Under the pieces are notes generated by a model that saw nothing but the letters and a program-made list of their open reading frames with translations, searched no databases and had not been told where the DNA came from. From NCBI RefSeq assembly GCF_001485475.2, contig NZ_DF977002.1, positions 218,426 to 282,425 of the forward strand: a stretch of 64,000 nt of DNA, in the 5' to 3' direction. The translations under genes and the position numbers were made by a program. Below, piece by piece: positions 1 to 64,000 of this stretch. Every line of letters begins with the position of its first letter. Position 1 is the first letter of the stretch. This DNA is from Tepidanaerobacter syntrophicus. Its GTDB lineage: Bacteria; Bacillota; Thermosediminibacteria; Thermosediminibacterales; Tepidanaerobacteraceae.

Positions 1-214
1 ATATACAGTATACATCAGCATCCATGATTTTGGAGTAATCAACATTTGCATAAAGTTCTTCATATACAGAGACATCATGGCCTGCATCCTTTAATATTCT
101 GCCAAGAATTAATGGACCTGTGATGGAGTTTCTCTGTCCGTAAACCTTGCTCCCCAACCTGTAGAGGAACATCCGGCATAAATCACTGGCCGGCGTTATA
201 AATACTACTTTCAT
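1..214 (-). CDS. Cobalamin-binding-domain radical SAM-type protein (N-terminus only)
   Basis: The gene starts at ATG 214 on the minus strand, with SD AGGAAG about 9 nt upstream, and runs off the left edge. Seventy-one residues are visible, beginning MKVVFITPAS. The pattern of a Rossmann-like first strand, then TGPLILGRILKDAGHDV, then VYEE, matches the B12-binding domain that precedes the radical SAM core in BchE/P-methylase-like enzymes. The CxxxCxxC radical SAM motif would lie outside the window, so the assignment rests on the N-terminal domain alone. The substrate cannot be told. Confidence 0.6.
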   Translation of the reverse strand, partial: MKVVFITPASDLCRMFLYRLGSKVYGQRNSITGPLILGRILKDAGHDVSVYEELYANVDYSKIMDADVYCI

Positions 215-364
215 CTCACACACTTCCTGTAAATAGAATATATAAATAATTGTATCACTTTTATTTAGGTTATGTCGAATATTTGCAAAATTACATTTTC
301 TGATGATTTTACTTATTATCAGTAAAAGATAAGAAACATAAATATTTTATACTTAGTGAATATA

Positions 365-373
365 TGGTATAAT
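365..373 (+). promoter_or_regulatory. Extended -10 promoter of the small membrane protein gene
   Basis: TGGTATAAT forms an extended -10 element 38 nt before ATG 411. The -35 region is AT-rich without a clear hexamer, as is usual for extended -10 promoters. Confidence 0.5.
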
Positions 374-410
374 GTAATAAATTTTAATATTTCTATTGGA
401 GGCCAAAATT

Positions 411-692
411 ATGGAAAAACCAAAAAGGGCTGAGGTCGTCCGTTTCCTAATCGGTCTTGGAATAGTAGGCTATGCGGTCGCTATGTTTATTCATGTGCTT
501 ATACTAAAAAATGCTTTGAACATGTTTGTTTATGCGTTTATTGGCACACCATGGGGTCTAATAGCACTATTTTCGTTAATTCCTGGTACTTATTTTATGC
601 TTGTATCTAAACCTAGGTGGCAACTTGATGTGATTATGGGCATTTTAGGTGTAATTAGTATAGTATTGTCTAGCACTTTAAAGGCCGGTTAA
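411..692 (+). CDS. Small multi-pass membrane protein, function unknown
   Basis: A 93-residue protein starting at ATG 411, with SD TGGAGG 8 nt upstream. An in-frame TTG at 396 lies before the SD and is rejected as the start. The protein has three hydrophobic stretches (about residues 12-34, 38-62 and 70-88) separated by short basic loops, so three membrane-spanning helices are likely. I recognise no family. It stands alone between a divergent radical SAM gene and ldh, with its own promoter. No function is inferred. Confidence 0.6.
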   Translation: MEKPKRAEVVRFLIGLGIVGYAVAMFIHVLILKNALNMFVYAFIGTPWGLIALFSLIPGTYFMLVSKPRWQLDVIMGILGVISIVLSSTLKAG

Positions 693-816
693 TTTCAAGC
701 TTAATTTAATAATTGATATTTAGTGAAAAAAGGCACATTAATAAGATTTAGCCTTAAAATCATATCTTAGTATTGTAAAACCGCGAAAATTTATCCAAAT
801 TTATCTTGCTTATTCA

Positions 817-844
817 TTTACTTATATATAACAGGATGTATAAT
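817..844 (+). promoter_or_regulatory. Candidate ldh promoter
   Basis: TTTACT (817-822), a 16-bp spacer and TATAAT (839-844) lie 67 nt before the ldh start. The -35 is weak (4/6), so this is a tentative call. The rest of 693-910 is AT-rich and shows nothing else I can support. Confidence 0.4.
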
Positions 845-910
845 ATATACAATGTGTAGTAGATTGTATTATAACATAAATCAGAAACTGATCTGGGGAG
901 TGGACAACTT

Positions 911-1867
911 ATGAAAAAGAAAGCAAAAGGGAAAATTGTAATGGTGGGTGCGGGCTTCGTAGGTTCAACTATTGCTTATACGGCAGTGGTAAGCGGAATC
1001 GCATCTGAAATTGTTTTTGTCGATGTCAATCGGGACAAGGCTGAAGGAGAAGCTATGGACATGAGCCATGGACTTGCTTATGTAAAGCAAGTAGACATTA
1101 GGGCAGGCGAATATAGTGATTGTAAAGATGCCGATATCGTCGTTATAACTGCAGGCATCAACAGAAAACCCGGACAGTCGCGGCTAGACCTTGCAAAAAT
1201 CAACGTTAAGATTGTTCAAGATGTGATTGTAAATGTTACCAAGTACACCAGTGATGCTATTATTTTGGTAGTATCGAATCCAGTGGATATTCTTACTTAC
1301 TTTGCTCAAAAGATATCCGGTTTACCTCGTTATCAAGTTATAGGTACAGGCACAACACTGGATACGGCACGATTTAAGTATTTAATTGGCAAAAACTGTG
1401 AAGTCAACGTAAGAAATGTTCATGCTTACATAATAGGTGAACACGGTGACAGTGAAGTGCCTTTGTGGAGCACTGCAAATATCGCCGGTAAACCATTAGA
1501 GGAATTTTGGGCAGATTCGGGTAAGGACGGTGCTGTAGAAAAGTCAAAATTAATAGAAGATGTTCGAGATGCGGGTGCTGAGATAATAAAAAAGAAAGGT
1601 GCAACATATTATGGCATCGGTCTTACTACAACAAACATTCTTTCAGCAATGCTGGGCAACGAAAATTCTGTATTGACTGTTTCAAGCGTGCTAGACGGCG
1701 AATACGGAATAAAAGATGTGGCTTTGAGTTTACCGTCGGTAGTAAATGTTAAAGGTATAGACAGAATATTTAATATTAACATAAGTGAAGACGAACAATT
1801 GATGTTAAATGAATCAGCTACTAAACTAAAAGAAACAATAAGGCAAGTGGAAAATGAATTAAAATAA
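911..1867 (+). CDS. ldh: L-lactate dehydrogenase (NAD-dependent), possibly altered specificity
   Basis: A 318-residue 2-hydroxyacid dehydrogenase of the LDH/MDH family, which interconverts pyruvate and L-lactate with NADH in the cytosol. Visible features are the nucleotide-binding GAGFVGST loop (14-20), an acidic NAD-ribose residue in FVDVN, the GTTLDTARF segment (about 147-155) and the catalytic histidine H178 in GEHGDSEVPLW. Length is normal for the family. SD GGGGAG precedes ATG 911. At the position that discriminates substrates, canonical LDHs read NQKPG; this protein reads NRKPG (R85), the malate-dehydrogenase-like residue. The rest of the active site looks like LDH, so I keep LDH as the call with some doubt on substrate. 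The gene is monocistronic and is followed by a palindromic repeat. Confidence 0.85.
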   Translation: MKKKAKGKIVMVGAGFVGSTIAYTAVVSGIASEIVFVDVNRDKAEGEAMDMSHGLAYVKQVDIRAGEYSDCKDADIVVITAGINRKPGQSRLDLAKINVKIVQDVIVNVTKYTSDAIILVVSNPVDILTYFAQKISGLPRYQVIGTGTTLDTARFKYLIGKNCEVNVRNVHAYIIGEHGDSEVPLWSTANIAGKPLEEFWADSGKDGAVEKSKLIEDVRDAGAEIIKKKGATYYGIGLTTTNILSAMLGNENSVLTVSSVLDGEYGIKDVALSLPSVVNVKGIDRIFNINISEDEQLMLNESATKLKETIRQVENELK

Positions 1868-1933
1868 TTATCAAGTTCAGTTTTGTCCTGTCCTTATACT
1901 CCTTTATTTTATAGTGTAGTGGCACAAGGGAAT

Positions 1934-1992
1934 GGCAAAGAACACAAGGGGTCAGTCCCCTTGTGTTCTTTAGTCCCCTTGTGTTCTTTGCC
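1934..1992. repeat. Dispersed palindromic repeat (CCCCTTGTGTTC family), copy 1
   Basis: AAAGAACACAAGGGG (1937-1951) and its exact reverse complement (1957-1971) form a 15-bp stem with a TCAGT loop. A second CCCCTTGTGTTCTTTGCC arm (1975-1992) can pair with 1934-1951 over 18 bp, so two hairpins are mutually exclusive. Related copies lie at 3146-3250, 7257-7420, 7490-7553 and 13460-13499. This copy may double as the ldh terminator, but it has no clean U-tract. Confidence 0.8.
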
Positions 1993-2036
1993 GCACCTGT
2001 CTGTTTTCGAAAAAGTAGGGCACTAGGTCTTTTCAG

Positions 2037-2315
2037 TTAGTTAATATACTTTTTCACATCATCTAAGCTTTCATAGTCAAAGATGCCATCAATTATTATC
2101 TCTAAGGTAACTGAATCCAGCTTTGATATCTTGGATTTAAGTTCTTCCGGCAAAGGGCCGAACTTTTTAGTCAGAAGCTTTATTGCAGTAGTTATTCTTT
2201 CTTCCCTTTTTCCTTTTTCAAGCCCTTTTTCAAGCCCTTTTTCCATTCCTTTTTCTAGTCCTTCTTTTAAACCTTCTTTTAAACCTTCTTCTCTAAGTTT
2301 TTCAGCAAGTGTCAT
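2037..2315 (-). CDS. Possible intragenic C-terminal Rpn short product, copy 1
   Basis: Inside the Rpn gene, the message reads GAAGGGAGTGAAGTT and then GTG ATG in frame (codons 254-255). This gives a GGGAG Shine-Dalgarno at normal distance from both start codons. Initiation at ATG 2315 would give a 92-residue protein holding only the repeat tract and the C-terminal domain, without the nuclease. E. coli Rpn loci are reported to encode such intragenic short forms, which inhibit the full-length nuclease. Here expression is inferred from the sequence only. Confidence 0.4.
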   Translation of the reverse strand: MTLAEKLREEGLKEGLKEGLEKGMEKGLEKGLEKGKREERITTAIKLLTKKFGPLPEELKSKISKLDSVTLEIIIDGIFDYESLDDVKKYIN

Positions 2316-3077
2316 CACAACTTCACTCCCTTCGGGATAAGTAGTCTCGATTTTCTTAACTATCTTGCTAACGTCCGAGCTTGTTAAGCTCTTATCTACA
2401 CTGAATATATAGCGCATAAGTGTTTCAAAGTATTCTGTTGCTGTTTGTTTATCTTCAAGTTCTTTTAGATATGCTATTGCTCTATCAATAGAATCCCATG
2501 CTCCTTTACCGCTTTTAGTAAATATGTCTCTTACTGTGGTAAAAAATATTTTAAGTTGTGCTTTTCCTTTTATTTCTTCATCTGTAAATCTTGATATATC
2601 GTAAAGTAAATATTCATAGTTTGGTATGTATGCTTTTACATCTTCGGTAAGCTTATCATATCCATTTATCATCTCTTTAAGAGCGGTACTTGCTTTCCAT
2701 CTTTCTTTTCCGTGGTATATTACAAGAGGTATTATTATTGGAAGTTTATTTAGCTGTTCCTTTCTAACCTTTGCTTCCCAGATTTCTATCATATACTTTA
2801 AGAGTTGAAATGCTATGTCCTTTGATGGATAGCTTTTATGTTCAAAGAGAAAGTAGATATAGCCTTGTGTATTATTTATGTTTACTTTAAAGAGAAGATC
2901 TGAAAAGTTTTCTTCTAAGTCCTTGTTTATAAAGCTGTCTTTTTGAAGTTCAATAGTTTTAAGGTCTATAATGTCTAATATGCTTTGAGGCAAGTAGTTA
3001 GTAAAAAAGTCCTCTGCTACTTCTACATTGCCGAATATTTCTTTAAAGAATTTGTCATGGGGATTTTGGATTCCCAT
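2037..3077 (-). CDS. Rpn family recombination-promoting nuclease, copy 1
   Basis: A 346-residue Rpn/PD-(D/E)XK nuclease (Transposase_31-type N-terminal domain, DUF4351-like C-terminus). The catalytic pattern is visible as D60 followed by FEHKS with E79 and K81. Known Rpn proteins cleave DNA, promote RecA-independent recombination and in some cases act in phage defence. Residues 262-292 are a low-complexity tract of repeated EGLKEGL/EKGLEKG units, followed by a conserved tail (KKFGPLPEEL to the end). SD AGAGGTGATGA precedes ATG 3077, and a TATAAT lies at 3097-3102. An in-frame internal start with its own SD is present at codon 255. The gene is nearly identical to 6196-7188 but has a longer repeat tract. 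Confidence 0.88.
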   Translation of the reverse strand: MGIQNPHDKFFKEIFGNVEVAEDFFTNYLPQSILDIIDLKTIELQKDSFINKDLEENFSDLLFKVNINNTQGYIYFLFEHKSYPSKDIAFQLLKYMIEIWEAKVRKEQLNKLPIIIPLVIYHGKERWKASTALKEMINGYDKLTEDVKAYIPNYEYLLYDISRFTDEEIKGKAQLKIFFTTVRDIFTKSGKGAWDSIDRAIAYLKELEDKQTATEYFETLMRYIFSVDKSLTSSDVSKIVKKIETTYPEGSEVVMTLAEKLREEGLKEGLKEGLEKGMEKGLEKGLEKGKREERITTAIKLLTKKFGPLPEELKSKISKLDSVTLEIIIDGIFDYESLDDVKKYIN

Positions 3078-3250
3078 TTCATCACCTCTTTACCCTATTA
3101 TACCTTATAATTTAAGAAGATAGTAGGGTTAAGATTTTAAGAAACAAGTAGGACAGAGGGACTGACCCCTTGTGTTGTCTTGCCAGCAGCTCGTCATTCC
3201 CAAACAGCGTGAAAGCAACACAAAAGAACACAAAAGAACCGTCCACGCGT
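2044..3250. repeat. Long direct repeat, left copy (Rpn gene plus upstream DNA)
   Basis: This stretch matches 6203-7368 almost base for base. It covers the whole Rpn coding region, its promoter and about 170 bp of upstream repeat DNA, ending near GTCC(A/C)CGCGTG. The copies diverge mainly in the Rpn low-complexity tract and at a few single bases. They lie in the same orientation about 4.16 kb apart. Confidence 0.85.
3146..3250. repeat. Dispersed palindromic repeat family, copy 2
   Basis: GAGGGACTGACCCCTTGTGT, an approximately 40-bp unique spacer, and AACACAAAAGAACCGTCC form the two halves of the element seen at 1934 and 7257. The 3078-3414 gap holds this repeat, the Rpn promoter region and the terminator at 3275-3316. 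Confidence 0.65.
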
Positions 3251-3274
3251 GCAGTTACTGTTTTTATGTATAAG

Positions 3275-3316
3275 AAAAAGGCCCTAACCCCGCTTATATC
3301 AAGGGTTTAGAGCCTC
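3275..3316 (-). terminator. Intrinsic terminator of the GNAT toxin gene
   Basis: On the minus strand, GGCTCTAAACCC and GGGTTAGGGCC form an imperfect stem followed by TTTTTC. It lies about 100 nt after the stop of the GNAT gene. Confidence 0.65.
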
Positions 3317-3414
3317 CTTACATGCCTAAATTAGTCTTCATTCATATAATGAGTATCATTATGCATACTGATAGGTTTTATAAGCTTATAATTCATAAAG
3401 GTTTTCTAATTTTA

Positions 3415-3987
3415 TTAGTTCATAAACCTTACATATTGTTTCAAATCATCACCGTTTTCAGTGATATCGATATAGCCTTCATTTTCATAGAATCGGCATA
3501 ATTTTTCAATACGCTTGCATTCTATAAGTATAAGCCTTCCACCTACTATATCTCTAGCACTGCCTATTAAATCATAACAATCTTGAAGTATCTTTTTCCC
3601 GTTAATAACTGATTTATCGTAATCGGAAGACCTTCCAAGTTGTCCTATTAAATAGGCTACAATGTTTTCGTCTTTATCGGCCAGCTTTCCAAGTTTCCTC
3701 TGAAGTGTTTTTGACATAGTATTTATTACCGGAATTCTTATTGTTTTTAAAGCCAGTGAAAAGAATGCCACCACTTTAAGTTTACCTGTTTCTTCAAGGT
3801 ATTCTTCATCAAAATAAACATAAGTCCTGCATTTATCTCGTTTCTCATATTCGATAGCTTTATTCCTCATGAAATCGGTAATATCTTCATCTTTATTACA
3901 ACAAAAAAGAGAGAGCGAGTCTCTCCATAAACTCTCATCAATGTCTTCAGATTCAATTAGGCTTTGGAGCGAAGTATAGCCAATAAT
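3415..3987 (-). CDS. GNAT-type acetyltransferase, probable toxin of a TA pair, ATT start
   Basis: A GNAT-fold N-acetyltransferase of about 190 residues. Reading upstream of the first in-frame ATG (3870), the frame stays open with conserved GNAT-toxin sequence (GYTSLQSLIESEDIDE, then FMRNKAIEYEK). The true start is therefore well upstream. The only start candidate with an SD is ATT 3987, where AAGGAG lies 9 nt before it; the in-frame ATG would delete the N-terminal strand. The acetyl-CoA-binding region is around LIGQLGRSSDY and GGRLILIECK. It overlaps the 57-residue upstream gene by 31 bp in another frame, the usual order of antitoxin then GNAT toxin, whose known members acetylate charged tRNA. 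The target here is unknown. Confidence 0.75.
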   Translation of the reverse strand: MIGYTSLQSLIESEDIDESLWRDSLSLFCCNKDEDITDFMRNKAIEYEKRDKCRTYVYFDEEYLEETGKLKVVAFFSLALKTIRIPVINTMSKTLQRKLGKLADKDENIVAYLIGQLGRSSDYDKSVINGKKILQDCYDLIGSARDIVGGRLILIECKRIEKLCRFYENEGYIDITENGDDLKQYVRFMN

Positions 3988-4130
3988 CTTTCTTCTCTCC
4001 TTCTCATATCTGAAATAGCATTTTTGGAGTTTATATTTAAAGGTTTGATGTTTTGAATACCTTTCTCTAGCCTTTCAACCGTCTCTTTTTTTGTTATGGC
4101 AAAATCCTTTGAAAATGAAACTGTAGCCAT
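3957..4130 (-). CDS. Small probable antitoxin of the GNAT pair
   Basis: A 57-residue basic protein starting at ATG 4130 (SD AGGTGAT, short spacing) with sequence MATVSFSKDFAITKKETVER, ending LLAILRSKA. It has no recognisable DNA-binding domain, but an N-terminal strand (TVSFSKDFAIT) of the kind that in such pairs wraps the toxin is plausible. Its 3' end overlaps the GNAT gene, implying translational coupling, because the GNAT SD lies inside this coding region. Identification as antitoxin rests on position, size and overlap. Confidence 0.6.
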   Translation of the reverse strand: MATVSFSKDFAITKKETVERLEKGIQNIKPLNINSKNAISDMRRREERLLAILRSKA

Positions 4131-4288
4131 AATATCACCTCTTTCAATCTAGCTATCCTAGTTAATATTATATAATAGAATGAATTGAAAATCAAAATTT
4201 TTTATTGGCCGAGACAGCTTATATTACTACTATTATAATTATACCCGCTTTGCTTTAAAAGGTTAAATCCAAAATTTTTTATTAATTT

Positions 4289-4653
4289 TTAGGCATTCCA
4301 CTCATAGCCTCTTTTTGCCATGTATTCTGCCATTTCCTTATGGTCTTTGAATCCCTCTTGCTTTGCAATCATCATAGGGTCTGCATTTGCCTTTTTAAAG
4401 GCAGTGATGATGCTTGCAACCTTTGTGGGTGCATAGCTTTTTGGGTCCTTTTGAGTTTATCTGCTATATTTTCATTTGGCACATACTGCCCGCTTTCGCT
4501 GTCATATTTAAAGTTCTTCCTTCTCATATACATGTCAAGACTTCTATAGTTCTTATATCCCAGCTTTTGTGCAGCTTCATCCCTTGTCATAAACTTTAAG
4601 AGCTCTATTATCTTTCTTACCCTTGTATCATAAATCGGTTTATTATCGCTCAT
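4289..4653 (-). pseudogene. Frameshifted phage-associated HTH protein
   Basis: The frame from ATG 4653 encodes SDNKPIYDTRVRKIIELLK, then TRDEAAQKLGYKNYRSLDMY, a helix-turn-helix of the type found in small siphophage proteins. After KRTQK the frame shifts at an A-run near 4436-4443. The continuing frame reads YAPTKVASIITAFKKANADP and ends KRGYEWNA at 4289. The intact protein would be about 120 residues. It lies downstream of tail-gene fragments. A terminase small subunit is a possible alternative, but I cannot separate the two. Confidence 0.6.
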
Positions 4654-4674
4654 TTTTTCCCTCCTATCAAATAC

Positions 4675-4702
4675 AAAAAAAGCACCCGCTTTTTAGATGC
4701 CC
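4675..4702 (-). terminator. Intrinsic terminator, GGTGCTTTTTT family
   Basis: GCATCT, AAAAAGC, GGGTGC and a T7 tract on the minus strand. It is one of four related hairpins (also 5287, 9827, 9987), all among prophage remnants. Confidence 0.65.
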
Positions 4703-4947
4703 TATCTTGTGCTTTCAATTTTCATTTCTCGAAGTATAGACTTTAGCTTTTGAGTAAGGGTTGGTGTGTTTTTGCCAAAGGTAACGTTGAGCTTAAAGCC
4801 ACCGGCTTCATAAATTTCCTCTACTTCTGTAATACGGGTATCCATGGTGATATTCCAATCCTTATTTTGTACAGTCACGATATCCCCCACATCCCAGTCC
4901 TTCTGATACTGAAATGGACCCTTGATAAGTACCTCGGATTGAAGCAA
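4702..4947 (-). pseudogene. Siphophage tail protein (Gp37-like), C-terminal fragment
   Basis: About 80 residues containing DVGDIVTVQNKDWNITMDTR, ITEVEEIYEAGG and TFGKNTPTLTQKLK. This is the C-terminal signature of the ReqiPepy6 Gp37-like tail protein family, whose members are several hundred residues long. No N-terminal part is present; upstream sequence switches to an unrelated junction at about 4948-4982. It is a deletion remnant of a prophage tail module, following the tape-measure fragment in the normal phage gene order. Confidence 0.65.
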
Positions 4948-4982
4948 TATAATCCTTTTGTGTTCAGCAAGTTATCTAAATC

Positions 4983-5264
4983 CTAGGTAGCTTTAGCATC
5001 GGCTCCCTTAGTCTCTACAGACTTTTGATGGGCTTCTTCCAGTGCCTTTACCTTTTGTCTTTGCAGCTCTGTCTGTTTGGTTAGACTATCAGATTTAAGT
5101 TTTAAGCTGTCTAATTCTTTACCGTGCTTTCCCATCTCGGCACTTGCTAGCTTAAATTCGGACTGCACCTTTCTCATCTCTCGGTTTAAACTACTTATTC
5201 CATTTTGAAAGTCAATGGAGTCCAGACCTATTTTTACATTTAGCTGCCCGGTTTCTTTAGCCAA
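4983..5264 (-). pseudogene. Phage tail tape measure protein, N-terminal fragment
   Basis: About 93 residues from TTG 5264 (SD AAGGTGGTGAG): AKETGQLNVKIGLDSIDFQ, then SLNREMRKVQSEFKLASAEM and a long coiled-coil. This is the start of a siphophage tape measure protein, which normally has over 600 residues. The frame stops after KGADAKAT and what follows is the Gp37-like C-terminus. An internal deletion has removed most of the tape measure gene, the distal tail gene and the first part of Gp37. Confidence 0.7.
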
Positions 5265-5286
5265 TTTCTCACCACCTTTTGGCATG

Positions 5287-5311
5287 AAAAAAGCACCTGA
5301 TTGCAAGGTGC
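5287..5311 (-). terminator. Intrinsic terminator upstream of the tape measure fragment
   Basis: GCACCT, TGCAATC, AGGTGC and a T6 tract on the minus strand, placed directly before the tape measure SD. The same arrangement recurs at 9827-9851. Confidence 0.75.
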
Positions 5312-5359
5312 CTGCTTAAGGTTTAAGTATGCGGTTCTATTCCTCGTCCAACCGATAAC

Positions 5360-5587
5360 TTATCGTTCTTTGCTTTCCCAATACTTCTTTGCGTTATCAT
5401 ATATCTCATCTAAAGACATGCCCTCAAAGATTTCATCTTCTAGTTTTAAATAATCTTCTTTGCTTATGCCCTCAGCATAGCGTATAAACCTTAAAAATCC
5501 AGAATATCCTAATTCCTTTATCAACGCCCTAGAACCTTTTTCTATAATTTCTCTATCTGTAAATTTACTTTTCTCATTCAATAACAT
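5360..5587 (-). CDS. Small hypothetical protein, antitoxin-like
   Basis: A 75-residue acidic/basic mixed protein starting at ATG 5587 (a TTG lies directly before it), with SD AAGGAG at suitable distance. Its start overlaps the end of the PIN fragment by 14 bp. The sequence FTDREIIEKGSRALIKELGY and the tail MSLDEIYDNAKKYWESK resemble small helical partners encoded next to PIN toxins. No structural domain is certain. The overlap with the PIN remnant supports a decayed toxin-antitoxin operon. Confidence 0.5.
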   Translation of the reverse strand: MLLNEKSKFTDREIIEKGSRALIKELGYSGFLRFIRYAEGISKEDYLKLEDEIFEGMSLDEIYDNAKKYWESKER

Positions 5588-5807
5588 CAATGTCCATCTC
5601 CTTTCTCAGAAAATCTATGGGATTGTATAGTTTAATATTCTTAATTGTATCCTTTAATCTATCTCTGTTTTTTTCTACTGTTTTTATAAATTTATCATCA
5701 CGGGTTATAAAGTATTCGCAATTCCCATAGACAGCTGATGTAAGATGTAATGGATCTTTATTTTTACAGTATCTACTAACAGATTTTTTACTTTGATAGC
5801 TCTTCAA
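5574..5807 (-). pseudogene. PIN-domain (VapC-like) toxin, C-terminal fragment
   Basis: About 77 residues with KDPLHLTSAVYGNCEYFITRDDKFIK and IKLYNPIDFL, the C-terminal half of a PIN ribonuclease including the later acidic residues (D in DPLHL, D in TRDD). The N-terminal strand with the first catalytic aspartate is absent, and the frame begins inside the overlap with the preceding gene. It is therefore a truncated, presumably inactive VapC-type toxin. Confidence 0.6.
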
Positions 5808-6030
5808 AAGCCTTTCTGTGCTTAGATATTATCTTCTTAGCTACTCTATCTACTTTCTCATCACTTATCTGCATGCCTTCTGATTTGTTATTTGTCGCTT
5901 TGATATATTTTCCCTTTAAGCCTTTAAAGACATCCTTCGCATCTAACAACAATAGTTCTGTGCTTGAATAAAGGTCTTTCCTGGCTTTTCTCATACCAGT
6001 ATCCGAATTTATATTATTCTTCTTAGCCAT
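5788..6030 (-). CDS. Hypothetical protein, candidate partner of the PIN fragment
   Basis: An 80-residue lysine-rich helical protein from ATG 6030: KKNNINSDTGMRKARKDLYS, then QISDEKVDRVAKKIISKHRKAFEELSK. It ends inside the PIN fragment's frame (20-bp overlap). The C-terminal helix is reminiscent of short antitoxins, but I recognise no family. It may be intact or may itself be the product of the deletion that removed the PIN N-terminus. The 6031-6195 gap holds a vestige of the GTGCCTGACACC palindrome and nothing else clear. Confidence 0.45.
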   Translation of the reverse strand: MAKKNNINSDTGMRKARKDLYSSTELLLLDAKDVFKGLKGKYIKATNNKSEGMQISDEKVDRVAKKIISKHRKAFEELSK

Positions 6031-6195
6031 AAATCTTCACCTGCTTTAATTTTTTCACAGCAATATCTCTAGGTAATTTCTTGCGATATTTTGCACACCT
6101 AGTTCTTTTGCATACCTTAGCAGTAGCGAGTAGCGAAATGTTCCTGTTCTCTCGTGTGTCATTTACTTAAGTGTATAAGTGAGTGCCTGACACCT

Positions 6196-7188
6196 TTATT
6201 TTATATACTTTTTCACATCATCTAAGCTTTCATAGTCAAAGATGCCATCAATTATTATCTCTAAGGTAACTGAATCCAGCTTTGATATCTTGGATTTAAG
6301 TTCTTCCGGCAAAGGGCCGAACTTTCTACTAAGTAGTTTTAGTGCAGTTTTCGCAAGAGCTGCTACTTCACCTTTTTCCAGCCCTTCTTTTAAGCCTTCT
6401 TCTCTAAGTTTTTCAGCAAGTGTCATCACAACTTCACTCCCTTCGGGGTAAGTAGTTTCGATTTTCTTAACTATCTTGCTAACGTCCGAGCTTGTTAAGC
6501 TCTTGTCTACACTGAATATATAGCGCATAAGTGTTTCAAAGTATTCGGTTGCTGTTTGCTTATCTTCAAGTTCTTTTAGATATGCTATTGCTCTATCAAT
6601 AGAATCCCATGCTCCTTTACCGCTTTTAGTAAATATGTCTCTTACTGTGGTAAAGAATATTTTAAGTTGTGCTTTTCCTTTTATTTCTTCATCTGTAAAT
6701 CTTGATATATCATAAAGTAAATATTCATAGTTTGGTATGTATATCTTTACATCTTCGGCAAGCTTATCATATCCATTTATCATCTCTTTAAGAGCGGTAC
6801 TTGCTTTCCATCTTTCTTTTCCGTGGTATATTACAAGAGGTATTATTATTGGAAGTTTATTTAGCTGTTCCTTTCTAACCTTTGCTTCCCAGATTTCTAT
6901 CATATACTTTAAGAGTTGAAATGCTATGTCCTTTGATGGATAGCTTTTATGTTCAAAGAGAAAGTAGATATAGCCTTGTGTATTATTTATGTTTACTTTA
7001 AAGAGAAGATCTGAAAAGTTTTCTTCTAAGTCCTTGTTTATAAAGCTGTCTTTTTGAAGTTCAATAGTTTTAAGGTCTATAATGTCTAATATGCTTTGAG
7101 GCAAGTAGTTAGTAAAAAAGTCCTCTGCTACTTCTACATTGCCGAATATTTCTTTAAAGAATTTGTCATGGGGATTTTGGATTCCCAT
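6196..7188 (-). CDS. Rpn family recombination-promoting nuclease, copy 2
   Basis: A 330-residue paralogue of 2037-3077, nearly identical through residue 265, with the same D60/E79/K81 nuclease residues, the same SD and the same -10 (7208-7213). It differs in the low-complexity tract. Copy 2 has only EEGLKEGLEKGEVAALAKTA where copy 1 carries a longer EKG repeat, and LLSRKFG replaces LLTKKFG. The C-terminal DUF4351-like domain is retained. Copy-number change in this tract is typical of Rpn genes. The internal SD plus GTG-ATG at codons 254-255 is also conserved (ATG 6426, 76-residue product). Confidence 0.88.
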   Translation of the reverse strand: MGIQNPHDKFFKEIFGNVEVAEDFFTNYLPQSILDIIDLKTIELQKDSFINKDLEENFSDLLFKVNINNTQGYIYFLFEHKSYPSKDIAFQLLKYMIEIWEAKVRKEQLNKLPIIIPLVIYHGKERWKASTALKEMINGYDKLAEDVKIYIPNYEYLLYDISRFTDEEIKGKAQLKIFFTTVRDIFTKSGKGAWDSIDRAIAYLKELEDKQTATEYFETLMRYIFSVDKSLTSSDVSKIVKKIETTYPEGSEVVMTLAEKLREEGLKEGLEKGEVAALAKTALKLLSRKFGPLPEELKSKISKLDSVTLEIIIDGIFDYESLDDVKKYIK

Positions 7189-7368
7189 TTCATCACCTCT
7201 TTACCCTATTATACCTTATAATTTAAGAAGATAGTAGGGGGTAAGATCTTAAGAAACAAGTAGGACAGATGAGCGCAGAGGGACTGACCCCTTGTGTTGT
7301 CAGCAGCTCGTCATTCCCAAACAGCGTGAAAGCAACACAAAAGAACACAAAAGAACCGTCCCCGCGTG
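6203..7368. repeat. Long direct repeat, right copy
   Basis: Partner of 2044-3250. Together the copies bracket the GNAT TA pair, the phage tail fragments and the PIN remnant. Homologous recombination between them would remove about 4.2 kb. Confidence 0.85.
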
Positions 7369-7420
7369 TTCCTCCTGGCGTGGTGGCGCGCAACAACACA
7401 AAAGAACCGTCCCCGCGTGC
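7257..7420. repeat. Dispersed palindromic repeat family, compound copy 3
   Basis: GAGGGACTGACCCCTTGTGT is followed by three tandem partial units of AACACAAAAGAACCGTCC (ending CCCGCGTG). The unit AAAGAACCGTCCCCGCGTG occurs twice, about 40 bp apart (around 7350 and 7400), a sign of repeated insertion or slippage in the element. Confidence 0.7.
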
Positions 7421-7443
7421 AGTTTGTGCCTTCTTTCTGGTAA

Positions 7444-7482
7444 TAAAAAAAGAAGAGCCAACCGGTTAAGGCTGGTTCTTCT
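7444..7482 (-). terminator. Intrinsic terminator of the flavin oxidoreductase gene
   Basis: On the minus strand, AAGAAGAACCAGCC, a TTAACC turn, GGTTGGCTCTTCTT and T7. The same hairpin, with the core AACCGGTTAAGG, is found at 13412-13451 after the S-layer gene. Confidence 0.8.
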
Positions 7483-7489
7483 TGATTGT

Positions 7490-7553
7490 AGCACAGAGGG
7501 ACTGACCCCTTGTGTTCTTGAGAGACTGACCCTTGTGTTCTTCTTTTTCTGTT
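7490..7553. repeat. Dispersed palindromic repeat family, copy 4
   Basis: CACAGAGGGACTGACCCCTT is followed by GTGTTC, and a second degenerate GAGACTGACCCTTGTGTTC follows within 30 bp. It sits between the stop of the oxidoreductase gene and its terminator, as copy 5 does for the S-layer gene. Confidence 0.7.
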
Positions 7554-7556
7554 CTT

Positions 7557-9488
7557 TTAAATCTTTACTGCAGCTCTTGCGCCTTCTTCGATTGCCTCAA
7601 CAGCCTTTCTTGCCTTAACCGCATCACCAATTACATAAAGCTCCGGAACTTTGCCTTTAATTTTTTCCTCTAGCGGATTATATGCTTTTGCACCCATTGC
7701 AAGAATTACAGTGTCAAAACCTGCTATCTTTTCCTCTTTACCGTCTTTTTCACATACAACACCATCATCGAGGAATTCCTTTACTGTTGCGCCAGTAATT
7801 GCTTTCACACCGTATTCATTAAGTCTCTTGAGAAGGAAATACTTAACCGCATCCTGCTCGTCTTTTGCGATTTCTGGCAGCATTTCAACTATAGTTACTT
7901 TGTGAAGATGCTCGCCCAAAAAGTCTGCAGTCTCAACGCCTACCATACCGCCGCCAACTACAAGGACGTTCATTCCAACCTCTTTTTTGCCCTCCAAGAC
8001 ATCGATGGCTTTTACAAATTTCGGATTATCTATACCCTTGATATTCGGCATTAAGGGCACTCCGCCAGTTGCAAGTATAACTGCATCGGGATTTTCCTCT
8101 AGGATAAGCTCTTCTGTCGCCTCGACCCCCATCTTGTACTCTACTCCGTATTTCTTGCCCATTGTTATATAATATCTTAAGGCTTTAAGTATATCCTGTT
8201 TCGTCGGTGGTATAGCGCCTATTCTATACTGACCGCCCAGCACTTCCTCTTTTTCATAAACCGTGACTTTGTGACCCTTCTTAGCTGCAACCCATGCTGC
8301 TTCAAGACCGCCGGGACCTCCGCCCACAACGACAACCTTCTTAGGCGCTGCTGCTTTTTCGATTTTAAGTTCTCCTTCTCTGCCGGTAAAGGGATTGACC
8401 AAGCAGGAAATCTTCAAGTATTTCGGATCAAATAAGTAGCCTACGCACGCCTGCATACAACCTATACATGGTGAAATTTCATTTATCATGCCTGCTGCTG
8501 TTTTGTTGGGAAGCTCGGGATCTGCTATAGATTCTCGGCCCAGAGAAACCAAATCAGCTTTTCCGCCTTCTAATATGTCCTCTGCAAGATTTGGATCATT
8601 TATTCTGCCAACCGTTATTACCGGTATTTTGACTACTTTCTTTATTTCTTCCGCCGCATACACATTATATGCAGGGGGAACTGCAGATGGCGCAATAAGC
8701 CACGGTATGCTTCCATAGACTCCGGTGGAAACATGAAGCGCATTCACTCCTGCTTTCTCCATTTTTTCAGCCACAACTCTCGACTCGTCAATGGTTCTTC
8801 CGCCCGGAACTCTTTCATCACCGCTGAATCTGAATATTATAGGATAACCGTTTCCTACTTTGGCTCTGATATTCTTTACAATGTCCACGGGGAATTTCAT
8901 TCTGCTGGTAAGGTCTCCGCCAAACTCGTCTATTCTCTTATTGGAGTATGCCGACATAAACTGAGCTATAAGATAGCCGTGGGCTCCATGCACTTCCACC
9001 CCATCAAATCCGGCATCGCGGGCTCTTACTGCTGCATCTCCAAATTTTTCAATTAAGTCATACACTTCTTCTGTGGTAAGTTCTCTAGGTATTTCTCTAT
9101 CTACAGGGCAGGGGATGGGTGATGGCGCTACAGGCTGACTTCCAATAACTTCATGGGTTGTTTGCCTGCCTGCGTGGTGAAGCTGAACAACGATTTTTGC
9201 TCCATATTTATGTACTTCATCTACAAGCTCCTTCCAGCCGGGTACAAACTTGTCATCCCATATGCCGGGCTGCCACGGTATAGCCTTTCCAAGGGGGTCA
9301 ATTGCGGTGACCTCAACAATAATCAAGCCATAACCGCCCTTTGATCTTGCAGCTAAATAATCAATCAACTGTTTTGAAACACTGCCATCCGGATTTGCAA
9401 AATTTGTTCCCATGGGTGGAACCACAAACCTGTTCCTAACCTCCATAGTCCCTATTTTAATGGGTGACAGCAATACAGGAAATTTCAT
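7557..9488 (-). CDS. NADH:flavin oxidoreductase / 2,4-dienoyl-CoA reductase-like (old yellow enzyme plus FAD domain)
   Basis: A 643-residue three-part iron-sulfur flavoenzyme. Residues 1-330 form an OYE-type FMN TIM barrel, with HGAHGYL around 167-173. C341, C344, C348 and C362 make the 4Fe-4S motif (CIGCMQAC then C). Residues 383-640 hold FAD/NAD(P)-binding folds, with GGGPGG at 389-394 and a second GGGMVG. This is the architecture of FadH, enoate reductase and BaiCD, enzymes that reduce activated C=C bonds in the cytosol. The substrate cannot be told from the sequence. The gene is single, with a terminator at 7444-7482. The start ATG 9488 is preceded by a GAGAGGAG SD. Confidence 0.9.
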   Translation of the reverse strand: MKFPVLLSPIKIGTMEVRNRFVVPPMGTNFANPDGSVSKQLIDYLAARSKGGYGLIIVEVTAIDPLGKAIPWQPGIWDDKFVPGWKELVDEVHKYGAKIVVQLHHAGRQTTHEVIGSQPVAPSPIPCPVDREIPRELTTEEVYDLIEKFGDAAVRARDAGFDGVEVHGAHGYLIAQFMSAYSNKRIDEFGGDLTSRMKFPVDIVKNIRAKVGNGYPIIFRFSGDERVPGGRTIDESRVVAEKMEKAGVNALHVSTGVYGSIPWLIAPSAVPPAYNVYAAEEIKKVVKIPVITVGRINDPNLAEDILEGGKADLVSLGRESIADPELPNKTAAGMINEISPCIGCMQACVGYLFDPKYLKISCLVNPFTGREGELKIEKAAAPKKVVVVGGGPGGLEAAWVAAKKGHKVTVYEKEEVLGGQYRIGAIPPTKQDILKALRYYITMGKKYGVEYKMGVEATEELILEENPDAVILATGGVPLMPNIKGIDNPKFVKAIDVLEGKKEVGMNVLVVGGGMVGVETADFLGEHLHKVTIVEMLPEIAKDEQDAVKYFLLKRLNEYGVKAITGATVKEFLDDGVVCEKDGKEEKIAGFDTVILAMGAKAYNPLEEKIKGKVPELYVIGDAVKARKAVEAIEEGARAAVKI

Positions 9489-9779
9489 AAAATAAGCTCC
9501 TCTCTAAACTTTAATTTTATTCTTAAAACTATAACTATACCAAAATGTAGCCATAGTTAAAAGCTGATTTAGGGGAAATATTAAAACTTGGACACAATAA
9601 AAGAACGTAGAAAGACTGAAAACAAAAGTTGTAAAACTCAAGAAGGGTTAGAGTAAACGGAAGGAAAAGTAATATTTTAGAAAATATCTATTATAATATT
9701 GATAATTAATATTGCTTATGTTAAAAGTATACCAGAGTTTTCCCAAAAAAGCAAACAAAATTATTATCATATTTATTTG

Positions 9780-9826
9780 AAGCGAGTGCGAGCCTTTAGC
9801 CAGTTCCTTACCACCTTTTGGGCATG
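9780..9826 (-). pseudogene. Tape measure gene start, degraded second remnant
   Basis: CCAAAAGGTGGTAAGGAACT and the following GGCTAAAGG repeat the SD and first codons of the tape measure fragment at 5264 (LAKE there, LAKG here), after the same terminator. Similarity stops within about 15 codons. The 9489-9779 stretch shows nothing I can assign beyond AT-rich sequence. Confidence 0.45.
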
Positions 9827-9851
9827 AAAAAAGCACCTAATTGCAAGGTGC
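9827..9851 (-). terminator. Intrinsic terminator, GGTGCTTTTTT family
   Basis: GCACCT, TGCAATT, AGGTGC and a T6 tract on the minus strand, almost identical to 5287-5311. Confidence 0.7.
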
Positions 9852-9954
9852 TCTTACTGCTTTCTCTTAAAATTTTTACGCAGATATTACAAAACACTAT
9901 AGTGTCTTCGCTTAAAATAGCAAAGTGTAAATCATCAAGTCCTACCTGCGCCAT
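9852..9954 (-). pseudogene. Phage major tail (tube) protein, N-terminal remnant
   Basis: From ATG 9954 (SD AGGAGAGG upstream) the frame reads MAQVGLDDLHFAILSEDTI, the typical opening of siphophage major tail proteins. It degrades after about 20 residues and runs into the terminator at 9851. Only the opening segment remains of a gene normally near 200 codons. Confidence 0.5.
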
Positions 9955-9986
9955 TTTACATAACCTCTCCTATAGTAATGGGCATG

Positions 9987-10011
9987 AAAAAAGCACCTCG
10001 TTTGAGATGCC
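9987..10011 (-). terminator. Intrinsic terminator after phage fragment
   Basis: GCATCTC, AAACG, AGGTGC and a T6 tract on the minus strand. It follows the KPADKVAERINREYGHEL tail of a phage protein (stop at 10030). Confidence 0.65.
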
Positions 10012-10029
10012 ATTTCGGTATAAATAATT

Positions 10030-10738
10030 TTATAACTCATGCCCATATTCCCTATTGATGCGCTCGGCTACCTTATCCGCAGGTTTAAAACGCTAGCAAT
10101 CCCCGTTCATCATACACCGATTTATCGCTTACTCCTTCATTCCGGATGCACCGATCTAAAACCATAATCAAGGCCACCGCACCATCAATCTTCTCTGTTG
10201 ATTTCGCCTTATCCGATTTAATATTCCCCGCTGGGTCAGTGCGGATATGGATGTTGTCCATCGTCCAGGATAAAACCGGATAGCCACCATGAGCAATTCT
10301 TTTCTCCAGGGCCAGTTTCATCAGCTCTTTGGTAGGCGGGCTCATATCCTTAAAACCCTGGCTGAAAGGCACCACGGTAAAGCCTAGCCCTTCTAAATTC
10401 TGCACCATCTGCACTGCTCCCCAGCGGTCAAAGGCAATCTCCTGGATGTTGTAATCCTGGCCTAGTTCCTCGATGAATTTTTCAATAAAACCATAGTGTA
10501 TCACATTGCCCTCGGTGGTTAATAGGTATCCTTGGCTTTGCCAAATATCATAAGGCACATGATCTCGCCGCACTTTTAAATCCAGGGTCTCTTCCGGCAG
10601 CCAGAAGTAGGGCAGGACGTAATATTTATCGTCACCTGGTATGGGAGGAAAAACTAAAACAAAGGCTGTGATATCAGTGGTACTTGATAAATCCAAACCG
10701 CCGAAGCATACTCGGCCTTTGATTTTTTCCGCATCCAC
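10030..10738 (-). pseudogene. Phage terminase large subunit, C-terminal nuclease fragment, plus a fused phage protein tail
   Basis: From GTG 10738 to 10085 (217 residues) this is the nuclease half of a terminase large subunit: GGLDLSSTTDITAF with the first catalytic aspartate, IQEIAFDRWGA, and EKIDGAVALIMVLDR with the late aspartate. The N-terminal ATPase, about half of a normal protein, is missing. At the 5' end the sequence joins an AbiEii fragment at about 10740. After the stop, 10084-10030 continues in another frame as KPADKVAERINREYGHEL, the end of a different phage or terminase-associated protein. It is a multiply deleted prophage fossil. Confidence 0.75.
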
Positions 10739-10739
10739 A

Positions 10740-10914
10740 TTGAATACAATAGAAAACCGCCTTTAAGAATAAGATTTTATTTATAGTTGCTCCCAGAAAG
10801 CCTTCGAATAAATTCTTCTTGGCAAAATAAATTTAGTAGCTGTTGCAATGGGATGCCTTGTTCTTTCGGTTGGTTTTTTAGTCTTGCTAAAACTGATGCC
10901 GCAATATTACCCAT
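10740..10914 (-). pseudogene. AbiEii toxin (nucleotidyltransferase), N-terminal remnant with internal stop
   Basis: From ATG 10914, MGNIAASVLARLKNQPKEQG and ECQEEF-like FIRRLSGSNYK are followed by TAA at 10777. In the same frame NLILKGGFLLYSM then continues to the junction with the terminase at about 10740. This is the start of the AbiEii/AbiGii nucleotidyltransferase toxin family, whose normal length is about 280 residues. The nucleotidyltransferase motif is lost. Its start overlaps the abiEi stop as TAATG, the usual arrangement of the abiE operon. Confidence 0.7.
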
Positions 10915-11511
10915 TACAGCCACACTCCTATATATGTCTGCACCTTATTTTTTATATTAAATATTTCAGCATACTCAAACAACTTTCTCACATTTTTCTT
11001 CGGATCTTTTATATAACGTTTTATAGCATTAGTAAATACTTCCTCCTCAAGTTTCTTTTCATAGCGAAGGACATCACATATAGTGCGGTCTCTGTCATAT
11101 ATTTTAACAGTTACCCCTTCAATTTTTATTTTGTCTATGCCGACCTGTAGAAATTTAGGCTCCAAATAAAAAGGCTCTATTAAGGGATACTTAATTGCGT
11201 ACTGTGATTTTGTACTGTTTTTATCAACCGCTATTTGCCACGCCATCGGTATACGATCTGTATAGCCATAATGCAGTAATGCACTTTCGAGAAATATAAC
11301 CGCTTGTGGAAATAGCCGTGCTATAATCGCCTCTTCCCGGCTAACATAGTCTGTCAGCTCGTAAAAGCCACGTTTAACCTTTGTAATAACTCCAGCATCC
11401 AAAAGTTTTTTTTATTTGGCGGCTTGAAAGTCCAAGTTCATTGAGCTCCGCTGTTTTGAGGATTCCTCCTCGTCTCTGAAATTCTTTTTTCAACTCTCCA
11501 ATTATAACCAT
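10914..11511 (-). pseudogene. AbiEi antitoxin of a type IV TA system, frameshifted
   Basis: ATG 11511 opens MVIIGELKKEFQRRGGILKT and a helix-turn-helix (AELNELGLSSRQIKK). An A8 run at 11406-11413 then shifts the frame. With seven A residues it would continue LLDAGVITKVKRGFYELTDY, and the second frame reads through to 10914. Total length would be about 199 residues, as expected for the AbiEi antitoxin: an N-terminal HTH that represses the operon and a C-terminal antitoxin domain. The pair is inactive here because the toxin is also truncated. Confidence 0.75.
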
Positions 11512-11552
11512 TCTGCACCTCGCGACCCGCTTTTGTTTTTCAAAGCGTGTTC

Positions 11553-12014
11553 TTAAGTGCATTTTACCTCATCATCCGAGCCTACATACTCAACGCATCT
11601 TTTTACTCCTACATCTACATATTTTTCGTCTAGTTCTATAGCATAGCAGATGCGATCTAGCTGCTCACAAGCGATGCCTGTTGAAAAACTTCCAGAGAAA
11701 GGGTCGAGAACAATGCTATTGGGAGCGCTGCTATTTTGTATGGGATATGCACAAAGGGCCACCGGTTTCTCTGTAGGCATCTTGTCGGGCACCTTAAGGT
11801 CAAAGTCAATAAAATCTATGGCTATATCTAAAGTGGAAAAAACTTTTTCGGCCTCATCAAAGCTAAATTGCTCTGTTTCCGTATTTTTTTACGGCTTTAA
11901 AGCTGTGTTGGTACCAGTCTCAGCATTTGTAAGGGTGCAGCAGCCAAGGGCTATGAAAAATATCAGAGCAATAGCCGATAGTTTGTATGAACCCTTTTTA
12001 AACATGTTTATCAT
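11553..12014 (-). pseudogene. Chimera: lipoprotein (DUF4367-like) N-terminus fused to DNA methyltransferase C-terminus
   Basis: ATG 12014 (SD AGAGGAGA) encodes a signal peptide with a lipobox-like IALGCC, then TAA at 11889. In the same frame follow FSFDEAEKVFSTLDIAIDF and FDLKVPDKMP, resembling DUF4367 proteins encoded with BlaR1-type operons. From about 11775 the sequence becomes TEKPVALCAYPIQNSS, LDPFSGSFST and AIELDEKYVDV, the C-terminus of a phage N6/N4 DNA methyltransferase whose SAM motif normally reads DPFGGSGST. Two unrelated genes have been joined in frame by a deletion at VPDKMP/TEKP. The upstream part also has a nonsense codon. Confidence 0.65.
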
Positions 12015-12399
12015 GATAATTCTCCTCTCAATTTGCTCTTTGCCTTCATAAAAATATGCATAGAGCCTTTACCACAGAAAAACTCAATTTGCGTGTTTAT
12101 TGCCATGTCTATTTGCCTTTTAGTAAAGGGTTCCGTTTCTTTTGTGCTGGGTATTAGGGCCTCACAAGTGATATGCTGTCTTTGCTGCCTGGCAAAAGGT
12201 TGAATATGCTTAGGTTGCTTTCAGGGGCAAAAGGCATCAATAGTCTTATTAATACAAGAAGCCATAAAATGTGATGAAATCTGGGTGTAAGTTTATCTTT
12301 AAATATTTTCCCGATAAAAAGAATGAGTAAGGCTATTGTTGTTGATGTCAAAGACGCATATAAAACCCTCAAGAATATTTTCTTTAATACAATAATCAT
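12011..12399 (-). pseudogene. BlaR1/MecR1-type M56 peptidase, N-terminal remnant
   Basis: From ATG 12399: FLRVLYASLTSTTIALLILF, then FHHILWLLVLIRLLMPFAPES, the first transmembrane segments of M56 sensor proteases, stopping at 12154. A second frame then gives FTKRQIDMAINTQIEFF and ends KLRGELS at 12011, overlapping the lipoprotein ATG. The catalytic HEXXH core is absent. It lies 2 bp after the BlaI remnant, the standard blaI-blaR1 order. Confidence 0.65.
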
Positions 12400-12401
12400 T
12401 T

Positions 12402-12722
12402 TTAAAAACCCTCATCAATTAAATTTTCTATGGTTTTTTTAGATGCTTTTTTCTGTTCTAGAATATTTTCTAGATGTTTGATTTCCTTTTCTGTCAGTTC
12501 CTCTTGTTCTAGGAACTTTGAAAAAAGCATACCCACAGCACCATCATATACCCTGTGCAGAAAGGTTTTGTTTTCTGCTTTGATGTATTCATCACGAGAT
12601 ACTGCCGGATAGTAGATATAATTCCTTCCGGATTTTTTATGAGTTATAGCTTGCTTTTTAAGAAGTCTGTTTAAAATAGAAGGAATCGCTCTAGGCATCC
12701 TTTCTTTTACAGATTTAAACAT
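12402..12722 (-). pseudogene. BlaI/MecI/CopY-type repressor, N-terminally truncated
   Basis: The frame encodes PSILNRLLKKQAITHKKSGR, NYIYYPAVSRDEYIKAE and a C-terminal dimerisation helix (EELTEKEIKHLENILEQKK). This is a BlaI family winged-helix repressor lacking its first ~30 residues; the recognition helix is only partly preserved. ATG 12722 has no recognisable SD, so I treat it as a remnant. BlaR1 cleaves BlaI in the intact system. Confidence 0.6.
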
Positions 12723-12734
12723 TCAACAAATGAA

Positions 12735-12765
12735 AGTTAAATATTGATAATTATAATATTTAACT
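12735..12765. promoter_or_regulatory. Perfect inverted repeat upstream of the blaI remnant
   Basis: AGTTAAATATT (12735-12745) and AATATTTAACT (12755-12765) are 11-bp perfect arms with a 9-bp spacer. It could be an old BlaI operator or a deletion scar. It lacks the TACA/TGTA core of characterised Bla boxes. Confidence 0.4.
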
Positions 12766-12776
12766 ATAACATTTCT

Positions 12777-13010
12777 TTATTCTTCTTTCTGCTTTTTCAG
12801 TTCTTCTACTGAGTTCATATCAATGTCATCAAAAAACAGATTATAATCTCCATGTAAGTTTTTTGCTTCTCTTATCTGACTATCATATCCCGAATCTCTG
12901 ATTACAAGCATTGAAAAGATTAGCATAACCGCTAATCCTACACCTGCCAAAAGTGGTATAGTTTTTCCTTTTTGCTTTTTTATATAGGAAAAAGCCAATT
13001 TAATTATCAT
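12777..13010 (-). pseudogene. ABC transporter permease (FtsX-like), N-terminal fragment
   Basis: From ATG 13010 (SD GAGGT; a TTG precedes it): MIIKLAFSYIKKQKGKTIPL, one transmembrane helix (LLAGVGLAVMLIFSMLVI) and the start of the extracellular MacB-like domain (DSGYDSQIREAKNLHGDYN). It then stops after 77 residues; intact permeases exceed 600. No ATPase gene is nearby. Confidence 0.6.
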
Positions 13011-13394
13011 CAAACTTTCTACCTCATCTTTGTATTTCTCATAAATATTTAAGGCTCATGATACTATGTCATACAAAATAGTTCTCCAGGCAATTTAAAA
13101 AATAAATACTTTATTAAATATCATATTTGCCTCCGTGCACCTATCCTTTTACACTTAAATTGCTTTTAATTATATTATACAGTAAACAGTAATATATATC
13201 ATCCCTGATTTAAGGAATGGAAAAGGCCATCTTCAGGAGGTTTAAGAATGCTGCGCTTACTTGGAATCGATAAAAGTAACGATATAATGATAATAAGAAA
13301 GAACCCCACAAGTATCTCTACCTGTGAGGTGTCTGTGTTTTTTAGCTCAAACCCGCTGGTTGCCGTGCCCGTCCGTTTTTGACAAAACTCGGGC

Positions 13395-13407
13395 GGTGCC
13401 AGGCACC
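13395..13407. repeat. Second palindromic repeat family (GGTGCCAGGCACC)
   Basis: A perfect 6-bp inverted repeat around a central A. A related GTGCCTGACACC lies at 6183-6194. The 13011-13499 gap contains this element, the terminator and the CCCCTTGTGTTC repeat. An open frame at 13199-13429 runs through repeat DNA and is not called. Confidence 0.5.
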
Positions 13408-13411
13408 TTTG

Positions 13412-13451
13412 AAAAAAAAGAAGAACCAACCGGTTAAGGTCAGTTCTTCTT
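13412..13451 (-). terminator. Intrinsic terminator of the S-layer gene
   Basis: On the minus strand, AAGAAGAACTGACC, TTAACC, GGTTGGTTCTTCTT and T8. It is nearly the same hairpin as 7444-7482, with a CCCCTTGTGTTC repeat (13460-13499) between it and the stop codon. Confidence 0.85.
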
Positions 13452-13459
13452 GATTGCTA

Positions 13460-13499
13460 CTATTTCTTATAACACAGAGGGACTGTCCCCTTGTGTTCC
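13460..13499. repeat. Dispersed palindromic repeat family, copy 5
   Basis: CACAGAGGGACTGTCCCCTT followed by GTGTTC, abutting the S-layer stop codon. Confidence 0.65.
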
Positions 13500-16400
13500 T
13501 TATTGTAATGTTATAGTGTATTCGATACTTCCTCCGACTTGGAAAGTAACTACTGCTTTTATTTCGTTGCCTGCTACTAATCCGTTAGCTGATACATAGT
13601 CACTTATTGCTTCTTTTTTGATAGTTACTTTAGCGGGAGAAGTAGCTACAGTGTATTCTGCACTACTCAAAGTTCTAGTGCCTAGTTTAACTCCAGTAAC
13701 TCCTCCACCATCATTTAGTGTAAAGCCAAGGTCAACATCAGCTGGGTTTGCAATATCAAAAGTTGTCGTCGTCGTTGCTGCTGTTGGTGGATTTATAACT
13801 GAAATATTTATTGTATAAGATACTGATGTTCCATCTTCGGCTTCGATATCAAATGTTAATGTTGCCGGAGTAACTGAAGTATTTAAAGCGACATTCTTAA
13901 CTGTTGCTTTTGCATGAGTTGGCTTAATTACTACATCGGAAACTTTGAGGTTTGCTAAATTTGTTCCTGCTGGAAGTTTTACAGATGCTGGCGTTGCAGT
14001 TAAATCTGCTTCTACGCCTTTTACAGTTACCTTTTCAACGCTATTATCATCAGATTTTACATATACACTAAGTGTTTCATCTTGTAGTTCGCCTTTTAGT
14101 ATCAACTTGACTGTATATGCTTTTCCTGGCTTTAATTCGCCTGGGTTTGTGCCAACACTTAGCGTTAAACCTGCATCAAATAGATTTTTTGTAGCTCCCG
14201 GGTTGACTTCCACAGAGTTAGCATTAGGACCAGTAGCTGCTACTTCTTGTTTTGTCTCATTATCTTCTACATAGAGTTTAAGGTCAGTAGGTGCAAATGT
14301 TACTAACTTGTTGGTATCATTTTTGTATTTAACATTGATGGTTTGATGTGCATCTGTGGCTTTTAGTGTTAGCTTACCATCTACTATATCTACTTTTCCT
14401 ATTGTTGTAGTGTTAATATAAGTTACTGCCCCTGCTATTGGTGTTTCCTCTTCACCTGTAGCTTTTCCACTTACTGTTGCCGCAACGATTACATTACTGT
14501 CATCTAAGACGTAATTGATATATTTATAGTTCTTGAGAGTAGTTCTGCTTATCTTTTTATCTAAGTCGCTATCTTCATCTAGGCTGTAGAGTATTGCTGA
14601 GCTGTCAACTTTATAGGTACTACTGCCTATTTTTACATAGCTATCATTATAAGTGTATTCTGCGTTTGTTGTCGCTTTTTTATAGATGGTTGCTTCGCCC
14701 TTGTTGTTAAACTTGAAACATACAACTTTAGCTTTCGGGAAGTTTGCTGCATCGTCTATCTTATAATCTTTTTCGCCTTCGCCGAAGACATTGATTGTTG
14801 CATAGTATGAACCGCCTGATTTATAAGGTTTGTCAGTTACTACGCCGTAATAGAGGTCTTCTTCAGCGCCTTCGAACTCTTTGTTAAGCATTACGATAAA
14901 CTTAGCATCTTTGCCCTTTTCTCCGAATACAAGCGCTTCATTCTTATCATTTATTGAGAGTGAAACGAACTTATCTACGGTTATAAGTGATGGATCAAGC
15001 TCACCATCAGTGTTTAATGCCTGCATAATTACTGTATCACTTGCAATGTAGAATCTGTTGTTACTGCCAAGGTCAACATACTTCTTATCGGCATCTTTTG
15101 TAAGTTTTCCACTAAAGGTCTCGCTATTATTTACAGTAGGTGTCATGCCAGTAATTATGGAAACTACTGATTTTTCTTTGGCAATTTCACTGTCGGATGT
15201 AAGTTTGTATTTTAGTGCTGCATAGCTTAATGGTGCAGTAGTATTGTCTACCGTGTTATAATACTTCAGATTAACTAAATCTCTAAATTCTGTTGAGCTT
15301 TCGGCTGTGTAGTCTACTTCTTCACCGTCTTTGTTGAAGACTGTAAGAGTGACATATCTGCCGTCTTTTGCATATGTTACTACGCCGTAGAGGTCGCCGC
15401 TTGTGGCTTTGGCTGCGCCGGTAACCAGCATAACTTCGCCGTTGAGGTCGATGACTGCTGTTACATCTTCATCAACAAAGTCTTCTACACTGTCAAGGTC
15501 TTCCCATACATCATAGTTATCGCCTTTGTCAAGGGTAACTACGGCATCGTCGCCTCTGTCATACCAGGTGCCATCAATTTTGATGGAATCTGCTTTTACA
15601 GCGTCTACGTTACCTTCTACTGAATCGTTCTTTACTACGATGTTGATCTCGTCATCATCTTCCCAGAAGAAGATAGCCGAGTATTCTTTGATGTCCTTTA
15701 CATCTGCTTTTGAAAAGTCAGGATTGTAAACATATACATCATCATAATCGTCAAGATCTATCTCGTCATCGTCGCCATTTGTAGCATCGACGAAGCTTAT
15801 AACGTTCTTGTCAACTTCTGTTACTACGCCTATCTTATCGAAGTCAAACAAGTTTGCAAATGCAATCTTGCCGCTTTCGCGAACAAATTTGCCATATGAA
15901 CCTACAGGAATCTTTGAAAAATCAGATACTGAATCAAAGTTTACATAAGCTTCTGCACCAGTTGCTACATCGAATGTATCGTCTGCAACTTTAAGTTCGA
16001 TTTCGTCTTTTGCAGGTGTTCCTTTTACTGTGTCAAGTAGGATATCTTTCGCATTTGTTGCAACATCTACAAATACTATCTCATCATCATCGTTAATCCA
16101 TGCATCAACTTTAAGTCCAAACAATGCTTCGGGTGTTTCGTCGGTTAAGAGTGTGTAGACATCGGAATCTTCTACGTTACCTTTGCTGTCATATGTTGTA
16201 AGTTCGATTTCATCATCATCAAGTGTGCTGTCTACTCTTGCTATTGCTGTGACTCTTGCATCTTCCAGTTCGTCGATTTTCATCTTGGATAAGAAGGTGG
16301 TATCGGGATCTTCTTCATACTGCTTTAGATCGCCATAACCGGTTTGCTTTAGATGTGCAACGGTTAAGGAGTTGTCAACCATCATTACCACATCGCCGCG

Positions 16401-16949
16401 GATTGCGGGAACATCAGGTGATGCGTTAACATCGTCAAACAGTCCTAGATCATCGGCTTTGCCCATTACGCCTGCAGGCCATGGTGCGCCTTCCACTGTT
16501 ACGCCGTAGTTCATGGCATATATAAGCATTTTTGCCATTTCGGCATATGTTACATTGGCGTTTCCTCTGAATGTTCCATCAGGATAGCCGTTGATAATTC
16601 CCTGGCCCACTCCCAGATTTATGTAGCCTGTTGCCCACTGTAGAGAGGGATCGGCGTTTACATCGGCAAACTTAGTCTGTCCCTTCATTAAGTCTGCAGA
16701 AGTTTCCAGGCCTGAGATTCTGATAATTATAGCCAGGGCCTCTGCTCTTGTGATGGGTTTGTCTAAGTTTAGATTGCCTTGGTCGTCGCCCTTTAAGTAT
16801 CCGAGGGCCATTGCTCTTACTACTTCTTTGGGTAGATTCTCGTCAGTTACTTTTGCTGAAGAAGAAGTAGCTGCAAACCCTACTGTGAATGTGCTGAGCA
16901 CAAACGCGAATACTAATAGGGTGACAAGTAATTTTTTTGCTTTCTTCAT
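13500..16949 (-). CDS. Major S-layer protein with N-terminal SLH domains
   Basis: A 1149-residue exported protein from ATG 16949. SD AAAGGAGG is 8 nt away; a TTG at 16955 is too close to the SD. The signal peptide ends near GFAA. Three SLH domains occupy about residues 38-205 (ITRAEALAIIIR, FADVNADPSLQWATGYINLG, GYPDGTFRGNANVTYAEMAK), which bind the pyruvylated cell-wall polymer. The remainder is repeated acidic beta-domains of about 60-80 residues (GVVTEVDKNVISF, GNVDAVKADSIKI, GVVTYAKDGRYV) rich in DDDE clusters, then Ig-like domains to the C-terminus. Consensus promoter, long structured leader and strong SD point to very high expression. It is probably the main surface array of the cell. 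Confidence 0.92.
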   Translation of the reverse strand: MKKAKKLLVTLLVFAFVLSTFTVGFAATSSSAKVTDENLPKEVVRAMALGYLKGDDQGNLNLDKPITRAEALAIIIRISGLETSADLMKGQTKFADVNADPSLQWATGYINLGVGQGIINGYPDGTFRGNANVTYAEMAKMLIYAMNYGVTVEGAPWPAGVMGKADDLGLFDDVNASPDVPAIRGDVVMMVDNSLTVAHLKQTGYGDLKQYEEDPDTTFLSKMKIDELEDARVTAIARVDSTLDDDEIELTTYDSKGNVEDSDVYTLLTDETPEALFGLKVDAWINDDDEIVFVDVATNAKDILLDTVKGTPAKDEIELKVADDTFDVATGAEAYVNFDSVSDFSKIPVGSYGKFVRESGKIAFANLFDFDKIGVVTEVDKNVISFVDATNGDDDEIDLDDYDDVYVYNPDFSKADVKDIKEYSAIFFWEDDDEINIVVKNDSVEGNVDAVKADSIKIDGTWYDRGDDAVVTLDKGDNYDVWEDLDSVEDFVDEDVTAVIDLNGEVMLVTGAAKATSGDLYGVVTYAKDGRYVTLTVFNKDGEEVDYTAESSTEFRDLVNLKYYNTVDNTTAPLSYAALKYKLTSDSEIAKEKSVVSIITGMTPTVNNSETFSGKLTKDADKKYVDLGSNNRFYIASDTVIMQALNTDGELDPSLITVDKFVSLSINDKNEALVFGEKGKDAKFIVMLNKEFEGAEEDLYYGVVTDKPYKSGGSYYATINVFGEGEKDYKIDDAANFPKAKVVCFKFNNKGEATIYKKATTNAEYTYNDSYVKIGSSTYKVDSSAILYSLDEDSDLDKKISRTTLKNYKYINYVLDDSNVIVAATVSGKATGEEETPIAGAVTYINTTTIGKVDIVDGKLTLKATDAHQTINVKYKNDTNKLVTFAPTDLKLYVEDNETKQEVAATGPNANSVEVNPGATKNLFDAGLTLSVGTNPGELKPGKAYTVKLILKGELQDETLSVYVKSDDNSVEKVTVKGVEADLTATPASVKLPAGTNLANLKVSDVVIKPTHAKATVKNVALNTSVTPATLTFDIEAEDGTSVSYTINISVINPPTAATTTTTFDIANPADVDLGFTLNDGGGVTGVKLGTRTLSSAEYTVATSPAKVTIKKEAISDYVSANGLVAGNEIKAVVTFQVGGSIEYTITLQ

Positions 16950-17084
16950 ACTCAAATCCTCCTTTTAATTTTAAGAGATATTACTAAATTCCAGATAAAG
17001 GCATTTTACATTCCTCTCGGTGTTATCTCCCTCCCTTTCCAAATAGTTATTGAAAACATTGAAGGGCCATGAAACACTGAAACA

Positions 17085-17163
17085 GAGCAATTATAAATGT
17101 AACATTACGTATTGATTTATAATTGCTCGCCGAAATTGAAAGTTAAAGAGAAACTTTAACTTT
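17085..17163 (-). ncRNA. Two strong hairpins in the S-layer mRNA 5' leader
   Basis: GAGCAATTATAAAT (17085-17098) pairs perfectly with 17115-17128 around a 16-nt loop. AAAGTTAAAG (17139-17148) pairs perfectly with 17154-17163 around a 5-nt loop. Both lie in the ~240-nt leader between the promoter and the start. There is no U-tract, so mRNA stabilisation rather than termination is likely. The rest of 16950-17269 is unassigned leader. Confidence 0.7.
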
Positions 17164-17195
17164 TATCAAGGTGTCAATGTCCCGCATCTAGCAAT

Positions 17196-17224
17196 ATTAT
17201 AGCATCGGTCAGGTAAGTGGTCAA
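17196..17224 (-). promoter_or_regulatory. Consensus sigma-A promoter of the S-layer gene
   Basis: TTGACC (17224-17219), a 17-bp spacer and TATAAT (17201-17196) on the minus strand. The transcript would start near 17189. Confidence 0.85.
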
Positions 17225-17269
17225 CATTTTTGACAAAATGTAACACAAATGTAATATCTAAAAGCAGTG

Positions 17270-19654
17270 TTATTTCTCGCCTGCGACGAATTTCTTGGCG
17301 TTTTCAGCCATGTTCTTCAAGGATTCTTTGACCTTGCCGTGAAATTCTCCTGCCGGCATCCCTGTCATAATCTCTATAACATCATCAAAGGTTTCGGCAG
17401 CATAAATATGGAACTTTCCTTCTTCGGCAGCCGATACCACCTCAGGTTTTAGCATGAGGTTTGTAATGTTTTGGCAGGGAATTACAACACCTTGGGTTCC
17501 GGTAAGCCCCTTGAGCTTGCATGCATGATAAAAACCTTCTATCTTGTAAGTAGTGCCGCCTACCGGCTGAATCCTTCCGTGCTGGTCAAGGGAACCTGTA
17601 ACCGCTATATCCTGACGCACAGGCACCGAAGATATGGCAGAAAGCAGCGCAATAAGTTCCGCGCAGGTTGCGCTGTCGCCTTCCACTCCACCGTAGTTTT
17701 GTTCAAAGGTAAGGCTTGCAGATATGCTAAGAGGTATATCCTTTGCATACTTTTCGCCCAGATAACCTGTAAGGATCATAACAGCTTTGTCGTGGATCTT
17801 GCCGCTCATCTTTACTTCCCGTTCGATGTTCACCACACCGGAATTTCCAAGATACGCTCTTGCGGTAATGCGAGAAGGCTGGCCAAAGATGTAGTCTATG
17901 GTATCTAGCACCGAAAGCCCGTTAACTTGGCCGACAGCAGTGCCTTCTGTGTCTACCAGAATTTCTCCTCTTTGAATCGCAGAAAGCAGGCGTTCTTCTA
18001 TGCGGTTGGAGCGGTAGACCTTTTCTGCCACAGCCTTTTCTACATCTTCCTTGTCTGCGATGCTCTTTTCGGCAAGCTGAGCCCAGGTGCTTGCTTCATA
18101 AAGCACGTCCAAGATTTCATTAAATCTTGTGGAAAGTTTTGTCTTGTCTTCTGCAAGGCGGGAGCTGTAGTCTATAATCTCGGCAACACCGTCCGGATTA
18201 AAGTCCAAAAGTCCCCTTGTTTTTACGATGTCTGATATCAGCTGAGCATATTTTTTAATGTTTTGGGCGTTCCGGTCCATCTCTACATCAAAATCGACTT
18301 TGACCTTAAAAAGTTTCTTGAAATCTTCATCATACACATTTAGCAGGCTGTAGATATAGGGATTTCCGATAAGGATAACCTTAACATCTATGGGAATTGC
18401 CTCAGGCCTTAATGTAACAGTTGGGAAAAGCAGGTATTCCTGACCTATATTTTCTGGCCTTGACTCGCCGTTTGTAAGCGTTCTCTTTAGGGCATCCCAA
18501 GCATAAGGCTCCTTAAAAAGATCTGCGGCTTCGATGATAAGATAGCCGCCGTTTGCCCGGTGGATCGCACCGCTTTTTATAAGCATAAAATCTGTGACTA
18601 CAGTGCCGAAGCGGGCCTTACCCTCTACTTTTCCAAAAAGGTTGTAATATGTAGGATTTGTCTCAAACACCACAGGAGCATGAGCGGCAGATTTATTGTC
18701 AACGAATACATTTACCTGATATCTTTGGAAAAACTCTGATGGAGCAGGACCCGGATAAAAAGGCAGAAATTCCATGCCTTCAGGCCTTTCCTTTTTCTCT
18801 TCCTTTATAATACCCAGGTTTTCTACAATATCATCTTTTGCCGCCTTAAGATATTCCAGAACTTTTTCATAATCGCTGTAATCTTTCATCACATCTTCAA
18901 AAAGAGGGCTTATTACTGCAAGAGCGGTATCCTCCTCTAATTTTACCATTTCTTCTCTGACGGCTTTGTCAAGAGAGCGCATTTTTCGCATGGCTTCATC
19001 GATCTCATTTTGAATCTTGCGGCCTTTTTCTTCCAGTATTTTCTTCTGTTCAGGAGTAAGCGCCTCATATTCTTCCTGGCTCATGGGTTTTGGAGGTATT
19101 TCCCTAAAAGACAGCGGTATAGCTATGATGCCCTGGACGGTTTTTTGAAGCAGAAATCCTTCCGCTTTGGCAATTTCATCCAGTTTGGAAAGAATCTCCA
19201 TGGATTTTTGCTGATACCGTTCAATAATCTCCTGCCGCTGTTTTTCGAAGCTTTCATCGGCGAAGGCTCTGGCTATCTCAGAACGGATATCTTCGATTAG
19301 TTTTTCCATATCTTTTGCAAATTCAGAGCCTTTTCCCGCCGGCAGGCTTATGGCAATGGGTTTTTCCGGTTTTGCAAAGTTGTATACATAGACTATATCA
19401 TTTGGGACAGGTTTTGATTCGGCAGCTTTTGTGACTGCTGCCCTTGCATAGCTTGTCTTGCCGGTGCCGGTAAGACCTGTCATAAAAATGTTGTAGCCTT
19501 TAAGGTCTATCTTGAGGCCAAACTCCATAGAACGCACAGCCCGCTCCTGACCTATTATATCTGTTGGAGGAACCAGCTCTTTTGTGGTTTGAAAAGTAAA
19601 AATAGACTTATCGCATTTTTCTCTTAGCTGATCATGTTTAAGTTTTGTCAGCAT
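17270..19654 (-). CDS. Lon-family ATP-dependent protease (LonB-like, YloV-type AAA_32/Lon_C)
   Basis: A 794-residue Lon-related protease that lacks the classical N-terminal domain. The Walker A motif GLTGTGKT is at 60-67, the AAA+ module continues with an inserted helical region (about 170-300), and the Lon_C peptidase domain carries the catalytic dyad S661 (in EGDSATCAEL) and K704 (in GGTTYK). The 43-residue spacing is the same as in E. coli Lon. It degrades unfolded or regulatory proteins in the cytosol using ATP. The gene lies 12 bp after the FemX-like gene on the minus strand, so the two are probably co-transcribed. Confidence 0.9.
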   Translation of the reverse strand: MLTKLKHDQLREKCDKSIFTFQTTKELVPPTDIIGQERAVRSMEFGLKIDLKGYNIFMTGLTGTGKTSYARAAVTKAAESKPVPNDIVYVYNFAKPEKPIAISLPAGKGSEFAKDMEKLIEDIRSEIARAFADESFEKQRQEIIERYQQKSMEILSKLDEIAKAEGFLLQKTVQGIIAIPLSFREIPPKPMSQEEYEALTPEQKKILEEKGRKIQNEIDEAMRKMRSLDKAVREEMVKLEEDTALAVISPLFEDVMKDYSDYEKVLEYLKAAKDDIVENLGIIKEEKKERPEGMEFLPFYPGPAPSEFFQRYQVNVFVDNKSAAHAPVVFETNPTYYNLFGKVEGKARFGTVVTDFMLIKSGAIHRANGGYLIIEAADLFKEPYAWDALKRTLTNGESRPENIGQEYLLFPTVTLRPEAIPIDVKVILIGNPYIYSLLNVYDEDFKKLFKVKVDFDVEMDRNAQNIKKYAQLISDIVKTRGLLDFNPDGVAEIIDYSSRLAEDKTKLSTRFNEILDVLYEASTWAQLAEKSIADKEDVEKAVAEKVYRSNRIEERLLSAIQRGEILVDTEGTAVGQVNGLSVLDTIDYIFGQPSRITARAYLGNSGVVNIEREVKMSGKIHDKAVMILTGYLGEKYAKDIPLSISASLTFEQNYGGVEGDSATCAELIALLSAISSVPVRQDIAVTGSLDQHGRIQPVGGTTYKIEGFYHACKLKGLTGTQGVVIPCQNITNLMLKPEVVSAAEEGKFHIYAAETFDDVIEIMTGMPAGEFHGKVKESLKNMAENAKKFVAGEK

Positions 19655-19666
19655 ATACGCACCTTC

Positions 19667-20749
19667 TCATGATTTTTTTATTTGCCTGAAAAAGTTAACC
19701 ACATTTTGTCTTGCCTTGCGGTATGCCGGGATCACGCTTACCCAAAGATAATAAAAAAACGGCGAAAACGGCATATCAAACTCACCTATAAATTCGACAA
19801 ACTCACCGCCAAATCCTTTTTTAAATCTGTAAAGTCCGTAAAGTGGATTGTCAGGAGAGGTGTCGCCGGAAACCCCACGAAAATCATACATGGTGCAGTT
19901 ATTCTCTTTCGCCCATTGAATCATAGCCCACTGAAGGGCATAGTTCGGCATTACATTGCGATCTTCGTTAGAAGATGCTCCGTATATATACCAGGCCTTG
20001 TCGCCGAATATGAAAGCTAAAGTGCCGGCTATATACTTCCCTTCGTATTCTGCCATAAAAAGTCTTGCCATACCGCTTTCTACGAGGACATCCCAAAGAG
20101 TTTCAAAGTATTCAAAACTTCTTACTAAAAACTTGTCTCTTATGCAGGTTTCCTGCAGTATTTCATAAAACGGCTTTAAATCCTCTTTTGTGCCAACCTT
20201 GACTTTAACTCCCCTTCGCTCTGCAAGGCGGATATTGTAGCGGGTCTTACTGTGAAAATTAGCTGCCACATCCTCCAGTGGCTTGCTGATGTCCAGGCGA
20301 AACACAAACTTCGGCTGGACGCCTTCAAAGTCCTTGCCGGAATCCACCGGTTTAAATCCCAGGGACTTTAGATTGCGGACAACTTCATTGTTGGGTGCCT
20401 TTATATCCGGATCTATTTTCATAAGTATGGCGCCGTGCTGCTTGGCAAGAGACTTCACATAAGTAAACAAAAATCGCAATACGGCTTTGTCGGTGTAGTC
20501 TGCCACAGGTCCTCTGGGAGCGTAGAAGATGCATTTGTTAAAACCCGGGATAGGCAATTTTCTTTTTAATATGGAAATCCCGGCTTTCGGCTTGCCTTCA
20601 TCCATTACCAGGAGCCTTATGGGCTGCCAGCCGGTGCTGCGCTTTACCTCCCCCCACTCATAGGACTGAAGCACATGCCCTTTTGGCCCATAAGCCATAA
20701 AATTGTTAAAAATATCTTTTTCGGTTTCATCTATGATTTTTATTTCCAT
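19667..20749 (-). CDS. FemA/FemX-type peptidoglycan aminoacyltransferase
   Basis: A 360-residue protein with two GNAT-like folds, of the FemABX family that adds amino acids from aminoacyl-tRNA to the lysine or DAP side chain of lipid II. Motifs include SYEWGEVKRSTGWQPIRL near the N-terminus, FHSKTRYNIRLAERRGVKVK in the middle and WAMIQWAKENNCTMYDFRG near the C-terminus, all typical of the family. SD GGAGG is 13 nt before ATG 20749, a long spacing. The gene is upstream of the Lon-family gene. The bridge amino acid cannot be told from the sequence. Confidence 0.85.
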   Translation of the reverse strand: MEIKIIDETEKDIFNNFMAYGPKGHVLQSYEWGEVKRSTGWQPIRLLVMDEGKPKAGISILKRKLPIPGFNKCIFYAPRGPVADYTDKAVLRFLFTYVKSLAKQHGAILMKIDPDIKAPNNEVVRNLKSLGFKPVDSGKDFEGVQPKFVFRLDISKPLEDVAANFHSKTRYNIRLAERRGVKVKVGTKEDLKPFYEILQETCIRDKFLVRSFEYFETLWDVLVESGMARLFMAEYEGKYIAGTLAFIFGDKAWYIYGASSNEDRNVMPNYALQWAMIQWAKENNCTMYDFRGVSGDTSPDNPLYGLYRFKKGFGGEFVEFIGEFDMPFSPFFYYLWVSVIPAYRKARQNVVNFFRQIKKS

Positions 20750-20778
20750 TTATATCGTAAAACCTCCAAGCAATGTTA

Positions 20779-20822
20779 TAAAAAAGTCAGCCTTTCTTCT
20801 ATTATACACGATTAGGCTGACT
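20779..20822 (-). terminator. Intrinsic terminator of pyrG
   Basis: AGTCAGCC and GGCTGACT form an 8-bp stem followed by T6 on the minus strand. The 22-nt loop contains a TATAAT, which might act as a -10 for the downstream FemX gene. Confidence 0.75.
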
Positions 20823-20839
20823 ATTAAAGGATTTAAATA

Positions 20840-22441
20840 TTATTTTTTCTCAAGAGATGCTTTTATGAACCGGCTAAACAGGGGATGAGGCCTGTTGGGC
20901 CTGGATTTAAACTCAGGATGGAACTGGGAGCCTACAAACCACGGATGATCTTTAAGCTCTATTATCTCTACAAACTTATCGTCAGGCGATATTCCGGAAA
21001 GCTCCATACCTGCCTTTTCAACCACTTCTCTATATGAGTTATTAAATTCATAGCGGTGGCGGTGGCGCTCATGTATCAGCTCTGTGCCGTAAGCCTGCAT
21101 TGCCAGGCTTCCCTTTTTAAGCTTGCAGGGATGGCTGCCAAGGCGCATGGCACCTCTTTCTTTTCCCGGCTCTTCAGGCGGAAAATCAAATATTGGGTAA
21201 GGAGTTTCCGGATTTACTTCTGTAGAATGGGCATCTTTTAGGCCGCATACATTTCGGGCAAACTCTACTACAGCAGATTGCATTCCTATTCCAATACCGA
21301 AAAACGGTATCTTGTTTTCTCTTGCATATTTTGCGGTCATTATCATGCCGTCTATGCCCCGCTCACCAAAGCCACCCGGTACTATGATGCCCTCTATCCC
21401 GCTGAAAATCGAGGAAAAGTCCGCATCTTCGCATTCCAGTTTTTCAGAAGATATCCATTTTATGCTTACCCTTGCGTTATTTGCTACACCTCCGTGGGTT
21501 AAGGCTTCAGCTACACTGATATACGCATCTCTCAGTTCCACATACTTGCCTACAAGGGCAATATTTACATGGTGCAGTGGGTTTTTTATCTTTCTTACAA
21601 TCTCTTCCCATTCTGAAAGGTCTGCTTTTTTGCCGTCAACTCCCAGTTTTTTTGCGACTATTTCATCAAGGCCTTCGTCTCTTAAGACAAGAGGCACTTC
21701 ATATATTGTTTCCACATCATTGTTCTGAATTACGCATTCAGGCTCCACATTGCAGAAAAGCGCTATTTTTTCCTTTACGTCCTGCGGTATCACCCGTTCG
21801 CTGCGGCATACAATGATATCAGGCTGAATACCGATACTCCGAAGCTCCTTTACGCTGTGCTGAGTAGGTTTTGTCTTCAGCTCGCCGGCTTTTGCGATAT
21901 ACGGCACTAGGGTTACATGCACATAAAGAACGTTTTCTCGCCCTACATCGGTCTTCATCTGTCTTATAGCCTCCAAAAAAGGCAGGCCTTCTATATCCCC
22001 TACGGTGCCTCCTATTTCAGTGATTACCACATCGGCCTTTGATTCTTTTCCTACCTGCATTATCCGCTCTTTGATTTCATTTGTTATATGAGGTATAACC
22101 TGAATAGTTTTACCGCTGTACTTTCCTTCCCGCTCTTTTTTAATAACAGACCAGTAAATAAGTCCTGTGGTAATATCACTGTTTTTAGTAAGATTTACAT
22201 CAATAAATCTTTCATAGTGACCTAAATCAAGGTCAGCTTCTCCTCCATCATCTGTTACAAAAACCTCTCCGTGCTGATAGGGACTCAGTGTTCCGGTATC
22301 CACATTAATATAGGGGTCACATTTCTGCATGGTGACAGATAGACCCCTACTTTTCAACAGACGGCCGATAGAAGCTGCCGTTATACCTTTTCCCAGGGAA
22401 GAAATAACTCCTCCTGTTACAAATATGTATTTAGTTGGCAT
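20840..22441 (-). CDS. pyrG: CTP synthase, glutaminase nucleophile replaced
   Basis: A 533-residue CTP synthase (UTP + ATP + NH3 or Gln to CTP). The start is ATG 22441 behind SD AAGGGGGAT; the longer frame to 22498 has no SD and overlaps the promoter. The synthase domain is complete: [13 protein letters not shown] at the N-terminus, [16 protein letters not shown], and [11 protein letters not shown]. In the class I glutaminase domain the motif that normally reads GICLGMQ reads GIGIGMQ. G384 (codon GGA, 21290-21292) takes the place of the catalytic cysteine, and the GTMRLG motif reads GAMRLG. The His and Glu of the triad remain (H508, E510 in QFHPEF). The enzyme is predicted to use free ammonia only. 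Confidence 0.95.
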
Positions 22442-22487
22442 TTTTGAATCCCCCTTGAAATTTATCTTAAAAAGACAATTACATTCT

Positions 22488-22517
22488 ATTTTAGTCATTC
22501 GCTATAGTGGTTGTCAA
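22488..22517 (-). promoter_or_regulatory. pyrG promoter
   Basis: TTGACA (22517-22512), an 18-bp spacer and TAAAAT (22493-22488). The leader is only about 40 nt, too short for the G-run/terminator attenuator known from Bacillus pyrG. Confidence 0.75.
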
Positions 22518-22527
22518 TAGATAAACC

Positions 22528-22567
22528 TACAAAAAATCCCCAAAAGGTAAAACTCTTAAGGGGATTT
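22528..22567 (-). terminator. Intrinsic terminator of the metal-dependent hydrolase gene
   Basis: AAATCCCC (22534-22541) and GGGGATTT (22560-22567) form an 8-bp stem followed by T6 on the minus strand. Confidence 0.8.
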
Positions 22568-22580
22568 ATAGGGCTATATT

Positions 22581-23219
22581 TTATTCGTAATTTAATATTA
22601 TCACGCGTCTTTCGTCTCCAAGGGTTTCCGGCGTTATCTCAATAGTATTGGAATCAATCCGCTCCGCATTTCCAATCTTTTCTACAAATTTGTCCACCGG
22701 ATCAATTGGCATGCTTACCGCCGGTGTCTTATAGTGCATGGGAATTACAATCTTTGGAGAAATTTGATCTATTACAGCTAGAGCTCCCTCGGCATTTACC
22801 GTAAATGTGCCGCCTACGGGAATCAATAAAACATCTATGTCGCCGATTTCCTCCAGCTGGCTCTTAGAAAGCAAATGGCCCAGGTCTCCAAGGTGGCAGA
22901 TTCTTAAACCGTCGATTTCGAACACAAAGATTATATTGGGTCCTCTTTTTGCTCCCTTTGCCTCATCGTGAAAGGCCGGAACTCCCTTTATGTTTATACC
23001 GTCTATTGCACATTCGCCTGCTGATCTTATAACTTCCGGCTCGCCTTGAATTCCTTCCACATAATTATGGTCATAATGTTCATGACTTACAGTTACTATA
23101 TCTGCTTCTACCATCGGTATCTTATAGCCTACACTGCCGTCAAAGGGGTCGGTGACTATTTTGGTACCGTCATTTGCTTCCAATAAAAAGCAAGAATGAC
23201 CCAACCATCGAATCTTCAC
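22581..23219 (-). CDS. UPF0173 metal-dependent hydrolase (metallo-beta-lactamase fold)
   Basis: A 212-residue metallo-beta-lactamase-fold hydrolase. GTG 23219 is chosen because SD GGGAGG is 9 nt before it; the longer frame to 23246 overlaps that SD. Metal ligands are visible in VSHEHYDHNY (HxHxDH), GVPAFHDE, CHLGDLGH and PMHYKTP. These proteins (YtkL/UPF0173) are widespread and their natural substrate is not settled. The gene has its own terminator and is not part of the pyrG or argS units. Confidence 0.85.
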   Translation of the reverse strand: MKIRWLGHSCFLLEANDGTKIVTDPFDGSVGYKIPMVEADIVTVSHEHYDHNYVEGIQGEPEVIRSAGECAIDGINIKGVPAFHDEAKGAKRGPNIIFVFEIDGLRICHLGDLGHLLSKSQLEEIGDIDVLLIPVGGTFTVNAEGALAVIDQISPKIVIPMHYKTPAVSMPIDPVDKFVEKIGNAERIDSNTIEITPETLGDERRVIILNYE

Positions 23220-23345
23220 AATATGCAACCTCCCTTTCTTTCCCAATTTATTTTATTGGAATAAAATCGTCCTAACTAATATATATTCTTGCTAAAAGTT
23301 AAAATTCCTTCTTTATGTAAGGCATTTATCTTTCTAAGAAATTAG

Positions 23346-25055
23346 TTACATACGGTCGGGGGCACTGATGCCTAGTATGCTGAGAGCATTTTTTATAACC
23401 TGCTGAGCCGCCATTACCAGCAAAAGTCTTGCTGTGGTAAGGTCCTCATCATCTGTCAGTACTCTACATTTATTATAAAAGGAATGAAATACAGAGGCAA
23501 TCTCTTGAGAGTAAACCGTAATTCGGTATGGTGCAAGGTTGTCTGCCGCAAGCCTTATCTCACCGGGAAAATCAGCCATCTTTTTAATAAGATCTGTCTC
23601 TGCCTCTTCTGTAAGAAGCTCAAGATATTTGCTTATTTCTTCCTCGGAAAAATTATTTATATCGGGAATACCGACTCCCTGCTCTGCTGCCTGCCGCAGT
23701 ATACTGGATATTCGCGCATGGGCATACTGCACATAATATACAGGGTTGTCTTCTGATTGTTTTATTGCCAAATCCAGGTCAAAATCCAGATGAGTATCGG
23801 CACTTCTAAGGTTAAAGAAAAATCTGGCTGCATCTTTTCCTACTTCTTCTATGATATCGCTAAGGGTTACTGCCCGGCCTGTGCGCTTCGACATACGGGC
23901 TATTTCGCCGTTTCGGTAAAGCCTTACAAGCTGAATAATAATCACAGTAAGTTTGTCCGGATCATAGCCTAAGGCTTTAAGCGCCCCTTTCATCCTGGCT
24001 ACATGACCGTGGTGATCGGCTCCCCAGATATCTATCACCCAATCAAAACCCCTGTCGAATTTATTCTTGTGATAGGCAATGTCTGAGGCAAAATAGGTAG
24101 GCAGGCCGTTTGCTCGAATAAGCACTTCATCCTTCGCCTCGCCTAAGGCTGAAGCCTTAAACCACAATGCCCCGTCTTTTTCGTAGGTGTAGCCCTTTTT
24201 TGTAAGCTCGCTTATAACTTCATCTACTTTTCCGCTTTCATAAAGGCTCTGTTCGGAAAACCACACGTCAAAATGCACGCCAAAGGCTTCTAAATCTTCT
24301 TTCATGCGCTGGATATTCTTTTTTAGGGCATATTCTATAAAATAAGCTCTTCTGGTTTTAGAGTCCATATTTAAGAACCTGTCGCCTTCTTTTTCGATAA
24401 GTTCCTTCATATGCTCCGTTATATCTTCTCCATGATAGCCTCCCTCAGGTATTTCGGCGTCCTTGCCCAACAGCTGTAGGTAGCGGGCTTCAAGAGAAAG
24501 GCCGAAGTTTTCAATCTGATTGCCGGCATCATTTATGTAAAATTCCCTTGTAACATCATACCCCGTCATTTCAAGTATTGATGCCAGAGCATCGCCTAAA
24601 GCTGCTCCTCTGGCGTTTCCCATGTGCATGGGACCGGTGGGATTTGCGCTTACAAACTCCACTTGGACTTTTGTGCCCTTTCCTATGTTGCTTTTCCCAA
24701 AGTCTCTGCCGTATTTCAAAACATCATATATAACGGCATTTGCCCAAGTAGGCACAAGATAGAAGTTTATAAAGCCGGGGCCTGCTATCTCTACTTTTTC
24801 AATTAGAGGCTCCTTTTCCATATCTATTCTGTCTGCTATGATTTTGCCGATTTTTGCAGGCGCCATCCTAGCTTCCCTTGCAAGAATCATGGCAATATTT
24901 GAGGCAAAATCCCCATGTTCTTTGTCTTGCGGAACTTCCATGTAAAAGTCAGGTATATCTTTAACAGGTAGTGCGCCTTCTTCTATGGCTGCCTTTAAAG
25001 CAGATAAAATTGCATTCTTTAGTTTTTGCTGAACTTCTGTCTTTAGATCTTTCAT
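23346..25055 (-). CDS. argS: Arginyl-tRNA synthetase
   Basis: A 569-residue class I synthetase that charges tRNA-Arg. The start is ATG 25055 behind SD CAGGAGG; the frame extends to 25139 but that part covers the promoter. Domains in order are an N-terminal Arg-tRNA-synthetase additional domain (about 1-110), the catalytic core with the HIGH-type motif PTGPMHMGNARG, the MSKRTGRAVTL loop (KMSK equivalent) and the DALR anticodon-binding domain, ending AQQVIKNALSILGISAPDRM. Length and motifs are normal. It is a single gene downstream of the pyr operon with its own promoter. Confidence 0.95.
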   Translation of the reverse strand: MKDLKTEVQQKLKNAILSALKAAIEEGALPVKDIPDFYMEVPQDKEHGDFASNIAMILAREARMAPAKIGKIIADRIDMEKEPLIEKVEIAGPGFINFYLVPTWANAVIYDVLKYGRDFGKSNIGKGTKVQVEFVSANPTGPMHMGNARGAALGDALASILEMTGYDVTREFYINDAGNQIENFGLSLEARYLQLLGKDAEIPEGGYHGEDITEHMKELIEKEGDRFLNMDSKTRRAYFIEYALKKNIQRMKEDLEAFGVHFDVWFSEQSLYESGKVDEVISELTKKGYTYEKDGALWFKASALGEAKDEVLIRANGLPTYFASDIAYHKNKFDRGFDWVIDIWGADHHGHVARMKGALKALGYDPDKLTVIIIQLVRLYRNGEIARMSKRTGRAVTLSDIIEEVGKDAARFFFNLRSADTHLDFDLDLAIKQSEDNPVYYVQYAHARISSILRQAAEQGVGIPDINNFSEEEISKYLELLTEEAETDLIKKMADFPGEIRLAADNLAPYRITVYSQEIASVFHSFYNKCRVLTDDEDLTTARLLLVMAAQQVIKNALSILGISAPDRM

Positions 25056-25107
25056 AAAATCCTCCTGCAAAATGTGTTTCAATGGCAAAGCTAGTTTGCG
25101 CAAATAA

Positions 25108-25136
25108 ATTCTACCACTCAAAGATTCGAATTGCAA
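25108..25136 (-). promoter_or_regulatory. argS promoter
   Basis: TTGCAA (25136-25131), a 17-bp spacer and TAGAAT (25113-25108). It starts directly at the 3' end of pyrE, so argS need not depend on the pyr promoter. Confidence 0.65.
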
Positions 25137-25146
25137 CAAGCAGGCT

Positions 25147-25728
25147 TTATTGCTGCTTTTTTCTGCTGCCGGGCTTTTCTATGGGGATATTTTCTTTGCA
25201 CAGGGGGCATTCTTCAGGCAGGTAGGACTCTACCTCAAGGTTTAATGCATAATAAGCAGGCACCCCGAAATCCACCTTACCCCCGCTGCGGTCCACCAGT
25301 GCCGCAACAGCCGCTATATCTCCTTTAAGTTCCTTTACTACTGATATAACTTCTTTTACAGATCCTCCGGTAGTTACAACATCTTCTACCACAAGCACTT
25401 TTTCACCGGGCTTTATGGTAAATCCGCGGCGAAGAGCCATCTTTCCGTCCTCTCCTCTTTCCGTAAAAATCGCTCTGGCATCCAGCTGTCTTGCCATCTC
25501 ATAGGAAACTATAATTCCTCCCATGGCAGGTCCTATTACTGTCTGAATGCCCAGATCTTTTACATTTTCAGCGAGCTTTTTTACGACCTGCTCTGTAGCC
25601 TTCGGATATTGAAGAAGTTGGGCGCACTGCAGATATTTGTTGCTGTGGCGGCCGGAGGTCAGTAGAAAATGGCCGGTCTTAAGGACATCGGTCTCATAAA
25701 AAAGTTTTAATATCTCATCATCTGTCAT
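25147..25728 (-). CDS. pyrE: Orotate phosphoribosyltransferase
   Basis: A 193-residue type I phosphoribosyltransferase that makes orotidine 5'-phosphate from orotate and PRPP. ATG 25728 is chosen because SD AAAGGAG is 8 nt upstream; an in-frame start at 25746 overlaps that SD. The PRPP-binding motif [14 protein letters not shown] and the flexible loop [16 protein letters not shown] are intact. A short C-terminal tail has a Cys pair (CPLCK) and ends RKKQQ. It is the last gene of the pyrimidine operon. Confidence 0.95.
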
Positions 25729-25790
25729 GAAAATTTCTCCTTTCAAATATGCCGATTTTTTGCTGCTTTTAATATATCATATCTTCACCT

Positions 25791-26486
25791 TTATTGAAAT
25801 AGCTTGCTAAGAGCATCGAGGGGATCTGCCGCAGCGGTAACCGGCCGCCCCACTACTATATAGTCCGCCCCTTTGTCTAAAGCCTGAGCCGGTGTCATTA
25901 TCCGCTTTTGATCGCCTGCTGCTGCCCAAGTCGGCCTTACACCCGGAGTCACTATGAGAAAGTCCTTTCCTACCGTCTCTCTTATAGCGGATATTTCTTT
26001 AGGAGATGCTACAACACCGTCAAGCCCTGCTTTTTTTGCAAGATATGCCAGAGTTTTTACTTGCTCCTTCGGCATCTTATCTATATTCATGGCTGCAAGA
26101 TCTTTTTCATCAAGACTTGTAAGCACTGTGATGGCAAGTAAAATTGGTTTTTTGCCACTCTGTGCGCCTTCTGCCGCTTCTTTTGCCTTTGTCATCATCT
26201 CCAGCCCTCCGGAAGCATGTACGTCAAGCATAAACGGGCCGGCGCTAATGCAGGATTTAACAGCGCCGGCTACTGTGTTTGGAATATCATGGAATTTTAA
26301 ATCTAAGAAAACCTTGCATCCTTCATCATTGATTTTTTTTACGATTTCAGGACCAGAGGCACAGAAAAGCTCTAATCCTACTTTAAAAACAGATATTTTA
26401 TCCTTTAAAAGCCTGACAATATCAAGGGCCTTTCTGTCATCCGGCGTATCTAAAGCTATGATAACCTTATTATAGTCGTAGGTCAT
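25791..26486 (-). CDS. pyrF: Orotidine 5'-phosphate decarboxylase
   Basis: A 231-residue class I TIM-barrel decarboxylase producing UMP. The catalytic DxKxxD stretch is visible in FLDLKFHDIPNTV, and the phosphate loop in TPGVRP and GADYIVVGRPVT. SD AAAGGAGG precedes ATG 26486. It sits between pyrD and pyrE in the operon with 23-bp and 62-bp gaps. Confidence 0.95.
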   Translation of the reverse strand: MTYDYNKVIIALDTPDDRKALDIVRLLKDKISVFKVGLELFCASGPEIVKKINDEGCKVFLDLKFHDIPNTVAGAVKSCISAGPFMLDVHASGGLEMMTKAKEAAEGAQSGKKPILLAITVLTSLDEKDLAAMNIDKMPKEQVKTLAYLAKKAGLDGVVASPKEISAIRETVGKDFLIVTPGVRPTWAAAGDQKRIMTPAQALDKGADYIVVGRPVTAAADPLDALSKLFQ

Positions 26487-26509
26487 AAATAACTGCCTCC
26501 TTTAAAATA

Positions 26510-27442
26510 CTAAATATTGTTTTTACCGTTCCTTGCAGCTCCGATTAAACTTTCCATAGATTGACCTTTCATTTTAACATAGGATTTTATGCCTTCTATA
26601 ATTTCAAGAGGAGCAGTAGGATTTACAAAATTTGCGGTGCCTACGGCCACTGCTGTTGCACCTGCCAAAATAAATTCTACCGCATCTTGCCATGTAGTTA
26701 TGCCGCCCATCCCTATAACAGGCACATCTACTGCATCGCACACTTCCCAAACCATTCGAAGCGCTATAGGTTTTACTGCAGGTCCTGATAGGCCTGCAAA
26801 TGTTCTTGAGAATACAGGCTGCTGTTTATCAATGTCTATTGCCGCGCCAACAATGGTGTTTATAAGGGAAAGTGCGTCTGCTCCTGCGGATACTGCGGCT
26901 TTTGCTATTTCCTGAATATGGGTCACATTTGGAGAAAGTTTGGCTATTATGGGAAGATTTGTGGCTTTTCTCACGGCTTCTATTACTTCAAAGGCGCTTT
27001 TTGGATCCTGGCCGAATGCAAGGCCGCCTTTTTCTACATTGGGGCAAGAGATGTTCACCTCTAATGCCGCAAGTTTTTTTAAAGTCGAAAGTTTTTCTGC
27101 AGTTTCCTGATATTCTTCAATCGTATCACCGTCGATATTGGCGATTACCGGAATGCTGAGCTTAGAAAGATAAGGCCATTCTTCTTCTATAAACTTTTCT
27201 ACGCCGGGATTTTCAAGCCCCACAGAGTTTAGCATACCGGCAGGAGTCTCCCATATGCGGGGAGGCGGGTTTCCCTCCTTAGGAAGAAGGGTAAGGCCCT
27301 TTGTCACAAGGGCCCCAAGTTTATTTACATCATAAAAATCCCCATACTCCCTGCCAAATCCAAATGTCCCCGATGCTGTCATCACAGGATTTTGTATTGT
27401 AATTCCTGCTATATTGACACTTATATCAATACTATCCTTCAT
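26510..27442 (-). CDS. pyrD: Dihydroorotate dehydrogenase, class 1B catalytic subunit
   Basis: A 310-residue FMN TIM-barrel enzyme that oxidises dihydroorotate. ISCPNVEKGG carries the catalytic cysteine of class 1 enzymes, and FGFGREYGDF and PGVRP-like SLINTIVGAAIDI are in place. Because pyrK lies directly upstream, this is the class 1B heterotetramer that passes electrons to NAD+ through PyrK. The gap to pyrK is 12 bp. It acts in the cytosol. Confidence 0.95.
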   Translation of the reverse strand: MKDSIDISVNIAGITIQNPVMTASGTFGFGREYGDFYDVNKLGALVTKGLTLLPKEGNPPPRIWETPAGMLNSVGLENPGVEKFIEEEWPYLSKLSIPVIANIDGDTIEEYQETAEKLSTLKKLAALEVNISCPNVEKGGLAFGQDPKSAFEVIEAVRKATNLPIIAKLSPNVTHIQEIAKAAVSAGADALSLINTIVGAAIDIDKQQPVFSRTFAGLSGPAVKPIALRMVWEVCDAVDVPVIGMGGITTWQDAVEFILAGATAVAVGTANFVNPTAPLEIIEGIKSYVKMKGQSMESLIGAARNGKNNI

Positions 27443-27454
27443 TTAGATTCTCCT

Positions 27455-28252
27455 TTAGCAAAGTTCTACTTCGCAAGCCTTAAAAACCGGACCATCCTTA
27501 CAGACCTTTTTGTATCCGCCGAAAGAAGATTTTACCGAGCACCCCAGGCATGCTCCTACGCCGCAGGCCATGCGCTGTTCCAGGGAAAGATACGCCAAAA
27601 TATTTTCCCGCTGAGTAATTTCCTTTATCTTTACCAGCAGAGGTTTGGGACCACAGGCATATATGATGGGGGGTGCGGCATTTTTCCAACTTTTAAGCAG
27701 ATTTTCTAATATATCAGTAGGAAACCCCTTGTATCCGAAACTTCCGTCATCAGTTGTAATTGACAAGTTTATACCCGGGCACTTTAGATAATCTGTTCCA
27801 AAAATTTCACTTTCAGTTGTAAAGCCTAAGATAACAGAAGCGCTGCTATTGCTTTTTAAAGCGATTTTTTTTGCAAGATATAAAATAGGTGCTGTGCCGA
27901 TGCCTCCTGCGATTATGATAGGATATGAGTCTTTAGGAGGCATGTAAAATCCGTTTCCCAAAGGGCCTATAATGTCCGCTTTTTCGCCGGGAAGTTTTTC
28001 GGAAAGAAGCTTCGTGCCTTCTCCTACTACCCTGTATATTATATCTATCCGGCCATTTTTTTCATCAGCATCTGCTATACTTATAGGTCGTCGAAGGAGA
28101 GGGGCAAGGGCTTGAGAGCAGCGAATGTGGAGAAACTGGCCGGGCTCTGCTGTTTTTGCTATATCAGGCGCTTCAAGCTTCATATTATAAATTCCCGGCG
28201 CTATTTCTGTGTTTTGCACAATTGGCGCCATTAACACAACAGGTTTTCTCAA
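27455..28252 (-). CDS. pyrK: Dihydroorotate dehydrogenase electron transfer subunit
   Basis: A 265-residue FAD and 2Fe-2S protein that links PyrD to NAD+. TTG 28252 is chosen because SD AAGGA lies 8 nt before it; the longer frame to 28303 overlaps carB. ATG 28231 (MAPIVQ) is the alternative. The FAD-binding RRPISIAD motif, the NAD-binding GGIGTAPI motif and the cluster ligands in CGVGACLGCSVK plus a later VCKDGPVF are all present. It follows carB by 34 bp. Confidence 0.92.
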   Translation of the reverse strand: MRKPVVLMAPIVQNTEIAPGIYNMKLEAPDIAKTAEPGQFLHIRCSQALAPLLRRPISIADADEKNGRIDIIYRVVGEGTKLLSEKLPGEKADIIGPLGNGFYMPPKDSYPIIIAGGIGTAPILYLAKKIALKSNSSASVILGFTTESEIFGTDYLKCPGINLSITTDDGSFGYKGFPTDILENLLKSWKNAAPPIIYACGPKPLLVKIKEITQRENILAYLSLEQRMACGVGACLGCSVKSSFGGYKKVCKDGPVFKACEVELC

Positions 28253-28286
28253 GTTAATGTTCCTTTCCTTTGTGATATTTCGGTTT

Positions 28287-31200
28287 TTAGGTAAGGGGCA
28301 CACAGTGAACCGATGTAGACTCTATTACTTCATATAGCGCCCATGCAGTGTCAAGAGAGGTAAGGCACGGAATTCCGTCTTCCGCTGCCGCTCTCCTTAT
28401 TTTAAACCCGTCTCTTTGAGGAGCCTTGCCTCGAGTCAGGGTATTTATTATCATGTCAATTTTGTTTTCCCGAATTAGGTCGATTATATTCGGAGAACCT
28501 TCTTCTACCTTATTCACCACTTCTACCGGGACTCCTGCCGCTTCCAGCGCCTTTGCCGTTCCGCTGGTGGCGTATATTTTAAAGCCCAGCTGCCAGAATT
28601 TCTTGATGAGTTCTACTGCTTCTTCTTTATCTCGGTCTGCAATGGTTGCAAGTATTGCTCCATCGGTGGGAACCGTAATGCCGGAGGCAATAAATGCCTT
28701 GTAAAGTGCTTTTTCAAAAGTCTTCTCCATGCCCAAAACCTCACCGGTAGACTTCATTTCAGGGCCCAGGGAAGGCTCCACCATCCGCAGTTTGGAGAAG
28801 GAAAACACAGGAGCTTTTACTGCAACAAAGTCAGGCCTCGGCGGCATAAGCCCGCCTTTATAGCCAAAGTCGGCAAGGGTTGCTCCCAGGGCTATTTTAG
28901 TTGCTATATTCACCATCGGAACATTAGTTATCTTGCTCATGTATGGAACAGTGCGGCTTGAACGAGGATTTACCTCTATTATATAAACATCGTCGTCTTC
29001 TACTACAAATTGGATGTTTATCAGGCCTTTTACAGAAAGTCTCAGTGCTATCCTAGTAGTATAATCTACAATCTTTTCTACGGCTTTAGGGCTTAGGGTC
29101 CTGTGGGGATAAACAGCTATGCTGTCTCCGGAATGAATACCTGCCCGCTCTATATGCTCCATTATACCCGGAATCAGGACTTCCTTACCGTCGCAGACTG
29201 CATCTACTTCTGTTTCAGTGCCTGCTATATATCGGTCAAGGAGTACCGGTTTTTCGCTGGAAGCTTCAACGGCGTTTTCCATGTAGCTTTTCAGCTCATC
29301 CATGTTATCAACTATTTCCATAGCCCTGCCTCCAAGCACATATGAAGGCCTTACAAGCAGCGGAAAACCTATTTCTCCCGCTTTAGCCAAGGCTTCTTCT
29401 ACGCTTCTTGCGGTTACCGCCTTTGGTCTGGGTATGCCCAGTTCGTTTAAAAGGGCGTCAAACTTCTCCCTATCCTCTGCAAGGTCTATGGATTTTACGC
29501 TGGTGCCAAAAATTTTTACGCCATGATTTTCCAGGGGTGCCGCAAGATTTATAGCGGTCTGGCCTCCAAACTGAACTATCACCCCAAGGGGTTTTTCCCT
29601 GTCGATTATTGAAAGCACATCCTCAATATGCAGAGGTTCGAAATAAAGTCTGTCGGCAGTATTAAAGTCAGTGCTGACTGTTTCCGGGTTGTTGTTGATT
29701 ATGACAGTTCTGCAGCCTGCCTCTTTAGCTGCCCATACAGCATGGACTGAGCAGTAGTCAAATTCTATGCCCTGTCCTATGCGTATCGGGCCGGAACCTA
29801 TAATGATAACAGGCGGCTTTTCTTGGGTATAGTCCCTGTCAGGGCTTTCAAAGGATGAATAGAAGTAGGGCAGCGCTTTTGTATCTTCGAAGGGGCAGGT
29901 CTTTACCGCCCTATATGAAGGAAGGACGCTGTTTTTGTCTCTCAATGATTCAATCTCTTCTTCAGTTTTGCCGGTAATCTCAGATATTAGCTTATCGGGA
30001 AACTGCATGGCTTTTGCTTCTTTTAAAAGCTTAGGCGAAAGTTCTTCTTTTGTAAGTTTTTCTTCCATAGAAATTATATTTTTTATCTTTTCAAGAAAAA
30101 ATTTGTCTATTTTGCTAAGATCCTGTATTTCTTCGACGCTCAGCCCTCTTCTCAGCCCTTCAGCTACTGCATATAGCCGCTCGTCTGTAGGATTTTGAAT
30201 TTTGTCTTTTAAAGCTTCGATATCGGCGTATTTAAGATTTTTTAGCGACAAGCCCATAATCCCCTGCTCTAATGACCGTATCGCTTTCATTAAGGCTCCT
30301 TCTAAGTTTGTATCAATAGCCATTACTTCTCCCGTAGCTTTCATCTGAGTACCTAAAGAGCGATCGGCGTAGCTGAATTTATCAAAGGGCCAGCGGGGAA
30401 CTTTTACAACAACATAATCTACCACAGGCTCATAATAAGCGCTGCCGCAGCCGTTTACTGGATTTTTTATCTCATCTAAGCAAAGCCCTGTTGCAATCTT
30501 AGTAGTTATCTTGGCTATTGGATAGCCTGCGGCTTTTGACGCCAAGGCGCTTGAGCGGCTGACTCTTGGGTTTACTTCTATGACATAATAATTGCCGGAA
30601 GCAGAATCCAATGCAAACTGGATATTGCATCCTCCTTCAATTCCCAATGCCCTGATTATTTTAAATGAGGCATCCTTTAGCATTTTATATTCATCTCGAG
30701 TCAGAGTTTGAGTAGGTGCCACTACTATGCTGTCACCGGTATGGACTCCTACCGGATCTATATTTTCCATATCGCAGATACAGATACACTGGTCTTTTCT
30801 ATCCCTTATAACTTCAAATTCTATTTCTTTCATACCTAAAAGACTTTTTTCCAAAAGTACTTGATGAATTCGGCTAAGTCTGAGACCGTGATGGGTTATT
30901 TCCAAAAGTTCTTCTTCAGTGCGGGCTATGCCTCCTCCTGTGCCGCCAAGGGTATATGCAGGCCGGACTATAAGGGGGAGGCCGGCTTCTTTGGCAAAGT
31001 CAATAGCTTCTTCAACGCTGTGCACTATGCGGCTGTCAGGCACCGGTTCGCCTATTTCTTCCATGAGGTTTTTGAACAGCTCTCGATCTTCAGCCTTTTT
31101 AATTGAACCAAGGGGCGTTCCCAGCAGTCTTACGCCCTCTCTGTCTAAAATACCTTTTTCCGCAAGTTCTACTGCCATGTTAAGGCCTACTTGACCGCCG

Positions 31201-31469
31201 AGGGTCGCCAACAGGCCATCAGGCTTTTCCATTCTCAAAACTTTTGCGGCAAATTCCGGTGTAATTGGTTCTACATAGACCTTGTCGGCTATATGGGAAT
31301 CAGTCATTATTGTGGCAGGGTTACTGTTTATTAATACAACTTCCAAGCCTTCTTCTTTTAAGGAAAGGCATGCTTGTGTGCCTGCGTAGTCAAACTCTGC
31401 AGCCTGTCCTATTATGATAGGGCCGGAACCTATCACCATTACTTTTTTTATACTCTTATCTTTAGGCAT
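28287..31469 (-). CDS. carB: Carbamoyl phosphate synthase large subunit
   Basis: A 1060-residue synthase with two homologous ATP-grasp halves: [20 protein letters not shown] near the start, then [17 protein letters not shown] near residue 550, and a C-terminal allosteric domain (about 930-1060). It makes carbamoyl phosphate from bicarbonate, ammonia and two ATP. Normally a glutaminase subunit, CarA, supplies the ammonia, but no carA is present anywhere in the window. In this operon pyrC is immediately upstream where carA would usually be. SD AAAGGAG precedes ATG 31469. A separate candidate promoter lies upstream. Confidence 0.95.
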
Positions 31470-31532
31470 GAAAAAATCTCCTTTCGTAAAGCCGGTTAAA
31501 CTTACATATAGTATATTTATTCATTTTATTGT

Positions 31533-31562
31533 ATTTTAACACCTAAATAATCAGATGGTCAA
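31533..31562 (-). promoter_or_regulatory. Candidate internal promoter before carB
   Basis: TTGACC (31562-31557), an 18-bp spacer and TAAAAT (31538-31533). It lies in the 100-bp pyrC-carB gap, the only long gap in the operon, so carB-pyrKDFE might be transcribed apart from the PyrR-controlled part. Confidence 0.5.
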
Positions 31563-31569
31563 TCTATTT

Positions 31570-32865
31570 TTATGAATAATTATGCATAGTCTCATCAGTA
31601 TAAGTTATTTTGCCGTCCATTAGTGTCATGACCGCTTTACCCTTCAGCTTCCATCCGTCAAAAGGTGTATTCCTCCCTTTTGAGAAAAATTTGTTTTTGT
31701 CCACGGTCCACTCAAGATTCGGGTCTATTACTGTAATATCCGCAGCGCTTCCTATTTTTAGTGTGCCTCCCTCGATGCCTAATACTGCAGCAGGACCTGC
31801 TGTCATCTTATAAATTGCAGTAGAAAGGTTCACACCGGCTTTTTCTACAACATGAGTCAGAATAAGGCCTAAGGATGTTTCAAGACCTACAATCCCAAAA
31901 GCCGCCTTGTCAAATTCCACGTCTTTTTCGTCTATGTGGTGTGGGGCATGATCTGTAACTATCGCATCAATCGTGCCGTCTTTTAATCCTTCTATCAGCG
32001 CTTCTGTATCTTCTTTTGTTCTAAGCGGCGGGTTGACTTTCGCATTTGTGTTGTATCCCATAGCTGCATCTTCAGTAAGTATGAGATGATGCGGCGTAGC
32101 CTCGCACGTTACCTTAACGCCTATGCTTTTTGCCCTTCTTACTAGCTCTACCGAACCTTTGGTGCTTACATGGGCTATATGAACAGCAACCCCCATTTCT
32201 TTTGCAATAAGGATATTTCTTGCCACCATTATTTCTTCGGCACATGCAGGAATTCCGCTAAGGCCTAAAAGTGTGGAAATATAGCCTTCATTTATCTGGC
32301 CTCCTTCGAAAAGCGCCGAATCTTCACAGTGGTCTATGATTATTTTGTCAAAGGCAGAAGCGTAAACCATGGCTTTTCTCATAAGGGAGCTGTCGGATAC
32401 AGGTTTTCCGTCATCAGAAAATGCCACAGCGCCGCAAGAAGCCATATCTCCTATTTCTGCAATTTCTCTGCCTTCTTGTCCCTTTGATACACAGCCTATA
32501 GGTAAAAGCTTTATTTTGCCTATAGAAGCCGCCCTTGATTTTACATATTCAACAAGGGCCGCATTGTCTATTGGCGGGTTTGTGTTGGGCATGCAGGCAA
32601 CTGAAGTAAATCCTCCTGCTGCAGCGCTCATACTGCCGGATTCAATGTCTTCCTTATATTCATAGCCCGGCTCCCTAAAATGCACATGCATATCTATAAG
32701 GCCGGGGGTTACTATCATGCCTGAAAGCTCTATTATCTCTGCCCCGCTTATATCTATATTGCCGCCTATGTCAGCAATGCGGCCGTCAGCGATTAGTATA
32801 TCCTTTTTAGAGTCCAAATTTTGAAGCGGGTCTATTACCCTTGCGTTTTTTAAAAGCTTTTTCAT
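31570..32865 (-). CDS. pyrC: Dihydroorotase (type I)
   Basis: A 431-residue amidohydrolase that closes carbamoyl aspartate to dihydroorotate. Metal-site motifs are visible as DMHVHFREPG near residue 60, DHCEDSALF, HIAHVSTKG and TDHAPHH. ATG 32865 overlaps the pyrB stop as TAATG, so translation is coupled. Length is typical of the bacterial PyrC type I group. Confidence 0.95.
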   Translation of the reverse strand: MKKLLKNARVIDPLQNLDSKKDILIADGRIADIGGNIDISGAEIIELSGMIVTPGLIDMHVHFREPGYEYKEDIESGSMSAAAGGFTSVACMPNTNPPIDNAALVEYVKSRAASIGKIKLLPIGCVSKGQEGREIAEIGDMASCGAVAFSDDGKPVSDSSLMRKAMVYASAFDKIIIDHCEDSALFEGGQINEGYISTLLGLSGIPACAEEIMVARNILIAKEMGVAVHIAHVSTKGSVELVRRAKSIGVKVTCEATPHHLILTEDAAMGYNTNAKVNPPLRTKEDTEALIEGLKDGTIDAIVTDHAPHHIDEKDVEFDKAAFGIVGLETSLGLILTHVVEKAGVNLSTAIYKMTAGPAAVLGIEGGTLKIGSAADITVIDPNLEWTVDKNKFFSKGRNTPFDGWKLKGKAVMTLMDGKITYTDETMHNYS

Positions 32866-33785
32866 TATCGGCTTCCCCCTATCAGGTGGTATAGAACTGA
32901 CATGCGCACTGCAACACCATTTTTTACCTGTTCATTTATCATGGATTGACTGCCGTCGATTACGTCTGAAGTAAGCTCGATTCCCCGATTTACCGGTCCC
33001 GGATGCAATAAAAGAGCGTCAGATTTTGCAAGGGCTAATTTATCCCTATTCAGTCCGAAAAACTTGCAATATTCTCGCACTGTAGGGAAAAGACCCTTTT
33101 TCTGACGCTCTAACTGTAATCTTAATGCCATTACCACATCTGCATCCTTCACTGCTTCCTCTAATGTGGGAACAACTTTTGCTCCCGTTTTTTCTATATC
33201 TTTCGGTATTAGGGTAGAAGGACCTGTTACATAAACATCTGAACCCATTTTTGTAAAGCCGAAAATGTTGGAACGAGCTACCCTGCTGTATAGTATATCT
33301 CCAAAAATGGCGACTTTAAGGCCTGAAAGCGTGCCCTTTTTCTCTCTAACTGTCATCATGTCAAGAAGGGCTTGGGTGGGATGTTCATGGGTGCCGTCTC
33401 CGGCGTTTATAACGGATGCCTTGACATAATTTGAAATATATTCTGCAGCTCCCGATGAGCTGTGTCTGATAACTACTGCATCAATGCCCATCATTTCTAA
33501 GGTTTTCACAGTATCTTTTAAAGTTTCACCTTTTTGGACACTGCTTCCTGAGGAGGAAAAATTGATAGTGTCGGCACTTAAATACTTACCGGCAAGTTCA
33601 AAGGAAGTGCGGGTTCTGGTGCTCGGTTCATAAAACAAATTAACTATTGACTTCCCACGAAGGGTGGGGACTTTCTTGACATCTCTGTCGATGATTTCTT
33701 TGAAGGAATCAGCCGTATCTAAAATAACTTCAATATCTGATTTCTCTACATATTCCAAACCTAGGAGATGTTTTTTGCTGAACAT
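32865..33785 (-). CDS. pyrB: Aspartate carbamoyltransferase catalytic subunit
   Basis: A 306-residue carbamoyltransferase, first committed step of pyrimidine synthesis. The carbamoyl phosphate motif [13 protein letters not shown] and the HPTQALLDM segment are intact. No regulatory subunit gene (pyrI) is present, as usual in Gram-positives where PyrR controls transcription. The start ATG 33785 follows an SD GAGGGAGG. It is the first gene of the operon behind the attenuator. Confidence 0.95.
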
Positions 33786-33806
33786 AAAGCGCCTCCCTCT
33801 ATGATT

Positions 33807-33840
33807 TTTAAAAAAACCCTGTCCGCAAGGGGCAGGGTTT
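33807..33840 (-). terminator. Terminator of the pyr attenuator
   Basis: AAACCCTGCCCC, a TTGC loop, GGACAGGGTTT and a T7 tract on the minus strand, ending about 20 nt before pyrB. Confidence 0.9.
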
Positions 33841-33985
33841 GGTTTTTGTCGCTGTATTTTAGTCGGGACAGTAATTTTGGCTTTTAAAAAGCCTTTTCCC
33901 CAGCAGGAAAAGGCACTTTTGTCCCCAGTTTAAAAATGCGCCTAACCTTGCCGGCCTCTCTGGACCAGATTTAAAGGTGCTTGCA
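33841..33985 (-). promoter_or_regulatory. PyrR-binding attenuator leader of the pyr operon
   Basis: CTGGTCCAGAGAGGCCGG (33968-33951 on the minus strand) contains the TCCAGAGAGG loop bound by PyrR in the anti-antiterminator of Bacillus-type pyr leaders. The segment GGGGACAAAAGTGCCTTTTC and a further GGAAAAGGC stem follow, and the terminator sits at 33807-33840. UMP-bound PyrR should therefore stop transcription before pyrB. pyrR itself is not in the window. Confidence 0.85.
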
Positions 33986-34009
33986 TTCGATTTGTTTTTT
34001 ACTTGCTCT

Positions 34010-34038
34010 ACTATACCACAGCCGAATAACCTTGTCAA
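34010..34038 (-). promoter_or_regulatory. pyr operon promoter
   Basis: TTGACA (34038-34033), a 17-bp spacer and TATAGT (34015-34010) with an upstream TG. It gives a leader of about 220 nt up to pyrB, holding the PyrR attenuator. Confidence 0.85.
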
Positions 34039-34086
34039 ACAAAAATTATTGCCAAAAACGGGTAGAAAAATAAAAGAAATTCTGTA

Positions 34087-34115
34087 TTATCAGTTAAGGC
34101 AGCTTATGTTATAAT
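34087..34115 (+). promoter_or_regulatory. pheA promoter
   Basis: TTATCA, a 17-bp spacer and an extended -10 TGTTATAAT (34107-34115). It is divergent from the pyr promoter. Confidence 0.65.
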
Positions 34116-34153
34116 CTATGAAAAGAAATTACAGTAAGCTGTGGAGGTTGATT

Positions 34154-35005
34154 ATGAATATAGGATTCTTAGGGCCGAAAGGTACATTTTCAGAGGAAGC
34201 TTTGGATGTTTGGATAGAAAAGTCAGGGACTGCCCCGGAAGCTTGCACAAAGATAGCCTTTCCCACGATTATCGATGTTATAAATGCGGTGGACAGTCAA
34301 ATCGATATGGGAATAGTTCCGATAGAAAATTCTCTTGAAGGTTCCGTTAATACCACCATTGACTGCCTTATTCACGAAGCTGATGCTAAGATTCATGCTG
34401 AAGTAGTGCTGCCTATCACTCAGCATCTTTTTGCAAAAGAAGAAATCCCTTTTGATAAAATCAAATACGTATATTCCCATCCTCAGGCTTTATATCAGTG
34501 CCGCAAGTTTTTGATGAAAAATCTGCCTAATGCAGAACTCAAAGAGGTATCCAGCACCGCAGAAGGAGCAAGAATAGCATCTGAATCAGCTTTGCCGGGC
34601 GTTGCCGCAGTAGGCGGAATATCTCTTGTAAAGCTCTACAACCTTAAAGTAATAGCAAATAATATACAAGACGGCAAAAACAATATGACACGGTTTTATG
34701 TTTTATCCGACAAAGATGCGGAACCTACAGGCAATGATAAAACTACTATTGTTTTTTCAACGGCTAACCGGCCGGGCAGTCTTTTTGCGTGTTTAAAGAT
34801 ATTTGCAGATAAAAATTTAAATTTAACAAAAATTGAGTCCAGGCCTTCCAGACGAGTTTTAGGAGAATATATTTTTTTCATCGAAGTAGAAGGCCACAGA
34901 CGCATAGAGCCTCTTAAATCGGCGATTGAAGAACTTAAGCGTATTTCGGGTTTTTGCAAAATTTTAGGATCTTATCCAAAAATGTGCTTGACTTTATCCA
35001 ATTGA
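34154..35005 (+). CDS. pheA: Prephenate dehydratase
   Basis: A 283-residue monofunctional prephenate dehydratase, converting prephenate to phenylpyruvate. ATG 34154 has SD GGAGG 6 nt before it; the longer frame to 34118 is rejected. Features are GFLGPKGTFSEEA at the N-terminus, PIENSLEGSVNTTID, HPQALYQCRKF, and a C-terminal ACT domain with the ESRPSRR phenylalanine-binding motif (about residues 232-240), so feedback inhibition by Phe is expected. It lies upstream of the aroF attenuator, with its own promoter. Confidence 0.95.
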   Translation: MNIGFLGPKGTFSEEALDVWIEKSGTAPEACTKIAFPTIIDVINAVDSQIDMGIVPIENSLEGSVNTTIDCLIHEADAKIHAEVVLPITQHLFAKEEIPFDKIKYVYSHPQALYQCRKFLMKNLPNAELKEVSSTAEGARIASESALPGVAAVGGISLVKLYNLKVIANNIQDGKNNMTRFYVLSDKDAEPTGNDKTTIVFSTANRPGSLFACLKIFADKNLNLTKIESRPSRRVLGEYIFFIEVEGHRRIEPLKSAIEELKRISGFCKILGSYPKMCLTLSN

Positions 35006-35016
35006 TTTCATATAAT
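34988..35016 (+). promoter_or_regulatory. Promoter of the aro operon leader
   Basis: TTGACT (34988-34993), a 17-bp spacer and TATAAT (35011-35016) overlap the 3' end of pheA. Transcription would start near 35023, giving a ~310-nt leader before aroF. Confidence 0.75.
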
Positions 35017-35059
35017 AATAAAAATACTTTTACATTTTATTTCGGAGGATTACAGATAA

Positions 35060-35230
35060 ATGGAAAACCTTAACGGAAAGACATTTGCAGGACTTTATTA
35101 CTTTTTTAGCCAGTACTATTTTTACTTTAGCACTGGTTATTGGTTCTGCAAAAAAATAGTCTTTTCCATAAGTGGGGTTTCCGGCAGATTTAAATATAGG
35201 TATAAGCCGTCTTTAGAGGCCGGCATATAG
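35060..35230 (+). CDS. Candidate aromatic leader peptide of the aro operon
   Basis: From ATG 35060 (SD CGGAGG at 35043-35048, 11-nt spacing) a 56-codon frame contains LYYFFSQYYFYFSTGYWF. Twelve of the 17 codons from 35096 to 35146 encode Tyr, Phe or Trp. It lies between a consensus promoter and a terminator placed directly before the DAHP synthase gene. This is how an amino-acid attenuation leader would look. The length exceeds classical leader peptides. A competing reading exists: in another frame, 35085-35159 encodes a hydrophobic segment ending AKK-stop, as if this were a frameshifted small membrane protein. I favour the leader but do not exclude the other. Confidence 0.5.
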   Translation: MENLNGKTFAGLYYFFSQYYFYFSTGYWFCKKIVFSISGVSGRFKYRYKPSLEAGI

Positions 35231-35267
35231 TTACTTAAACTGTCAAATTGTATTTTTTTACGCAGAT

Positions 35268-35301
35268 AAAAAAGAATCTCACTTGATGAGGTTCTTTTTT
35301 T
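35268..35301 (+). terminator. Conditional terminator (attenuator) before aroF
   Basis: AAAGAATCTCA (35271-35281), a CTTGA loop, TGAGGTTCTTT (35287-35297) and a T7 tract. It ends about 25 nt before the aroF SD. I see no promoter with good hexamers in the 35 bp left, so aroF transcription must read through it. Confidence 0.8.
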
Positions 35302-35336
35302 ATTTTACCAAAAAATTATTTTCAGGAGGGAAAGGT

Positions 35337-36350
35337 ATGATAGTTGTTATGAAGAAAAATGCAAATCCCAATGATGTTGAAGCTGTTAAAAACAAAATAG
35401 TTGATATGGGGCTGGAGGTTTATGAATCAATAGGCCTTAACTACCATATCATAGGCATGGTGGGAGATACCAGTAAGGTTGACTCAGAGGTTTTTGAGAG
35501 AATCGAAGGTGTGGAAAAAGTGATCCATGTTCAGGAACCTTACAAAAAAGCAGGCAGACTATTTCATCCGGAGGATTCAATAATTACCGTGGGAGGCAGA
35601 ACCATCGGGGGTAAAAAACTTGCAATAATCGCCGGGCCTTGTTCTGTGGAAAGCAGAGAGCAAATTCTAGAAGTTGCAGAAAAAGTGAAGGAGGCAGGTG
35701 CAGGTTTTTTGCGGGGAGGAGCTTTCAAACCTCGAACATCCCCTTACAGCTTCCAAGGCCTTAAAGAAGAAGGCATAGAACTTTTAAAAGAAGCTCGTGA
35801 AAGAACCGGCCTTCCCATTGTGGTGGAATTGATGTCACCGGACAAACTGGATCTTTTTGAAAGAGATGTAGATGTTATCCAGATAGGCGCACGGAATATG
35901 CAAAACTTTGAACTACTGAAAGCTGTGGGCAAAACTACTAAACCGATTTTACTCAAACGCGGACTTTCAGCAACTATTGAAGAGCTTTTGATGGCTGCCG
36001 AATATATCATGGCAGGCGGCAATGAAAATGTCATATTATGTGAAAGAGGTATTAGGACATTTGAGACTTATACCAGAAACACATTGGATTTAAGCGCAAT
36101 ACCTGTTATCAAAAAACAGAGCCACCTTCCGGTAATAGTCGACCCCAGCCATGCCGCAGGCATATGGTGGATGGTGGAACCTCTTGCCAAAGCTGCTGTG
36201 GCAGTGGGGGCAGACGGTTTGATGATAGAAGTGCATAACGATCCTCAAAATGCCTTATCAGACGGCAACCAATCCATAAAACCTGAAAAATTCCAGCATT
36301 TGATGGAAAGCATTAGAGAAATAGCAAAACTTCAGGGCCGAGAAATATAG
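35337..36350 (+). CDS. aroF: 3-deoxy-7-phosphoheptulonate (DAHP) synthase, type I beta with N-terminal regulatory domain
   Basis: A 337-residue enzyme condensing PEP and erythrose 4-phosphate, the entry to the shikimate pathway. ATG 35337 has SD CAGGAGGG; the longer frame to 35283 covers the terminator. Residues 1-70 form the ferredoxin-like regulatory domain seen in Thermotoga-type enzymes (MKKNANPNDVEAVKNKI). The TIM barrel follows, with AGPCSVES, GGAFKPRTSPY, GARNMQN, LLKRGL and DPSHAAG motifs. Binding of aromatic end products to the N-terminal domain is expected. Confidence 0.95.
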   Translation: MIVVMKKNANPNDVEAVKNKIVDMGLEVYESIGLNYHIIGMVGDTSKVDSEVFERIEGVEKVIHVQEPYKKAGRLFHPEDSIITVGGRTIGGKKLAIIAGPCSVESREQILEVAEKVKEAGAGFLRGGAFKPRTSPYSFQGLKEEGIELLKEARERTGLPIVVELMSPDKLDLFERDVDVIQIGARNMQNFELLKAVGKTTKPILLKRGLSATIEELLMAAEYIMAGGNENVILCERGIRTFETYTRNTLDLSAIPVIKKQSHLPVIVDPSHAAGIWWMVEPLAKAAVAVGADGLMIEVHNDPQNALSDGNQSIKPEKFQHLMESIREIAKLQGREI

Positions 36351-36361
36351 GGGTGGTCGAA

Positions 36362-37246
36362 TTGGACTTTTCTGACTTTAATATTGCCATAGTGGGTCTC
36401 GGACTTATAGGCGGTTCTCTTGCAATGTCCGTTAAAAAAAAGCTTAACCCTAAAAATTTATGGGGAATAGACGTAAACACCAATGTTTTAGATCATGCTG
36501 AAAGTACTAACATCATAGACAGGGGATTTTTGTCCGCAAGAGAACCCCTCCAAAAATCGGACATCGTATTTATTTGCATTTATCCCAGAGAAACTGTAGA
36601 ATTTGTAAAAGAGCATATGGATAATTTCAAACATGGTGCTATCATTATAGATGCGGCAGGTATTAAGGTTCCTCTTTTATCTGCTATAGCTCCTGTTTTA
36701 AGAGATGACATAGATTACATCAGCTGTCACCCCATGGCAGGCAGGGAAAGCAAGGGGTTGGAGTTTGCCGGAGACAATATCTTTGAAGGCGCAGATTATA
36801 TAATAACGCCTACCGAAAAAAATAAACCTGAAAACATCGAATTAATAAAAGAAATCGCAAAAACTCTGGGTTTCGGCAATGTGGTTTGTATCAACCCTTG
36901 TCTGCACGACGACATGATAGCATTTGTAAGCCATTTGCCTCATATCATCGCAGCATCAATAGTTCTGGATCCCATTATGGCCGAAGAAACCCTTTATACC
37001 GGCGGCAGCTTTCGGGATATGACGCGAGTAGCTCGGATAAACCCGGACCTCTGGGCTCAGCTGCTTCTTGACAATTCAGAATATGTTCTAAAACACTTAA
37101 AAATTTTTAAAGAAAATATATGGGATTTCGAAGAAGCTGTAAGTAAAAAAGACTACAGCCGCCTAAAATTTCTCTTGGCAAAGGCATGCGAGCGAAAGGA
37201 GAGTTTTGATCTGGGTGCCGACACTAGAAATAAATCTGAAAGATAA
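36362..37246 (+). CDS. tyrA: Prephenate dehydrogenase
   Basis: About 294 residues, forming 4-hydroxyphenylpyruvate for tyrosine. TTG 36362 is chosen because AGGGGTGG lies 5 nt before it; GTG 36353 lies inside that SD and is the alternative. The NAD-binding GLGLIGGS motif is near the N-terminus, followed by CHPMAGRESKG with the catalytic histidine and SHLPHIIAASI. There is no C-terminal ACT domain. The end overlaps the start of aroB by about 40 bp. Confidence 0.93.
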   Translation: MDFSDFNIAIVGLGLIGGSLAMSVKKKLNPKNLWGIDVNTNVLDHAESTNIIDRGFLSAREPLQKSDIVFICIYPRETVEFVKEHMDNFKHGAIIIDAAGIKVPLLSAIAPVLRDDIDYISCHPMAGRESKGLEFAGDNIFEGADYIITPTEKNKPENIELIKEIAKTLGFGNVVCINPCLHDDMIAFVSHLPHIIAASIVLDPIMAEETLYTGGSFRDMTRVARINPDLWAQLLLDNSEYVLKHLKIFKENIWDFEEAVSKKDYSRLKFLLAKACERKESFDLGADTRNKSER

Positions 37247-38282
37247 AAGTTACCCTATATGTGTAGAAGAAGGATTAATCACTAAAATCGGCGAAATGTT
37301 AAAAGGTATAACCGAGGCAAAAAAAGTCGCTGTTATTACCGATACGAATGTAGGCGCATTATACAGCGAAATAGTTATGAATTCACTGAGTACAGCCGGT
37401 TTTAGCCCTTGCCTTATACAGGTTGAGCCTGGTGAAAAAAGTAAATCTTGCGATACTCTTATGAAGGTCTATAAAAAGCTTATAATGAACAAAATAAGCC
37501 GCTGGGACATGGTTCTTGCATTGGGAGGCGGAGTTGTGGGAGATTTGGCAGGGTTTGCGGCGGCCACTTACTTGAGAGGCATACCCTATGTTCAGGTTCC
37601 TACAAGTCTTCTTGCTCAAGTTGACAGCAGTATAGGAGGCAAAGTAGGTATTGATCTTCCGGAGGGCAAAAATCTAATTGGAAGTTTTTATCACCCCTTA
37701 GCTGTATTTATAGACCCAAAGGTGCTTTTGACATTAAATGCAAGATTTTTCAGCGATGGAATGGCGGAAGTAGTAAAATATGGATGTATAAGGGACAGTG
37801 CACTATTTGAAAGACTTTTAAGCTTTGAGACAAAGGAAGAACTATTAGAACATATGGAAGACATAATTCTTGCATGCCTCAGCGTTAAAAAACAGGTTGT
37901 GGAAGAAGATGAGCGAGATATGGGCTCTCGAATGATACTAAACTTTGGCCACACCTTAGGACACGCCATCGAAAAATATTTCGGCTATACTACTTATACT
38001 CACGGTGAAGCGGTTGCTATGGGGATGTACCAAATAACTAAAAGAAGCGAGGAGCTTGGCATAACAGCAAATAATACCAGTACTTTATTGAAAAAAGTCC
38101 TTTTAAAATACAATCTTCCTTATAAGCTTCCCCCGGTAAATAAGCCTGAGCTTATAGCAAATATGAGTACGGATAAAAAAGGCAGTGGTTCATATCTTAA
38201 TATTGTGCTGCTAAAATCCATCGGCGAATGTTTTGTCAAGAAAATCGCCCAAGAAGAAATCCCGAAATTTTTTGCACTATAA
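37206..38282 (+). CDS. aroB: 3-dehydroquinate synthase
   Basis: A 358-residue NAD- and metal-dependent cyclase that turns DAHP into 3-dehydroquinate. Motifs are LALGGGVVGDLAGFAAATYL, DSSIGGKVGID, MAEVVKYG, NFGHTLGHAIE and HGEAVAMGM, which carry the metal ligands and the NAD site. TTG 37206 follows AAGGAG with only 4 nt, so GTG 37215 is also possible. The start lies within the end of tyrA, in another frame. Confidence 0.94.
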   Translation: MIWVPTLEINLKDKSYPICVEEGLITKIGEMLKGITEAKKVAVITDTNVGALYSEIVMNSLSTAGFSPCLIQVEPGEKSKSCDTLMKVYKKLIMNKISRWDMVLALGGGVVGDLAGFAAATYLRGIPYVQVPTSLLAQVDSSIGGKVGIDLPEGKNLIGSFYHPLAVFIDPKVLLTLNARFFSDGMAEVVKYGCIRDSALFERLLSFETKEELLEHMEDIILACLSVKKQVVEEDERDMGSRMILNFGHTLGHAIEKYFGYTTYTHGEAVAMGMYQITKRSEELGITANNTSTLLKKVLLKYNLPYKLPPVNKPELIANMSTDKKGSGSYLNIVLLKSIGECFVKKIAQEEIPKFFAL

Positions 38283-38304
38283 ATTGTCAAAGTAGGTGTT
38301 GTCA

Positions 38305-39609
38305 TTGAAAAACCTTGAGGTGTCACTTCCCTGTCCACAGGGCGAAGTTTTGGTTCCGCCGTCAAAAAGTATAAGTCATAGAGCCGTTATATGCGCAAGC
38401 CTTGCTCAGGGGAATAGTGTCCTCCAAAATGTAGCTTTTTCAGATGATATTTCGGCTACCATCCTGGGAATGCGGGCTTTTGGCGCAAATATCAGGTATC
38501 TGGGAAATTATATGGATGATAAAGCAAATGATATTTCTGTAGAAGGAATAAAGCCTGAGAATATACCGGAGAACCTCGTAATTGACTGCAAGGAGTCCGG
38601 CTCTACCCTGCGTTTTTTAATACCTGTTGCTCTGCTTTTCGGCAGTCATGTTACATTTACCGGCAGCGGCAGGCTTTTTTCGCGGCCCCTTGATGTTTAT
38701 TATGATATTTTTGAAAAACAGGGCATCCACTACCAACTTGGGGAAGATGGCTTATCCCTTACCGTCTTAGGAAAACTTAAGGCTGATATATTTGAGATAC
38801 CGGGCAATGTAAGCTCTCAGTTCATATCGGGTCTGCTTTTTGCTCTTCCATGCCTTGAAGGCGATTCTGAGATTATTATAAAATCTCCGCTGGAATCAAG
38901 GTCCTATATAGACCTTACGCTAGAAGTTTTGTCAAAATTCGGTATAAAGATAAAGAACCAAAATTATGAAAGATTTTTAATCAGTGGCAGTCAGAGTTAC
39001 AAACCCGCTGATTACATAGTGGAAGGAGATTTTTCCCAAGCCGCGTTTTGGCTTGCGGCAGGCGTTTTAGGGGGAGATGTTACTTGTCTTAATCTTAATA
39101 TTAATTCAAAGCAGCCGGACAAATACATAATCGATATAATTAAAAAAATGGGAGCAAAACCTATAATCGGCAGCAGTTTCATCAGAGCCAAGGCTTGTCG
39201 GACCGTCGGTTCTGTAATCGACGCCTCTCAGTGCCCTGACCTTGTTCCCATAGTTGCGGTGCTTGGAGCTCTAAGTTCCGGAACAACCCAAATAACAAAT
39301 GCTGAAAGGCTGAGACTCAAGGAATCGGACAGATTAAAGGCAATGTCCTCTGAACTTGGCCAATTGGGAGCAAAAATCCGGGAGCTGCCGGACGGTCTTA
39401 TAATAGAAGGGCGGGATATGTTAGAAGGCGGGGTAGTATACAGCTGGAATGACCATCGAATAGCAATGGCCCTTGCCATATCTTCCGTAAGGTGCAAAAT
39501 GCCCGTTATAATAAAGGGAAGCGATGCAGTAAATAAATCTTATCCGGGATTTTGGAAGGATTTTGTAAAGTTGGGAGGACAGATTGATGAGTTCTTCTTT
39601 CGGTCATAA
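38305..39609 (+). CDS. aroA: 3-phosphoshikimate 1-carboxyvinyltransferase (EPSP synthase)
   Basis: A 434-residue enzyme transferring the enolpyruvyl group of PEP to shikimate 3-phosphate. Motifs are PPSKSISHRA at the N-terminus, ESGSTLRFLIP, RPLDVYYDI, SSQFISGLLFA, LKESDRLKAM and WNDHRIAMALA. The start is TTG 38305 with SD AGTAGGTG; GTG 38296 lies inside that SD. The end overlaps aroC by 23 bp. Confidence 0.94.
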   Translation: MKNLEVSLPCPQGEVLVPPSKSISHRAVICASLAQGNSVLQNVAFSDDISATILGMRAFGANIRYLGNYMDDKANDISVEGIKPENIPENLVIDCKESGSTLRFLIPVALLFGSHVTFTGSGRLFSRPLDVYYDIFEKQGIHYQLGEDGLSLTVLGKLKADIFEIPGNVSSQFISGLLFALPCLEGDSEIIIKSPLESRSYIDLTLEVLSKFGIKIKNQNYERFLISGSQSYKPADYIVEGDFSQAAFWLAAGVLGGDVTCLNLNINSKQPDKYIIDIIKKMGAKPIIGSSFIRAKACRTVGSVIDASQCPDLVPIVAVLGALSSGTTQITNAERLRLKESDRLKAMSSELGQLGAKIRELPDGLIIEGRDMLEGGVVYSWNDHRIAMALAISSVRCKMPVIIKGSDAVNKSYPGFWKDFVKLGGQIDEFFFRS

Positions 39610-40696
39610 GTTTAAAATCACAATTTTTGGCGAATCTCACGGTAAGGCAATCGGCGTCGTTTTAGACGGACTGCCGCCGGGTATAAAGCTTGATATGGAA
39701 TTTATTAAATCAGAAATGGCAAGGCGCAGTCCCGGCAAGAGTTCTCTTTCCACTGCCAGAAGTGAGGCTGACGAGGTAGAAATTCTCAGCGGCTATTTTA
39801 ATGGCATGACTACAGGGGCTCCCCTTTGCGGTATAATCTTTAATCGAAATGTCCGATCTGAAGACTATTCGGCAATAAGAAACCTGATGCGTCCAAGCCA
39901 TGCAGATTATACCGCTTTTATAAAATACGACGGATTTTATGATTATAGAGGAGGAGGGCATTTTTCCGGCAGAATAACGGCTCCCCTGGTTTTTGCAGGT
40001 GCGATTGCAAAACAAATTCTCAGCACACAGAATATTGCAGTAGGAAGTCATATCAAAAGCATCCATAATATAGAAGATAAAAGTTTCGATTATGTAAATC
40101 TTAAGGCAGAAACCCTTGAATCCCTCAGATATCTTGCATTGCCTGTTCTAGACAAGGATGCCGGCGAAAAAATGGAAAAATGCATACTGAATGCAAAAGA
40201 AGAAAAAGATTCAGTAGGCGGTGTTATCGAAGCCGCAGTTGTAAACCTTGAGGCAGGACTGGGCTCTCCGTTTTTTGACAGCGTAGAAAGCCGTCTTGCC
40301 CATATACTATTTTCCATACCTGCTGTAAAAGGCGTTGAATTTGGGGCAGGTTTTGACATCACGAAAATGCGGGGCTTTAAGGCTAATGATGAATTTGTAA
40401 TAGAAAACGGCAAAATACGAACATCAACCAACAACAGCGGCGGCATAGCGGGGGGTATTACCAATGGAATGCCGATAATATTTAGGGTTGCGGTAAAGCC
40501 TACTCCCTCCATAAGCCTTCCTCAAAAAACCGTAGATATTTCAAAATTTGAGGAGTCTTCTATTTGTATAAAAGGCCGTCACGATCCTTGCATTGTTCCA
40601 AGGGCAGTGCCGGTGGTAGAAGCTGCTGCCTCTGTTGTAATTTTAGATTTCCTGCTGGAAAGGTACGGTGAAAAATGGATACAATGGAAAAACTAA
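39587..40696 (+). CDS. aroC: Chorismate synthase
   Basis: A 369-residue FMN-dependent enzyme forming chorismate from EPSP. Signatures are FGESHGKAIG, MARRSPGKS, GRITAPLVFAGAIAKQ and NNSGGIAGGITNGMPI. ATG 39587 has SD GGGAGG 8 nt upstream, inside the end of aroA. Its 3' end overlaps the chorismate mutase gene by 22 bp. Confidence 0.95.
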   Translation: MSSSFGHKFKITIFGESHGKAIGVVLDGLPPGIKLDMEFIKSEMARRSPGKSSLSTARSEADEVEILSGYFNGMTTGAPLCGIIFNRNVRSEDYSAIRNLMRPSHADYTAFIKYDGFYDYRGGGHFSGRITAPLVFAGAIAKQILSTQNIAVGSHIKSIHNIEDKSFDYVNLKAETLESLRYLALPVLDKDAGEKMEKCILNAKEEKDSVGGVIEAAVVNLEAGLGSPFFDSVESRLAHILFSIPAVKGVEFGAGFDITKMRGFKANDEFVIENGKIRTSTNNSGGIAGGITNGMPIIFRVAVKPTPSISLPQKTVDISKFEESSICIKGRHDPCIVPRAVPVVEAAASVVILDFLLERYGEKWIQWKN

Positions 40697-40944
40697 GAGA
40701 GCAGATTGACAGAATAGATAAAGAACTTGTAGCGTTGTTTGAAGAGCGGATGGAAGTATCTCGTCAAATTGCGCGCTATAAAGTAAAAAACAATCTGCCT
40801 ATAACAGACAAAGCGCGGGAAAAAGAAGTAATTGCAAAAAACATGCTTTATCTTAAAGACCCGACTCTCGGTCAAAAATTAGAGGAGTTCTTTGCTGTGA
40901 TTATAAAACTTAGCAAAGCAGTCCAGGAAGAGGTGAAGGAATGA
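40675..40944 (+). CDS. Chorismate mutase, AroQ class (monofunctional)
   Basis: An 89-residue all-helical AroQ-type mutase converting chorismate to prephenate. Features are LREQIDRIDKELVALFEER, then VSRQIARYKVKNNLPITDKARE (with the catalytic Arg and Lys) and a C-terminal FFAVIIKLSKAVQE helix. In many bacteria this domain is fused to PheA, TyrA or DAHP synthase; here it is separate and feeds both. It is coupled to its neighbours (overlaps aroC; ATGA overlap with aroE). Confidence 0.92.
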   Translation: MDTMEKLREQIDRIDKELVALFEERMEVSRQIARYKVKNNLPITDKAREKEVIAKNMLYLKDPTLGQKLEEFFAVIIKLSKAVQEEVKE

Positions 40945-41759
40945 GCAATATATATGGTCTTATAGGAGAAAAACTTTCTCACAGCTTTTCGCCGAAGATA
41001 CATGAAGCCTTTTTTGAAAAAACCGGCATATCGGGAAAATACGGCCTTTTTGAAGTAAAAAGAGAACTGCTGGCCGATGCAGTTGCAGGACTTAAGGCCC
41101 TCGGCATAAAGGGAGCAAATGTTACTATCCCCTATAAAACACAAATTATTAAATACTTGGATGATATTTCAGAGGAAGCAAAAAAGATAGGGGCGGTTAA
41201 TACCTTAATAATTCAGGAAGATAGAATATCAGGCGCAAATACTGATTATTACGGTTTTGGCATGATGCTCAAAAAATATAACATAGACCCGGCCGGTAAA
41301 ACTGCCGTAGTTTTAGGAACCGGCGGCGCATCTAGGGCAGTTGTATGCTATCTTTTAGATGCAGGGGCAAGGCGCATCGTCCTGGCAAGCCGCGGAGGCA
41401 AAAAGGCAGACTCTGTATTTCAAGACTTAGAGATAATATCATATGAAAAGCTAAGGAATATAAAAGAAGCTGATATTTTAGTTAACTGTACTCCTGTAGG
41501 CATGTATCCGAACGTAGATGCATCTCCTGTTTCAAAGGATGTAATTTCAAAATTCGGGGCTGTTGTTGATGTAATATACAATCCTCTAAAAACCCTTCTT
41601 CTTCAAATGGCGGAAGAACTTAATATTCCTGCGATAAACGGTATTTATATGCTTGTCGCTCAAGCGGCAAAGTCTCAGGAAATGTGGCACAAGATAGCTA
41701 TTTATGATACTGTGATAGACCAAGTTATTGAAGAAGATCTCAAAGATCTTCTTATATAA
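40941..41759 (+). CDS. aroE: Shikimate dehydrogenase
   Basis: A 272-residue NADPH enzyme reducing 3-dehydroshikimate to shikimate. Visible motifs are GEKLSHSFSPKIHEA, GANVTIPYK (catalytic lysine), NTDYYGFG (aspartate), the nucleotide loop LGTGGASRAVVCYL and INGIYMLVAQA. ATG 40941 overlaps the mutase stop as ATGA. It acts in the cytosol. Confidence 0.95.
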   Translation: MSNIYGLIGEKLSHSFSPKIHEAFFEKTGISGKYGLFEVKRELLADAVAGLKALGIKGANVTIPYKTQIIKYLDDISEEAKKIGAVNTLIIQEDRISGANTDYYGFGMMLKKYNIDPAGKTAVVLGTGGASRAVVCYLLDAGARRIVLASRGGKKADSVFQDLEIISYEKLRNIKEADILVNCTPVGMYPNVDASPVSKDVISKFGAVVDVIYNPLKTLLLQMAEELNIPAINGIYMLVAQAAKSQEMWHKIAIYDTVIDQVIEEDLKDLLI

Positions 41760-41786
41760 AATTTTCTTGTGTGAGGAAGATGGATT

Positions 41787-42296
41787 ATGAAAAATTACCG
41801 CAATATCGTTCTTACAGGCATGCCCGGCTCCGGCAAGACCAGTATTGGCAGGCTGCTTGCAGAAAATTTAAATATGTCCTTTTGTGATCTTGACGAATAT
41901 ATAGAAAATAAATTTGATAAAAGTATAAAGGAAATATTCAGGACTTGTGGAGAAAGATATTTTCGATCTATTGAAAGCCGTGTGGTAAGAGAAATTTCGG
42001 AGCGGAGAGGAACCGTAATTGCAACCGGCGGAGGCACTGTGCTCAACAGTGAAAATATGCGGCTTTTAAGGCAAAACGGCATAGTGTTCTTTATAAACCG
42101 GCCTCTTGAAAATATTATCAGCGACATAGATGCTTCTGTAAGGCCCCTTTTAGCTGATGACATTTCAAACATATACAAGCTTTATGATATAAGATATGAC
42201 CTTTACAAGGAATATTCGGATTTTGAGATTTTAAATGACAGAGAAATTTCAGATGCGGTTGATAGGATACTCAATATTGTAAAAACCATAGAATAA
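41787..42296 (+). CDS. aroK: Shikimate kinase
   Basis: A 169-residue P-loop kinase phosphorylating shikimate. It has GMPGSGKTSIGRLLAE (Walker A), FCDLDEYIE, FRTCGERYFR, and the ATGGGTVL motif with the adenine/shikimate loop RPLLADD. The canonical family loop reads GxMGxGKS; here MPGSGKT is used. The gene sits between aroE and aroQ with short gaps. Confidence 0.94.
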   Translation: MKNYRNIVLTGMPGSGKTSIGRLLAENLNMSFCDLDEYIENKFDKSIKEIFRTCGERYFRSIESRVVREISERRGTVIATGGGTVLNSENMRLLRQNGIVFFINRPLENIISDIDASVRPLLADDISNIYKLYDIRYDLYKEYSDFEILNDREISDAVDRILNIVKTIE

Positions 42297-42309
42297 GGAA
42301 GGTAAGATT

Positions 42310-42750
42310 ATGAACATAACTATCATAAATGGTCCAAATATAAATATGCTGGGAATTAGAGAAAGAGATGTTTATGGAATTAAAAGTTATGAAGAGGCAT
42401 GCGACTTGCTTTATAAGGCCGCCAAAGAAATGGATATATCCCTTGCTATCGTTCAAAGCAACAGCGAAGGCGAAATTATAGACTACATTCAAAAAGCTTA
42501 TGGAAAATTTGACGGTATCATCATAAATCCCGGAGCCTATACCCATTACAGCATCGCCATATATGATGCCATAAAATCCGTCAGTATACCTGCTATCGAA
42601 GTTCATATAAGCAATATCCACGCACGGGAGGAGTTTAGGAGAAAATCCGTTACTGCCGGCGCATGCATCGGGCAGATTTGCGGATTCGGCATCTATGGTT
42701 ATATAATGGCAATGCTGGGGCTAAAGGATTTTTTAAGCGGAAAAGGTTAA
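42310..42750 (+). CDS. aroQ: 3-dehydroquinate dehydratase, type II
   Basis: A 146-residue dodecameric type II dehydroquinase. Active-site motifs are NGPNINMLGIRE with the catalytic tyrosine stretch DVYG, SNSEGEIID, NPGAYTHYSIAIYDA and EVHISNIHAREEFRRKS. It removes water from 3-dehydroquinate and completes the pathway encoded in this cluster. ATG 42310 has SD GGAAGGT. It is the last gene of the aro operon and is convergent with murI, with only 7 bp between. Confidence 0.95.
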   Translation: MNITIINGPNINMLGIRERDVYGIKSYEEACDLLYKAAKEMDISLAIVQSNSEGEIIDYIQKAYGKFDGIIINPGAYTHYSIAIYDAIKSVSIPAIEVHISNIHAREEFRRKSVTAGACIGQICGFGIYGYIMAMLGLKDFLSGKG

Positions 42751-42757
42751 AACAGAA

Positions 42758-43570
42758 TTAATTTATTTGAGGGTCAATTACATTTATAGGATCTATAGGC
42801 CTTTTTAGAAAATTTTCTCCTACCCTCACGAATTTTGTCGGATTGTCGCTTACGAAATATTGATGAAAACCTAAAACTTCACTTTTCTTTTCTAAATCTT
42901 TTTCTCTTAAAATCCGCTGAACTTCTATCGCAGTCTCTTCGCCGGAATCTACCAGCTTTACATTTGGTCCCATAACCCGCTGAAGGGTTTTCTTTAAAAG
43001 AGGATAGTGGGTACAGGCCAATACCAAAGTATCGATTTTAAACTCTTTAAGAGGCTCAAGATATATTCTTGCTGTATAAAAAGCAGCTTCGTTTTCAAGC
43101 CACCCCTCCTCCACTAAGGGCACAAAAAGCGGGCAGGCCTTAGCATATATATTTACCCTATCATTTAGTCTGTGAATCGCATTTTCATACGCGCCGCTTT
43201 TTACCGTTCGCTCAGTTCCGATGACGCCAACGGTATTATTTTTTGTGGCTTTCGCCGCAGCTCTTGCTCCGGGCTCTATCACACCTATAACCGGTACGGG
43301 AGACGACTTGCAAAGTTCGTCAAGGCAAGTTGCGCTAATGGTATTGCAGGCCACTACAATCAGTTTTACGTCCTGTCTTATTAAAAACCTAAGGCCTTCA
43401 AAGGCAAATTGAGTAACTACCTCGGGAGATTTGGAACCATAAGGCACCCGGGCAGTATCCCCGAAGTAAATTATGTCTTCATTAGGAAGCAGTTTCATAA
43501 TTTCGCCGGCCACAGTAAGGCCGCCTATACCTGAATCAAAAACTCCGATAGGTTTGTTTCTGTCATCCAT
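42758..43570 (-). CDS. murI: Glutamate racemase
   Basis: A 270-residue cofactor-independent racemase making D-glutamate for peptidoglycan. The two catalytic cysteines are in VACNTISAT and LACTHYPLL, and GVFDSGIGGLTVAGE opens the protein. ATG 43570 with SD GGAGTGAG is chosen over the longer frame to 43600. It is a single gene on the minus strand. Confidence 0.95.
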   Translation of the reverse strand: MDDRNKPIGVFDSGIGGLTVAGEIMKLLPNEDIIYFGDTARVPYGSKSPEVVTQFAFEGLRFLIRQDVKLIVVACNTISATCLDELCKSSPVPVIGVIEPGARAAAKATKNNTVGVIGTERTVKSGAYENAIHRLNDRVNIYAKACPLFVPLVEEGWLENEAAFYTARIYLEPLKEFKIDTLVLACTHYPLLKKTLQRVMGPNVKLVDSGEETAIEVQRILREKDLEKKSEVLGFHQYFVSDNPTKFVRVGENFLKRPIDPINVIDPQIN

Positions 43571-43729
43571 TATCTCACTCCATCCGGCAGATACCTGCAA
43601 AATAAATTATAATATTAAATATTACCATGATTTGTTTTGTATTACAACAAAAAAAATTAAGGCCTTTTATGTTTTAACTTTGTTGTAGTGATATAATTAA
43701 TGCGATTGAATTTGCAGAGGAGTGATTAT

Positions 43730-44677
43730 ATGAACCCGCTAGTTACGATTTTAACTGCCATAATAGCTGCTGAGGCTGTATGGTGGCTTGTATGGGTTTT
43801 TCTTGCATTAGCCCGAAGAAAGTACTCTGTATTTGGCGTAGTTCTCGGCACTTTAGCCATATGGGGCACAATTGCTATTTTTACAATAAGAGCAAGCCGG
43901 TACCCTTTTATTATTATGCCGGTAGGTCCGCTTTTTACTTTGGTAGTTTTAATGATCGTACCATTTATAGTTCTGCCAAGCATGGTTGTAATAATAAATG
44001 AATATCAGCGCGGTGTCCTTTTTCGCTTAGGCAGACTTATCGGAATTATAGAGCCGGGCTTTAACATTATTTTCCCTTTTGGAATAGATCGAGTAGTAAA
44101 AATAGACTTGCGCACATTTACCATAGATGTGGCGAAACAAGAGGTTATCACGAAAGACAATGTTCCTGTATTAGTAGATGCAGTTGTATATTTTAATGTA
44201 TTTGACCCTGTGCTTGCTGTCACTAAGGTTGCAAATTACACTCAGAGCACAACGCTACTTGGCCAAACTATACTGCGCTCCGTGCTAGGCCAGCATGAAC
44301 TGGACGAGATATTGTCTAAGCGCTCAGAACTCAACGAAATACTGCGCAGGCTTTTAGATGAAGATACTGATCCATGGGGCATAAAGATAACCGCTGTGGA
44401 AATAAAGAGTATCGAGCTGCCTGATACTATGAAGCGTGCTATGGCTAAGCAGGCAGAGGCAGAACGGGAGCGCCGTGCTAAAATAATAGCTGCAGACGGC
44501 GAATACCAAGCTGCTCAAAAGCTCTTGGAAGCTGCCTCAGTTATATCAAAAGAACCTGCCGCTTTGCAGCTGCGCTACCTTCAAACGCTTAGCGAGATAG
44601 CAGTGGAGAAAAACTCCACAATTTTATTCCCACTGCCTATAGAACTGCTAAAAGCCTTTGCGCCTAAAGAAAATTAA
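43730..44677 (+). CDS. Slipin/SPFH-domain membrane protein (stomatin-like)
   Basis: A 315-residue protein starting at ATG 43730 (SD AGAGGAGTG). Three hydrophobic helices within about residues 1-85 anchor it, followed by [20 protein letters not shown], the start of the SPFH/Band 7 domain, and a coiled-coil ending [19 protein letters not shown]. Slipins organise membrane microdomains. Most bacterial slipins are paired with an NfeD membrane protease, but none is here: neighbours are murI and a decarboxylase, both on the other strand. Confidence 0.88.
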
Positions 44678-44686
44678 GTAGGAAAT

Positions 44687-44739
44687 AAAAAAGAACTGCT
44701 GTAGAACAAAATTCTTTCCCTCTACAGCAGTTCTTTTTT
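44687..44739. terminator. Bidirectional intrinsic terminator
   Basis: AAAAAAGAACTGCTGTAGA (44687-44705) pairs perfectly with 44721-44739 around a 15-nt loop, with T/A tracts on both strands. It serves the slipin gene from the left and the decarboxylase from the right. The decarboxylase stop codon overlaps the right arm by 2 bp. Confidence 0.9.
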
Positions 44740-46240
44740 ATACCACTTGTTTTATTCTCTCATAATATTTTACTGCTTGGGCATCTGCCAGAACTTTTAT
44801 TGCTTTTGCCTCGGGGTCTTCTGTCCCCTGGAGGTGGCAGCCTTCGGAATTTAATGCTTTGACGTAGTCAATGACTTCCCGGGTTATTCGCTCTCCGGGG
44901 CACAAAATCGGTATGCCCGGCGGATATGCCATGAGCATCTCGGTACTTATCTCACCTTCTGCATCTTCTAATAGGACAACTCTTTTTTCGCTGTAAAATG
45001 CAAAGCGGGGAGAGACTACCATTTCTTGATTATCAGGAATATCGGCAGGTACTTTTACTACGTTTTTCCGCCTGTTTTTCGCTGCAATATCCTTTATTGC
45101 GTTAATCAGAATGTTCATGTTTTTGTCTGTATCGCCAATAGCTCCAACCGCAAGAACATTGTATAAGTCCGACAGTTCCATTTGGATATGATATTTGTAT
45201 TTTAAGATTTTTTCCGTCTCAAAGCCCGACAGACCTAATTCTCTTAAATTTATGGCAAGTTTTGTCGGGTCATATGCAAAACACCCTTCGGTGCCTTCTA
45301 TATCATGTCCCATCACATAAATGCCTTCTATACTGTTTAACTGCCTCCGCGTCCTTTCGCACCGCTTTATGGTTTCATCCAGCATTTGTCTGCCTTTTAA
45401 AGCCATCTGCTTGCGCGCCACATCCAGTGATACCATAAGAGGATACGATGGACTGGTGGTTTGGGTAAGATTTAAGGCTGCTTTGACTGTTCTGTCATCT
45501 ACATAATCGCTTTTTACCAGTAAAATCGAACTTTGTGTCAGGGAGCCCCCAAGTTTATGCATGCTTGTCGCACTAATATCTGCTCCCGCTTCCATTGCCG
45601 ACAGCGGCAAATCGGGATGAAACTTCAAATGTGCTCCATGGGCTTCATCTACTATAACGGGTTTTCCATAGGAATGAGCTACCTCCACAATCTTTTTAAG
45701 ATCTGAAGCTACTCCGTAATATGTGGGATTTATTACAAAAACAGCTTTTGCGTTTGGATGCTCCACAAGGGCGCGTCTTACGCTTTCTACGGTTATGCCT
45801 ATGGCTATTCCCATATACTCATTTATTACTGGCTTTATATAAACCGGATGCACCCCACTTAAAATAAGCGCACCAACTACTGACCTATGAGCATTTCTCG
45901 GAATTATTATCTCATCGCCCGGTCCGGCAACCGATAATATCATGGCCTGGATTCCCGAGGTTGTGCCATTTACCAAAAAATGAGCATGATCTGCGCCAAA
46001 GGCATGTGCCGCAAGTTCCTCGGCCTCATGAATGACGCCTGTGGGGTTGCATATGGTATCTAGATCCAAGATTCCGGAAGTAACATCAATTGACATAATA
46101 TTTCTTCCTGCAAAATCACAAAATTCAGGTATTCCTCTGCCGCCTCTGTGGCCCGGTACATGAAACGAAACAGTTTTATCGTTCACGTATTTTTTCAGGG
46201 CGGCAAAAAGCGGTGTTTCTTGCTGCTCATCAAATCTCAT
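44738..46240 (-). CDS. Orn/Lys/Arg decarboxylase family PLP enzyme
   Basis: A 500-residue fold-type I pyridoxal phosphate enzyme of the SpeA/LdcC-like Gram-positive group. It has FHVPGHRGGRG at the N-terminus, NGTTSGIQAMIL, VDEAHGAHLKFHP and SATSMHKLGGSLTQ, with the PLP lysine in MHKLGG. Likely substrate is arginine or lysine, with arginine favoured by family size (about 480-500 residues), giving agmatine for polyamine synthesis. I cannot separate the two from sequence alone. The upstream gap to 46604 (364 bp) is AT-rich. Confidence 0.88.
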   Translation of the reverse strand: MRFDEQQETPLFAALKKYVNDKTVSFHVPGHRGGRGIPEFCDFAGRNIMSIDVTSGILDLDTICNPTGVIHEAEELAAHAFGADHAHFLVNGTTSGIQAMILSVAGPGDEIIIPRNAHRSVVGALILSGVHPVYIKPVINEYMGIAIGITVESVRRALVEHPNAKAVFVINPTYYGVASDLKKIVEVAHSYGKPVIVDEAHGAHLKFHPDLPLSAMEAGADISATSMHKLGGSLTQSSILLVKSDYVDDRTVKAALNLTQTTSPSYPLMVSLDVARKQMALKGRQMLDETIKRCERTRRQLNSIEGIYVMGHDIEGTEGCFAYDPTKLAINLRELGLSGFETEKILKYKYHIQMELSDLYNVLAVGAIGDTDKNMNILINAIKDIAAKNRRKNVVKVPADIPDNQEMVVSPRFAFYSEKRVVLLEDAEGEISTEMLMAYPPGIPILCPGERITREVIDYVKALNSEGCHLQGTEDPEAKAIKVLADAQAVKYYERIKQVV

Positions 46241-46528
46241 TGAGAGTCACTCCCCTTTCAATCAATGATTTTCACTCAAATATTTTGTATAATCCGCAAA
46301 GATTATAGCTGCAAGTTTTATACGCAAATACAATTAAAGCACAGTTTGACTAGAAATTCAATACTATTTACGAATTTTTTTTGATAAATTATGTAGCAAG
46401 TAAGAGGAAAACATATAAACAGTGTAGATTTAAAAAAACCATCGTTTATAAAAGTGCATTAGGATATATAATAAGGTATAAAAGTATATAACAGGTTCTT
46501 ATCAAAAGTTAATTACTCTGCAGCCTGT

Positions 46529-46557
46529 TTGACAAAGTATATTACCTGTATTATAAT
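46529..46557 (+). promoter_or_regulatory. Consensus promoter of the radical SAM/ArsR operon
   Basis: TTGACA (46529-46534), a 17-bp spacer and TATAAT (46552-46557) match the sigma-A consensus exactly. The rest of 46241-46604 is AT-rich; I see no other element. Confidence 0.9.
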
Positions 46558-46604
46558 AATATATAATTATATGCTTATATGATTATATAAGGGAGGTAAT
46601 TTCG

Positions 46605-47957
46605 ATGGATTTAGCTCACACATATTTAGGCGAAAAAGTACTTGCTCAAGGTCTTAAATATCTTCTCTCAAAGGACATGGAAGATTTTAATAGACTTATA
46701 AGTTGGGCAGAAAAGTTGCCAATGCCTGAACATCAAAAGAAAGATCTTGAATCAGTTAAAACATTCCTACAAAACAAAGACTCTAACTGGTATAAGCTTG
46801 GGCAAAGGCTTCTTGCCGAAACCGATCCGAAGGTAAAAGAAAAACTTGGCATAAACTTTTTCTTAAATGCAAACTTCCTCGGTGTCCCCAAGCAGCAAAA
46901 AATGGCGCAGGAATTGGGCTGCTCGGTGCCTTGGGCAATTTTAATCGATCCCACTGCAAAATGCAATCTGCATTGCACCGGTTGTTGGGCAGGTGAATAC
47001 TCGCAAAAAGATGAGCTTGATTTCGATACATTAGATAGGATATTTACTGAATGTGAAGAATTGGGGATTTACTTTATAATCATGTCCGGTGGCGAACCTA
47101 CTTTGCGCAAGGACGATATTGTAAAGCTTGCCGAGAAACATTCTTCCCAGGGATTCCTGCTTTTTACAAACGGAACTTTGGTAGATGACAAGTTCATCGA
47201 AGATATGAAACGTGTAGGTAATATCACCCTTACCTTCAGTATTGAAGGTTTTGAAGAAACGACTGATGCCCGCAGAGGCAAAGGTGTTTTCAAAAAAGTA
47301 ATGGATGCTATGGACAGGATGCGTAAGGCCGGCCTCATCTACGGCGTTTCCACCACATACAACAGATACAATACTGAAGAACTTGCAAGCGAAGAATTTG
47401 TAGATATGCTGGTAGACAAGGGTGTTACTTATGCTTGGTATTTCACTTATATACCTGTTGGGCGGGACGCAGATGTAGAAATGATGGCAACTCCGGAGCA
47501 AAGAGCTTATATGTACGATAAAATTCTGGAATACAGACGCACAAAGCCAATTTTCATCATGGACTTCTGGAACGACGGCGAAGCTTCCAATGGTTGTATC
47601 GCAGGAGGTAGACGCTATTTGCACATCAATGCCCATGGAGATGTAGAACCATGTGCCTTCATCCACTATGCAACATGCAACATAAAAGATGTATCGCTAA
47701 AAGATGCTCTTAGGTCGCCGCTTATGCTTGCATACCAAAAGCGCCAGCCATTTAATATGAATCATCACAGACCATGCCCGCTTATTGACAATCCTGAATT
47801 AATGGTAGAAATTGTACAAGAGAGCAAAGCATATTCTACTCAGCTAAGCGCAGATGAGACACCGGAAGAATTTGCAGAGAAGCTCAAACCCTACGCCGAT
47901 GAGTGGGGGAAAATAGCTGATGAGAAATACCTTAAAACCTCAGCTAATGTAAAATAA
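46605..47957 (+). CDS. Radical SAM protein with N-terminal helical domain
   Basis: A 450-residue enzyme. Residues 1-110 form a helical domain, then CNLHCTGCW (C120, C124, C127) binds the 4Fe-4S/SAM cluster, followed by the MSGGEPTLRKDD motif of the MoaA/PqqE group. A C-terminal SPASM-like segment has further cysteines (NGCIAGGRRYLHINAHGDVE, CAFIHYATC, CPLI). The reaction is unknown; the SPASM-like part suggests an auxiliary cluster and peptide or protein modification. SD GGGAGGT precedes ATG 46605. It is followed 36 bp later by an ArsR-type repressor, which may control it. Confidence 0.85.
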   Translation: MDLAHTYLGEKVLAQGLKYLLSKDMEDFNRLISWAEKLPMPEHQKKDLESVKTFLQNKDSNWYKLGQRLLAETDPKVKEKLGINFFLNANFLGVPKQQKMAQELGCSVPWAILIDPTAKCNLHCTGCWAGEYSQKDELDFDTLDRIFTECEELGIYFIIMSGGEPTLRKDDIVKLAEKHSSQGFLLFTNGTLVDDKFIEDMKRVGNITLTFSIEGFEETTDARRGKGVFKKVMDAMDRMRKAGLIYGVSTTYNRYNTEELASEEFVDMLVDKGVTYAWYFTYIPVGRDADVEMMATPEQRAYMYDKILEYRRTKPIFIMDFWNDGEASNGCIAGGRRYLHINAHGDVEPCAFIHYATCNIKDVSLKDALRSPLMLAYQKRQPFNMNHHRPCPLIDNPELMVEIVQESKAYSTQLSADETPEEFAEKLKPYADEWGKIADEKYLKTSANVK

Positions 47958-47993
47958 GATACCCAATTAGCCGGCAGAAAGGAGGTTCTTCTG

Positions 47994-48302
47994 TTGGTAT
48001 TGAGCCTTTCTGAATACAAAGTTGAGTTTTTACGAAGTTTAGCCGATAATACACGCTTAAAGATTATTGAAGCTTTAAAAGAACGGGAAAGGACAGTATC
48101 TGAACTGGTTGAATCTGTTGGAAGTTCCCAAGCCAACATCTCAACACATCTTAAACTTTTAAGAAGTGCAGGTATTGTCAAAAGTCGAAACAAAGGCAAG
48201 TACGTTTACTACAGCTTGCGAGATGAAAGTATACCGGAATTCTTAAATTCGCTAGAAGAAATGCTCATTTTAATGCGAAGAAAATCCTTTGAAGGTGCTT
48301 AA
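47994..48302 (+). CDS. ArsR family transcriptional regulator
   Basis: A 102-residue winged-helix protein from TTG 47994 (SD AAAGGAGG, 8 nt). It has the typical LRSLADNTRLKIIEAL and SELVESVGSSQANISTHLKLLRSAGIV recognition helix, and KGKYVYYSL wing. There is no ELCVCDL metal-binding motif, so it may sense redox state or another signal rather than metals. It lies in an operon with the radical SAM gene. Confidence 0.9.
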   Translation: MVLSLSEYKVEFLRSLADNTRLKIIEALKERERTVSELVESVGSSQANISTHLKLLRSAGIVKSRNKGKYVYYSLRDESIPEFLNSLEEMLILMRRKSFEGA

Positions 48303-48319
48303 TCTTAATAAATTCTAAT

Positions 48320-48360
48320 AAGTTGCCGCACGGACGATAAGGCGGCAGCTTATTTTTTTT
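48320..48360 (+). terminator. Intrinsic terminator after the ArsR gene
   Basis: AGTTGCCGC, GGCGGCAGCT and T8. Confidence 0.8.
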
Positions 48361-48404
48361 CAATAAATCTGTAACAAGATAGACAAAAGATATTTACATA
48401 ATTG

Positions 48405-48433
48405 TTGCTACATTTTGGTTTTTGCTTTATACT
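48405..48433 (+). promoter_or_regulatory. Promoter of the ACT/DUF711 operon
   Basis: TTGCTA, a 17-bp spacer and TATACT, 34 nt before the start at 48468. Confidence 0.7.
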
Positions 48434-48467
48434 GATTACAACAAAAATAACAGGAGGTAAGTAAAAC

Positions 48468-48917
48468 TTGGAGATACTTGTTACGCTTGATGTACTAAAA
48501 CAGCATAAGGGAGAAGAAGTTGTTGAATTCCCCCCGGGAACACTAATAACAAAAGAAGCTAAAATCTATGCAGCAAAAGAAGGGATGAAGTTATTCGTAG
48601 GAGGCCAGCAGGTGCCGGAACCCGCTTATTCTGCTGAAATTCCCAGTATTCGCGCAGTAATATCTGTAATAGGCGAAGACAAGGTAGGAATCATCGCAGG
48701 CATATCCGATGTCCTTGCGAAAGCTAATGTGAATATACTTGACATTACGCAAACTGCCATCGAAGGTCTTTTTACCATGATAATGGTAGTAGATATAAGT
48801 AAAGCGAATATAGATTTTGAGGCTTTAAAAGTTAAGCTTTCCGAAAAGGGAGAAAAAATCGGAGTCCGAGTCGACGCTCAGAGAGAAGAAGTCTTTCATT
48901 TTATGCACAGGATTTAA
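48468..48917 (+). CDS. ACT-domain protein with N-terminal extension
   Basis: A 149-residue protein from TTG 48468 (SD AGGAGG). Residues 60-149 form a UPF0237-type ACT domain (RAVISVIGEDKVGIIAGISD, NVNILDITQT). Family members are normally about 90 residues long. Here residues 1-59 are an extra domain with GTLITKEAKIYAAKEGMKLF, which resembles the small motif of EutT/BMC-associated proteins. It is followed by a DUF711 gene 12 bp downstream, the usual conserved pair. Function is unknown; binding of amino acids is likely for the ACT part. Confidence 0.85.
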   Translation: MEILVTLDVLKQHKGEEVVEFPPGTLITKEAKIYAAKEGMKLFVGGQQVPEPAYSAEIPSIRAVISVIGEDKVGIIAGISDVLAKANVNILDITQTAIEGLFTMIMVVDISKANIDFEALKVKLSEKGEKIGVRVDAQREEVFHFMHRI

Positions 48918-48929
48918 GGAGGCCGCACA

Positions 48930-50294
48930 ATGAATTTTACCCGAGATGAAATAATCGAGACTATACGCATGGTTCAAGCCGAACAATTGGATATTAGAAC
49001 GATAACTTTGGGGATTAGTCTCAGGGACTGCTCAGGTCCTTCAGTTTCTTATACTGCCCGCAAAATTTATGACAAGCTAATGGAAAGAGGCAGCGAACTG
49101 GTGCCGATTGCTCTACAGCTTGAAAAGGAGTTTGGCATTCCTATTGTAAATAAGAGAATTTCTGTAACTCCCATAGCTCTCGTAGCTGAAAGCTGCAGCG
49201 AAAGCGACTACGCTCCGATAGCTTCGGCTATGGACAGGGCTGCGGCAGAACTTGGCATTGACTTTATAGGGGGATTTTCCGCATTGGTTCAGAAAGGTTT
49301 TACGCCGGGGGACATGAACCTTTTAAATAGCATTCCCGAAGCTCTGTCCTCCACTTTGCGGGTTTGTGCCTCTGTAAATGCAGCCACCACAAAGGCCGGC
49401 ATAAATATGGATGCAGTACAAGCAATGGGAAGCATTATTAAAAAGACGGCACGTTTAACCGAAAAAGAAAATGGAATCGGAGCCGCTAAATTGGTAGTTT
49501 TTGCCAATGCTCCTGATGACAATCCCTTCATGGCAGGAGCATTTCACGGCCCAGGAGAGCCGGAAAGCGCCATCAATGTAGGAATTAGCGGACCGGGCGT
49601 AGTAAATACCGTTGTATCGAATCTTCCTAAAGATGCAGATTTAGGAGAAGTGTCAGAGGCCATCAAACGCATGGCTTTCAAAATCACTAGGGTCGGGGAG
49701 CTTATCGGCCGTGAGGCTTCAAGACGGTTGGGAGTTCCTTTTGGGATTATAGACTTGTCTCTTGCTCCAACTCCGTCTGTAGGAGATAGCGTGGCCAATA
49801 TATTAGAGGCGATTGGTCTTGAACGCTGCGGAGCCCCCGGAACAACAGCTGCTTTAGCGCTTTTAAACGATGCCGTTAAAAAAGGCGGAGCAATGGCAAC
49901 TTCATATGTAGGCGGTCTTTCAGGGGCTTTTATACCTGTCAGCGAAGATGCAGGCATGATACGCGCCGCAGTTGACGGAGCGCTTACATTAGAAAAACTT
50001 GAGGCAATGACCTGTGTATGCTCGGTAGGTCTTGATATGATTGCCGTTCCCGGCGATACCTCAGCCCAGACTATTACTGCTATTATTGCAGACGAAATGG
50101 CAATAGGGGTTATAAACAAAAAGACTACTGCTGTTAGAATAATACCTGCTCCGGGTAAAAAAGCAGGAGATTTTGTAGAGTTCGGCGGCCTTTTGGGAAG
50201 AGCCCCTGTAATGCCGGTGAACCCATTTGATTCGTCAGTCTTTGCCAGGCGAGGCGGGCAAATTCCACCTCCGATACAAAGCTTAACAAATTAG
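48930..50294 (+). CDS. PFL-like DUF711 (UPF0210) protein
   Basis: A 454-residue protein of the DUF711 family, with a PFL-like glycyl-radical-fold barrel. Conserved stretches include [56 protein letters not shown] and [24 protein letters not shown] precedes ATG 48930. The family is widespread with no confirmed biochemical activity. It is always near an ACT-domain gene, as here, suggesting amino acid-linked regulation of a shared complex. Confidence 0.9.
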
Positions 50295-50417
50295 CAAAAA
50301 ATTAGGGCAAAAAACATAAGACCTATTTAAAAAAATAATTTAGTTTCTTCTTTGTAGAGCCTTTTCAGTGATAATAAAAAAATACATAGACCGATTATGT
50401 AGGTCTAAATAATTAAG

Positions 50418-50533
50418 TTATCCACAGAGTTATCAACAGCTGTTGATAACTTTAAACCTTGTCCTTAAGATTTTGTCTAAGCTGAATGCACTTTTCCACA
50501 ATGGGGATAACTTATCCACATGAATGTTGATAA
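50418..50533. promoter_or_regulatory. DnaA-box cluster in a convergent intergenic region
   Basis: Seven 9-mers resemble the DnaA box in 116 bp. TTATCCACA occurs at 50418 and 50512. TTATCAACA occurs at 50430 (+), 50441 (-) and 50525 (-). One-mismatch boxes are TTTTCCACA (50492) and TTATCCCCA (50502, -). The boxes at 50430 and 50441 form one 22-bp perfect palindrome (50429-50450). Neither neighbouring gene reads away from it, so no promoter here would be controlled. The rest of 50295-50667 holds the terminator structure at 50582-50664. Confidence 0.7.
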
Positions 50534-50581
50534 AAAAATGCAATAGGAAAATGGTCTTAAAACGGTTGTTCACAAACAAAA

Positions 50582-50664
50582 AAAATCCTTCGCTAGCGCA
50601 CAAATGACAAAAGCACGATTTAGTATTACATCTTACTGTCATTTTAAGCAAAGCGAAGGATTTT
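50582..50664. terminator. Long stem terminator between convergent genes
   Basis: AAAATCCTTCGCT (50582-50594) pairs perfectly with 50652-50664 around a loop that itself holds an inner AATGACA/TGTCATT stem. There is an A/T tract at each end. Confidence 0.65.
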
Positions 50665-50667
50665 GAT

Positions 50668-52173
50668 TTAATTATACAAGATTATATTTTCTCGATAATC
50701 CTGCTGTAAATCTTTTTCTAGAAACTCTAAAAATCTTATCAGCATCGCTGATGCTTCCGCACGTGTCATAATTTTGTCCGGATTGAACTTGTTATAACTG
50801 TCGCCTTCAAGAATGCCAATTTCGCGAGCTACATATACGCTATCTTTTGCCCATGATGGAATCTTGTCGTCATCGGAAAAATAAGTATAATATCCGGGGT
50901 TTGGCGCTCTATTTCCGAATCCTAAGGCGCGAATGAGAACAGTAACCGCTTCTGCTCTCGTGAGAGGGTCATTAGGTTTAAAATAGACACTTGAAACTCC
51001 TGTCATTATCCCCTTTTCTAAGCCTTCTTTTATATACTGATAATTTTTATCCTCTACCTTTACATCTTTAAAAGGCGATGTTTCAGGAGGCTGTTTTCGC
51101 CTGCTTGTCCTTGCTGTGCTTGTTTGCTCAACAGTAGGCCTTATATCGCAAGCTCTAATAACTCCTTTAATAAATTCAGCTCTAGTCATCGGTATCTCAG
51201 GCGTAAAAAATGTCTGGCTCTCATCAAATACATCCAGTGAATAAAGTTTAGTTATATATTCTTCAGCCCAGTGCCCTTTTACATCCCGGAATTTAGGAAC
51301 AACCAAACGCTCCACTTTCGGCACCATTTCTGCAGAGAGATTTACCTTGCCGCTAGAACGTTTCTTGCTGTCGATGATGCCATTTTGGATTTTTGGCATG
51401 TCGTAATCATATCTTGAAACCATCTCTCTATTAGTTGTGCGGATATATCCCCCGTCAAAGCTGGAAAGGGTGGCTTCGTTTTCGGAATATACCAATTTTT
51501 TCGTTAAGCTGTCTGACACCTGGACCTTTGCACTTCCTTCCCAGGACACCGTTTCCTGGTTGCCTTCTTCGTCAGTTACCTTTCTGTTGGAAGTTATATA
51601 ATAATTAATTATTTGAGTTTCCGTGCTTCCCCAAAAATTATTGTATCCAACATCGCCCCCGGAAATAGTAACTATTACTTGGCCCTCGTCTCGGTTTATG
51701 GTGTAATACTTTCTGCCCTCAAAATTTCCTGAGTAAAAGTCTGAGGCCGGCCTCTTGTCTATGACATCAGACTTTGAAAATTGGAAGTCCTCAAGTTCGT
51801 ATTTATCTTCACCTATCTCTATTTTCTCCGAGTACTTGCTTAAAGTAGTCTGGCCAATAACTTGCCCTTTATCATTTCGGTTATTGTAGTTTGTTGAGAA
51901 TGTAACGCTTCGGGTAAGTTTTGTTTTTACTGTACTATCATCACCGGTAAGGTTATACTTATAGGTTATAGTTTCGGTATCGCCTCGCCCACCTTCTGAT
52001 ATTGCAAGTTCGCCGGAAAATTTCATGGGCTTGCCGCTGACAAAAACCATCTCTTCATAAAGATATTCATTGTTTACACCGCCTTCAAAACCGGAAGGCG
52101 TTCCATATGCCTGAAATGGAATTGTCAAGAATACTATAAGAACAAAATATGCGGTTAGTTTTCTAATAATCAT
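50668..52173 (-). CDS. Surface protein with C-terminal SLH domains
   Basis: A 501-residue exported protein: signal peptide (KLTAYFVLIVFLTIPFQAYG), a ~280-residue beta-rich domain without recognised family, and three SLH domains from about residue 295 to the end (FRDVKGHWAEEYITKLYSLD, FKDVKVEDKNYQYIKEGLEK, FSDDDKIPSWAKDSVYVARE, each with an ITRAE-like helix). SLH domains attach proteins to the secondary cell wall polymer. It is the last gene of the four-gene operon and the only one with SLH domains, so it may anchor the assembly. Confidence 0.88.
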   Translation of the reverse strand: MIIRKLTAYFVLIVFLTIPFQAYGTPSGFEGGVNNEYLYEEMVFVSGKPMKFSGELAISEGGRGDTETITYKYNLTGDDSTVKTKLTRSVTFSTNYNNRNDKGQVIGQTTLSKYSEKIEIGEDKYELEDFQFSKSDVIDKRPASDFYSGNFEGRKYYTINRDEGQVIVTISGGDVGYNNFWGSTETQIINYYITSNRKVTDEEGNQETVSWEGSAKVQVSDSLTKKLVYSENEATLSSFDGGYIRTTNREMVSRYDYDMPKIQNGIIDSKKRSSGKVNLSAEMVPKVERLVVPKFRDVKGHWAEEYITKLYSLDVFDESQTFFTPEIPMTRAEFIKGVIRACDIRPTVEQTSTARTSRRKQPPETSPFKDVKVEDKNYQYIKEGLEKGIMTGVSSVYFKPNDPLTRAEAVTVLIRALGFGNRAPNPGYYTYFSDDDKIPSWAKDSVYVAREIGILEGDSYNKFNPDKIMTRAEASAMLIRFLEFLEKDLQQDYRENIILYN

Positions 52174-52181
52174 ACACTTCC

Positions 52182-53834
52182 CTACTTTACTAATAAGAAT
52201 TTGCCTTCAAAGTCATCTCGCAGCATATATATGCTGTCTCCTGCCTGCAGATCTTCAAAGCTTATAACCCTATCATCTTTAATCAGCAATGCTTTTTCAA
52301 TCCTTACTTTTACCGGCAGCGACTTAGGCATCCATTTTTCATTTCTACTGCTCCAGTCTTTTGCATCTGTCAGTGTAACACTGGCTCCAATAGCTCCATC
52401 ATTTTCGATTTTGTTTATTGTGCCGATGGTTACCCGCTGTCTGAGTAATGAATCCATATCCTTTTTTAATACTACAGCCGCTATTCTGTCGCCATCAGTA
52501 TAGGCGTAAGCATACCAAGATTTTCTGTCCGAAGAACTGCTTTCGCCTACCCCATAGTCCATGGCAAAAAATTCTTCCGGGGTTATTTTCTTCATTTTTT
52601 CCATGTCAAAGATGTATGTGTCATTGTCATAGTAAAGTTCTTTTTCATCGTCAAAGGATTCCCAATCATTGTGATTGAGTATAAAGAAATCTGAAAGTGT
52701 AACTTTATTTTCTAAAACACTTTCCAGTTTGCCTGAATAGAAATAATACTGACCGATATTCGAATTATTTATATCTTGATCGTAAATATATACGATGCTC
52801 GCCAATGCCTTTTCGCCTTTGCCATCGGCTACCACAAGAGCGTCTGTGCCGGGGGTCACCGAGTATCCGTCTACTATGCGTTGATTTTTTATAAAGATGG
52901 TACCCTCGTTAAAATCAATATTTCGCTTGTTCTTAAGTTCAAATGCCGATGCATACCAGTTGATTTCTTGTATTTTGTCACTAAATGTGGTCTCATATTG
53001 ACTTTTTATAACCATTTTTTCTGCCGTATCTTTTCCAAAAAAGTCCTTTGCCGCTATATAAATAGTTTTGCCTTGAAGATATTTAAGATTGTTGAAAGGT
53101 ATAGCCTTTCCCGCATAATACACCGGGAAATTTGTCAAGTAGTCTATACGCAATATATTTTTATATTCTTGCCAGCTTCCATTCTGGAAAATCTGGGCAT
53201 TTTTTAAAACCAGGGCGTCATCTACCATACTTGCAGCATCTAATTGTCCTTTGTATAAAGCTTTAATCTTAACTGAGTCTCCTTGAATTTTCATACGGCT
53301 AATAATATCAGAATCCTTTTCGTCAAAGTAAAGGCGGACCCAATCGCCCTCGTACAAAGTGCTTAAAGGCACGTTTACACTATTTTTTATGGCAATAGTG
53401 GCAGGTGTTGTATAATATGTCTCCTCTTTCCCACTTGTAAGCCTTAATATTATTTGGTCTCTGTCAATTTTTTTGATAATACCTGCGCGGACCTTTCCGC
53501 CCGGAGGAATATATCCGGGATTTTCAGTAGACCAACTTTCAAGATAGATAAGTGTATCTCTGTTATATTCTCCATATACTTCCATTCCAATTTTTAAATC
53601 ATTAAGATAGACGGGTATCTGATCTATGTTTAAAGCTGTGTCCGCTGTGACTTTAAACTGCTTTTGATTTCCGTTGTATTCTTCTACCTTAATCCAAGAT
53701 TCTTGGGTATTCATGTCTATTATATAGCCTTCAAGGCTCTGTGCTGCAAGGGCTGTTTTTTTATCTTGCAGAAAAGGCAGCAGCATCCCGCAAAGTATTG
53801 CAAAGATCAGTAAAACAGTTTTGAGTTTTTTCAC
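52182..53834 (-). CDS. Exported beta-barrel repeat protein of the surface operon
   Basis: A 550-residue protein starting at GTG 53834 (SD AAGGGGG, 9 nt). A signal peptide ends at TALAAQ. The mature part is a series of about six similar beta units (GYIIDMNTQESWIKVEE, AGIIKKIDRDQIILRL, GQLDAASMVDDALVLK, DKIQEINWYASAFELK, GKLESVLENKVTLSD, GTINKIENDGAIGASV), each about 70-90 residues. They resemble the repeats in the major S-layer protein. I recognise no catalytic motif. It lies 6 bp after the 2082-residue gene and 8 bp before the SLH gene. Confidence 0.8.
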   Translation of the reverse strand: MKKLKTVLLIFAILCGMLLPFLQDKKTALAAQSLEGYIIDMNTQESWIKVEEYNGNQKQFKVTADTALNIDQIPVYLNDLKIGMEVYGEYNRDTLIYLESWSTENPGYIPPGGKVRAGIIKKIDRDQIILRLTSGKEETYYTTPATIAIKNSVNVPLSTLYEGDWVRLYFDEKDSDIISRMKIQGDSVKIKALYKGQLDAASMVDDALVLKNAQIFQNGSWQEYKNILRIDYLTNFPVYYAGKAIPFNNLKYLQGKTIYIAAKDFFGKDTAEKMVIKSQYETTFSDKIQEINWYASAFELKNKRNIDFNEGTIFIKNQRIVDGYSVTPGTDALVVADGKGEKALASIVYIYDQDINNSNIGQYYFYSGKLESVLENKVTLSDFFILNHNDWESFDDEKELYYDNDTYIFDMEKMKKITPEEFFAMDYGVGESSSSDRKSWYAYAYTDGDRIAAVVLKKDMDSLLRQRVTIGTINKIENDGAIGASVTLTDAKDWSSRNEKWMPKSLPVKVRIEKALLIKDDRVISFEDLQAGDSIYMLRDDFEGKFLLVK

Positions 53835-53840
53835 CTGCCA

Positions 53841-56800
53841 TTACCCCCTTGTTCCAAAAACTGCGTATTTGCCCAGCCGGTTAATTGTTGTCTTAACCGA
53901 CACATCGGGACCGCTGTATCTTTCATAAATGCTCGTCCAATCTCCTTTAGCATCATCGTAGCGGTACAAGGCAATGTTAGTTATTTTTCTTAGATTAGCT
54001 TTAGCCCTGTCAAAATCAACGCCAAATTGCATTGAGTCGTTTAAATAATCTAAATCAAATGTGTCGCTTCCTACATAAAGCCCTGCTTTCATTAACAATT
54101 GGCCGGAAAGAAGGGTGCGATTTCCAAATCCTGTGCTTTCTGTGCCATAAGTTATTTCAAATCTTACTCCCGTATTGTCTTTGTCTTCATACTGCCGAAC
54201 TTTAGATGTATAGAAGGCTTTAGGATTGAATTTTAATGTAAAATCTTTCCCCAGAATAGTTATATCACCGGAGTTGGATTTTGATATTATCTCTACAGGC
54301 ATCGTAATCGTCACAGTATTTGCGCCTAGGAAATTGCTGTCCACAAGATTTACGGTAATGTCTTTTCTATAATCTTTGGTTCCTATAACTATGCGCACAG
54401 TATTGCCGATTTTTTCTGTGGTAGTTTCTTCCACAAGGCCTCCATCTTCATCTGAAGGCCCTACCCTGCCGCCTGTTCTTACGGTGTTGCTTTCGGCGGA
54501 GGGAGGCGAAGATCCGAAATCACCCAGGGCTTTTACTACAAATTTATACATGGTATAAGGCTCTAAATCGCTATAAACGAAGCTGGTAAGTTCAGTATTT
54601 CCAACAAAGTCTATATTATTGTCATCGACTACAGCATAAATTTCGTAGCCTTTGGCGCTTTCTACTGCTGACCAACTTATTTTAATATAGCGGTCATATA
54701 CAAGTTCTGCTGTTACATTCATAGGAGCGCTAAGTTCCGGCAGTCCATAAGTAAGCTGCTCGTAAATGTCAGTGGCGCCGCCGTCCGGATTTATTACTAA
54801 GACACCTTTACTGTCAAGTTTTGCCGGTGCGGTTATGACAGTTATTGTTTGAGAATCTATGACATTTACACCAGTGCCATCAATGCCGTTTTCCAATAGA
54901 TAGGGTATACCATCTACATAGACTATGGTGCCTGATGCGTCGCTTTCGCTATCAATTTTTTTAAGGCTTGGCGCAAATATTACTCGTGCTCCCGTCATAA
55001 AGCCCGTGCCCTTTATCTTTATCCTTTGGCCACCGTTTATCGAAATTCGTGTAATCTTAGTGGTTTCGGAAGGATCTGTAGGATCGACCACTGCAGATAT
55101 TTTGGGAGTGCTAAGATATGTAAACTTTCCTGATGGAGCTGAAAGTTCGCCATCCGGATTTTCTACTTTTACATCCACGGTGCCTGAAGCATGGGGTGGA
55201 GTCACTGCCAGTATGGTTTTATAGTCGATAACCTGTATATTATCCTCCGGAACCGGAGTTTCTCCAAAATAAACTTTTAAACCTTCGCGAAAGTCTTTGC
55301 CTTCAATTTTTACACTAGTGCCACCTGAGGAAGGCCCTTTATCTGGCGTTATTTTGGTTATTGCAGGAGAAGTTTCTCCTTTAACAAACATAATATAAAT
55401 GGGTTTTGGGCTTACTTTGTCTGATGCCGCCTGCCCGCCATCTTCGTTAATAACAACTAATCTGTGGAGCTTGCCTACAGCGCTTTCCGGAACTTGAGGC
55501 ATTGTAAATGTAAGTTTTGTAGGAAGGGTGTAAGTTATATCTTTTGGCTCTATCGTTGCCACGTCAGAGATTTGAATCTTGGCGTTTTCTCTAAAGTCGC
55601 CGCCGATAACGCTTACCGTATTTCCTCCCTTATATGTTAAATATAAGACTTTTATATCTCTGCCGTTTATATTCGCATCTTCGGGAGATTTTCCTTCTTT
55701 AGTTAGATTTACAATATACGGACTGCTGGCAGGATATTTATACATAAAAGTGCTCTGAGCAGTTCCACCATCAGGATTTATCAAGGTAACCTCTACCTGC
55801 CCGATAGTATAATATGCAGGCGTCGTTACAACAAGCTGGCCACTATTTAAGAATTCTACTTCTGGTGCATATCCCCGCTCCACAAACAATCTCCTGTCGG
55901 AAATTTCAAGGCGAATAAGCTCACTGTAAGGATAAGGGTTTGTTCCTTCTGCTTTTAATAGTCGTGTTGAAACAAACATGGCATTTCCGTCAAAGGGTAT
56001 GGGATTTAATGTTACAAACTCACGGCCGCCTTCTGAAAGCGTAAGGTATATTTTGCCATTGGCATATTCTACCCTAAGACCTCCTGCAAGGTTTACAGTG
56101 GTCCGCTGATTGTCTATCCTGCCTGAATTTTCTTCTTCTCTTGGAATATTGCGATTGGTGATATTCCCAAATCGAATTGCTGCCATCTGCTTTAAATTTA
56201 CTGCTCCATCTGCATCAACTATCCTCATATCGCTTTGCGCAAAGCCGGAGCCGAAAACCTCCACCCGGTCGCCGCCCTGTTTTTTACCTTCAGAGGGTAC
56301 TATCCGAGTTATGACAGGCTTCGTGGATGTATAGGTATATTTTACTTTGTTTGATATTCCGGAATCATTGTTTACTATATAAACATCTACTGTGCCGGCA
56401 GATGCTGCCGGAGTCTTAACTTTTAAATATCCGTCAGCAAATTCTACTATTTCGGCTGTCTGATTTCCAAAATATATTTTCGGCAAAACCGACAACACTA
56501 TTTTGTCAAAATTTTCTCCATAATAGTCTTTCAGGTTTTGAATAATGTCCTTGTTTTCGTCAAAAGAATTGCCAAGTCTTTCCTTTACCGCGGAAGGTCT
56601 GAAATCATCCCATATACCGTTGCCGTTTAAATCTTGATATATCTCATTTTCATCTTTGATTTGATTTCTGTTATCATCGTTGTAAGGTTCAAAATATCTA
56701 AAATCGCTGCCTGTTATTTCGACAATTTGCTTGCCGGCAGCACTGCCTTGAGACGGCACTACCCGAGTTATGCGAGGATAACTGGTGGGTACCATGTATG

Positions 56801-59800
56801 TAAAGCCATCTTCCTTGCCAGCGCTTGCACCGTCAGGATTTAACACTACTACGGGAACTGTTATGCGATCCGTCCCTTTTTCCTTTGATAAATCGCCGCT
56901 GAAGGGAGGCACTTTTACTGTTATGGTTTTTCCATCAACACTTACAATTGTATCTTCTTTTTTAACTTCTACACCGTTTATAAAAACCTTAGACTTATAT
57001 GTGCCGTCATCTTTAAAGTCTTCACCTATAATATCTACAGTATATCCTCCGTCAGTCGAACCTTTGTCAGGGACAATTTTAACGATTTTAGGTCTTGATT
57101 GGGGCTGAGTATAGTAATAAAAACCTTGGGTGCCTGTTCGGCTATCTCTTTTGGTATCCGGATTTAGTACTGTTAGGTCATAATAACCGTCACCTGCGGA
57201 AAGTTTCGGCACTTTAAATATAATTTTATTCTTGTCAATTACTTTTACGTTATTGCCAACTATAACACCGCTGTCATCGACTTTATATAAAGTCTGCATA
57301 TAGAGTTTGATGCTCGGGTTTTCTTTTATTAAAAGTGTAGTGACTTTTACATCTTTGCCGTTGATAATTTCATTTACTGTATCAATTTCAATTTTATAAT
57401 CGCTGCCTCCTTCTTTAGAGGCCATAAGTGCATAGTCATTAGAAGTATCATCATACTTTATACCTATTGTGTATGTATTTTTAACTCCGTCGGAAAGTAT
57501 GGCGTTTCCTTGAAAATCCTGCTTTAGTGTGTAAAACTTGTCTTGGGAATCTTTGAAAACTATACTGTGCCAGTAATCAGCAATTTTCAAATACTTTCTG
57601 CCATCAACTGTTTCACCGATGCTTAAAATTTCATCGTTTTCCGGTGATGCATAATATTGCAGTGTGATGCGCTTAGTTTCCGGATCAGTATTGTATTCAT
57701 TTATATCTTGATTTTGAAGAAGTATCCTTGTGCCTATCAATTTATATATTTCAGAAGTGGTTGTACCGGTAGATGTGGGATCAGGCGCAAGAAAATTATC
57801 TCCGGTAACTAAGACCAACGTGCCTGTGTTGCCTACCTTAGGAGCAAAATCAGTAATCTTCGGGTCTGTATATGTTTTGACATAATTAAACTCTTTTACC
57901 GCAATGCCGCCGCCGGGGTTTATAACCTGAAGCTGTGTAGTGCCTTCTCTGCCCGGCGGTGCTTTAAATGTTATGGTTTTGCCGTCTCCTTCTCGTCTTA
58001 TACTCGAAACTTCCTTTCCATCAATAAAAACCTTAACATCTTGTAGGAAATTACTTCCCTTTATAGTTACTGTTTCGCCGCCGCTTACGGTTACTACATC
58101 AGGAACTACGCTTTCAATAACAGGAGTTTTGTCATCCTTTGACAATATAAACTTCACCATTAGCGAACTTTCTGAAGAAAGACCGGGAACATCGGAATTT
58201 CTAACCGGATTTGTAACTACTACAGGAACATTTGTGTTTACATATTCTTCAGGAATTTTGGTGTCTTTCGGTATTGTCAAAAGAATCCTGGTGCCTGCTT
58301 CCTGGCCTGTTGAACCATCCATTATATTTCCGGCATCGTCCATTACATAAAGCTGAATATTGCTATTTTCGTTTTTATTAATTTTTACATCCCCAAAGCT
58401 TATAATTGGGTATACAGCTTTTATGGCACCATCTACTGTATATTTGTAGATTGCAAAATTCTTGCCATATATACCTATCATCAAATCTTGAGGAATTACA
58501 TATGTGCCATCGTTTTTCTTTGTTACGTGAATTTCGCCGGGCACTATGCTGTTTGCTTCAGGCTTTATCCTGCTGGGTATAAAAGTATAGCCTTTTGGAA
58601 GCTCTGCTCTTTCAGTAAAAAGGTATTCCTTTTCATTACTGCCTATGACAATTCTCGTAGTGGTTTCCACTACTACATCTTTTACTGGATTGCTCTCATT
58701 GGTATCAGCATTTATCTTTACCGCAAGCTTGTCTATATCTGGAGAAAAAGTGGAGCCTTCTTTAATGACATCTGCTTGAGGACCTATTATCACTTTTATT
58801 GTTTTTTCAACTGTTGTTACAGGTAAGTTTCGATAAGTTCCGACAGCTGCATTATCACTGCTTTTATATGTTAATTTCATAACGCCATCTGATAAAATGT
58901 CTATGTTCGGAAGGCAGTTTTCATCAATTTGTAAATCATCTATATTAAGGCTTCCCAGGTATCTTCCGGTAATGGTAGCTGTAGAGCCGGTATCAGGTCC
59001 TTTGTTGGGCTGTATAATATCGATTTTTGCACTTTTAGATCCTTGGATTACGGTAAATTTTTCCTTTTGATATATATACTCTCCGGAGACTGCCTGCATT
59101 GGATCTTTATAATCGGGAACCTGGTTTGTAAGGACCACCCAATACTCTCCCGGCGTAATATCAGGCACTTCAACGGTAAATACATATTTGCCGTCATCGG
59201 TTTGCTGGAGGGGGCTGGGGTTTTTCCCCTTGTTTGCGGTTGTATAAGGATCTGTGCCGTCTGTAGCTTTCAAGAAATATACATCATATTGGCGCAGCTG
59301 ACTTGCTTTAAAATATACTTTTCCGCCTTTTGCGCCTCTGTTAGGAAACATTTCAATGTCAGTAGATATATTCAAATCCTCCACCAGACGAAATTGGCCG
59401 TTATATGTGTGGTTTATGGTAATTTTGACTTTTTTTCCAGAATTCAAATCATTAAATTTTATAGGATCAGTATCGAATTTCCTGGTAATCTCTATGTCTT
59501 GAAGGCCTAATTCTCCTTCTTGAAATTCATTTATCTGCGCAGGATTTGTTTTAAAGCAATCATTAGGAATGGTATTAAAAAGAACGCCTGTTCCATACTT
59601 AACTGTTATTTCGGCGGTATCTGTGATTAAATCAAAATTTGTTCCTTTTATATACAATGTTCCCATATCTTTATTTACTTTTGGAGTGACATCAGTAATA
59701 GTAGGCATAGCGCCTTTGTCGCCAATGGGAATTGAGGCATTTCCCACTACTATAGATTTAATATTCTTTAGCTTTTCCCAGTCCTCAGGTTTTGTAAATT

Positions 59801-60089
59801 CGAAATAAAGTAACCCATATGTATTAATCTTAGGGCCTTTAAGCTGTTCAAATTTAGAGCCATATTCTATAAAAACAGGAGCTCCTTCCAGCTCACTTCC
59901 TTTGATTGATAAAGACATCCCTGTGGTAAGTCTGTTGCTGTCGTGCTCTTTCCCTATAACTATTTCACTTACTGCATAGGTATCTTTATCATATCCATAT
60001 GCCAATTCTGCGTTATGCGGCACAACCATAGAAAATAGTATTAAAATCGCAAGAAGCGCCGAAATTGCTGCTCTACCTTTCTTTATCAT
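53841..60089 (-). CDS. Giant IPT/TIG-repeat surface protein
   Basis: A 2082-residue exported protein (ATG 60089, SD AGGAGGGAG; signal peptide ends near HNAELAYG). About ten IPT/TIG Ig-like domains are recognisable by P-x-I-x-x-I-x-P, GG or SGG and G-x-x-F (for example PVIESVVPDVVTVSGGETV, PKITDFAPKVGNTGTLVL, PAITKITPDKGPSSGGTS), spread over about residues 110-1750. A fibronectin type III-like domain follows (about 1780-1860). A region near 1150 has DDNRNQIKDENEIYQDLNG and DLNGNGIWDD, like calcium-binding EF-hand or type 3 repeats. The C-terminal domain ends RLGKYAVFGTRG. There is no SLH, LPxTG or catalytic motif. It probably forms a long surface fibre or adhesin. Confidence 0.85.
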   Translation of the reverse strand: MIKKGRAAISALLAILILFSMVVPHNAELAYGYDKDTYAVSEIVIGKEHDSNRLTTGMSLSIKGSELEGAPVFIEYGSKFEQLKGPKINTYGLLYFEFTKPEDWEKLKNIKSIVVGNASIPIGDKGAMPTITDVTPKVNKDMGTLYIKGTNFDLITDTAEITVKYGTGVLFNTIPNDCFKTNPAQINEFQEGELGLQDIEITRKFDTDPIKFNDLNSGKKVKITINHTYNGQFRLVEDLNISTDIEMFPNRGAKGGKVYFKASQLRQYDVYFLKATDGTDPYTTANKGKNPSPLQQTDDGKYVFTVEVPDITPGEYWVVLTNQVPDYKDPMQAVSGEYIYQKEKFTVIQGSKSAKIDIIQPNKGPDTGSTATITGRYLGSLNIDDLQIDENCLPNIDILSDGVMKLTYKSSDNAAVGTYRNLPVTTVEKTIKVIIGPQADVIKEGSTFSPDIDKLAVKINADTNESNPVKDVVVETTTRIVIGSNEKEYLFTERAELPKGYTFIPSRIKPEANSIVPGEIHVTKKNDGTYVIPQDLMIGIYGKNFAIYKYTVDGAIKAVYPIISFGDVKINKNENSNIQLYVMDDAGNIMDGSTGQEAGTRILLTIPKDTKIPEEYVNTNVPVVVTNPVRNSDVPGLSSESSLMVKFILSKDDKTPVIESVVPDVVTVSGGETVTIKGSNFLQDVKVFIDGKEVSSIRREGDGKTITFKAPPGREGTTQLQVINPGGGIAVKEFNYVKTYTDPKITDFAPKVGNTGTLVLVTGDNFLAPDPTSTGTTTSEIYKLIGTRILLQNQDINEYNTDPETKRITLQYYASPENDEILSIGETVDGRKYLKIADYWHSIVFKDSQDKFYTLKQDFQGNAILSDGVKNTYTIGIKYDDTSNDYALMASKEGGSDYKIEIDTVNEIINGKDVKVTTLLIKENPSIKLYMQTLYKVDDSGVIVGNNVKVIDKNKIIFKVPKLSAGDGYYDLTVLNPDTKRDSRTGTQGFYYYTQPQSRPKIVKIVPDKGSTDGGYTVDIIGEDFKDDGTYKSKVFINGVEVKKEDTIVSVDGKTITVKVPPFSGDLSKEKGTDRITVPVVVLNPDGASAGKEDGFTYMVPTSYPRITRVVPSQGSAAGKQIVEITGSDFRYFEPYNDDNRNQIKDENEIYQDLNGNGIWDDFRPSAVKERLGNSFDENKDIIQNLKDYYGENFDKIVLSVLPKIYFGNQTAEIVEFADGYLKVKTPAASAGTVDVYIVNNDSGISNKVKYTYTSTKPVITRIVPSEGKKQGGDRVEVFGSGFAQSDMRIVDADGAVNLKQMAAIRFGNITNRNIPREEENSGRIDNQRTTVNLAGGLRVEYANGKIYLTLSEGGREFVTLNPIPFDGNAMFVSTRLLKAEGTNPYPYSELIRLEISDRRLFVERGYAPEVEFLNSGQLVVTTPAYYTIGQVEVTLINPDGGTAQSTFMYKYPASSPYIVNLTKEGKSPEDANINGRDIKVLYLTYKGGNTVSVIGGDFRENAKIQISDVATIEPKDITYTLPTKLTFTMPQVPESAVGKLHRLVVINEDGGQAASDKVSPKPIYIMFVKGETSPAITKITPDKGPSSGGTSVKIEGKDFREGLKVYFGETPVPEDNIQVIDYKTILAVTPPHASGTVDVKVENPDGELSAPSGKFTYLSTPKISAVVDPTDPSETTKITRISINGGQRIKIKGTGFMTGARVIFAPSLKKIDSESDASGTIVYVDGIPYLLENGIDGTGVNVIDSQTITVITAPAKLDSKGVLVINPDGGATDIYEQLTYGLPELSAPMNVTAELVYDRYIKISWSAVESAKGYEIYAVVDDNNIDFVGNTELTSFVYSDLEPYTMYKFVVKALGDFGSSPPSAESNTVRTGGRVGPSDEDGGLVEETTTEKIGNTVRIVIGTKDYRKDITVNLVDSNFLGANTVTITMPVEIISKSNSGDITILGKDFTLKFNPKAFYTSKVRQYEDKDNTGVRFEITYGTESTGFGNRTLLSGQLLMKAGLYVGSDTFDLDYLNDSMQFGVDFDRAKANLRKITNIALYRYDDAKGDWTSIYERYSGPDVSVKTTINRLGKYAVFGTRG

Positions 60090-60099
60090 CTTCTCCCTC

Positions 60100-63000
60100 C
60101 TAATCCTCCACTACTACGAATATACCCGGGTCTGTTTCCTCAACAGTTACTGTTTTGCTGAAGATGTCTATTGAAAAATCTTCTTCAAAAAACTCCAGCA
60201 TAGCCGGATCATATCTTATCACTTTAAGGTTTTCCCCATCACTTTCTTTAAACGGAATTACAACTTTAAATCTGGTAAAATCGAGATTTTCACATGATAC
60301 TTGAATAAATTCTGATTTTATTTTTTGGCCTGCAAGTTTTTGCTTTAAATTTCTTGCAGCTAAAGGATCTGTTCGGCCAAGGACGGCACACGCCTTCTTA
60401 TCCCTTGAATAATCATCAATTCCTACATTATAAAAGATTATGTCCGCCCATTTTGAAAAAGTCTTCAAGGTGGATATCCTGTCATTTCTTCTGCCGTCAA
60501 AACATATTTTTCTAATAAGACTATCAGCCCCCATAATATCATCTAAATCAATTTCCACAAGGCGCCTGTCGGTATAATTTCTATTTAGAACCAAGGTATC
60601 TTCACTGCGCAAAAGGTCTCCCATTGCTTTGCCAAACTTTGTATCATCTATTATTTTATAATCTTCATTAGGGACATAGTCTCCTTCTTTTACCACACTT
60701 AGCGCACCAAATACCTCGGTTTTATGATCTTTATCATTTTGTACTAAAATGGAGTAAATGCCCGGATCTAGGCGGTCGCTGCCTGCAGGCAGGTATACTT
60801 TTAGAATGGTTTTGCCATCATCGTCGGTAGATATTTTAACCCTTCTTGAGGGAATGTTGTTAAAATAGACTTTTACGCTACCTTCATAGAGAAAATCTCC
60901 ATAAAGAATTATAGGCACATCTTCATCATAATTTTCCACAACACTTCCGGTTTTATTTAAGGTAATTACAGGGGTTGCCATCGTGGTAAACGTCCAGCTA
61001 ACTTTCTCGTTTCGCTCAGTATCTTCCTCTGCTCCGGCAAAATAGACTATTCCTTCATTTATCATAACTGAATAAACCGTCTGAGACATCAGCGGCTTTA
61101 CAGGCACAAATAAGTAAGCCCTATTGGCTGTCCTGTCTTTTATAAAAATATAATTTGCGATGTAGGCATCTCGCTTAGCAATATCCTCCAGATTTTGTAT
61201 ATAATTGAGAAATTCTTGATCTATCATGGATACTTCATTTTGCCCTTCGGAAAATACCGTAGACGTTTGAAGCAGGCTAAGGCCTTTCTCTTTATCAAAT
61301 TGCAGCCTGTCATTTTCATCTTCAAAGGTTATTTTCAAAAAGTAGCGGGTTGTGCCGTCGATAGTTTTGGGATTTAACATCTTTTCATTTGACCATGTGC
61401 CGCCTGCCGGTTCTGTTGCAATTACTTGAGGTTTTCCGGCAGACAAGACTTTTACTGTCGTATTAGGATTCGACACTGAGCGTCCGTCATTAAAAAATAT
61501 CTCGATCGAATACTCGCCACTGCCGCCCTTATAAATACTATCGATTACATTTGGATCTTCTACTTTTACATTTAATTCGGTGATGCTGCTAAATTCTATA
61601 TATTTTTTATCTATTGTCTCGGAAATCATTCCGGCATTTTTGCCGCTTATCATTTTAAGTTTTATATACTCTATATCTTCATTAAAGTTATATCCCTTGA
61701 TAATAAAAGATGCTGTTCCTTTATAAATATCTGAAAGCCGGAAGGTGTCAGGTTCCGTTTTGTAAATCCCAATATCCCCGTTTCGTTTTCCACCTACTGT
61801 AAATTTCATATCAAAGCGAGGTAAAAATGTGCCGCTTCGGTCTTGTAATACATCCTTTGATATACTAAGTATGTAATATTTGCCCCAATCTAGGCTATTT
61901 TCCGGATAAATAACCAATTTTGTCTTTTGCTTGTCGCCCTCATTATAATATTCGAAGCGAACTTTAGAAATCTTTACTGCAGTTTCCGGTGCGTATCCTT
62001 CTACAAGTGTAATCCTTTTAAGAAAAGATATTTCACCGGCGCGGGGCAGCACACGGCCCTCAATATAAAAAACAAAAGGGTTTTCCGGACCATAAGCCCA
62101 GGTGCCGTTTACGGTGCACACCTTTCCTCCTGTTAAAGGGTCATCTTTAATGGTATCAGGTACCATGTCTTGAATACCGTACCAGCTTAAAGGAGTCTTT
62201 TCTGTTTTTGGTATCGTCCAAAAATAAAAATCCACATCATTTTCTAGGGCATAACCGTTCATATCTTCTATAAATTCTTTTTTAATAATGAGGTGATATT
62301 GAGTAAGATTTAGATACGGCAGAGCAGGTGTTACTTTTACAGTATTTCCATTTACTATCTCAATATCTTTAACTGCTGTCTCTTGCTGGTATTCTTCACT
62401 TTTCAGTTGGGATTCCGTGATTTCAGGATTAAATTCAAATACTTTGTCATACAAATTACCGGAATCGTCATAATCGGTTTCTAGGGGTTTGGGTATGCGG
62501 TAGAGTTTAGTATTTTCTAAAAGTCGCTCTTTATCGGTGTTTTTCGCCCATTTAATATTTCTGTCAAAACGAATATATACCGAACCGTCGGCAGAAAGGC
62601 CCGTTCCTGATATTGAAGTGATATCATCACTGCCTGATACATCTGAAGAATAGCCGAGAATTTTAGGACTTTGGCCTGCGCTTCTTGTAATAAAATTTAC
62701 AATTATATCCCGGTTTGTAATCTCATAGTCTTTAAGTTTTACAGCACCTTCTAAAACCGCAAAACGATAAAGGGTGTTTCTCATTAATGGAGGTTTCCCG
62801 ATTCTTCCCACATCAAAGCACAAAGTTTTTTCGTCTTCCGAAAGATATATCTCCTCTTCATCTACGGGATAGGAATCATCACCGGTTTTAAGTATAATTT
62901 TTGATTTGTCTAGTATTTCTATGGGGTATTTAAAAGTTATCTTTATAGTTGGCTTAACCTCAACCTGTGTTTGATTGTTTAAAGGGTAAGTATTTTCAAT

Positions 63001-63159
63001 TATCTCTTCCGGGGAGCCATTTTGCGGACCATCATCAGAAAGAGTATTTATGTAAGTTTCACCATACACGCTATTTGCATTAAAAAAAGCTTGAGAAGAA
63101 ATTATAATCAAAGCTAACAAAAAAATTGCGATTTTATTTTTTTGCTGTTTAATATTCAT
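60100..63159 (-). CDS. Large exported Ig-like domain protein
   Basis: A 1019-residue protein from ATG 63159 (SD GGAGG, 10 nt). It has a signal peptide (FLLALIIISSQAFF, cleavage near VYG), then Big_5/SbsA-type Ig domains (ENTYPLNNQTQVEVKPTIKI, FNPEITESQLKSEE) and TIG-like units (VITLNKTGSVVENYDEDVPI). A C-terminal domain of about 200 residues (DDTKFGKAMGDLLRSEDTLV to the end) has no family I know. It is the first gene of the operon, 10 bp before the giant gene. It is likely a structural part of the same surface assembly. Confidence 0.82.
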   Translation of the reverse strand: MNIKQQKNKIAIFLLALIIISSQAFFNANSVYGETYINTLSDDGPQNGSPEEIIENTYPLNNQTQVEVKPTIKITFKYPIEILDKSKIILKTGDDSYPVDEEEIYLSEDEKTLCFDVGRIGKPPLMRNTLYRFAVLEGAVKLKDYEITNRDIIVNFITRSAGQSPKILGYSSDVSGSDDITSISGTGLSADGSVYIRFDRNIKWAKNTDKERLLENTKLYRIPKPLETDYDDSGNLYDKVFEFNPEITESQLKSEEYQQETAVKDIEIVNGNTVKVTPALPYLNLTQYHLIIKKEFIEDMNGYALENDVDFYFWTIPKTEKTPLSWYGIQDMVPDTIKDDPLTGGKVCTVNGTWAYGPENPFVFYIEGRVLPRAGEISFLKRITLVEGYAPETAVKISKVRFEYYNEGDKQKTKLVIYPENSLDWGKYYILSISKDVLQDRSGTFLPRFDMKFTVGGKRNGDIGIYKTEPDTFRLSDIYKGTASFIIKGYNFNEDIEYIKLKMISGKNAGMISETIDKKYIEFSSITELNVKVEDPNVIDSIYKGGSGEYSIEIFFNDGRSVSNPNTTVKVLSAGKPQVIATEPAGGTWSNEKMLNPKTIDGTTRYFLKITFEDENDRLQFDKEKGLSLLQTSTVFSEGQNEVSMIDQEFLNYIQNLEDIAKRDAYIANYIFIKDRTANRAYLFVPVKPLMSQTVYSVMINEGIVYFAGAEEDTERNEKVSWTFTTMATPVITLNKTGSVVENYDEDVPIILYGDFLYEGSVKVYFNNIPSRRVKISTDDDGKTILKVYLPAGSDRLDPGIYSILVQNDKDHKTEVFGALSVVKEGDYVPNEDYKIIDDTKFGKAMGDLLRSEDTLVLNRNYTDRRLVEIDLDDIMGADSLIRKICFDGRRNDRISTLKTFSKWADIIFYNVGIDDYSRDKKACAVLGRTDPLAARNLKQKLAGQKIKSEFIQVSCENLDFTRFKVVIPFKESDGENLKVIRYDPAMLEFFEEDFSIDIFSKTVTVEETDPGIFVVVED

Positions 63160-63218
63160 GCCGGCACTTCCTCCATCCCATACGCTTAACGCTTGCTAAT
63201 TCTTATCCATTTTTCCTT

Positions 63219-63227
63219 ATTATACCA
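63219..63227 (-). promoter_or_regulatory. Extended -10 promoter of the surface operon
   Basis: TGGTATAAT on the minus strand (TATAAT at 63224-63219), about 60 nt before ATG 63159. The -35 (TTAGAA, 17-bp spacer) is poor. The divergent chromate transporter gene starts 142 bp away; 63160-63365 shows nothing further. Confidence 0.55.
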
Positions 63228-63365
63228 TAGAATTACATAAATTCTAACTTATCGAAGAAAACTTTTGCAAAAGGAATGGGGGGCCGTCCTCGCCTTCTAA
63301 TATTTTTGCTTTTCCATGATATAAGTGTTAAACTTTTTAGTAGACTAGCAAAGGGGTGGTGCAGG

Positions 63366-63908
63366 ATGGAAGAGCTTTGGAAACTTTTTATCGTTTTTTG
63401 CCGAATTGGAGCATTTACATTTGGCGGTGGCTATGCGATGCTTCCCCTTATCCAAAAAGAGGTTGTGGAAAAGAATCACTGGGCAACAGATGAAGAAGTT
63501 ATAGATTATTATGCCATTGGCCAGTGCACACCGGGGATAATTGCAGTAAACACTGCAACTTTTATAGGTTTTAAGCAGAGGGGAATAATAGGTGCAATAG
63601 TTGCTACATGCGGCGTTGTTTTTCCTTCCGTTGTAGTAATTAGCGTTATTGCAGCCTATCTCACTAATTTTGAGGATTATGCAGTGGTTCAGCATGCCTT
63701 CGGAGGAATAAGAGTCGCTGTGGCAGCTCTTATCTTAAACACAATAATCAAAATGTGGAGAACATCTGTAAAGGATTGGCTGGGAATTATTATATTTTCC
63801 GGATCTTTTTTAGCAGTGGCTTTTTTTAATATTTCTCCTATTCCTGTAGTTGTGATTTCTGCGCTTCTGGGAATATCCGGGATGCGTGTGAGGACTGATG
63901 TAAAATGA
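63366..63908 (+). CDS. Chromate transporter family protein, first subunit
   Basis: A 180-residue hydrophobic protein from ATG 63366 (SD AAGGGGTGG; the longer frame to 63276 lacks an SD). It has the CHR-domain motifs FCRIGAFTFGGGYAMLPLIQ, GQCTPGIIAVNTATFIGFK and five or six membrane helices. It is the short-chain type, half the size of full ChrA, which works as a heterodimer with the next gene. The substrate is chromate/sulfate by family; the real one in an anaerobe is uncertain. Confidence 0.9.
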   Translation: MEELWKLFIVFCRIGAFTFGGGYAMLPLIQKEVVEKNHWATDEEVIDYYAIGQCTPGIIAVNTATFIGFKQRGIIGAIVATCGVVFPSVVVISVIAAYLTNFEDYAVVQHAFGGIRVAVAALILNTIIKMWRTSVKDWLGIIIFSGSFLAVAFFNISPIPVVVISALLGISGMRVRTDVK

Positions 63909-64000
63909 TATATATAAGATTATTCGTGGAATTTTTTAAGGCAGGTTTATTTGCAATAGGCGGCGGTCTTGCGACTATCCCCTTTCTCCAGGATATATCA
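63905..64000 (+). CDS. Chromate transporter family protein, second subunit (partial)
   Basis: ATG 63905 overlaps the stop of the first subunit (ATGA). The 32 visible residues read IRLFVEFFKAGLFAIGGGLA, then TIPFLQDIS, the start of the partner CHR half-transporter. The gene runs off the right edge of the window. Confidence 0.88.
   Translation, partial: MIYIRLFVEFFKAGLFAIGGGLATIPFLQDIS

Follow-up and report, generated by a model that had tools for sequence, protein, structure and literature searches.

A DnaA-box cluster of fixed layout near oriC, conserved across the Thermosediminibacterales, as a putative DnaA assembly or titration site

DnaA sites outside the replication origin are known mainly from Escherichia coli and Bacillus subtilis. 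In E. coli, DnaA boxes are enriched near oriC and titrate DnaA (PMC12371093). In B. subtilis, the deletion of six DnaA-box clusters together leads to early initiation (PMC5295017), and its eight strong DnaA sites include the cluster downstream of gcp (tsaD) (PMC4447404), so clusters at tsaD may be old. Both halves of the bipartite origin are essential in vivo (PMC6669920); those of B. subtilis tolerate a separation of about 9 kb with no effect, and the maximum separation has been named an open question (PMC4207641).

Here, we describe a cluster of DnaA boxes in Tepidanaerobacter syntrophicus. The window, by which we mean the whole 64-kb stretch of DNA that was analysed, lies on contig C8. A first-pass annotation of the window had noticed five exact and two one-mismatch boxes within 116 bp between convergent gene ends, and all seven were found where it had placed them. 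The features of the locus are as follows.

48930..50294, + strand: DUF711 gene (454 aa), running towards the element; in other genomes of the order it is not always the neighbour
50418..50449, strands +,+,-: module A, comprising boxes 1-3
50418..50426, + strand: DnaA box 1, TTATCCACA; unchanged in all 22 genomes searched in the order
50430..50438, + strand: DnaA box 2, TTATCAACA here and TTATNMACA in relatives; constant offset of 12 bp from box 1
50441..50449, - strand: DnaA box 3, inverted relative to box 2, with a 2-bp gap
50450..50491, no strand: spacer of 42 bp (41-43 bp in 22/22 genomes); letters diverged, length kept
50492..50500, + strand: DnaA box 4, TTTTCCACA here, one mismatch; TTWTCCCCA or TTGTCCCCA in relatives
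50502..50510, - strand: DnaA box 5, TTATCCCCA on the minus strand; inverted, 1 bp from box 4; identical in 20/22 genomes
50512..50520, + strand: DnaA box 6, TTATCCACA; 94 bp after box 1 (93-95 bp in 22/22 genomes)
50525..50533, - strand: DnaA box 7, TTATCAACA; box-like only in part of the family
50582..50664, no strand: inverted repeat AAAATCCTTCGCT...AGCGAAGGATTTT, arms at 50582-50594 and 50652-50664; outside the conserved element
50668..52173, - strand: S-layer-homology (SLH) gene, running towards the element; final gene of a run with 550-aa and 2082-aa genes

The five boxes that match TTATCMACA exactly (50418+, 50430+, 50441-, 50512+, and 50525-) are the only exact DnaA boxes of the window, and the one-mismatch boxes are TTTTCCACA at 50492+ and TTATCCCCA at 50502-. 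The genome-wide count that the first-pass annotation proposed gave 80 exact boxes in 2.43 Mb, with 50418-50533 as the densest exact-box cluster; if these 80 boxes were placed randomly, about 5e-10 clusters of this size with at least five boxes would be expected. In 60 first-order Markov versions of the window, the maximum per 116 bp was two exact boxes, or three at the one-mismatch level, against five and seven observed. Boxes 2 and 3 (about 50430-50449) do form the palindrome that had been described as perfect, but only in this genome is it perfect, and relatives keep the inverted pair only. At the site of box 7, other lineages carry TTATCCACA on the + strand or CCACA remnants instead.

A sequence-only model was built from ten copies and searched in 22 genomes of the order, each of which contains exactly one strong copy (22/22, E<=1.2e-16) of 103-116 bp; conservation in related strains, which had been put forward as a check, is thus found across the order. 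The region 3' of the DUF711 gene in relatives, for example, carries the same cluster. With box 1 (+) at 0, the layout is box 2 (+) at 12, box 3 (-) at 23, box 4 (+) at 73-75, box 5 (-) at 83-85, and box 6 (+) at 93-95, and the order and orientation of these six boxes are fixed in all 22 genomes. The commonest letter has a share of 0.93-1.00 in each box versus 0.67-0.74 in the spacer, which contains a family-conserved TTGTCC/TGTCCC motif. In a phylum-wide search of 398 genomes, the model matched 60, and the 12 strong matches all fell within the order. Among the loci opened for the weak matches outside it, many were oriC1, the box cluster between rpmH and dnaA, or an isolated module A, and therefore we do not claim a wider presence of the element. 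The cluster is a real, conserved element, and in all likelihood a functional one. In the open-access literature we found no publication that describes it; extra-origin DnaA-box clusters are a known kind, and what is new is the layout fixed across an order.

The conserved letters are the boxes themselves, and this bears on the reading of the locus as a structured RNA or transcription terminator in which words like DnaA boxes occur by chance. The palindromic segments do fold, but both sides changed in only 2 of 20 predicted pairs, the covariation term was unfavourable, and no Rfam family reached threshold. On covariation and Rfam we reject this reading, which has hardly any probability left. As for the inverted repeat at 50582..50664, it may possibly serve as a two-way terminator for the converging genes.

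The genes around the element offer another explanation. In the window and in near relatives, the element sits between the DUF711 gene, which ends at 50294 (+), and the SLH gene, at 50668 (-), and the observation that the cluster lies between convergent gene ends was correct. The conclusion drawn from it, that the cluster is not a promoter operator, holds in the window but does not carry over to seven other inspected genomes (G003, G005, G007, G011, G014, G016, and G018), where about 140-415 bp separate the element from a giant IPT/TIG-like gene or operon downstream of it, or from the extra first gene of that operon. DnaA bound at the element might accordingly control a neighbour, mainly the giant IPT/TIG-SLH operon, just as B. 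subtilis DnaA regulates sda, ywlC, and other genes (PMC4447404). Against such an operator, the element of the window and its near relatives is found between convergent ends, at the far end of the same operon, and in G013 it is near pdxS, with the IPT/TIG operon not adjacent; we regard this explanation as improbable. In G016, the SLH...TIG run separates the element from the DUF711 gene, which precedes it by about 11 kb, and therefore the element has switched sides of this run with its orientation unchanged. A fixed gene partner as the cause of conservation is rejected, as the neighbours differ among genomes. The shared factor is a position near oriC rather than a gene.

Some features of the surroundings may be recorded here. 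At 52182-60089, adjoining the SLH gene, the window encodes a 550-aa protein without a Pfam match and a 2082-aa IPT/TIG-like protein, and in much of the order this 550-aa/2082-aa/SLH gene run is again found next to the element. In L106, L108, L109, and L110, two T-box-leader-like stretches (GGGTGGTACCGCG) follow the DUF711 gene and precede an aminotransferase-like gene; in the genomes that have them, the DnaA element does not adjoin the DUF711 gene.

Neither dnaA nor rpmH is present in the window, as was noted at the outset: both are on contig C6, side by side and divergent. In the dnaA-dnaN gap there are four exact boxes as well as a DnaA-trio (CCCCTACTACTATTACTACTA) with AT-rich DNA after it, which is the arrangement of C. 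difficile and other clostridia (PMC7561715). In other words, the proper origin of this genome is the dnaA-dnaN intergenic region (oriC2), and its unwinding site is intact. A DnaA-trio is present at oriC2 in every genome of the order inspected, and this counts against the idea that the element is a second or backup chromosomal origin. The idea draws on the density of DnaA boxes and on the AT-rich DNA in which they sit. Nevertheless, a run of at least four TAY (the DnaA-trio) occurs within 250 bp of the element in 0/22 copies, and none of the 22 has a conserved AT-rich flank, the AT content of the flanks being 0.48-0.77 with no constant AT-rich side. Because no copy has a DnaA-trio nearby, the element is most probably not a second origin; on the trio and the AT-rich flank we reject this candidate, and its probability is very small.

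The position of the element relative to dnaA can be mapped in genomes in which it is on one replicon or contig with dnaA or rpmH. The complete genome of G002, from the same genus, has dnaA at about 200 and the element at 2,585,389 of 2,761,252, that is, 176 kb away on the rpmH side. The distance to dnaA is 120 kb and 70 kb in the complete genomes G007 and G013, and 114 kb, 63 kb, and 67 kb on shared contigs of G005, G018, and G016, respectively. In all six mappable genomes (6/6), the element is on the rpmH side of dnaA and reads towards it; the distance varies between 63 and 176 kb.

DnaA itself retains the box-reading signature GGRDHTTV in the 13 genomes of the order inspected. Its domain I (e.g. 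L148 141-1568, L084) reads SFNT[VFM]L in the order versus SF.TW in sister clades, the tryptophan having been lost in the same order that lost the oriC1 boxes. In G040 and G038, several small DnaA/IstB-like ATPases gave equal-scoring matches and are probably insertion-sequence helper genes.

The upstream half of the origin is where the order departs from its relatives. Its rpmH-dnaA gap is short and without exact boxes: none was found upstream of dnaA in 14 genomes of one set (the G004 locus spans 179 bp only), and none in the gap of G002, G007, G013 (record ends), the G014 stretch, or the further resolved genomes of the order, G009 being left out of the survey. In the sister families (G022-G025), the same gap contains three or four exact and 7-10 near boxes. 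Among the other outgroups, boxes are found upstream of dnaA wherever rpmH is there, and in none of four loci without rpmH. The loss of oriC1 and the presence of the element amount to one evolutionary event, a correlation without statistical weight of its own.

These observations raise the question of whether the element is a displaced part of the origin, as the first-pass annotation had suggested. A complete displaced origin finds no support, given that trio and AT-rich flank are lacking and the dnaA-dnaN site is intact, but a displaced part is a live reading, since the order lacks the rpmH-dnaA cluster and module A resembles it. On this proposal, the oriC1 (incAB-like) cluster left the rpmH-dnaA gap and still aids initiation from 63-176 kb away, by looping or by supplying DnaA. 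When the refined model R2 was run over outgroup dnaA regions, 15/15 matches other than a cluster beside tsaD in G022 fell in oriC1 and none ever in oriC2; module A (two direct boxes 12 bp apart and an inverted box) occurs in outgroup oriC1. Several of the best outside-order matches of the phylum search (L206, L210, L212, L221, and L223) are likewise just upstream of dnaA. The tolerance of B. subtilis for about 9 kb between its origin halves (PMC4207641) also speaks for a displaced half, but 63-176 kb far exceeds the separations tested there, and module A has the opposite orientation relative to dnaA. Outside the order, the matches are weak (<=36 bits, mostly module A), and any DnaA-box triplet might give them; to judge from sequence, they would fit descent from oriC1 and also a tendency of DnaA to favour such triplets generally. 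The element is not located between rpmH and dnaA, as an oriC1 is, but 63-176 kb off where mappable. Furthermore, G022 has an intact oriC1 together with the weak element-like cluster beside tsaD, and therefore the element may predate the loss it supposedly compensates. We consider a displaced half rather unlikely. That the whole order runs a split origin, with the oriC1 half in fixed geometry and orientation 63-176 kb from the unwinding half and taking a long-range part in initiation, is doubtful to the same degree.

The G022 tsaD cluster (L276 9795-9902) has boxes at 0, 12, 65, 80, and 89, all on one strand, and boxes 3 and 5 are missing; we reject it as an orthologue of the element and regard it only as a possible relative. 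The G007 genome has a cluster beside tsaB/rimI (L155 8560-8662, at 2658 kb) that is different from, and weaker than, the element. Both are in the same gene surroundings as the B. subtilis gcp-ydiF cluster and possibly represent an old Firmicutes DnaA-box cluster.

The reading that we favour, with somewhat better than even confidence, is that the element is an order-wide conserved, oriC-proximal site for DnaA assembly or titration outside oriC, like the Bacillus clusters or datA. The first-pass annotation had included a titration or replication-control locus among its suggestions, and this is the best-supported reading, in view of the order-wide occurrence in single copy, the fixed geometry, the oriC-proximal position, and the lack of a constant gene partner; the role itself stays putative. 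The distances suggest that the box starts are near whole helical turns (12, 23, 74, 84, and 94 bp). The six boxes would then form two triplets (+,+,- and +,-,+), with the boxes of each about one turn apart and the triplets about five turns apart, so that DnaA, which would bind there, should be able to join both triplets in one complex, a compact oligomer along a single face of the helix. At 63-176 kb from dnaA, replication would reach the element shortly after initiation and double it early in the cycle; the doubled element would take up (or inactivate) DnaA, draw it from oriC, and delay re-initiation. Titration and inactivation cannot be told apart by sequence. We infer that the element probably replaces the lost oriC1: it would carry the load borne by the rpmH-dnaA cluster in relatives, because that cluster is gone in the order.

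Against a sole action of the element, at least two other box clusters occur in the genus (metG-iorA and veg-ispE), and therefore the element need not act alone. The second conserved cluster, between metG and an indolepyruvate-oxidoreductase-like gene, is at C6:201163-201205 in the T. syntrophicus genome, G000 (L083 14131-14207), and at 82462-82536 in G002 (L150 6463-6536); both species have its boxes at 0+, 20+, and 34-, and dnaA is 64-82 kb away. The third is at C6:195141-195194 in G000, between veg-like and ispE-like (GHMP kinase) genes, and at 93870-93898 in G002, 70-94 kb from dnaA.

If the element acts in this way, it would seem to be a fixed control point that sets when copying starts, and it presents a small, clear target for deletion. 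An element fixed in an order whose origin has lost its upstream half is a natural experiment on the role of that half, and the same experiment bears on the distance from the unwinding site over which that half can act, which is the question open for B. subtilis (PMC4207641).

Among the known systems, the oriC2 (incC) unwinding region has DnaA boxes in common with the element, which differs in box order and in having neither a DnaA-trio nor a conserved AT-rich flank. The oriC1 (incAB, rpmH-dnaA) cluster of bipartite Firmicutes origins shares module A, whereas the element is away from dnaA, has the opposite orientation, possesses module B and a fixed 41-43-bp spacer, and lacks the dnaA promoter. 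The DnaA-box clusters of B. subtilis are, like the element, arrays of many DnaA boxes outside oriC (PMC5295017, PMC4447404); the box density of the element is above chance, and gcp-ydiF also lies between convergent gene ends, as does the element in the window. In this comparison, made at the level of description, the element differs in being a single cluster kept with fixed box order and spacing across an order, and with the same side and orientation relative to oriC. In E. coli, datA and DARS2 need sites for IHF (and Fis), of which none is known for the element. The datA, DARS1, and DARS2 loci are single-copy, non-coding, and furnished with 3-6 DnaA boxes at conserved spacing and distance from oriC (PMC4585315), and the element is alike, with 93-95 bp from box 1 to box 6 in 22 genomes and the same side and orientation in 6/6 mappable ones.
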